Below, piece by piece: positions 1-30,175 of a stretch of DNA of 30,175 bases. The stretch is from a virus: the IMG/VR virus record IMGVR_UViG_3300005838_000043, positions 1-30,175 of that record, one strand, 5' to 3'. A program made the position numbers and the translations under genes. Position 1 is the stretch's first letter. Every line of letters begins with the position of its first letter. The notes under the pieces are model-generated. The model did not search any database, had not been told where the DNA came from, and worked only from the letters and a program-made list of their open reading frames with translations.

Positions 1-217
1 GATTTGCGGAAATTATTTGGATGAAGACACCGAAGGAGAAAATTATGAGAATGAGAATTGTGGGTGTTGTTATGTTGAAGCAGGGATTATCCCCGAATGG
101 ATGGGTCATTCCTATTACGCCAACGATTATCTCAAAGATTTCTCCCCCAAAGTGTTAGAAGAATACGGGTATGATAACCCTTGTGATTGTGGGGATGAGG
201 AAGGTGATGCAGAATGA
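1..217 (+). CDS. Partial acidic Cys-containing protein (5' end outside window)
   Basis: The reading frame is open from the first bases, so the gene most likely begins upstream. A TTG at 17 is only a possible internal start. The visible part is about 71 residues, very acidic, with Cys clusters CGCC and CDCG, which could bind a metal. No family is recognised. The stop overlaps the next start as ATGA, which supports a real gene in the same transcript. Its DNA is richer in G and C than its neighbours, as is the Cys-rich gene at 10924. Confidence 0.55.
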   Translation, partial: ICGNYLDEDTEGENYENENCGCCYVEAGIIPEWMGHSYYANDYLKDFSPKVLEEYGYDNPCDCGDEEGDAE

Positions 218-474
218 AGTATATTCATTTCAATATATTAGATAGGGTTCTATGTGATGCAGAAGCAGAACCCGTTCCAGAAAAATTGGCAAACACTAGA
301 AGATTGTGTAATGATTGTATTCAAGTTATATGGAAGGAACAGTATAGTAGAAGTCGATTTTTTCCCCAAGAGTGGGTAGAAAAAGTTGATACACAAACGG
401 AGTTATTACCACCTAAAAAAATAAAACCATTAGCGTATTATTTAAAATTAAAGGAAGTACAACTATGGGAGTAA
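214..474 (+). CDS. Hypothetical protein, 86 aa
   Basis: This is an 86-residue soluble protein of unknown function. It has one CNDC pair and another Cys near residue 14, a possible partial metal site. The start is fixed by an ATGA overlap with the gene before, with GAGGAAGGTGA as a ribosome-binding region. Its 3' end overlaps the next gene by 10 bases. Confidence 0.6.
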   Translation: MKYIHFNILDRVLCDAEAEPVPEKLANTRRLCNDCIQVIWKEQYSRSRFFPQEWVEKVDTQTELLPPKKIKPLAYYLKLKEVQLWE

Positions 475-662
475 AAAGATACCGGTATATGGATGGTGAA
501 AAAGGTGATGAACAATACCTAAAAGCGAAAGATGAGGAATCAGAAGCCGTAACCATGTTTATGCACAATCTAATAGAAAGGGCTGAAATAAAAGCAAGTA
601 AATATAGAAATATTGCTTTACTTTCTAATGTCTGTTGGATTTTAGTATATTATTGGTGGTGA
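465..662 (+). CDS. Small protein with C-terminal membrane segment, 65 aa
   Basis: The first 45 or so residues are charged and probably helical. The last 18 (IALLSNVCWILVYYWW) are hydrophobic and aromatic, as expected for a single C-terminal membrane anchor. It overlaps the upstream gene by 10 bases and stops 4 bases before the next start. Function unknown; a tail-anchored small protein is inferred from the sequence only. Confidence 0.5.
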   Translation: MGVKRYRYMDGEKGDEQYLKAKDEESEAVTMFMHNLIERAEIKASKYRNIALLSNVCWILVYYWW

Positions 663-666
663 AAGT

Positions 667-828
667 ATGAGCAATGACTCAGTAAATAATTGCCCTATTT
701 GTAAAGAACCAATGAAATTAATGAAGGGAATATCCCATAAATCCCGTTATGATGACGGTGTTTCAACACAATACCATTATTGTGTTCATTGTAGTGAAGA
801 AAAATGGAAAAACAAGGAGAGTGAATAA
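667..828 (+). CDS. Zinc-ribbon mini-protein, 53 aa
   Basis: This is a 53-residue protein with CPIC near the N-terminus and CVHC near the C-terminus, a classical four-Cys zinc ribbon with the knuckles about 30 residues apart. The start follows GGTGGTGAAAGT by a short spacer. The stop is immediately followed by the ATG of another zinc protein at 830. The specific role is unknown; such proteins usually bind nucleic acid or partner proteins. Confidence 0.6.
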   Translation: MSNDSVNNCPICKEPMKLMKGISHKSRYDDGVSTQYHYCVHCSEEKWKNKESE

Positions 829-829
829 A

Positions 830-1069
830 ATGGTAGAAGATACAGATATAGATGATATAATAGAAGAAGATGTAGGGAATATAATGAATGTAATAACAAC
901 TGATGGTTATTATATTCAAGCCCAAGTAGTAAAGGTATCATGCCCTGCTTGTGGTGAGGAATTTTTAGGAACTAAACGCCATGCTGGTGGATTTATTGCA
1001 GGTCATATAGCCTTTCATGAATTTGAAAATACCCGCGACACAATAGTAGAATCAATGGGGGGAATATAA
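830..1069 (+). CDS. C2H2-type zinc-finger protein, 79 aa
   Basis: An acidic N-terminal 30 residues is followed by CPACGEEF and, after a spacer, GHIAFHEFEN, which gives a C-x2-C...H-x3-H zinc-finger pattern. The ATG at 830 was chosen over an in-frame ATG at 749 because the latter would run through the preceding zinc-ribbon gene. Probably a small DNA- or RNA-binding regulator, inferred from the finger alone. Confidence 0.6.
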   Translation: MVEDTDIDDIIEEDVGNIMNVITTDGYYIQAQVVKVSCPACGEEFLGTKRHAGGFIAGHIAFHEFENTRDTIVESMGGI

Positions 1070-1159
1070 TTGGTTTCGTGGTCGTTTGAAGAAAGAACAA
1101 TGTTATATGAATTAGATAATGATGGACACCTGATGGTAATTAGGAGTGAAATAAAATGA
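1070..1159 (+). CDS. Putative 29-aa protein with TTG start
   Basis: A short frame starts with TTG at 1070, directly after the previous stop and behind a GGGGGGAATATAA purine stretch, and ends in a TGA that overlaps the next ATG (ATGA). It fills the only gap between two good genes, which argues for translation. The product (VSWSFEERTMLYELDNDG...) has no recognisable domain. An ATG at 1100 is an alternative start. Confidence 0.4.
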   Translation: MVSWSFEERTMLYELDNDGHLMVIRSEIK

Positions 1160-1718
1160 AAGAAAAAATAAAAATAGAAGAAGAAAATAAAGCAATGAAA
1201 GATTTTGATTGGAAGAATCACATTAGGGATGTGTATAAAGATATGAATAAAATCAATGAAGGTGGTGTTAATTTTATTAGCCCTTGCCAAGATAGTGAAG
1301 TATTTTTAACATCAATTTGGAATATGTCTATGGATGTATTAGATGGTATGGAAGTGCAAGTAGTTATTGACGACAAAGATGATTTGTATATCAGTAGTGG
1401 TTCAGCATCATTTGTATCTTTTGAAAATCATGAAGATGAATTAGTAAATGGTGCGCCAATGAGAATACCAATTAAATCATGGATTCATACCCATCCATTT
1501 GGTGAGGCTTACCTTAGCGGTACAGATTGGAAAACAGTAAAGACATGGCAACCTATTATGAAAAGTGCTATTGTGTTAGGTGATAATCAATACCTTGCGG
1601 TGAACATGGATAATGCTAGATACGAAAAGGGAACTTTTTCAGCAAAGAAGGTTTACTATGGATTATTAGAACAAACTAATTTTGGTGATGTAGAACCTAT
1701 GATGGAAGGTGAAGAATA

Positions 1719-1719
<1 letters not shown>
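1156..1719 (+). CDS. JAMM/MPN (JAB1) metallopeptidase-like protein
   Basis: This 187-residue protein carries a complete JAMM zinc site: H111-x-H113, seven residues, S121, two residues, D124 (HTHPFGEAYLSGTD), with E66 as the likely upstream glutamate. JAMM enzymes cleave isopeptide bonds of ubiquitin-like proteins or related peptides. In tailed phages JAB domains also occur in tail-assembly proteins, and in anti-phage CBASS a JAMM protein (Cap3) reverses conjugation. Here the gene lies among early-type genes rather than tail genes, so processing of a host small archaeal modifier conjugate is a fair inference, unproven. The start is set by ATGA overlap; the 3' end overlaps the next ATG by one base. 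Confidence 0.82.
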
Positions 1720-2015
<296 letters not shown>

Positions 2016-2105
2016 ATGACTACATTAACTGAAGAGAATAGCAGACAAACAACATTAGAAGAATTTGGATTATTTTTATACTTAAAGTTTGGAGATGAAG
2101 AATAA
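2016..2105 (+). CDS. 29-aa micro-protein with PIP-box-like motif
   Basis: The ATG follows AGGAG with a spacer of about 9 bases. The stop overlaps the next ATG as TAATG. The centre of the 29-residue product reads RQTTLEEFGLF, matching the Q-x-x-L-x-x-F part of a PCNA-interacting peptide. Because the virus encodes its own PCNA-like clamp (10155), a micro-protein that docks on a sliding clamp is an attractive but untested reading. The residue after F is G, so the usual second aromatic is absent. Confidence 0.5.
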   Translation: MTTLTEENSRQTTLEEFGLFLYLKFGDEE

Positions 2106-2560
2106 TGGTGGTTAGAATGAAGAAATTTATTGCAATATTATTTGCATCAATTCTATTAGCAGGGTGTTCCATTCCTGACCCTGAAGAAGTATTTGCTGAA
2201 GAAAAGGAAGCCCCTAAAGAATGGATTAATATTAATGGGTCATTTACTTATTTAATTAATGATATGAATAATTCTACACAAGAAACTATTTGGATAAATG
2301 TTAATAGTTCTCATGGTTTAATTGAGTTAGATAGTTTCCAATATAATATTACACATCTAAGTTTTGAAGTAGTGAATAATACAGTTTATTTTCATAACTA
2401 TACATATGTTGTATCGGGTTATCTTGAACAAAATAATTTTATGTGGAATATTGGATATGCACCTAATTTTGGTAATGCAAGTTTAATATTTCCAACCTTT
2501 CCATTTGATGTAACTATTTATTACAATGTTAATTATCGTATATGGAATGGTCAAGAATGA
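2105..2560 (+). CDS. Secreted lipoprotein rich in N-glycosylation sequons
   Basis: The protein (151 aa from 2105, or 147 from ATG 2117, which has GGTGG ahead of it) begins with KK, a hydrophobic stretch and a lipobox LLAGC, typical of a lipid-anchored exported protein. The mature part has about seven N-x-S/T sequons in roughly 110 residues (NGS, NNST, NSS, NIT, NNT, NYT, NAS) and a beta-rich, aromatic pattern. Archaeal surface proteins are N-glycosylated at such sites. A viral protein displayed on the infected cell, for example for superinfection exclusion, is an inference; no family is recognised. Confidence 0.75.
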   Translation: MVVRMKKFIAILFASILLAGCSIPDPEEVFAEEKEAPKEWININGSFTYLINDMNNSTQETIWINVNSSHGLIELDSFQYNITHLSFEVVNNTVYFHNYTYVVSGYLEQNNFMWNIGYAPNFGNASLIFPTFPFDVTIYYNVNYRIWNGQE

Positions 2561-2958
2561 ATAAGAAAGCATTGACTGTTCATTTTCCTGCACCATTACC
2601 AGCAGAAATACCTTGCCCTATTTGTGAAGGCAATAAATGTAAGGTTTGTGATAAAACAGGTAAGATGAAATTAGTAGTAGATGCTAAAGTACCAATACAA
2701 AGAAATCTTATTATAAAATATATTTCTAATAATTTAGAACATATAGCAATAGAATTATCTAGACAGTATGGTTTAGTTCCTGAAGTTAATACTGAAGAAA
2801 TATTTGAGTGTGATGAAGGAACAACATATGAAATTGCAAAGATAAGTAGTTTAGGTGGAGTGATATGGATAGCAAGCAGATTAGACAAATTAGAATCTCC
2901 TAGATATTTTAATAGTGTTAAAGAATTAACTCGATTTAAAGAAGGGTGGTTTACATGA
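2557..2958 (+). CDS. Protein with DnaJ-like zinc knuckle, 133 aa
   Basis: Near the N-terminus CPICEGNKCKVCDKTGK resembles the CxxCxGxG zinc knuckles of DnaJ-type domains; the rest is an alpha/beta region of unknown fold. The ATG at 2557 overlaps the previous TGA (ATGA) and is preferred to 2542. The 3' end overlaps the start of the PC4-like gene, also as ATGA. Role unknown; the knuckle suggests zinc binding and protein or nucleic acid contact. Confidence 0.6.
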   Translation: MNKKALTVHFPAPLPAEIPCPICEGNKCKVCDKTGKMKLVVDAKVPIQRNLIIKYISNNLEHIAIELSRQYGLVPEVNTEEIFECDEGTTYEIAKISSLGGVIWIASRLDKLESPRYFNSVKELTRFKEGWFT

Positions 2959-3185
2959 GTGATGATATGGATATAATAGCAAGAGTACCACGAAATGCTA
3001 CCACTGAACTATTAATCAAAACAGGAACTTTTTGGAAAATTGAAGTGGTAGATATTAGATGGTATTCTGATGGTAAACCAACAAGAAAAGGAGTAAGAAT
3101 AAATATGGATGAATTGCCTACTTTAATTAAGGCACTTCAAAAAATTAATAATAAAAATGAGGCAAACAAGGATGAGTCTGAGTAG
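2955..3185 (+). CDS. PC4/Sub1-like ssDNA-binding protein
   Basis: This 76-residue protein has the layout of the transcriptional coactivator p15 (PC4) fold: beta strands including KIEVVDIRWYSDGKP, then KGVRINMDELPTLIKALQKI, matching the family's pattern of a DIR strand, a short turn, a Lys-Gly-hydrophobic strand and a C-terminal helix. PC4-like proteins form dimers that bind single-stranded DNA in replication, repair and transcription. The start at 2955 (ATGA overlap) is preferred over 2946. It directly precedes DNA ligase, consistent with a DNA-processing role. Family membership rests on pattern recognition only. Confidence 0.6.
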   Translation: MSDDMDIIARVPRNATTELLIKTGTFWKIEVVDIRWYSDGKPTRKGVRINMDELPTLIKALQKINNKNEANKDESE

Positions 3186-4701
3186 ATTATCAAAAATGTG
3201 TGAAGCAATAGAAATAACTAATAGTTTCAAAGATAAAATTAAAATTATAGATGAATCGTTGAGTTCATTTTCTAATCCTAAATTAGTGTTAGATATTCTA
3301 ACTCTAAATTTAGAAACTAATTCTATTGGTAATAAACGAGCAATAACTTGGGTTGCTAATGCTTTAGAGTTGTTTGAAGAAGAAGTTAAAAGTCAAGAAG
3401 AAATATGGGGAGATATAGGAGAAGGACTGTATCAATATTTACCTAGTAAAGAAGATAGTAAACTTTCAATTAAAGAAGTTTATTCCTTATTATTATTAGA
3501 TTGTTCTAGTATTAACAGTAATTCATATGTTATTTTTGCTAGTGCAATAAAAGATATGTCTGATTTAGAGATTAAATGGTTTATTAGATATTGGTTAAGG
3601 ATTCCTAGAAATAGAGTTTCATATTCAATTGTTGTTAAGGCAATAAATAAAAGATTTCCTAATAATGATGTAATTAAATTATGTAATATACAACATGTTT
3701 CAATAGTATTTTCTTATTTAGAATCAGGTAGAACACCACCTACTACTATACAAACAGGAATGTTTCTAAAACCATCATTGGCTAAAACTTATAATTCTAA
3801 TTTACCTTCAGAATATATTTTAGACATAAAGTATGATGGTAATAGATATCAAATACATAAAGATAATAAAAATGTTATGATTTTTAATAGAAAAGGTAAA
3901 CTTGTAACTCATCAGTTTCCTGATGTAGCAGAACAGGTTTCACACTTCAATGCCAATAGTTGTATTTTAGATACTGAAATATATCCCATAATTAAAAATG
4001 GTAGTATAGACCCTGCACCACACAAGAAAATGGCGGCAAGGGTACATTCCAAAGATAAACAAGAAGCCTTGCTTAAATGCCCAGTTAAAATGGTAATTTT
4101 TGATATTATACAATACATGGGTGAGTTATTAATTGACGAACCATATAGAATAAGGTTATCACATCTATTGGATTTTCCAATAGAAAATAGAGTATGGAGT
4201 TTTGATATAGATACTTCGATTGAATCAGCATATAACATTGCTATTAATAGAGGATTTGAGGGTATTATGATTAAAGATTTAAATGCCCCATACAAAAGTG
4301 GTAGGAGTAATAATATATTGAAACATAAACCTTCTAGAATAGAATTAGATGTAGTTATTACTTCTGCTGAATATGGTAAAGGTAGAAGGACAGGTGTGTT
4401 TAGTTCATTTGGAATTTCAGTAAAAACTGAAAATGGATATGAAAGTATAGGTAAAGTAGGCACTGGATTATCAGATAGTGATTTGCTACATCTAACAACA
4501 GAACTTAAGAAGATAATAGATAACTATTCTTCGGATGTGTATTATGTATTACCTAGAATAGTTTTAGAAGTTAGATGTGATTTAATATCACAAGATTCTA
4601 ATGGTAATTATGGATTAAGGTTTCCTAGAGTAGAGAGAATTAGAAATGATAAACACCCATATGATTGCAATACTTTAGAAGATGTTAAAAACAATAGGTA
4701 A
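3172..4701 (+). CDS. lig: ATP-dependent DNA ligase
   Basis: This 509-residue protein seals nicks in DNA using ATP. The nucleotidyltransferase motif I is KYDGNR, with the AMP-accepting Lys at about residue 220. Further motifs are ILDTEIYP (III), EGIMIKDLNAPYKSGRS (IV), LKHKPSRIELDVV (V) and RFPRVERIRND near the C-terminus (VI, OB-fold). The helical N-terminal 200 residues correspond to the archaeal/eukaryotic ligase DNA-binding domain. Length fits archaeal ligases (about 550-600) slightly trimmed. The start at 3172 has GAGG nine bases upstream; 3157 is an alternative. It should join Okazaki fragments with the clamp encoded downstream. Confidence 0.93.
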   Translation: MSLSRLSKMCEAIEITNSFKDKIKIIDESLSSFSNPKLVLDILTLNLETNSIGNKRAITWVANALELFEEEVKSQEEIWGDIGEGLYQYLPSKEDSKLSIKEVYSLLLLDCSSINSNSYVIFASAIKDMSDLEIKWFIRYWLRIPRNRVSYSIVVKAINKRFPNNDVIKLCNIQHVSIVFSYLESGRTPPTTIQTGMFLKPSLAKTYNSNLPSEYILDIKYDGNRYQIHKDNKNVMIFNRKGKLVTHQFPDVAEQVSHFNANSCILDTEIYPIIKNGSIDPAPHKKMAARVHSKDKQEALLKCPVKMVIFDIIQYMGELLIDEPYRIRLSHLLDFPIENRVWSFDIDTSIESAYNIAINRGFEGIMIKDLNAPYKSGRSNNILKHKPSRIELDVVITSAEYGKGRRTGVFSSFGISVKTENGYESIGKVGTGLSDSDLLHLTTELKKIIDNYSSDVYYVLPRIVLEVRCDLISQDSNGNYGLRFPRVERIRNDKHPYDCNTLEDVKNNR

Positions 4702-4733
4702 AATATTAATTACCTACAGCCAAAGGCAAGTAT

Positions 4734-5135
4734 ATGTTAGACCGGAATGTGGTTCTTGGTATTTGTTCAATAATAGCAAAACCCACAGTATCAATTATTA
4801 AAGCCGAAAGATATAGTATGGGATATAGAGTTAAATTATCAATAGTATTTAGAAGCAATGCTGAAAGGTTGTTGGCACTTCAGCGTTGCTTCCTTCAAAA
4901 CAATATAGAAAGTAAATATAAAATATCTGAATCAAAAAGTAGACAAAGACCTATTCTGATTATATCTAAGTTAAATGATATATCTAAATTTGTAGAAACA
5001 TATGATATTGTTTCAGTATCTTTTAGTGATAATTGGGATATATTTATTAATGTTAAAAAATTAATAGGAGAAAACTCACATAAAACTATGAAGGGTCTTG
5101 ATGAAATAATAGAATTAAAGGGGTATTTAATATGA
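4734..5135 (+). CDS. LAGLIDADG-fold-like protein, 133 aa
   Basis: The 133 residues show an alternating strand-helix pattern (YRVKLSIVFRSNAERLLALQ..., then RPILIISKLNDISKFVET) resembling one half of a LAGLIDADG homing-endonuclease fold. A clear catalytic LAGLIDADG helix with its acidic residue is not evident, so it may be a degenerate or repurposed copy. A 32-base gap separates it from the ligase gene, one of the few gaps in this block, which would fit later insertion. The stop overlaps the next ATG (ATGA). Confidence 0.4.
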   Translation: MLDRNVVLGICSIIAKPTVSIIKAERYSMGYRVKLSIVFRSNAERLLALQRCFLQNNIESKYKISESKSRQRPILIISKLNDISKFVETYDIVSVSFSDNWDIFINVKKLIGENSHKTMKGLDEIIELKGYLI

Positions 5136-5461
5136 AGTGTGTTAGATGTAATCTAAGAAATACTTCATCAAATAAAGACATGTGTAACATGTGTTATCTA
5201 AATATATTAGATAATAAACCTAAAAATAAAGTTGATGATGTAGAGATATTAGAATATCATATTCACAAGGCTCTTTGGGATGGTTGCAACGATTGTGGTT
5301 GTAATGATTTTTATTGTGATGCAGGTATAAAAGAAGAAAAAGAAGTTAAATGGTACATATTAAAAGTTCGATGTCCCAATTGTAATAGTAATTATGAACA
5401 AATAATGGAAGTAAGAATAAATGAGTTTAATAAAAATAAGCAAAGAACACATGAGCAGTAA
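5132..5461 (+). CDS. Double zinc-ribbon protein, 109 aa
   Basis: The N-terminal CVRCNLRN...CNMC forms one possible zinc site. CNDCGCNDFYC followed by VRCPNCNSNYEQ, reminiscent of a ribbon that closes with an aromatic-rich strand, forms a second. Function unknown. The start overlaps the upstream stop as ATGA, and the end overlaps the next gene by 11 bases. Confidence 0.6.
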   Translation: MKCVRCNLRNTSSNKDMCNMCYLNILDNKPKNKVDDVEILEYHIHKALWDGCNDCGCNDFYCDAGIKEEKEVKWYILKVRCPNCNSNYEQIMEVRINEFNKNKQRTHEQ

Positions 5462-6272
5462 GCCACTAATAGTTTTAGGCAATACTGCTATGGATAAAAT
5501 GAAAAGAGCAAGAAGTTTTGTTTCTGATAGTCCAATAGTAATGTATGCCAATGAGTTTAATATTGTAGACAATTATAGTATTCCTAAAGATAGAGGAATT
5601 ATAATAGATGAGATGCACTTTAAACCAAATAATGATTTAATTAAAAAAACTATATTAGAATATGCAGGACAAGTAGTATTGATTTCTGATAGTAAAAAAG
5701 CAGTGTTGCCTACAATATATAATTTATGTGATATGAAAAGACCAACGGAAAAAATAGATGTGAAAAACATTTCACCAAGAGCAGATGAACCTGTTAATTA
5801 TGAAGTAGATATGTTCACTTTAGCAAGAGAATATTTAACTAATAGAGATAGAGATGAAGTTGCATTAAAACTTAAGATAAATACACCAGCAGATAATCAA
5901 TTATTATCTTGGATTGTTCCTAATATAAACCCTAACAAAATAGCGTTTATAGATAATAATGTTAAAAGACGCTGGAACAGTTCATATTTTTATGAGTTAT
6001 TAGCATATTCTCATAATGGTAAACTAAGTGCTAAGATGGTTATGCCTACCAGAAGGAAATATTCTAAGTTAGGTAGTATCGCTAGTAGATTAGGATTAAG
6101 AAGGCATGAAACTTATTTGATTCAAGACCTTCTTAAAAATGAAGAATTTAAAAAATATGCTATGACTAAGTTAAATAATTCAGAATGTAGATTATTAAAA
6201 CTTGGTGAAAAGAAAGTTAGAAAAATAGATAATATTGTTTTACCTACTCCAACATTAGACAAGTGGTTATAA
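5451..6272 (+). CDS. Putative degenerate clamp-loader large subunit (RFC-L-like)
   Basis: The 273-residue protein has an AAA-like layout without a normal Walker A: after a first strand PLIVLGNTAMDKMKRA comes a strand and acidic motif GIIIDEMHF in the Walker B position, then QVVLISDSKKAVLPTIYNLC resembling a sensor 1 strand. A helical C-terminal half ends TPTLDKWL at the last residue, a PIP-like tail as in archaeal RFC large subunits. It lies one small gene before RFC small subunit. I infer the non-ATPase large subunit of the viral clamp loader; homology is not certain. The start at 5451 overlaps the previous gene by 11 bases; ATG 5421 is an alternative. Confidence 0.45.
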   Translation: MSSKPLIVLGNTAMDKMKRARSFVSDSPIVMYANEFNIVDNYSIPKDRGIIIDEMHFKPNNDLIKKTILEYAGQVVLISDSKKAVLPTIYNLCDMKRPTEKIDVKNISPRADEPVNYEVDMFTLAREYLTNRDRDEVALKLKINTPADNQLLSWIVPNINPNKIAFIDNNVKRRWNSSYFYELLAYSHNGKLSAKMVMPTRRKYSKLGSIASRLGLRRHETYLIQDLLKNEEFKKYAMTKLNNSECRLLKLGEKKVRKIDNIVLPTPTLDKWL

Positions 6273-6526
6273 TGGCAAGTCATAAAAAACACCAAGATAG
6301 AAAAAAGGCTCTAATAGAGTATGGAGAAAAACATATTAATACTACTCTAGATTTTAATGAGATAATGATATTCATTAACACTTATAAAAATAATAGAGGT
6401 AGATTACATAGAAAGGTTAATACTAATAGACAAGTAATATATAATTTACTATTAGGAATGGATGAATTTAAAAAAGTAAAAAAAGGGTATTGGAAATATA
6501 TACCTATTAAAAAAAATGAGGAATAA
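6272..6526 (+). CDS. Basic winged-helix-like protein, 84 aa
   Basis: An 84-residue, lysine-rich protein with the helix pattern ALIEYGEKH...LDFNEIMIFINTY...RQVIYNLLLGMDEF and then KKVKKGYWKYIP, which looks like a winged helix-turn-helix with a final beta wing. It sits between the putative clamp-loader large subunit and RFC small subunit with TAATG overlap upstream. A small DNA-binding or replication accessory protein is inferred; no named family is recognised. Confidence 0.5.
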   Translation: MASHKKHQDRKKALIEYGEKHINTTLDFNEIMIFINTYKNNRGRLHRKVNTNRQVIYNLLLGMDEFKKVKKGYWKYIPIKKNEE

Positions 6527-6528
6527 AA

Positions 6529-7449
6529 ATGAGTGAATTATGGACAGAAAAATATAGACCAACAAAACTTAGTGGGATTATAGGTCAAACTAATTTTGTG
6601 TTGGATGCAGAACATTGGGTTTTGAATAAAGAAATGCCTAATGTTTTATTGTATGGTGTTGCAGGGGTTGGTAAAACAGCCGCCGCAATATCATTAGCAA
6701 ATGGGATATTAGGTAATGATAGGAAAAATAACTTCTTTGAGATTAATGCTTCTGATGATAGAAAGTTAGAAACAGTAAGAAATAAAATTAAAGAGATTGC
6801 TTCTACTAAAAGAATTGGTGATGTTCCATTCAAAATAATACTATTAGATGAAATGGATGGTATGACTAAAGATGCACAAAATGCATTGAAGAGAATCATG
6901 GAAAGATATTCTGATAATTGTAGATTTATTATTACTTGTAATGATAGATATAAAATTATTAATCCTCTAATGTCGAGGTGTGCTAATTATAATTTCAAGC
7001 GACTTAATACTAAAGATATGAAATACATATTGACTGATATTCTGTTAAAAGAAGATGTTAAAACACATTCTGATGACCAATTAGATAAGTTTATTACCTA
7101 TTTGCAGGGTGATTTAAGACGAGGAATCAATGAATTACAGGCATCGTCAGCAAGCCAACGGACTCTTCAATATCAAATAGATATGAATATGAAACCATAC
7201 TCTGAAATTATAAAAATGATAAATGAAAATAAATATGAAAATGCTTTAGAGAAGGTTCACACTATGATTTATAATTCTACTGATATGAAAACCATATGTA
7301 TTAATTTACATACAACAGTGTTAGAAACTGAAAGTGATTTTAATTATAAATTTAAGATGCTTCGCATTATTGGTGAAGCAGAATGGAGAAGTGGAAACAT
7401 GAATCCAAAAGTTTTAGCATCTTGGATGATAGGACAAATGATAAAATGA
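6529..7449 (+). CDS. rfcS: Replication factor C small subunit (clamp loader)
   Basis: This 306-residue AAA+ ATPase opens and loads the PCNA clamp on primed DNA. It begins WTEKYRPTKLSGIIGQ, the RFC box. Walker A is GVAGVGKT (residues 43-50), Walker B is IILLDEMDG (D107, E108), sensor 1 is FIITCND, and the SRC arginine-finger motif is at 149-151. This is the standard archaeal/eukaryotic small-subunit set, and the length is close to the archaeal 315-330. The gene is coupled to its neighbours (2-base gap upstream, ATGA downstream). With the protein at 5451 it would form the viral loader. Confidence 0.96.
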   Translation: MSELWTEKYRPTKLSGIIGQTNFVLDAEHWVLNKEMPNVLLYGVAGVGKTAAAISLANGILGNDRKNNFFEINASDDRKLETVRNKIKEIASTKRIGDVPFKIILLDEMDGMTKDAQNALKRIMERYSDNCRFIITCNDRYKIINPLMSRCANYNFKRLNTKDMKYILTDILLKEDVKTHSDDQLDKFITYLQGDLRRGINELQASSASQRTLQYQIDMNMKPYSEIIKMINENKYENALEKVHTMIYNSTDMKTICINLHTTVLETESDFNYKFKMLRIIGEAEWRSGNMNPKVLASWMIGQMIK

Positions 7450-7535
7450 TAGAAATATTATTTATATTTATAGGACTTAGAATATTGATTAAAATGTTAG
7501 ATAATAGTAATAGGAGTGGAAGAAGAAAATGGTAA
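7446..7535 (+). CDS. 29-aa membrane micro-protein
   Basis: Starts in an ATGA overlap with the rfcS stop and ends 7 bases inside the next gene. The product begins with a hydrophobic helix (IEILFIFIGLRILIKML) and ends basic (NRSGRRKW), as expected for a tiny single-pass membrane peptide. Tight coupling at both ends is the main support. Function unknown. Confidence 0.45.
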   Translation: MIEILFIFIGLRILIKMLDNSNRSGRRKW

Positions 7536-7777
7536 AGAGATTTTTGGACTTTAATAAAGATGGGGTTGTTGATAAAGAAGATTTCAACCATCTCATATTA
7601 AGATATGAGATAATTGTGATAGGTGGTATATTACTAATGGTATTACCTATACTAAACACATTAGGCTACATTAGTGTTGATTCAAACTTTTTCTGGATGT
7701 TGTGTGGATTAGTCATGACGGCAGAAGGATTAGTTGAAATAAAATATGAGCGAAAAAAGAGGAATGAAAATGAATGA
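7529..7777 (+). CDS. EF-hand loop plus two membrane segments, 82 aa
   Basis: Residues 7-18 read DFNKDGVVDKED, a good EF-hand/dockerin-type calcium loop with ligands D7, N9, D11, G12, D15 and D18. Two hydrophobic segments follow (IIVIGGILLMVLPILNTLGYI and the region FFWMLCGLVMTAEGLV), then a basic tail. Small membrane proteins with a single calcium loop are seen in marine viruses and archaea, but no function is assigned here. A calcium-sensing membrane protein is an inference from the loop alone. Confidence 0.6.
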   Translation: MVKRFLDFNKDGVVDKEDFNHLILRYEIIVIGGILLMVLPILNTLGYISVDSNFFWMLCGLVMTAEGLVEIKYERKKRNENE

Positions 7778-8999
7778 AGATATGAAAAATGAAATAATGA
7801 AAGCAGCAGAAATTCTCGGTTTAACCGAGGAAGATGCAATGAGTAAGTTTGAGGACATTTGTGCCAAGAACAATCTTGATGTATCTAAAGAACCCTTGTT
7901 AGCAAGAGGTCTTTGGCGACAGTATTTTAGTAGTGCGAGAAACATACTAACCCGCGAAAGCACAACAACTAACAACACAAACAATTCTTTTTACAAGAAG
8001 GCGTTTGGTTTCTTTGTATCGCTAGATGAAGCCGTTGATATAATGGCGTTAGATAGAGATAGAGTAATGAAAGAATACAATAGAGATAGTGATTTAACTT
8101 ACTCTCTTGGTAAGGTAGCACTTTTTGCTGAATCAGAAGATGGAAAATACGAAGGAAGAATGATGAGGGATAATGAAGAAAGAAGTAAAGTTATGGATGA
8201 ATTACCTGAAAATAATGTAGTATTAGATAATGGACTATTTTTAGTTCCATTGAATACTAATGATGCAGAATGGAATAAAAAGAACTACGGTAAACCTACA
8301 AAGGCTTCGGAGTGGAGAAAAACAGGAATATTTGTAGGAGAAGTTGATGGAAGAATGGGTGCTTTTGCCTTTAGTTATAAAGGTGAATCTTGTTTAACAT
8401 TTACACCAACAACATTTGAGTGGGTTCATTTTGATTCATTCTTTATGAACGAAGATTATACAAGTATCTTTGGTGGTAAGTCTAGAACGATGGAATCATT
8501 AATTCTTAATGATGATTTAGAAGAAGAAGATGATAGAAAGCGTCAACCATTTGGTGAAGTTCAAGATATAATTATGGAATACTGCACTGAAAATTACAGC
8601 CCATTAGTTGATTTAGAACAGGCTCATAGTAATGCGGCGGCAAGACCATACAAACAAAAATATGTTGTTACTGATGGAACTGTTACTAGTATTAATATGA
8701 CTCCAACTAATAATGGTAATAGGATTATTAACATTGATGATTTAACAACCGAGTTTAATTTTGATAATGATGGTTTTACAGCAACTACTTGTTGGACACC
8801 TTCATCATTAGTAATTGATTTTGGTATTGGTTCTGAAGTTATAGTTGTAGGGCGCACTAGTCAGGGAACTGATGATGAAGGCGCATTAAGACCAGTAACA
8901 ATTAATGTTAGTGGAATATATGTTATTAATGCTAGAGGCGGAAGCCCAGAATTAATTGAACATGTTGATTCAGAAGAAACCGATTGGTTCTTTGATTGA
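7770..8999 (+). CDS. Putative single-stranded DNA-binding (RPA/OB-fold-like) protein
   Basis: A 409-residue soluble protein with a helical N-terminus, a beta-rich middle (TGIFVGEVDGRMGAFAF) and a C-terminal OB-like stretch (KQKYVVTDGTVTSINM ... SEVIVVGRTSQG). It ends in the acidic-aromatic tail DSEETDWFFD, like the partner-binding tails of SSB proteins. Between the clamp loader and the RecA-like/PCNA genes, an ssDNA-binding protein is the expected replisome piece. The family is not firmly recognised. The start at 7770 has GAGG at a good distance and overlaps the previous stop; ATGs at 7746 and 7764 are alternatives. Confidence 0.5.
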   Translation: MNEDMKNEIMKAAEILGLTEEDAMSKFEDICAKNNLDVSKEPLLARGLWRQYFSSARNILTRESTTTNNTNNSFYKKAFGFFVSLDEAVDIMALDRDRVMKEYNRDSDLTYSLGKVALFAESEDGKYEGRMMRDNEERSKVMDELPENNVVLDNGLFLVPLNTNDAEWNKKNYGKPTKASEWRKTGIFVGEVDGRMGAFAFSYKGESCLTFTPTTFEWVHFDSFFMNEDYTSIFGGKSRTMESLILNDDLEEEDDRKRQPFGEVQDIIMEYCTENYSPLVDLEQAHSNAAARPYKQKYVVTDGTVTSINMTPTNNGNRIINIDDLTTEFNFDNDGFTATTCWTPSSLVIDFGIGSEVIVVGRTSQGTDDEGALRPVTINVSGIYVINARGGSPELIEHVDSEETDWFFD

Positions 9000-9038
9000 T
9001 TTCGTAAAAGTGTAGTCATGCACGAATTGTTGGCTATT

Positions 9039-9055
9039 AGGGGTGCAACTCCCCT
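9039..9055 (+). other. Small GC-rich hairpin between genes
   Basis: AGGGG-TGCAACT-CCCCT forms a 5-bp stem in the longest gap (77 bases) of the plus-strand block, between the putative ssDNA-binding protein and the gene at 9077. No T-run follows, so a terminator is unlikely; an mRNA-processing or stability element is possible. A frame of 18 codons (9018-9074) also crosses it and is not called as a gene. Confidence 0.3.
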
Positions 9056-9076
9056 TAATTTAAAAGAGGAATAAAT

Positions 9077-9316
9077 ATGAAAGAATATGAAATAATAGAT
9101 AATAGAATTATTAAAGGTAATAGTTTTTGGTTCAATGTAACCAAAGTTGACTTTACTACAAGAAGAATGAATGATGAAACTGGGGAATATTGGGTTAAGT
9201 TCCATTTCCCTTCAGGAAAAGAAATAAGAATAAAAGTAGATAGAAAAGATTTAGATGAATTAACTTCTCCTTTCAATTTTAATAATAATGGTGATGATAA
9301 TGGTAATAACATATGA
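9077..9316 (+). CDS. Hypothetical protein, 79 aa
   Basis: Seventy-nine residues with a beta-rich core (SFWFNVTKVDFTTRR ... YWVKFHFPSGKEIRIKV) followed by a helix and an Asn/Asp-rich low-complexity tail. GAGG precedes the ATG. The strand-turn-strand then helix pattern is loosely like small ssDNA-binding folds such as PC4, but this is not strong enough to name it. Its 3' end overlaps the RecA-like gene by 17 bases. Confidence 0.55.
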   Translation: MKEYEIIDNRIIKGNSFWFNVTKVDFTTRRMNDETGEYWVKFHFPSGKEIRIKVDRKDLDELTSPFNFNNNGDDNGNNI

Positions 9317-10139
9317 AGAAAGAAAACAACAAATAATACAACAGATAGTAGATAGAAGAAGCGCAGAGAAGGAATTCCTATTAGTAGGAATTACAGGTAG
9401 ACCTAAAGTTGGTAAGTCAGGTTTAGCAATGGATTGTAGAACTGAAGAAGAAATTAAGAACGGTATGAAAGTAAAGATACTAGACCTTGATGATGGTTCT
9501 ACTGCTACTTGGGATTCTGCTTGGGATAGAGATGAGAACATAGAAGTTTATGTTCCTAATGTTTGGAACAATGATGGTTCTATGAATTGGGATGAAACTT
9601 TTCACAACTGTTCTACTTGGATTAAGATGGCTGAAGAAGATATTAAAGAAGGTAATATTAAAGCAGTTATTCTAGATGGTGTAGATAAAATCTATGAAGG
9701 TTCTAGTGATGTATTAAGGAAATCATTAGTTAAGAATGCAGCAAGAAGTGGTTCTGTAATACAAGATTCAGATACGGTGATGGTTAAACCATTAGATTGG
9801 AAAGTAAGAAATAATATCTATGATAGAATTATTAATCCATTTGTAGCACTAAGAGCAAATAGATTTCTAATTACACATATGAAACTTGTATATGAAGGGA
9901 TTGGCGCACCAATAGCAGTAGGAGAAACTCCTGATTGGTATAAGACAACACCACATAAATTACTACAAATAATAAATATAACCGAACAGAAATTAGGAAA
10001 TAAAACAACATACAAAGGAAAATTAGTTGCAAGTAAAACTAATTCCAATATGGTTGGTAAGAGTTGGCCTATCTTCGTATTAGAAGAATCGGGCAATGAA
10101 TGGAATGGAATACCCGAATTAAAACAGGGTGAATTATAA
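9300..10139 (+). CDS. RecA-like P-loop ATPase (Sak4/RadA-like)
   Basis: This 279-residue protein has Walker A GRPKVGKS (residues 33-40) and Walker B AVILDGVD (D126), followed by a RecA-core-like strand RFLITHMK. Size and motifs match the phage Sak4-type short RecA/RadA ATPases that assist single-strand annealing and recombination; a full RadA with an HhH domain is not present. It lies between the putative ssDNA-binding protein and the clamp, a common pairing for Sak4. ATG 9300 is preferred, with GGTGA just upstream; ATGs at 9288 and 9294 are in frame. Confidence 0.7.
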   Translation: MVITYEERKQQIIQQIVDRRSAEKEFLLVGITGRPKVGKSGLAMDCRTEEEIKNGMKVKILDLDDGSTATWDSAWDRDENIEVYVPNVWNNDGSMNWDETFHNCSTWIKMAEEDIKEGNIKAVILDGVDKIYEGSSDVLRKSLVKNAARSGSVIQDSDTVMVKPLDWKVRNNIYDRIINPFVALRANRFLITHMKLVYEGIGAPIAVGETPDWYKTTPHKLLQIINITEQKLGNKTTYKGKLVASKTNSNMVGKSWPIFVLEESGNEWNGIPELKQGEL

Positions 10140-10154
10140 TGGAGATAAATAACA

Positions 10155-10919
10155 ATGAAAATAATAATAGAGGCAAAGAGAATAAGTGAATTAATAGAAA
10201 GTGTAGCATTGAAAGGAAGATACTTTAATGGTGCTGAATCTAAGAATGGAATGTTATCTGAGTGTGCATATTTAACATTAACAGATGGAAATTTAGATTT
10301 ATGGAATGCAGATAACACAACTGTTTGTGGAATTAGAGAAGTATTAGAAATCACTCCTGATTTTGAAAATGGAGAAGTAGTTTTAGATATATTAAAAACA
10401 GTAAAATATCTTAAAGGATTTACTGGTGATGTTTTATTTGATGCGAGTGATTTCTTATGTATTTCTAATGAAGTATCTACTGCTACCCTACCATTAGTAA
10501 CAGAACATAGTCATAAGAATATGATTGATATGTTAATTGTTTTTAATGAAACTGTTAGAGATGTGAATGTAGTTTTCCCCACATTTAGAAAAACTACATT
10601 TGAAACTAAAATACATCTTTTAGCATCAGACTTATCCTTATCAACAAAAGGATGTGATGTGATTAATACCGCTAGATATAAATTTGATTATAATAATAGA
10701 GTGTTTACTATGTCTAGTATTAAAACTGATATTGATAAATATGAAACTGATGTTACTATGCTTACACAAGATGGTGATGAGTCTACTGTAGAATTTACAG
10801 GTTTCTTTCATAGTTTCTTTAAAACAGTAGTGAATATATATCTTAAAGATGATTCACCTGTTTTGTTTGTATCACCTAATAGATTATTATTGAAAGCACC
10901 CTACATGGATAGGAGTTGA
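10155..10919 (+). CDS. pcn: PCNA-like sliding clamp
   Basis: The 254-residue product has the length of archaeal PCNA (about 245-250) and its strand pattern: an N-terminal KIIIEAKRISELIESVA helix, an acidic central region and a C-terminal strand VLFVSPNRLLLKAPYM in the position of the last PCNA strands. A homotrimeric ring tethering polymerase, ligase and nucleases to DNA is the expected role. Sequence similarity is remote and the usual LAPK/R ending is changed, so the call rests on length, pattern and its place beside rfcS, polB and ligase. GGAGATAA precedes the start. Confidence 0.7.
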   Translation: MKIIIEAKRISELIESVALKGRYFNGAESKNGMLSECAYLTLTDGNLDLWNADNTTVCGIREVLEITPDFENGEVVLDILKTVKYLKGFTGDVLFDASDFLCISNEVSTATLPLVTEHSHKNMIDMLIVFNETVRDVNVVFPTFRKTTFETKIHLLASDLSLSTKGCDVINTARYKFDYNNRVFTMSSIKTDIDKYETDVTMLTQDGDESTVEFTGFFHSFFKTVVNIYLKDDSPVLFVSPNRLLLKAPYMDRS

Positions 10920-10923
10920 TTAA

Positions 10924-11175
10924 ATGAGTGCAAAGCAAGAATACACAGGATTTTACGAAACCGATTACATTTACTGTTGTGTAAATTACTCTTCCTGTGA
11001 TGGGAGATACGATTCAGAACAGGAAGCGATAGAGTGTTGTTCCGTGTGTAGTGAGTGCGGCGATGCGTGGTATGAGTGCGTGGGACAATGCGAATGGTGT
11101 GACGAGTGCTATACTCCCGAATGTAAGAACAGCCCCGACGGTGATGAACCCTGCCCCGAAAAGGAAGAGGAATAA
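10924..11175 (+). CDS. Cys-rich acidic protein, 83 aa
   Basis: Thirteen cysteines in 83 residues, arranged as CC, C, CC, CSEC, C-x4-CEWCDEC, C and C, strongly suggest two or three bound zinc ions. The protein is acidic and ends in KEEE. Its DNA is visibly richer in G and C (GAGTGCGGCGATGCG) than the surrounding AT-rich genes, suggesting a different origin or different constraint. It lies between the clamp and the polymerase. Family not recognised. Confidence 0.6.
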   Translation: MSAKQEYTGFYETDYIYCCVNYSSCDGRYDSEQEAIECCSVCSECGDAWYECVGQCEWCDECYTPECKNSPDGDEPCPEKEEE

Positions 11176-11177
11176 AA

Positions 11178-12848
11178 ATGATAATCAATGAAATAAAAAA
11201 TGGAATAGGATTAAGGTGGAGAGAGAACGGTGAAGTTAAAGAAAAAATTGTTACTCTCAAAGAATTTCCGCATTACTTTTTTATTAAGGCTACATCTACT
11301 AGACATACTGATTTATTAATTAAAGATAACAATACTAGAGGGAAGTTTAAGATTGAGTTAAATTATGAAATGGGTGAATGGAAATCTCTTAATGGTGATT
11401 TATTAGTTAAAGTAACTTGGGGAACTAAATCTCCTAATATAAAATATCAAATTAGAGAACAATTAGAAGAATTAGGTGTTGATACTTATGAAGCAGACAT
11501 TCCACATCATTATCGTTATACTGTTGATTGTATTGATAAGATACCCGAATATAAAATGCGTAAGTGTTTTTGGGATATGGAATGGCAAATAGGTGGTGAA
11601 CATGATGGTAAGATTACATGTATAGTTGCTTATGATAACTACGATAGTAAGTACAATACTTTTGTTTGGTTTCCTACTGGAACAGTGTTAGCACATATTA
11701 AGAATGTTAATATATTTACATCAGAAGAAGATATGTTAAATGCATTCTTAGAATATATTGTTAATAAAAGACCCGACATGTTAATTTCTTGGTTCGGATG
11801 GAAGTTCGACTTACCTAAATTAATAGAAAGGAATACTGTTTATAATATTGATTCTAGATTACTGTCGCCATATAATGAAGTTAGAGGTGTTTCTTGGAGT
11901 GAAGATAAAGTTAAAATCTATCCTAAACATATACATGATTCTTCACCTGTGTCGCAACCAATAAAAGGTTTAATTACAGTAGCATTAGATTTAGTATTTG
12001 AAAGACAATGGAACGATGCACAACGAGGAACATTACCTTCTATGGCTTTGGATTATATTTCTGAAACTGTTTTAGGAGATAATAAATTAGTTAGTGAAAA
12101 GTTTCCTGATAAAATTGAGTTCTTTAGAAGGGCATGGTTAGAAGATACTGAAACATATTTAGAATATGCTTTGAAAGATGTAGAACTTATTAAAAGGATT
12201 GATGAAGAAAACCATTGTATTGATTCAGTATTAGCACTACAAAAATTACTAATCGCACCCTTTGATGCTTGCTTCTATGCAAGTAATATGGGTGGAATAT
12301 ATTTCATGCGTAATGCTTCTTGGAAAGCACCGACAGGTAAGAAAGGAGAACGTGTTAATTATGAAGGGGCTATGATATACAATCCTTTGACTGAAGGCAC
12401 AAATGGACTTCATCATAATGTAGCGGCATTTGATTTTGCTTCTCTTTATCCATCAATGATAATTTCACGGAATATTTCTTGGGAATCTAAATCTGCAACT
12501 CCTACTGAGTTCGCAGTTAACTTAGCAATACCTAGAGATTTTAGTGAAGTTAAAGAAGAGAAAATGCTTTACTACAAGACCAATGAATTAGGTTTGTTAC
12601 CTAAATCTTTAATTGAACTTAAAGCATTAAGAAACGAATACAAAAAGAATATGAAAGAAGCATCAACCAAAGATGGTAAGATTAAATGGAACAATAATCA
12701 AATGGCTGTAAAAAGGCTGATGGCATCTTTCTATGGGATAACGGCGTATCAAGGGTTTGGTTGGGCTGATATAGACTTAGCCGCTAGTATTACTGCTAGT
12801 GCTAGAGAAGCAATTAGAGCCGCAGCATTTAAGGTGAGAGAATTATGA
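11178..12848 (+). CDS. polB: Family B DNA polymerase, N-terminal part (exonuclease and palm up to motif B)
   Basis: The 556 residues hold the N-terminal domain, the 3'-5' exonuclease and most of palm and fingers. Exo I is FWDMEW (D133, E135), Exo II is GWKFDLP (D211) without the usual Asn, and Exo III is Y330-ALK-D334. Motif A is DFASLYPSMI (D419) and motif B is K512-RLMASFYG. The protein ends just after the palm helix ITASAREAIRAAAF, so motif C is missing here and is supplied by the gene at 13234. A two-part enzyme is expected, as known for Methanothermobacter PolB. It starts 2 bases after the Cys-rich gene. Confidence 0.93.
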   Translation: MIINEIKNGIGLRWRENGEVKEKIVTLKEFPHYFFIKATSTRHTDLLIKDNNTRGKFKIELNYEMGEWKSLNGDLLVKVTWGTKSPNIKYQIREQLEELGVDTYEADIPHHYRYTVDCIDKIPEYKMRKCFWDMEWQIGGEHDGKITCIVAYDNYDSKYNTFVWFPTGTVLAHIKNVNIFTSEEDMLNAFLEYIVNKRPDMLISWFGWKFDLPKLIERNTVYNIDSRLLSPYNEVRGVSWSEDKVKIYPKHIHDSSPVSQPIKGLITVALDLVFERQWNDAQRGTLPSMALDYISETVLGDNKLVSEKFPDKIEFFRRAWLEDTETYLEYALKDVELIKRIDEENHCIDSVLALQKLLIAPFDACFYASNMGGIYFMRNASWKAPTGKKGERVNYEGAMIYNPLTEGTNGLHHNVAAFDFASLYPSMIISRNISWESKSATPTEFAVNLAIPRDFSEVKEEKMLYYKTNELGLLPKSLIELKALRNEYKKNMKEASTKDGKIKWNNNQMAVKRLMASFYGITAYQGFGWADIDLAASITASAREAIRAAAFKVREL

Positions 12849-12860
12849 TGAGGAATATAA

Positions 12861-12950
12861 ATGAAATGTAGAAAAAATAAATGTAATAATTTAATATTAC
12901 CAAACCATAAGTTATGTTTTTATCATATTTTTTGGGGGGATGAAGAATGA
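12861..12950 (+). CDS. 29-aa zinc-finger micro-protein between polymerase halves
   Basis: A 30-codon frame whose product has C-x4-C near the start and LCFYH near the end (CRKNKC ... CFYH), a plausible C-C-C-H zinc site. Its TGA overlaps the next ATG (ATGA), and a purine run GGGGGGATGAAG serves the following gene. It lies in the 98-base gap after the first polymerase gene. Function unknown. Confidence 0.45.
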   Translation: MKCRKNKCNNLILPNHKLCFYHIFWGDEE

Positions 12951-13237
12951 GTAAGATAGAAGATGAAGTATGTGAGAAAATTCAGAATAGAGCAGAACAA
13001 GCAAGGGTGGAAAAACCCTGTCCTAAATGTGGTCATGCTAATTTAAAATATAACAATAAGACTATGGAACGAAATGACTTATCTAATGAAGAGTGGTTAA
13101 TTCATGCACAAGAAGAGGCTATGGATTTAGCGGTGTATTTACAGAAGTTAATCACTACACAAATACCTTCTAACTCAACACAAGAACTTGAATCAATAAG
13201 AAAAGAATATATTAAATCAAAGAGGGATTTCAAATGA
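12947..13237 (+). CDS. Zinc-knuckle and MazG-like helical protein, 96 aa
   Basis: CPKCGHANLKY is one zinc knuckle. The second half, EEWLIHAQEEAMDLAVYLQKLI, has the E-E...D helix pattern of all-alpha NTP pyrophosphohydrolases (MazG-like) often found in phages, though only one such helix is clear. The ATG follows GGGGGGATGAAGA and overlaps the previous stop. Its end overlaps the second polymerase gene as ATGA, so the three are cotranslated. A nucleotide-pool or polymerase-associated role is possible. Confidence 0.5.
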   Translation: MSKIEDEVCEKIQNRAEQARVEKPCPKCGHANLKYNNKTMERNDLSNEEWLIHAQEEAMDLAVYLQKLITTQIPSNSTQELESIRKEYIKSKRDFK

Positions 13238-14160
13238 AAGTAGTTTACGGACACACTGATTCTATTTATGTTAAATGTGATGATATAGTAAAAGCAAAAG
13301 AAGTTTGTAATGAGGTTAACGATTATGTAAGAACTTTCTTTCCTAATATATTAGGATTAGAAGAACATCCTGTAACCTTAGAGTTTGAAAAGTATTACAA
13401 ATCATTAGGAGTAGGTGCTACCAAAAATAGAAATGCTGGATTAATAACTTGGAAAGACGGAGAATATCTTGAAGAAGATGAATTTGTCCTTACTGGTTTT
13501 TCTGCTAAGAGAGTTGCACAAACTAAATTAGCAAAAGAAACACAATTAAAGATTCTTAAAATGTGGGTTGATGGTGATAGTGAAGAAGTAATTACAGATT
13601 ATTTACATGAACTATTCGTTAATGTGCTTAGTGGTAATATAGAATTATCAATGTTAATTAACAGAAGCAGATACAAAGAAGAGAGATTTAAAGTTAGATG
13701 TATGGGAGAATGTAAGAAAATGAAATGGGGAAAAATACTTACATTATCAGAAATTATTAAGAATATTGTAAAACATAGAACTAATTTTTCAAGTGATGAT
13801 TGGAAGTGTTGTAATAGTCCTAACTTAAGAACAACCCAAAATAAAAGACCTGTAATTGGTTCAGGTATTGAAGGGGTTTTGTATTATAATTCTATTAATA
13901 CAATTCCTATTGATGATTCATATTTATACATGAAAATTAAAGATGTTAATGATACTTATATTCATCCCTTAACCCAAAAAGACACTGTGCCTTCTTGGGT
14001 TGCAGGTAAACAAGAAAAAGAATTACTTGAATTTACTCCTGATTATTTGCATTATGCCTATCAAGTTGTTAGTAAAGCAGAACCTATTTACAAAGCAATG
14101 GAATGGGATGTAAATAATATTATAAGAAGTAGGCATCAAGATTTGGAGGATTGGTTTTGA
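13234..14160 (+). CDS. polB: Family B DNA polymerase, C-terminal part (motif C and thumb)
   Basis: The 308-residue product begins five residues before motif C, VVYGHTDSIYV, where most PolB enzymes have YGDTDS. The second Asp (D9) of the catalytic pair remains and the first is His (H7). The rest matches the palm end and thumb, including GFSAKRVAQTKLAKETQ and SGIEGVLYYN, the latter a PolB C-terminal signature region. A Cys-bearing insert (RCMGECKKMKW ... WKCCNSP) lies in the thumb. The last residues QDLEDWF resemble a degenerate PIP tail. It starts by ATGA overlap and should assemble with the product at 11178. Confidence 0.9.
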   Translation: MKVVYGHTDSIYVKCDDIVKAKEVCNEVNDYVRTFFPNILGLEEHPVTLEFEKYYKSLGVGATKNRNAGLITWKDGEYLEEDEFVLTGFSAKRVAQTKLAKETQLKILKMWVDGDSEEVITDYLHELFVNVLSGNIELSMLINRSRYKEERFKVRCMGECKKMKWGKILTLSEIIKNIVKHRTNFSSDDWKCCNSPNLRTTQNKRPVIGSGIEGVLYYNSINTIPIDDSYLYMKIKDVNDTYIHPLTQKDTVPSWVAGKQEKELLEFTPDYLHYAYQVVSKAEPIYKAMEWDVNNIIRSRHQDLEDWF

Positions 14161-14513
14161 AACTATCTTGGTCTATGCAAAGAAGAGTAGATAGATGGAA
14201 GATTAAATATGATAAATTAATTAAATTAGTTATTAAAATTAAAAAGAAAATAAAAAAAATAAATAAAAAGGGAGTTAATAAAATGAATAAAAATAAAAAG
14301 TTATTACAATCAGATAAAACAATATTATTTGAAGAATATTCTAATGAGTATATAGGATTAACAATAGAAAAAGACACAATTAGTTTGATTAATAGTCCAC
14401 CACTTACTTTACCTGTATCTAAACATCATAGAAAATGTGAATGTGATATATGTATAGAAATGTTAATAGGAAATTTAGCATATCAATTTGATAAGGAGAA
14501 TGATGAGGAATGA
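14157..14513 (+). CDS. Hypothetical lysine-rich protein with CECDIC, 118 aa
   Basis: A TTG at 14157 lies 7 bases after GGAGG and overlaps the polymerase stop (TTGA). From there the product has a Lys/Ile-rich helix (IKYDKLIKLVIKIKKKIKKI) and a C-terminal HHRKCECDIC metal-like motif. A second good start, ATG 14283 behind GGGAG, would give 77 residues without the basic helix. Either is possible; the downstream half is the better supported part. Family not recognised. Confidence 0.5.
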   Translation: MKLSWSMQRRVDRWKIKYDKLIKLVIKIKKKIKKINKKGVNKMNKNKKLLQSDKTILFEEYSNEYIGLTIEKDTISLINSPPLTLPVSKHHRKCECDICIEMLIGNLAYQFDKENDEE

Positions 14514-15406
14514 AAATACAGAAAAAAGATGGATTTGAAAGAGAATTTACATACCAATGGAATGCTAAATGGAAAGAAGATGATATTAGTAAGCCCATTT
14601 TGAAGTTAACAAAATCCTCATTAGGTTCTTATGATTGGTGTCCTAAAAAATATCAATTTAACTACATGGAAGGGAAACCACAAGATACTTCTGAAGCAAT
14701 GCACAATGGAACTTTGGTTCACAATGCCTTAGAAGAGTTTTATAATGTTTTTGATATTAAGAAAGCAGAAACAATGGATGTTGCTGAAGTAACTGAATAT
14801 TGTTTTAGTTTATTTCCAATAGATAATATGTCTGAAATGTATGAAACATTATCTATTAATGAAGCACAACGTTTTATGGTTGCTAAAGAAGATAAGACAT
14901 TAGAAATGTTTTTGCCTGTGATTAATGAAGTTTGTTTAAATGCACAAATAGTTATTAATCGAGCAGATTTTCCTAAGTTCCCCTTAAAAAGAGATTACAC
15001 TGTGCATTTACAAGGGATTATTGATAGGATGTTTGTAGATAAAACAGGATATATCCCTATGGAGTTAAAAACTGGTGCTTGGAAAGAATACAAGAAAACT
15101 TCTATGAGAAAGGAAATGGCTTATTATAAATTATTATTCGATAATTGTCCGATAGAACAATTAGAAGCAATAGGAATTAATAGAGATTTATCAATAACTC
15201 ATTGGGGTTGGAGATACCCTGCTTCAAATCATATATATGTAGAAGAACAAAAGAAAAGTAGCCATACAGCAGTTATGAGAAGTATAGCAAAATTAATAAA
15301 AGCATATGAAGATGATTTATTCCCAACTAAATATAATGCTAGAACATGTTCGTTTTGTAGTTACTTAGATATTTGTGATGGTGGAGCAGACGAGGGGTGG
15401 TTATGA
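14510..15406 (+). CDS. Cas4/RecB-like PD-(D/E)XK exonuclease with Fe-S cysteines
   Basis: The 298-residue nuclease has the RecB/Cas4 set: SSLGSYDWCPKKYQFNY (C44), GTLVHNALEEF (H71), GIIDRMF (D172), PMELKTG (E185, K187) and KEMAYYKLL in the Q/Y motif position. C280, C283 and C289 near the C-terminus with C44 make the four-Cys Fe-S staple of Cas4 and AddB. Such enzymes resect DNA ends during replication and recombination; no cas1, cas2 or CRISPR array is nearby, so a CRISPR adaptation role is not supported. The start is ATGA-coupled. Confidence 0.88.
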   Translation: MKIQKKDGFEREFTYQWNAKWKEDDISKPILKLTKSSLGSYDWCPKKYQFNYMEGKPQDTSEAMHNGTLVHNALEEFYNVFDIKKAETMDVAEVTEYCFSLFPIDNMSEMYETLSINEAQRFMVAKEDKTLEMFLPVINEVCLNAQIVINRADFPKFPLKRDYTVHLQGIIDRMFVDKTGYIPMELKTGAWKEYKKTSMRKEMAYYKLLFDNCPIEQLEAIGINRDLSITHWGWRYPASNHIYVEEQKKSSHTAVMRSIAKLIKAYEDDLFPTKYNARTCSFCSYLDICDGGADEGWL

Positions 15407-15675
15407 TGGAAATTAAATGGATTACCCATCAAGGAATAAGGGTGTTAGCACTATTAGTGGATGATAATGACCCATATTATATATGTGAAAATTGCGGTAA
15501 TAAGAGTTATGCACATCCTAAATTAGCAACTAAAGAAGATGCAGAATGGTGCGGAGATTGTAATGACGCTCATTTTAAAAAACACATGTCTGAAGCAGAA
15601 ATAGGTATGTGGTCTATATGGCAAATGCAAAGAAATAAAGCAATACTAATAGTAAAAAAACTCAGAGGAAAGTGA
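15403..15675 (+). CDS. Zinc-binding protein, 90 aa
   Basis: CENCGNKSYAHP and CGDCNDAHFKKH form a four-Cys site with flanking His, followed by a helical half with three Trp/Met-rich turns. The ATG at 15403 overlaps the nuclease stop (ATGA); the next ATG at 15406 is equally usable. Function unknown. The Cys/His arrangement is not a clear HNH. Confidence 0.55.
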   Translation: MMEIKWITHQGIRVLALLVDDNDPYYICENCGNKSYAHPKLATKEDAEWCGDCNDAHFKKHMSEAEIGMWSIWQMQRNKAILIVKKLRGK

Positions 15676-15679
15676 TTGA

Positions 15680-16066
15680 ATGAAAGATAAAGTAAAGAAA
15701 ATATTAAGTTCTAAAGAATGGACATTTGCTGATTTGGCTAACATGAGTGAATTAGTAAAGCAGTTCTCAGAAGAAATATATAATGAGTTAAATGCTAGGG
15801 AAAAATTAGAATTAGTTTGGAATCTTGATATCTATGATGATGAACACCATTTTATGAAGTTTGGGAACTATTTCAATATCCTAGTATTAGAACAAATACA
15901 AATACAAGTAGCAAGCATACTACAAGAACAATTACTTACAGCAAATGTAAATTTTAGTAACAATGAAAATAAGGAGGATAATAAAAATGAAATTTCCAAG
16001 AGAAGTGTGGGCAGGAAGTCATCTAAAAAACGCACAGCAAATGAAAAGAAAGATAGTGAAGAATAA
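15680..16066 (+). CDS. Hypothetical protein with basic tail overlapping the primase gene, 128 aa
   Basis: The first 90 residues are helical and acidic (EKLELVWNLDIYDDEHH). The last 35 are low-complexity and basic (KRSVGRKSSKKR). AGAGGA precedes the ATG. The tail is encoded in DNA that is also the first 80 bases of the primase gene in another frame, which may explain its odd composition. The body before 15987 looks like ordinary coding sequence. Family not recognised. Confidence 0.6.
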   Translation: MKDKVKKILSSKEWTFADLANMSELVKQFSEEIYNELNAREKLELVWNLDIYDDEHHFMKFGNYFNILVLEQIQIQVASILQEQLLTANVNFSNNENKEDNKNEISKRSVGRKSSKKRTANEKKDSEE

Positions 16067-16988
16067 AAAGGAATTTATAGATTGGGTTAATATTTATAAT
16101 GGTAGAATGAATTGCTATACAACTGTTTATGATTTTGATATAGTTAATGAAAACACGAAAATAGATTCATCTGTTGTATTAAACAGAATGTTTTTAGATT
16201 TTGATGCACACGATGAACCCTTAGAAAATGCACATAGAGATTTTATGAGTGTCGGAAAGAAACTATCATCATTGAATATAATGTTTAATGCCTATTTCAG
16301 TGGCAAAGGTTTTCATATCATTGCACACGGAGAACGAGTTAATGATATTAGATGCATTCAACAGTATTATACCGAATTGGCTAAAGACCATCCTACACTT
16401 GATAGAACAGGTATTCAAACTAATAGGTTGAGAAGAGTTCCAAATACTTTGAATCTAAGTAGTGGTAAAGAAGGTAATCATTACTTTTGTTCTCCCCTAG
16501 ACTTTGCTTCTTTAGAAGGAGTTTCTATGTATGATATATTAGTTATGGCTAAACATAGAAATCCTATGATAACTACGGGAACGGAAAGAATTGTATTTCC
16601 TACCGTGAAACCAATTCACTTAGCAGATATTGAAATTGAAATTCCCAAACCCATAGGTAAATTACCAATCATACCCTGCTTGCACAATGCTATTATGGTA
16701 GAGAATCCTAGTCATTATGCTAGAGTATATTTAGTTCAATGGTATAGAGATTTATTAACATTAGGTGAAAGGAATGTTTCTTTAGAACAGCAAAAAGAAG
16801 TAATTGATTTAATTATGTCTGAGTTAGAAACAATAGCAACAACACCTGAAGTGTGGTTAGATTGGGAATTTAATAAAACTAAAAAGTATGTTACTGGAAT
16901 TGTATCTAGGGGTTATCATGCAGTGGGTTGTAGTTCTTTAATTAATCAAGGATATTGTGTTGGTAAATGTTGGAGATATCACGAATGA
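15987..16988 (+). CDS. Archaeo-eukaryotic primase, PriS-like with PriL-like Fe-S tail
   Basis: The 333-residue protein makes primers for replication. The catalytic set is MFLDFDAHD (D71, D73), SGKGFH (105-110) and RLRRVPNTLN (R148-R150 region), as in small primase subunits. The C-terminal third carries PCLHNAI (C231), VGCSSL (C315), GYC (C324) and GKC (C328), the spacing type of the PriL iron-sulfur domain, so both functions appear in one chain, as proposed for some archaeal plasmid primases. The ATG at 15987 is fixed by a strong AGGAGGA about 10 bases upstream. Confidence 0.88.
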   Translation: MKFPREVWAGSHLKNAQQMKRKIVKNKKEFIDWVNIYNGRMNCYTTVYDFDIVNENTKIDSSVVLNRMFLDFDAHDEPLENAHRDFMSVGKKLSSLNIMFNAYFSGKGFHIIAHGERVNDIRCIQQYYTELAKDHPTLDRTGIQTNRLRRVPNTLNLSSGKEGNHYFCSPLDFASLEGVSMYDILVMAKHRNPMITTGTERIVFPTVKPIHLADIEIEIPKPIGKLPIIPCLHNAIMVENPSHYARVYLVQWYRDLLTLGERNVSLEQQKEVIDLIMSELETIATTPEVWLDWEFNKTKKYVTGIVSRGYHAVGCSSLINQGYCVGKCWRYHE

Positions 16989-17131
16989 ATTATTTAAGAA
17001 AATATACATGTAAATTATGTAAAGAAACATTTCAGGGCTTTGGACATATGTTATCTAAAGGAGGTTACTGTTGTGATAATTGTAATTATACAAAGGTATT
17101 ACCGGCTAGATTTAAAGGTGAACATTTATGA
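16985..17131 (+). CDS. Zinc-ribbon mini-protein, 48 aa
   Basis: A 49-codon frame with CKLC and CCDNC, a compact zinc ribbon, plus a Gly/aromatic linker (FQGFGHMLSKGGY). It is joined by ATGA overlaps at both ends, between primase and the XPF-type nuclease. Small proteins of this shape are common in phage replication blocks. Role unknown. Confidence 0.6.
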   Translation: MNYLRKYTCKLCKETFQGFGHMLSKGGYCCDNCNYTKVLPARFKGEHL

Positions 17132-17826
17132 AACTAATAATAGATAGTAGAGAAAACTCGGAATTAACAGAGAGAGTAATAGAAAAAGCCCAAAGTCTAA
17201 ATGTCCCATATGAAAAACAATGGTTAGAAATTGGAGATTATGTATTCAATGATGTTTGTTTTGAAGCGAAATCTTCTTTCGATTTCATACAATCAATAGT
17301 AAATAAAAGATTATGGAATCAATTAGATAACATGGATAGAGCCTATGTAAATAATTTAGTTATTGTTTATGGTTCATTCGATGGTGGTTTCAGAAAACAC
17401 TTAGAATATATTAAAACAAGTATGAACAAATCATCACAAAGAATTATTCTTAGGAAGAAATTTTATGGTGCAATAGGAAAAATAATATTAGATACCGATT
17501 GTAGTATTATTTGGGTTAAGGATGCATTAACAGCCGCAGAAATTATAGCAGTTGTTTGTAAAATGCAACCACATGATAGGGCAGTATATGTTCCTAGAAT
17601 AGTTAAACAGAAAAAAATTAGCACTACTGATTTAAGAGTAGATGTATTATCTACAATTAAAGGAGTTAGTGAGAAAAAAGCAAAATTATTAATTGATACC
17701 TTCGGGTCAATTATGGAGATTGGGGAAGCAGACCTATCAGAACTATCTGCGTTAAATGGTATAGGGAATGTATTAGCATCCCGTATTATTGAAACATTAA
17801 ATTCTGAAACTAAACTGCAAATATAG
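17128..17826 (+). CDS. ERCC4/XPF-family nuclease with tandem HhH
   Basis: A 232-residue structure-specific endonuclease. The active site shows D6-S-R8-E9, GDYVF (GDY) and E46-A-K48-x3-D52, the ERK-x3-D signature with Arg changed to Ala. The C-terminal 60 residues hold two helix-hairpin-helix units (LSTIKGVSEKKAKLLID and LSALNGIGNVLASRII) that bind DNA. This matches the short archaeal XPF without the helicase half. It normally acts with PCNA on branched DNA; here no clear PIP tail is visible. Likely role: fork or flap processing. Confidence 0.92.
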   Translation: MKLIIDSRENSELTERVIEKAQSLNVPYEKQWLEIGDYVFNDVCFEAKSSFDFIQSIVNKRLWNQLDNMDRAYVNNLVIVYGSFDGGFRKHLEYIKTSMNKSSQRIILRKKFYGAIGKIILDTDCSIIWVKDALTAAEIIAVVCKMQPHDRAVYVPRIVKQKKISTTDLRVDVLSTIKGVSEKKAKLLIDTFGSIMEIGEADLSELSALNGIGNVLASRIIETLNSETKLQI

Positions 17827-17836
17827 AGAGATAAAT

Positions 17837-19405
17837 ATGGAAAATATAAATAATAATTTTAATGAAGATGAATTACTAGAAGAAGCAATGAGAAGTCAGT
17901 TTAATGAAACTAAAAATACTAAATTGAGTTTACCTAAAATAATAGAGGATTATGCAGATAGCGCAATAGAAGTATCTAGAAATAATAGAGTTCCTGCAAT
18001 ATTATCCGCCTATTCTTTATTAGGACAAATATGTAAAGAAATGGTTTACATCCCTAAAGGTAGAGGAACAGAAGATACTAGAGTGCATGTTATTTGGTTA
18101 CAAACAAGTGGCTCAGGAAAAACTGAAATGTATAATTTTACAGGAAGAGTTGGACAATATGTTTTTGATATACTTAATGAAAGGTATAGAGATAATGTTG
18201 AAGCAGAAAGTTCAGGCGAAAGACATAATAGGTTTTCTATTCATGGGGTTAAGTCAACTACTGATGCTGCGTTAGTGGGTAAAATGATAATAGAAGATGT
18301 TACTGTTACTGATGATGATGGTAATACAACTTATGAGAAAATACCTAAACAGTTGTTTGGTGGTTTAGAAGGTGATGGGCTTTGTGTATATGATGAGTTT
18401 GAATATTCAGGAGTATTCAAACCAACACAACATAAACAAGAAGTGGTTATGTATCTAAATACTTTTATGAATACTTTGGCAGGTGAAAATTATCGTATCA
18501 CTAGACAATTAGCAGAAGGTGGAGAAATGTATTGTGATAGTAGACGTTCATTATATGCAACATCATATATTCCCAAAACATTAACAACTGTTATCGCTGA
18601 AACCGGACTACTGCAACGCTGTTTAATCTATATTAGAGAAGTTCCAATAGAAGAACAAAATCAAATTAGAGAAAAGTTAAGTCATGATTATGGTAATATT
18701 ATAGATACACAAACTCCCATTAATAATTTTGGTAATGCTTTTGTAGAAATATATGAAACCTTGAAAGAAAGATATGATGATGAACCATTAATAATAAATG
18801 ATAATATGACGGAACAACAAATTAAAGAAGCCGAAGTTATTAGAAGAAAGAAAATTGTTACTTTTTCTAAGGGAGTAAACGACACAATAATTAATGAAAC
18901 AATCAAATTTCAGAATTTTGTACATAATAGCAGACCTGCTGTAATAGAAATAGCAAATAATTTTATTACTAGAATGCAAGTAAGTATGGTTAGGTTAGCC
19001 GTCTTGTCTTGTATTGCTGAAGCACCTAAATTACCGGTGAAAGATAGGTTTAAATTAACTAATAAACATGTGTTACAAGCATCTCATGTAACCCAACAGT
19101 GTTATAAATCTCTTGTATTGTGGTTAGATTCAGCATTAAGAGCCGAAAGACTATCTTCTGCAAAGAAACAAAAATTAGATGTGTTCAAAAATGAATACCA
19201 AAGACTAGTAGATAATAAAAAATCAACTCAAATAGAAGGACAAACAGGAGAGTGGGTAAATAAATCAGTGCTATTGGAAACAGTAAGAATAGCGAGTAAT
19301 AAGTCGCCCGCAACAATATATAGAAATTACAAATCTAATGCGGAGTTTTATGAAGAAGTTAAACATAATAAAAGTAGATTTGTAAAAATTAAAGGAAGTA
19401 AATAA
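17837..19405 (+). CDS. AAA+ replicative helicase, MCM-like or DUF3987-like
   Basis: A 522-residue ATPase. Walker A is SGSGKT (91-96), Walker B is LCVYDEFEY (D186, E187), the sensor 1 region is YATSYIPK, and GLLQRCLIYIREVP (R261) matches the MCM arginine-finger context. A helical and winged-helix-like C-terminus follows. The protein lacks the long MCM N-terminal OB/zinc domain, so it is either a strongly reduced MCM or a member of the phage DUF3987-type helicases. Its place after the primase and XPF genes supports fork unwinding. The start is 10 bases after the preceding stop. Confidence 0.75.
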   Translation: MENINNNFNEDELLEEAMRSQFNETKNTKLSLPKIIEDYADSAIEVSRNNRVPAILSAYSLLGQICKEMVYIPKGRGTEDTRVHVIWLQTSGSGKTEMYNFTGRVGQYVFDILNERYRDNVEAESSGERHNRFSIHGVKSTTDAALVGKMIIEDVTVTDDDGNTTYEKIPKQLFGGLEGDGLCVYDEFEYSGVFKPTQHKQEVVMYLNTFMNTLAGENYRITRQLAEGGEMYCDSRRSLYATSYIPKTLTTVIAETGLLQRCLIYIREVPIEEQNQIREKLSHDYGNIIDTQTPINNFGNAFVEIYETLKERYDDEPLIINDNMTEQQIKEAEVIRRKKIVTFSKGVNDTIINETIKFQNFVHNSRPAVIEIANNFITRMQVSMVRLAVLSCIAEAPKLPVKDRFKLTNKHVLQASHVTQQCYKSLVLWLDSALRAERLSSAKKQKLDVFKNEYQRLVDNKKSTQIEGQTGEWVNKSVLLETVRIASNKSPATIYRNYKSNAEFYEEVKHNKSRFVKIKGSK

Positions 19406-19406
19406 A

Positions 19407-19661
19407 ATGACTGATAAAAAAACATATGAACATACATTCCAAATGTATCAAGTAAAAGATGGGCCGAAAGTAATGATAGAGTCGCTTAACACTTTAGGAC
19501 AAGAAGGTTGGGCGTTAGCAACAGTAATGAATATAGGAACAGACCGATTAATAGCATTTTTAATTAGAGATACTACTAAGGAATCACCTAACGCTAAGAA
19601 GGCAGATTTAGATAAAACTGTTGCTCTATGGTCTGCTACTGGAGAAAGTGATGATGAATGA
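19407..19661 (+). CDS. DUF4177-like small protein, 84 aa
   Basis: The stretch MIESLNTLGQEGWALATVM, followed by a strand RLIAFLIRD, matches the DUF4177 pattern of a helix, G-x-E-G-W turn and strand. The C-terminus is acidic (ESDDE). GGAAG precedes the ATG. The family has no fixed function; it is frequent in phages. The stop overlaps the next ATG. Confidence 0.55.
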   Translation: MTDKKTYEHTFQMYQVKDGPKVMIESLNTLGQEGWALATVMNIGTDRLIAFLIRDTTKESPNAKKADLDKTVALWSATGESDDE

Positions 19662-19768
19662 AATGGTTTAAACGAAATGATTATTCTTTGTATAAAGCAC
19701 ATTTAAAATGGATGAAAAGCAATTACAAAATATCTTCAAAAAGTCCACCGGATGATGATGATGCCTAA
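19658..19768 (+). CDS. 36-aa basic micro-protein
   Basis: Joined by ATGA to the gene before and overlapping the exonuclease start. The product is basic and aromatic (KWFKRNDYSLYKAHLKWMK) with a DDDD end encoded by GATGATGATGAT. Coupling at both ends is the only support for translation. Function unknown. Confidence 0.45.
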   Translation: MKWFKRNDYSLYKAHLKWMKSNYKISSKSPPDDDDA

Positions 19769-20360
19769 TATATTAGCAATAGATTTAGAAACAAAAAACA
19801 TGTCTTATGATATAGGCGGGTGGGATAATACTCACATGTTTAAAGTATCTACAGTTTGCACTTGGGATGGTGATGTTGGCACAATTTATATTGATAAAGC
19901 AGTTGATGATTTAAAGAAATCTAATATTACTATTAAACCATTATCAGAACTTAAGTTTGATTTAGATAACCATTTTGAAAAAGGTGGAAAATTGTTAGGA
20001 CATAATATTAGAAATTTTGATTTACCGGTATTAAAGAATGCAATGGATATTTATTGTATCAAAAAATACTTTGATAATCCTGATTCTTATATTGATACAA
20101 GTGCAATTCTTTCTAAAGAACATGGAGAAAGATATAGTCTTTCTAATTTAGTTCAACATACATTAGGTTCAGATAAATTAATGGATAGTTCCGATGCACC
20201 TAAGATTTGGAAAACCGGTGGCTACTCGCAAGTAGCAGAATATTGTTTGAAGGATTGTGAGTTAGTTTATGACTTATGGAAGCATGGGGTCGAGAACCAA
20301 ATAGTTAAAGGCTTCTCCCTTGAAGAAGCAATTGAGAAAGATTTGGAGGTGATGTGGTAA
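19761..20360 (+). CDS. DEDD-family 3'-5' exonuclease, stand-alone
   Basis: About 199 residues with the three exonuclease motifs: Exo I AIDLET (D8, E10), Exo II LGHNIRNFDLPVL with the usual Asn and Asp, and Exo III YCLKDCEL with Y-x3-D, the DEDDy type. The fold is close to the exonuclease domain of family B polymerases. A proofreading or DNA-trimming role is likely, perhaps backing up the polymerase whose own Exo II lacks Asn. Four ATGs in a row (19752-19763) make the start uncertain; ATG 19761 gives a PNILAIDLE start typical of the family. Confidence 0.8.
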   Translation: MPNILAIDLETKNMSYDIGGWDNTHMFKVSTVCTWDGDVGTIYIDKAVDDLKKSNITIKPLSELKFDLDNHFEKGGKLLGHNIRNFDLPVLKNAMDIYCIKKYFDNPDSYIDTSAILSKEHGERYSLSNLVQHTLGSDKLMDSSDAPKIWKTGGYSQVAEYCLKDCELVYDLWKHGVENQIVKGFSLEEAIEKDLEVMW

Positions 20361-20521
20361 TGGCTTTAAGTGCAACATCTATTGTTTTATGGTGTGTATT
20401 CATAATTGTGATTTCTTTGTTATTCTTTGCTGCTTTTGGTAATAGTAAATATACCGAAGATAGCATAGAAGATTACATGAGTAATCTAATTAATGAGGAA
20501 CAAAAACGTGGCTCTAGTTGA
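20360..20521 (+). CDS. Small single-pass membrane protein, 53 aa
   Basis: A TAATG overlap fixes the start, with GGAGGTGATG a short distance upstream. Residues 7-27 (SIVLWCVFIIVISLLFFAAF) form one membrane helix. The rest is acidic then basic (KYTEDSIEDYMSNLINEEQKRGSS). No enzyme motif is visible. Small membrane peptides near the end of an early operon can be holin-like or surface-modifying; this one is not assigned. Confidence 0.55.
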   Translation: MALSATSIVLWCVFIIVISLLFFAAFGNSKYTEDSIEDYMSNLINEEQKRGSS

Positions 20522-20645
20522 GGTTTGTAACTTCTGTAAAGAAGAAACAATACCTAGAAGGATTCGCGGGGTCTATGTTGGTAGTCTTGATGAAATCAAG
20601 ATTTGGCAATGTAGAATATGTAAGGCGTTATGGTCGAATAGTTAA
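20508..20645 (+). CDS. Zinc-ribbon mini-protein, 45 aa, GTG start
   Basis: A GTG at 20508 opens a frame with CNFC and CRIC, a four-Cys zinc ribbon with the second knuckle followed by KALW, a common ribbon ending. It overlaps the membrane-protein gene by 14 bases. It is the last gene of the plus-strand block; its final codons form the left arm of the terminator hairpin. Role unknown. Confidence 0.5.
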   Translation: MALVEVCNFCKEETIPRRIRGVYVGSLDEIKIWQCRICKALWSNS

Positions 20646-20693
20646 ATAATTATTCGGTCATAACGCTGGTTTTTTTTTTTGGATTTTTTTTTT
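20625..20693 (+). terminator. Strong hairpin with two oligo-T tracts ending the plus-strand block
   Basis: GCGTTATGGTCGAATA (20625-20640) pairs with TATTCGGTCATAACGC (20651-20666) through 16 bp with two G-U wobbles. The pairing continues inward for about three pairs to an AAAT loop. It is followed by T11 and, after GGA, T10 on the plus strand. Oligo-T alone directs termination in archaea; the long stem is a further element. The mirror strand has no T-run beyond the stem, so it serves plus-strand transcripts. Confidence 0.85.
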
Positions 20694-20707
20694 GTCTTTT
20701 CATTAAA

Positions 20708-20738
20708 TTACTATTCTTAAGTTATTTAAGGATAGTAA
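20708..20738 (-). terminator. Second inverted repeat in the convergence zone
   Basis: TTACTATTCTTAA (20708-20720) pairs with TTAAGGATAGTAA (20726-20738), 13 bp with one G-U pair and a 5-base loop. It lies beyond the 3' end of the minus-strand virion genes and, read on that strand, is followed by TTTAAT. It may end or protect minus-strand transcripts; the weak T-run makes this tentative. Confidence 0.4.
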
Positions 20739-20743
20739 AATTT

Positions 20744-20818
20744 ATGAAGAAATTTGCTTTGAGAGTATATAAACTCCACAATGTAAAAATAGTAGTTAGT
20801 GTAGTAAACACACCATGA
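20744..20818 (+). CDS. Possible 24-aa micro-ORF in the convergence zone
   Basis: ATG 20744 to TGA 20818 encodes a basic, hydrophobic peptide (KKFALRVYKLHNVKIVVSVV). It overlaps the following micro-ORF by ATGA, the same coupling used throughout the plus-strand block, but the TATA-like box lies inside it and no ribosome-binding site is clear. Translation is uncertain. Confidence 0.2.
   Translation: MKKFALRVYKLHNVKIVVSVVNTP
20766..20773 (+). promoter_or_regulatory. TATA-like box (archaeal type)
   Basis: TATATAAA stands about 50 bases before the ATG at 20815, with no clear BRE before it. An archaeal start site would fall about 25 bases downstream, leaving a leader of about 20-25 bases that includes no gene except the micro-ORF at 20815. 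In AT-rich DNA such a box can occur by chance. Confidence 0.3.
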
Positions 20819-20883
20819 GGGATGATATGTCTTTTTGGATGAGGTATCTTTACGCACTTATTACAGTTGATATTGAAGATTAA
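20815..20883 (+). CDS. Possible 22-aa micro-ORF after TATA-like box
   Basis: ATG 20815 (or ATG 20827 behind GAGGGATGAT) to TAA 20883 encodes an aromatic peptide (MSFWMRYLYALITVDIED). Its TAA lies on the stop of the converging minus-strand gene. The TATA-like box upstream and the GAGGGATG before the inner ATG give some support. It could equally be the 5' part of a small RNA. Confidence 0.28.
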   Translation: MRDDMSFWMRYLYALITVDIED

Positions 20884-21185
20884 CAATCCACGCCGTCTGT
20901 AAAACCATCTTGCGTCTTTAAGTTAAGGTAGCATTGTTTGATTATATTGTACTGAGTCTTAGAACCGTTTTCAGTCATCAAAAAGTTACCATTGAAGCCA
21001 CCAACAGGTGAAGCATCATCAGCATAAGCATCATCCGATGCGTATATCTTTCCATTGTATTGAACAGGGTATGTTTTATTCCCTTCTTCATCTACTTCTT
21101 TATTACATCTAGTATCAACTATTACACATATAGCGTATTCACAAGTTATTCCGTAGGGCGTTTCGTATTCAATTTTTAGTGCCAT
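20880..21185 (-). CDS. Hypothetical virion-region protein, 101 aa
   Basis: From the ATG at 21185 (GGAG lies upstream at a good distance) the product is 101 residues, beta-rich at the start (ALKIEYETPYGITCEYAICVIVD) and acidic. The start MALKIEYETPYG and its place after fibre genes resemble small tail-associated proteins of marine phages, an inference from position and composition. It begins 4 bases after the preceding gene's stop. Confidence 0.6.
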   Translation of the reverse strand: MALKIEYETPYGITCEYAICVIVDTRCNKEVDEEGNKTYPVQYNGKIYASDDAYADDASPVGGFNGNFLMTENGSKTQYNIIKQCYLNLKTQDGFTDGVDC

Positions 21186-21189
21186 TTTA

Positions 21190-21729
21190 TCAACTCCACA
21201 CCCCGATGCTATTACAAAAGGGTGAGTATCTATCATTCATTAATGTATTGTATTCTTTCATTGATAGTGAGTTATCAACCAGCCAAGTATCGAACCAAGC
21301 AATATCCCAACTTGAATCAGTTGGTATTTCCCATGTTTCTATATCTTCTTGTATAAGTGTAAAGCGTTCATCTTTAGAACAGTGTTCCCAAACAAGGTCT
21401 ATTACATCTTGTGAGTTTTCAATAATTGTGACCGAAGTAATATCTGTATTGTCTATTAGAACTTGATTAACTAACCCTATTCCTAAACCGCCGATTAAAA
21501 CATCTCCTGTTGCATTATCCCATAGCCATTGATGCTCATTGTATTCTGCTTCTGAATCTTGCATGATAGGCATAACACAATTTGATTTAAGAAGCACTGT
21601 ATAATTCGTATGGGTTTCATCTTTCATACTAAGGTAAGTTTGCCAATTATTATCTGTTGTTTCATTTGAATAATTAGCAATTTCAAAATCACCACTTGTT
21701 CCTGTTGGAATATTAACATTAATTTTCAT
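21190..21729 (-). CDS. Short Rossmann/SAM-methyltransferase-like protein
   Basis: The 179-residue product has a methyltransferase/spermidine-synthase-type core. Motif I is GDVLIGGLGIGL (about 76-87), an acidic residue follows at the end of strand 2 (TIIENSQDVIDL, E104), then LIQEDIETW (D129) and WDIAWFDTW (D142, D147). The chain stops soon after, so the C-terminal half of a normal methyltransferase is missing. The first 70 residues are not typical. GGGGATTGAT precedes the ATG. It lies between two virion-type genes, suggesting a structural or modification role; catalytic activity is not assured. Confidence 0.6.
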   Translation of the reverse strand: MKINVNIPTGTSGDFEIANYSNETTDNNWQTYLSMKDETHTNYTVLLKSNCVMPIMQDSEAEYNEHQWLWDNATGDVLIGGLGIGLVNQVLIDNTDITSVTIIENSQDVIDLVWEHCSKDERFTLIQEDIETWEIPTDSSWDIAWFDTWLVDNSLSMKEYNTLMNDRYSPFCNSIGVWS

Positions 21730-21730
21730 A

Positions 21731-22312
21731 TCAATCCCCTCTATCTCCTGCTGTCCAAATTATTTTAACGGTTATATCAGGGCTAATAGATGTTGAACCT
21801 GCTGAATTAGTTGCTGTTCCTCTAACTTTGAATTGAAGCCAATCATCAGCATCACCCCAAGTTAAACCGCCTCGACCTCCACCTGCATCTATTTTTACAT
21901 ATCCGCCAATACCGAGATGAGGGTCTAATACATTTTGTGTAGTGGACATACTTGAAGTCACCAATGATGTTGTTACACCACTAAGTTGGCCTGTTAAATC
22001 ATGTAAAAGATAAGAATAACTTGTTGCTCCTGTTGCCCTAAGATATGCACCTATTCTAATGTTAATATTATTTGCACCAGAAAAAAGATTTAATTCAGTT
22101 ATATCTAATTCAGTTATTATAGAACTACCACTTGCTACTACACCCTCTTGCATGTGTATGTTTTCTTCGGGTGTTGAACCATCATATGCTTTAGTGATAA
22201 CTGCATCATCGTAATTACTACTTACTGATGTTGCTAATGATACATCCGTTGGTGCAGAAGCAACTGCTTGTCCTGCTTGTGCTACAACACCTACTGTTCC
22301 CATAAAACTCAT
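21731..22312 (-). CDS. Putative virion protein, 193 aa
   Basis: The ATG at 22312 lies 5 bases after the fibre gene's stop and is preferred over an in-frame ATG at 22354 inside that gene. The 193 residues are Ser/Thr/Gly/Ala-rich and beta-patterned (ELDITELNLFSGANNINIRIGAYL ... WLQFKVRG), typical of tail or fibre-tip domains, though no family is recognised. Close spacing to the fibre gene suggests a partner or chaperone of the fibre. Confidence 0.55.
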   Translation of the reverse strand: MSFMGTVGVVAQAGQAVASAPTDVSLATSVSSNYDDAVITKAYDGSTPEENIHMQEGVVASGSSIITELDITELNLFSGANNINIRIGAYLRATGATSYSYLLHDLTGQLSGVTTSLVTSSMSTTQNVLDPHLGIGGYVKIDAGGGRGGLTWGDADDWLQFKVRGTATNSAGSTSISPDITVKIIWTAGDRGD

Positions 22313-22317
22313 TTGAA

Positions 22318-25300
22318 TCAACCTACCTGAATCCAATTGTTTGCAGTAACACAAACAAACGATGCTAACTCATGGTCTGCTATTGCTGTTGTTGCATTTG
22401 TTGCACTAGTAAACCCTGCTATCATAGCACAATTAGTAGCATTAACTGCAACAGTAGCAGAAGCACCTGTATTATTAATTACAGTATATTGAGTTCCTAC
22501 TGTTCCACTTGCAGGTAGTGTTAATGTTCCACTAGTCCAATAAGCGTAAGAACCTGTTTGCGCTAATGTTAATGTTGTATTACCTGCTACTGCTACTACT
22601 ACTGCTTGAGAATTAATACCACCTACTGAATTACCTGTAATCCAAACAGGACTACCATCACCGGAACTTATTGATAATTGGTCATTACCTGTTGCACTTG
22701 CTACATCTGCCGCACCAATTACAACATTGTTATCGCCCGTAGTGATGTTATCTCCGGCATAACTACCAATCAAGATGTTACTATGCGCCCCATTAGCAAG
22801 AGCCGAACCCGAATAAAATCCTATTGTCGTATTTTTCTCACCGTAAGTCATAACGGAGGAGGACATTCTTCCAATAGCAGTATTCGCATAACTGTTGCCT
22901 GTTAATAGTCTCAAGGCATTCTGTCCTATTGCTACATTTTCTCCGTAAATCAAGGTCGCAGTAAGAGCATCATGTCCTATTGCTACATTGGAGTGACCTT
23001 CGGTAATCCCACCACCCGCATTATACCCAAGTGCTACATTTTGGTCGCCGGAAGTCAAAACATCAAGAGCATAATTTCCAATCGCTATGTTCTTCTCTCC
23101 ACCAGCAACAGCACCGCCGAGAGCATCGTAACCTATTGCTATGTTGTCTGATTCGGTATCTGCTCCATTGTATGCGCCTGTTCCTATGCCGATATTTCTT
23201 AACCCGCTTGTGTTTGCATACAACGCCAAATCACCAATTGCGATATTATCGTTTCCTGTTGTATCTTTCATCGCGGATTTTCCAAGTGCGATATTTCGTT
23301 GACCCGTAGTAAGTGATTCTAATGTGCCTGACCCAATCCCAATGTTGTTTGTTCCACTTGATAGTCTTCTTAATGATTGAAGCCCTATTCCTAAATTGTA
23401 AGAACCCGTCACAGCATTCATTGAGGCGGTTTGTGCGCCTATCATCACATTGTAAGTTCCTGATGAAATTGCTTTTCCGGCCTGATAACCGATTCCAATG
23501 TTAGAGAATCCTGCTTCTAAATCCGCTAATGCCTCTTTACCAACACCAACAGACCATGATGAGTTAAATGAAACATCATCCATAGCACCTGAACCAAGAG
23601 CCAAACTACCGAGCGTATTATTGAAAACAGCATCAGATAAACCATCAATAGCAGTAGCACCACCACTTGAAACAGTAGCCCAAGTGTTATCGCCTCTAAG
23701 ATAAGTTGAACTTGATGCAGTTCCGGTTGCTGAAAGCATAGCAATATCAACCGCATCTGTCGCTATTGTTGTAGCATTCCCAACACTTGTTACATCACCT
23801 GTTAAGTTTGCATTAGTAGTATGTGTGTAGTTGTTGTAACCATACGATAGAATCTTATCTTGTATTGCAGCAGAAGTCATTAAAGAAGTATCGTTATCTG
23901 CAAATGATTCAGATGATATTTGTAAACTACCTGCTGCTAATTCAGATACAGTTAAACCACCTACATTCAATGTAGGATTAACTGTACTTGTTCCAGTTTG
24001 AGTCATTCCTGTTCCGGCTGTAACTGATGTAACAGTTCCACTTCCACCACCTAAAGTAACCCATGCTCCATCACCTCTCAAGAACTTAGAAATATCTGCT
24101 GTACCTGCAAATGGTACTAATCCACCTGCTAAATCAGTAGCATTAGTAGCATCAGCACCTTCAAACTGTTTAATTTCTAATGTTTTTGAACCACCTAATG
24201 TAATTTGTTTTTCGTGTTCAGTTTTAAAGGTTGTATTTATATTATGACCGGTAGCAGTTGTTCCCTTGTGTCCTCTAATTAATCCTGTTAAATTTCTCAG
24301 TTGTTTACCTGTGTATTTTATTTTTTCACTACCAATATCAATAACACCTGAAGATGGGAAAGTATCTGCCTGTGCTTGAGATGCACAAATTATAGTGGTA
24401 ACAGAAGAACTGATTTCTACTCCTAATGAACCTGCACCTATTTGAGTATTAGCAACAGCAAACCCACTAACTTTAGCACCTGTAACTGCATCATCAGCAA
24501 TCTTTGCTTCTATTACTGCATCAGCAAGTATTTGACCTGAATCAATTGAATTATCAGCCATCTTAGCATTAGTAATTTGGTCAGTTCCAATTTTTTGAGT
24601 AGTAATTGCACCACTTGCAATCTTTGATTCTACAATTGCACTACTTGCAATTCTTGCTATTGGTAGTGTTCCTGTTGTTAATTTATCCGCATCTATTCCA
24701 CTAAGAAGTTTAGTATTAGAAATTGAACCTGCTAATTGAGCATTAGTAATTGTGCCTGTTAAACTAGTAGTAGGTAATGCTGTTGCATTTGTTAATACTA
24801 AAGCAGAAGGTGTTCCTAATGCGGGTGTAGTAAGAGTAGGACTTGTTAATGTCTTAAGTGTTAATGTCTGTTCAGTATCTAACTGAACAATGTTGCTATT
24901 TGTAATGCTAGAAATCTTAGTAGCAGTTGCGGCATTTCCTGTTGTTGAAGCAGAAGAACCTGTTATACTACCTGCGATAGCAGATGAAAAAGTTTTAGTT
25001 CCCGCAATAGTTTGATTACCACTTGTTACTACAATGTCGCTGTTTGTTATAGAAGCAATCTTTGTGGCCGTATCAGCATTACCTGTTACATCACCTGTTA
25101 CATCACCTGTTACATCACCTGTTAAATCACCTGTTAATGCTCCTGTAAAGGTTGCCGCCTTCATATTTGCATAAGAAGCAATAGTTACATTTCCAGCAGT
25201 AGTCCCTGTATCTAATGTATTAATTGCTGCCCATGTATCTGCGGATTCATCCCAAATGATACCAACATTAGTTGATGAACCTCTTTCACCTATTAATCCT

Positions 25301-28300
25301 ATATCAACAGATGGTGTTCCTGATTGTCCATTAGCCATGTATATTAATGGGTCTTCAACACTTAGCGTTGCAGTATTAACTGTAACTGTATCTCCACTAA
25401 CAGTTAAATTACCAGCAATAGTTACATCATCAGGTAATCCAATTGTTATTGTTCCACTACTTTCTGCTACTGTAACTTCATCAGAAGTTCCAGCAAATGT
25501 AATTGTTCCACCCAAAGAAGTAGCAGTAGTATTAGTGCCGTCTGAAACCGTTATTGCAGAATTACTTAGTTTAGCATTAGCAATTGAACCTGCTAAATGC
25601 TCATTATCAATACTTCCATCTACATAATGAACACTATCTATACCATCTTCTAAGAGGGTTTTTATTTCAGTAGCAGTTTGGTCTGCCGTAGCACCGCTTT
25701 CAGGATTGGTTGACCAACTAAATAATGTTGCTATTTCAGCAGCAGTTTGGTCATCAGTAGCAGCAGCATCTCCTGTATAACCTAATTGTGCTAAAGTCAT
25801 TGTTCTCTTAGTCATGGCTGTAATATGACCTGTGCTGTTAGTAGTTAATGTATCAATGACTTCTGCATTAGCAGTATCTATATTTGTAGTAGCATAACTT
25901 GGGTGACTATAAACTGTATCTGTATAAACTCCACCTATAGCAGTTTGCATTTCTGCTTGAGTAATACCAGACTTAAGAGTAGGTGTTCCTGATGCATCAT
26001 ATATTGCTGCATTACCACTATCACCACTAACATTGGCTTCTGCACCAACAGGCGCGTGTGATGCTTGAGAATGAGTATAGGCTGTATCATAATTAGTTTT
26101 GAGGGCATTAGTAAGATTGTTTTGAGTAAGCCCACCATCACCTACTGAATAGGTAGTATTGGTATCAGTAGAAGCAATAGTAACCGCACCAGCAGATTCA
26201 GTAATAGTAACATTAGAACCTGCTGTAAATGCTAAAGTCTCAGAAGAACTTAATGTGTTGCCTCCTGCTGTTATTCCTCTCCATGTGTTTGTGTCGGTTG
26301 TAATATATCCACTATCATTAGTCCATTGAGATATATTACCTCCTTTGTTAGTAAAGGTTTGTGAGTTGCTTGCAGTAGTAGTTCCAGTATTAGTAGTATA
26401 ACCAAAGCCTGTGACGAATGTATGTATTTGGTCTGCTGTTGCTAAACCCGTTCCACTATCTGCTATTGCGGCTGTGCTTAAGACCGCACCCGTTCCTAAT
26501 CCCAAGTTAGACCTTGCAGTTGAAGCACTTGCTAAATCTGATAAATTACTTGCTTTTGCTAATTTCAGCCCTATGGTTGTAGCAGTAGTAGTAGCGAAGT
26601 TTGGGTCATCCCCCAAAGCATCTCCTAATTCAGCAAGAGTGTTAAGTAAAGTTGGTGCGCCAGTTGTTAGTGCTGTTATCGCAGAAGCATTTGTCGCTAC
26701 TTCAGTATCTACATAAGCCTTAATTGATTGTTGAGAAGCAGCAGCAGTAGCACTATTGGTAGCCATGTTATCTTCATCTAACAGCGTTAATTGTGTATTT
26801 GTGTCTGTGTAATTAGAAGAGTGAATAGTGCCTGCGCTTGCCCCTGTCCAATCAATATGTTCATTAGCAACAAAGCCGGTTAAATCATCATGAGTAAAAT
26901 CAGAAGATGAATATGTAGTATTAGTGTCTGTAGAAGCAATAGTAACCGCACCAGCAGATTCAGTAATAGTTACATTAGAACCGGCTGTAAAGGCTAATGT
27001 TTCTGAAGCAGATAATGTGTTACCACCAGCAGTTACACCTCTCCATGTATTTGTATCAGTATATGATGTGATAAAGCCAGCACCATTGGTTAATTGATTA
27101 TTATTAGTAGGTATAGTTGTTGAAGTAAATGCGTTTGCACCAAACTCATAAGTTCGATTTGTTGTGCCATTAACTGAAAATGTAAGAGTATTAGATGATT
27201 TAGTAATACCATCAAGATAATAATTAGAAGCACCTGCTGTAACTTCAGCATCAACATATGCTTTAACCGATTCAGCAGATGCAACATTAGATGATGAAGC
27301 ACCCGACATTGTATCGCTATCTATTAGAGTTAATTGTGTATTAGTATCTGTTGAAACAAAATCTATCGTTCCATCTCCGTCTTGATAGGTAACTGCAATG
27401 TTTGTTTCTGTATTGCCTGTAAGCATTCCACCTACAATATCTTGAACTTCTTCAGTAGATAATTGGGTGTTCGTATATGATGTAATATACCCACTATTAT
27501 TAGTCCATTGAGATATGTTTCCACCTTTATTAGTGAATGTTTGTGAATTGCTTGCAGTAGTAGTTCCGGTATTAGTTGTATAACCTAAGCCTGTAACAAA
27601 TGTATGAATTTGGTCAGCCGTTGCTAATCCAGCCCCGCCATTTGCTATTGCTGCGGTGCTTAATACTGCACCTGTTCCTAATCCTAAGTTTGTTCTTGCT
27701 GTTCCAGCATTAGCCAAATCTGAAAGGTTACTTGCCTTTGCAAGTTTAGTGCCTATACTTGTAGCAATAGTCGTTGAGAAAGAAGCGTCATCACCTAAAG
27801 CCGCCGCTAATTCATTCAAAGTATTTAGAGCCGCAGGTGATGAATCAATAAGACCGGTTACTTCAGCATCAACATAAGCCTTAACTGACTGTTGACTTGC
27901 AACAGATGTAGCACTATTAGAACTCATATCATCTTGGTCTAATAGTGTTAGTTGAGTATTAGTATCTGTAAATACCGCACCTGAAGGAACGGCAGTAGCA
28001 ACTGTTAAACCATTTACTGTATTTGCATTAATAGTCATTGCATTAATTTGACTAGCAGTTAATTGTGTATTAGTGTCTGTTGAAGCAATAGTTACATCAC
28101 CAGCACTTTCAGTAATAGTAACATTTGAACCAGCAACAAAATCTAAGTTTTCAGAAAGAGTCCCAAGAGTATTTCCACCAGCAGTAATTGTTCTCCATGT
28201 ATTTGTATCTGTATTTGTATCTGTAGATGCAATAGTAATTGTATCAGTACCAGCCGCAGTTGTAAGTGTTACATTAGAACCTGCAACAAAAGTTAGAGTA

Positions 28301-30175
28301 TCTGCTGTAGTATCTGCTACTACATTGTCTTGTCCGCTTACTGAAATGGTCTTAAATGAATATTCATTGGTTTCACCACTAGCAGCAGATAAAGCATATC
28401 TTCCATCTAAATCAATAGTTTGATTTGTTGCACCATTTACAGATGCAGTTAATATTCCTGTTCCTGTAGCAAATGTTAATCCATCAACATAAAAATTTTG
28501 ATTTGCTTCGTGAGTTTGACCATCAACATATGCTTTAATAGATTGTTGAGATGCTAATTTAGTTGCACTATTAGAAGCCATGTTATCTTCATCAAGAATA
28601 GCACTTCCACTAATGCCTGTGTTTAATACAGGACTAGTTAGTGTTTTATTTGTTAATGTTTCTGCACCTGTTAATGTTACATCTCCTGTGCTTGCAGTTG
28701 CATTAGAAGCAACTGTTCCTAACTTAGTTTTCTCATCAGTAGTATAAGAAGCAGTAACTAATTCCCAATCACCTGTTCCCGTAGCAGAAGCAGAATACAC
28801 TTTGTTATCATCTGTATCTACCCAAATATCACCTACTGATAATGCAGTAGGAGGAGCAGATTGTCTGAATACTTGATTCTTTGTTGCTCCATCTTCAAAT
28901 TCTAAAGGTATTGTTGCTGAGTTTCCGTTTGTTAAACTTAATGTTTTAGTATTGCCACTAACTGCCTTTGCTAATGTAACGTTTGAGTTTAATAATGTAG
29001 AAACAGCAGTAAGACCAGTACCACCTCTAGTGGCTGATAATGTTCCACTAGTTATTTTAGTTGCGGCTAAATTGGGTATGTCTGATGCAACTATTTCTCC
29101 TATTATTGTTGAAGCACTTTTATTTTCAACACTACCTATTCCTAAAGAAGATAAAGTAATGTTTGAGTTTAACATTGTAGAAATAGAATTTAATCCTGTT
29201 CCACCTTCCGAAGCAGGTAAAACATAATTACCCGATAAACCCCATGTTGGTAAACGATAATATGTTCCACTACCATCAGTCCACTTCCATATATCAGTAG
29301 CACCTGTATCATCAAAAACAAATTGAGCATTTGGAGAGGTTCCTCTATCAATCTCTATACCTGAGGCACTAGAAGCGGCATCACCTGTCTGACCTTTATT
29401 TAGTAATATAATGTTATCTTCTATTTGTAAGTTAGTAGTATCAATTGCAGTTGTAGTTCCACTAACAGTTAGATTACCTGCTACTGTTAAGTTATTAATT
29501 CCTGATATATTCTTACTAGCATCTAAAATAACTGCTTTACCTCCTAATGCTGTTCCGGCAGTTATACCATCTACTAGATTTAATTCAGCCGCAGTAGAAG
29601 TAATAGCAGTGCCGCCAATAGATAATTTACCTGTTGGAACATCAAAAGTAGCATTATCTTTTATTCTTGCTACTTCTGTTCCGTCATATTGTTGGAAAAT
29701 TAATTCTCCACCATCTTGTTTAGTTTTGAAAATTGCTGTTGTGCCAGTGCCTGTTCCACCAACATCTATGTTTAAATATTCATCTGTGTTATTTTTAAAT
29801 GTAACACCACTAATGCCACCTATATCAATATCTAAACTACCACTTTCTATCTTAGTTAATGTTAATGTATTAGGTATATCTGCATCTGCTAGACCATTTG
29901 CTAGTATATTTATTTCAGCCGCAGTTGCAGTAACCGCCGCAAGTTTTGTTAGGTCTGCGGCTGTAAGGTCGTCATTGTCTAAATAATTAATTTCCGAAGC
30001 AGTTGCAGTAATACTCAAATCACTCAAATTACTAACAGAACCATCGCCTGTACCTGCACCAATAAGCGTGAGGATTTCTCCGGCAGTTACACCACTCGCA
30101 AGAGCAGGTGTTCCACTATTATTAATTATAGCAGGGTGAGCAGTATTAGTAGCACCATCAGCATAATTACCTAAA
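22318..30175 (-). CDS. Giant repetitive fibre/adhesin-like virion protein (N-terminus outside window)
   Basis: The frame stays open from the right edge of the window to the stop near 22318, so at least 2,618 residues belong to one chain that begins beyond the window; a TTG at 30027 is only an internal codon. It is rich in T, S, A, N, G. It holds TATAAEIN / STAAELNLVDG modules, repeated DTNTWR-ITAGGNTL and NVTITESAG-VTIAST units, and near the C-terminus (about 22700-23520) many NIAIG-x-x-AL units like the YadA head. Such proteins form trimeric receptor-binding fibres of tailed marine phages. Repeats suggest length variation. Confidence 0.85.
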   Translation of the reverse strand, partial: LGNYADGATNTAHPAIINNSGTPALASGVTAGEILTLIGAGTGDGSVSNLSDLSITATASEINYLDNDDLTAADLTKLAAVTATAAEINILANGLADADIPNTLTLTKIESGSLDIDIGGISGVTFKNNTDEYLNIDVGGTGTGTTAIFKTKQDGGELIFQQYDGTEVARIKDNATFDVPTGKLSIGGTAITSTAAELNLVDGITAGTALGGKAVILDASKNISGINNLTVAGNLTVSGTTTAIDTTNLQIEDNIILLNKGQTGDAASSASGIEIDRGTSPNAQFVFDDTGATDIWKWTDGSGTYYRLPTWGLSGNYVLPASEGGTGLNSISTMLNSNITLSSLGIGSVENKSASTIIGEIVASDIPNLAATKITSGTLSATRGGTGLTAVSTLLNSNVTLAKAVSGNTKTLSLTNGNSATIPLEFEDGATKNQVFRQSAPPTALSVGDIWVDTDDNKVYSASATGTGDWELVTASYTTDEKTKLGTVASNATASTGDVTLTGAETLTNKTLTSPVLNTGISGSAILDEDNMASNSATKLASQQSIKAYVDGQTHEANQNFYVDGLTFATGTGILTASVNGATNQTIDLDGRYALSAASGETNEYSFKTISVSGQDNVVADTTADTLTFVAGSNVTLTTAAGTDTITIASTDTNTDTNTWRTITAGGNTLGTLSENLDFVAGSNVTITESAGDVTIASTDTNTQLTASQINAMTINANTVNGLTVATAVPSGAVFTDTNTQLTLLDQDDMSSNSATSVASQQSVKAYVDAEVTGLIDSSPAALNTLNELAAALGDDASFSTTIATSIGTKLAKASNLSDLANAGTARTNLGLGTGAVLSTAAIANGGAGLATADQIHTFVTGLGYTTNTGTTTASNSQTFTNKGGNISQWTNNSGYITSYTNTQLSTEEVQDIVGGMLTGNTETNIAVTYQDGDGTIDFVSTDTNTQLTLIDSDTMSGASSSNVASAESVKAYVDAEVTAGASNYYLDGITKSSNTLTFSVNGTTNRTYEFGANAFTSTTIPTNNNQLTNGAGFITSYTDTNTWRGVTAGGNTLSASETLAFTAGSNVTITESAGAVTIASTDTNTTYSSSDFTHDDLTGFVANEHIDWTGASAGTIHSSNYTDTNTQLTLLDEDNMATNSATAAASQQSIKAYVDTEVATNASAITALTTGAPTLLNTLAELGDALGDDPNFATTTATTIGLKLAKASNLSDLASASTARSNLGLGTGAVLSTAAIADSGTGLATADQIHTFVTGFGYTTNTGTTTASNSQTFTNKGGNISQWTNDSGYITTDTNTWRGITAGGNTLSSSETLAFTAGSNVTITESAGAVTIASTDTNTTYSVGDGGLTQNNLTNALKTNYDTAYTHSQASHAPVGAEANVSGDSGNAAIYDASGTPTLKSGITQAEMQTAIGGVYTDTVYSHPSYATTNIDTANAEVIDTLTTNSTGHITAMTKRTMTLAQLGYTGDAAATDDQTAAEIATLFSWSTNPESGATADQTATEIKTLLEDGIDSVHYVDGSIDNEHLAGSIANAKLSNSAITVSDGTNTTATSLGGTITFAGTSDEVTVAESSGTITIGLPDDVTIAGNLTVSGDTVTVNTATLSVEDPLIYMANGQSGTPSVDIGLIGERGSSTNVGIIWDESADTWAAINTLDTGTTAGNVTIASYANMKAATFTGALTGDLTGDVTGDVTGDVTGNADTATKIASITNSDIVVTSGNQTIAGTKTFSSAIAGSITGSSASTTGNAATATKISSITNSNIVQLDTEQTLTLKTLTSPTLTTPALGTPSALVLTNATALPTTSLTGTITNAQLAGSISNTKLLSGIDADKLTTGTLPIARIASSAIVESKIASGAITTQKIGTDQITNAKMADNSIDSGQILADAVIEAKIADDAVTGAKVSGFAVANTQIGAGSLGVEISSSVTTIICASQAQADTFPSSGVIDIGSEKIKYTGKQLRNLTGLIRGHKGTTATGHNINTTFKTEHEKQITLGGSKTLEIKQFEGADATNATDLAGGLVPFAGTADISKFLRGDGAWVTLGGGSGTVTSVTAGTGMTQTGTSTVNPTLNVGGLTVSELAAGSLQISSESFADNDTSLMTSAAIQDKILSYGYNNYTHTTNANLTGDVTSVGNATTIATDAVDIAMLSATGTASSSTYLRGDNTWATVSSGGATAIDGLSDAVFNNTLGSLALGSGAMDDVSFNSSWSVGVGKEALADLEAGFSNIGIGYQAGKAISSGTYNVMIGAQTASMNAVTGSYNLGIGLQSLRRLSSGTNNIGIGSGTLESLTTGQRNIALGKSAMKDTTGNDNIAIGDLALYANTSGLRNIGIGTGAYNGADTESDNIAIGYDALGGAVAGGEKNIAIGNYALDVLTSGDQNVALGYNAGGGITEGHSNVAIGHDALTATLIYGENVAIGQNALRLLTGNSYANTAIGRMSSSVMTYGEKNTTIGFYSGSALANGAHSNILIGSYAGDNITTGDNNVVIGAADVASATGNDQLSISSGDGSPVWITGNSVGGINSQAVVVAVAGNTTLTLAQTGSYAYWTSGTLTLPASGTVGTQYTVINNTGASATVAVNATNCAMIAGFTSATNATTAIADHELASFVCVTANNWIQVG
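22700..23520 (-). repeat. YadA-head-like repeat array in the fibre gene
   Basis: About fifteen or more degenerate units of roughly 14 residues with the core N-[IV]-[AG]-[IL]-G (NIAIGDLALYANTSG, NIGIGTGAYNG, NVALGYNAGGG, NVAIGHDAL) are encoded here. Units of this kind stack as a left-handed beta roll in trimeric autotransporter heads and phage fibres. The array is the last large module before the C-terminal tip domain. Confidence 0.75.
25081..25140 (-). repeat. 12-base tandem repeat in the fibre gene
   Basis: Three perfect copies of ACCTGTTACATC followed by two altered copies encode repeated G-D-V-T (TGDVTGDVTGDVTGN) in the fibre. The unit is a multiple of three, so slippage changes length without breaking the frame. 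Confidence 0.85.
26150..26795 (-). repeat. Fibre long repeat, copy B
   Basis: This stretch encodes the module running from LLDEDNMATNS through SNLSDLAS, GLGTGAVLSTAAI, ATADQIHTFVTG, TNTGTTTASNSQTFTNKGG to SGYITTDTNTWR. It is a close match to the module at 27470-27958, indicating duplication inside the gene. Confidence 0.75.
27470..27958 (-). repeat. Fibre long repeat, copy A
   Basis: Encodes the module LLDQDDMSSNS ... SNLSDLAN ... GLGTGAVLSTAAI ... ATADQIHTFVTG ... SQTFTNKGG ... NNSGYITSYTNTQL, near-identical in protein to copy B at 26150-26795. Third-position differences between the copies show the duplication is not recent. Confidence 0.75.

What the first reader, a model, noticed from the sequence alone, without database searches (positions are those of the whole stretch)
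11178..14160. Family B DNA polymerase split between motifs B and C, with two small zinc-type genes in the seam
The first gene ends just after the palm helix that follows motif B. The second begins five residues before motif C. No domain is lost: the cut falls at a natural turn. Between them sit a 29-aa C-C-C-H protein and a 96-aa zinc/MazG-like protein, all linked by ATGA overlaps. A two-gene PolB is known in Methanothermobacter; a seam occupied by small cotranslated genes could be a separate feature, possibly bridging subunits.
Basis: partly seen in the sequence, partly recalled or inferred. Interest (0 to 1): 0.8.

Follow-up and report, generated by a model that had tools for sequence, protein, structure and literature searches.

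The report
Split viral DNA polymerase carrying swappable cargo
A group of uncultured marine viruses, probably of archaea, encodes its DNA-copying enzyme as two separate genes cut at one fixed point, and different viruses keep different small genes in the gap, so the two genes found here are interchangeable passengers and not a bridge that holds the enzyme together.

Summary
In detail: a family B polymerase is split into 11178-12848 (556 aa) and 13234-14160 (308 aa), with a 29-aa and a 96-aa ORF between. Only two of the three junctions are ATGA overlaps. It is not an assembly error: 150 distinct IMG/VR loci are split at the same residue (…KVREL* | MKVVYGHTDS). Forty loci of a sister clade have an intact gene (…QELGYxVIYGHTDS), and trees of both halves need a single split. 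A model of an intact sister puts the cut in a 3-residue turn between a palm helix and the motif C strand. The two small genes do not bridge the subunits: the seam is a hypervariable slot (-4 to 2088 nt, median about 600; roughly 98 families, none in more than 41% of loci; seven seams empty), while neighbouring junctions are short. Close relatives gain and lose single genes cleanly. Ribosome-binding sites within the end of each upstream gene probably let any cassette join the relay. Split PolB is known (Methanobacteriales, Nanoarchaeum, T4-like 43A/43B, a 'PolB-NTD/CTD' label in Aoguangviridae), and phage Ac42 also has small genes in its seam. New here: the fixed one-event split, the shuffled cargo, the translation relay, and a later ribbon-like insert in the C half.

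The parts
11178..12848 (+). PolB N half: N-terminal domain, 3'-5' exonuclease, palm part with motif A (DFASLYPS), fingers, motif B (KRLMASFYG) and the following palm helix
   Evidence: (phrog_262 E 9.7e-66, profile 16-560 of 856)
12831..12848 (+). last codons of the N half (AAG GTG AGA GAA TTA TGA), containing AGGTGA, an anti-SD-complementary stretch for the next cistron
   Evidence: 97% of first seam genes have a >=4-nt SD match upstream against 26-28% in controls; none at the homologous site of intact sisters
12861..12950 (+). cassette gene 1, 29 aa, C-x4-C-x10-C-x2-H mini zinc protein (seam family 34)
   Evidence: weak similarity to seam family 31 (37% over 27 aa, E 1e-4); PHROG 36350 E 0.0013
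12947..13237 (+). cassette gene 2, 96 aa, one CPKCGH motif plus a W-x2-H-x2-EE-x2-D helix (seam family 27); its 3' end carries AGAGGGAT, an SD-like stretch for the C half
   Evidence: homologs outside the seam; dN/dS 0.09 against L005, few substitutions
13234..14160 (+). PolB C half: motif C (YGHTDS), rest of palm and thumb, with a cysteine-rich ribbon-like insert
13696..13830 (+). approximate extent of the ribbon-like insert in the C half (CMGEC ... CC); absent in intact sisters and in the deep split lineage L358/L361
   Evidence: 108 of 132 C halves have two cysteine pairs there

Best explanation
The two genes encode the two chains of one active family B replicative polymerase. The N chain (exonuclease, motifs A and B) and the C chain (motif C, rest of palm, thumb) reassemble by non-covalent complementation in the palm. 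The split arose once, in the ancestor of one clade of magrovirus-like viruses, from an intact gene that a sister clade still has. The new intercistronic point then became a slot for small accessory genes. Each cassette starts at the upstream stop and ends with a ribosome-binding site and an ATGA for the next gene, so cassettes can be gained, lost or swapped without harming polymerase expression. The 29-aa and 96-aa genes here are two such cassettes. Shown: the split, its fixed position, single origin, purifying selection on both halves, intact sisters, variable cargo, SD/ATGA relay in sequence. Inferred: assembly and activity of the two chains, and homologous recombination in the conserved polB flanks as the way cargo is exchanged.
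For: Same junction in 150 distinct loci. Intact polB in 40 sister loci, all LGYxVIYGHTDS-like, with similar neighbours (ATPase, putative clamp, polB, PD-(D/E)XK nuclease). One change split/intact in trees of the N half (138 rows, 98*) and of both halves (43 rows, 100*). Model of intact L258 (pLDDT 86.5): helix 517-540, turn 541-543, strand 544-549, the cut falling in the turn; nearest solved folds are archaeal PolBs, TM about 0.76. The C half modelled alone: palm part pLDDT about 50-78, thumb mostly above 80, whereas the palm part is 84-97 in the intact model. Motif A found in 145 and motif B in 130 of 150 by simple patterns, the rest truncated or variant. dN/dS 0.05-0.21 for both halves. Seam median 607 nt, -4 to 2088, against medians of 4, 13 and 13 nt at three neighbouring junctions; on one tree 65 changes of length class against 10, 21 and 30. 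528 seam ORFs fill 98% of seam DNA, about 98 families, commonest in 61/150; at least 96 changes of arrangement on the tree. Single-gene gain/loss among 96-98% identical N halves: L039 none, L040 [15], L008 [13], L088 [13,15], L015 [62], with clean junctions. SD match >=4 nt upstream of 95% of C-half starts and 97% of first cargo genes against 26-28% of controls, none in sisters. Precedent: phage 25 43A/43B co-purify and are active (PMC2988022).
Against: No expression, interaction or activity data. The halves were not modelled as a complex. The first Asp of motif C is His here; intact sisters share this, so it is not a consequence of the split. The conserved thumb KxRY tyrosine is replaced (KNRN) in the split clade. 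The exchange mechanism was not demonstrated.
Confidence: 0.83

Rival explanations
1. The small seam proteins are structural subunits that bridge or chaperone the two polymerase halves.
For: They are tightly coupled in translation to the C half, and zinc-type mini-proteins occur in 70 of 150 seams.
Against: Seven empty seams; no family in more than 41% of loci; complete exchange among near-identical polymerases; the 29-aa family seen only in the window's virus and its closest relative.
Confidence: 0.05
2. Homing endonucleases or an intein made the split and drive the seam: a nuclease gene broke polB and later decayed, leaving cargo.
For: Nuclease-like genes stand first in five seams: HNH family 35 (L029, L133, L186), an HNH-like family-64 gene in L028 (by reading, no Pfam support) and GIY-YIG/T5orf172 in L128. 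The intact sister L279 has an HNH-like gene (by reading) directly after polB. Split phage genes are linked to such nucleases (PMC2988022), and erratic intein excision has been proposed for Methanobacteriales (PMC4104785).
Against: Only 5 of 150 seams have such a gene; no intein remnant at either edge by reading; no Rfam intron in ten loci or the window; the cut lies at a turn several residues before the usual motif C intein site (recalled, not tested).
Confidence: 0.3
3. The split polymerase is degenerating or inactive and the host or another enzyme copies the genome.
For: Motif C has lost its first Asp (YGHTDS), and KxRY has become KNRN.
Against: Strong purifying selection on both halves, conserved motifs A and B and the second motif C Asp, kept across a deep clade within a replisome operon; intact sisters have the same YGHTDS.
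Confidence: 0.04
4. Assembly or frameshift artefact.
For: None found.
Against: 150 distinct loci from many metagenomes with the same junction, and different cargo in each lineage.
Confidence: 0.005

Closest known systems
Aoguangviridae / Magrovirales exemplar YSH_150918 (ICTV profile PMC10768690)
   Same: Figure legend lists 'PolB-NTD/CTD', so a two-gene PolB is already annotated in this virus order; replication and morphogenesis modules in opposite directions, as in the window.
   Different: The text held says nothing of the seam, its position, its cargo or its variability; the record (ON649702) was not available here.
T4-like split gene 43 (43A/43B) of Aeromonas phages 44RR2.8t and 25 and Acinetobacter phage Ac42
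   Same: PolB in two cistrons; in Ac42 seven small genes lie between 43A and 43B; for phage 25 the two proteins co-purify and are active (PMC2988022).
   Different: Cut in the fingers, upstream of motif B; independent origin, since this clade's sisters and the halovirus HVTV-1 have an intact gene.
Methanobacteriales split PolB3 (Kelman et al. 1999, cited in PMC4104785)
   Same: Two-chain PolB encoded by two genes.
   Different: Cellular PolB3; proposed origin by intein excision (PMC4104785). Its cut position was not compared here.
Nanoarchaeum equitans split PolB
   Same: PolB encoded in two pieces.
   Different: Non-adjacent genes, proposed to be joined by a split intein (PMC4104785); no intein sequence was noticed here.

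Membership tests
Family B DNA polymerase | PolB domain with motifs A, B and C in order across the two chains | tested here: met
   motif C is YGHTDS, keeping the second Asp
Family B DNA polymerase | PolB fold | tested here: met
   intact sister model, TM 0.76-0.78 to KOD/Tgo PolB
Family B DNA polymerase | polymerase activity | not testable with these tools
   needs purified halves
Split PolB as in T4-like 43A/43B | two cistrons of one PolB | tested here: met
Split PolB as in T4-like 43A/43B | same cut position (fingers, before motif B) | tested here: not met
   cut here is after motif B and just before motif C
Intein-split (trans-spliced) PolB | intein fragments at the inner ends of the halves | tested here: not met
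   by reading, halves end KVREL* and start MKVVYGHTDS, matching intact sisters to within about one residue
Group I intron interruption | intron RNA in the seam | tested here: not met
   no Rfam match in ten loci or the window; seams are 98% coding
Homing-endonuclease-mediated split | endonuclease gene in the break | tested here: inconclusive
   five of 150 seams
Magrovirales | archaeal-type replisome with PolB, clamp loader, ligase and an opposed structural module | tested here: inconclusive
   RFC-type AAA ATPase, ligase, ERCC4 nuclease and PD-(D/E)XK nuclease confirmed; clamp and primase have no Pfam hit; no capsid or terminase gene examined

The most novel reading that the evidence does not exclude
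The split is kept because it pays: dividing the most conserved replication gene creates a protected insertion site between two essential, recombination-prone halves, where cassettes carrying their own ribosome-binding site and ATGA are exchanged between viruses and expressed together with the replicase, a cargo bay for host-takeover or counter-defence genes.
Probability: 0.25. Interest if true: 0.8.

Novelty: new variant of a known kind. Interest (0 to 1): 0.6.

Why it matters
It gives a one-event case of a replicative polymerase becoming two chains, with intact sisters for direct comparison and a clear structural cut point, so that two-chain assembly and the benefit of splitting can be tested. 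The seam is a natural inventory of about 98 small viral gene families from an abundant uncultured virus group, possibly rich in host-interaction factors, and the terminal codons that double as ribosome-binding sites suggest how genes can be inserted into an operon without loss of downstream expression.

Tried and rejected
Annotated records of the ICTV exemplars ON649702 and OR863078: not held. Philosof 2017, Zhou 2023 and Prabhu 2025: not held. Clustering seam proteins with phmmer --max timed out; BLASTP was used. The genome-contig scan gave only a contig in a Maricaulis MAG, probably a misbinned virus. Search for intact forms with the YGHTDSIY pattern gave none; they were found through a profile led by HVTV-1. 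Rfam searches for introns: nothing. MazG identity of the 96-aa protein: no support.

Full report
Observation. The four ORFs are present at the stated places. Pfam DNA_pol_B covers profile positions 36-195 in the first and 222-370 in the last, so the pieces are consecutive. The N half stops at 12848 and the 29-aa ORF starts at 12861, so that junction has a 12-nt gap; the other two are ATGA overlaps. The window is a 30-kb IMG/VR virus record with an RFC-type AAA ATPase, DNA ligase, ERCC4-type and PD-(D/E)XK nucleases. Its clamp and primase genes are named here by resemblance only, since Pfam gives no hit.

Relatives. Scans of IMG/VR with both halves and with a motif C pattern gave 150 distinct loci holding both halves (the window's own virus is among them). 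Nearly all end the N half in KVREL or a variant and start the C half MKVVYGHTDS. A profile led by the halovirus HVTV-1 found a sister group at 40-44% identity whose polB is one uninterrupted gene, FKSQELGYSVIYGHTDSIF. Two more scans gave 40 intact loci (some from the same contigs) and no intact gene inside the split clade. Trees of the N half (138 rows) and of each half (43 rows) place intact and split on two sides of one branch with support 98-100. The intact sister L279 keeps similar neighbours: ATPase, putative clamp, polB, then the PD-(D/E)XK nuclease. So the split most simply happened once, is fixed, and is not an assembly error.

Where the cut is. The model of intact L258 (mean pLDDT 86.5) matches archaeal PolBs (TM about 0.76). 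The cut lies in its residues 541-543, a turn between helix 517-540 and strand 544-549, which carries motif C. The C half modelled alone has a poorly defined palm part and a well-defined thumb, as expected if the palm is completed by the N half; this is suggestive only. Both halves are under purifying selection (dN/dS 0.05-0.21). The split clade carries a cysteine-rich ribbon-like insert in the C half (108 of 132 sequences), absent in the intact sisters and in the split pair L358/L361 that branches first in the C-half tree; it was therefore probably gained after the split.

The seam. Its length runs from -4 to 2088 nt, median about 600, with 114 distinct values in 150 loci; three neighbouring junctions have medians of 4, 13 and 13 nt. 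In 95 loci with all four junctions, changes of length class on one tree number 65 against 10, 21 and 30. A simple tiling gives 528 ORFs in 98 families, covering 98% of the seam; the commonest family is in 61 loci, 40 families are singletons and seven seams are empty. Family counts depend on the BLASTP threshold. Twenty-six of 30 testable families have a median dN/dS below 0.5. At least 96 changes of arrangement are needed on the tree. Among N halves 96-98% identical, seams hold none (L039), family 15 (L040), family 13 (L008), both (L088) or family 62 (L015), joined without scars. The window has families 34 and 27; its closest relative L005 has 13, 34, 27. Fifteen families, including the 96-aa one, have relatives elsewhere in the loci.

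Translation relay. The last codons of the N half contain a stretch complementary to the archaeal 16S 3' end: at least four matching bases upstream of 97% of first seam genes, and of 95% of C-half starts, against 26-28% of control sites; the four intact sisters examined have none at the homologous site. Each cassette thus tends to end in a ribosome-binding site for the next gene. This would make insertion or loss of a cassette harmless to the C half. The anti-SD sequence used is the general archaeal one, not read from the host.

Mechanism and rivals. Best supported is a two-chain PolB assembled without splicing, with a cassette slot between its genes. The bridge idea fails on empty seams and on turnover. 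An origin through a homing endonuclease remains possible: nuclease-like genes stand first in five seams and an HNH-like gene follows the intact polB of L279. Homologous exchange through the conserved flanks is inferred.

Known or new. Split PolB is known, including in this virus order (PMC10768690 lists 'PolB-NTD/CTD'), and T4-like 43A/43B is the nearest case: the Ac42 seam has seven small genes, and the phage 25 halves co-purify and are active (PMC2988022). That cut lies before motif B. I found no account of the shuffled seam in the papers held; several key papers on these viruses were not available, so it may have been noticed.

Noticed in passing
window 13696-13830 and L358, L361: C halves of the split clade carry a CxxC...CC ribbon-like insert that intact sisters and the deep-branching L358/L361 lack.
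   Followed up: partly
L106 seam (locus about 5410-5754): A 114-aa seam ORF matches Pfam Viral_Rep (E 4.4e-17), a Rep domain of CRESS-DNA viruses, inside a tailed-virus polymerase seam.
   Followed up: partly
L279 3762-4802: An ORF resembling IMP dehydrogenase/GMP reductase (by reading) lies directly upstream of the intact polB in a sister virus.
   Followed up: no
L311 (NZMJ01000151.1): A contig of this virus group is binned in a Maricaulis (bacterial) MAG, probably a binning error.
   Followed up: no
window 13401-14000 against L005: The N half is 97% identical to L005 but the C half only 86%, with a nucleotide dip to 74.5% at 13601-13800: a possible recombination patch.
   Followed up: partly
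window 22318-30027 (- strand): A 2569-aa repetitive tail-fibre-like ORF on the opposite strand.
   Followed up: no
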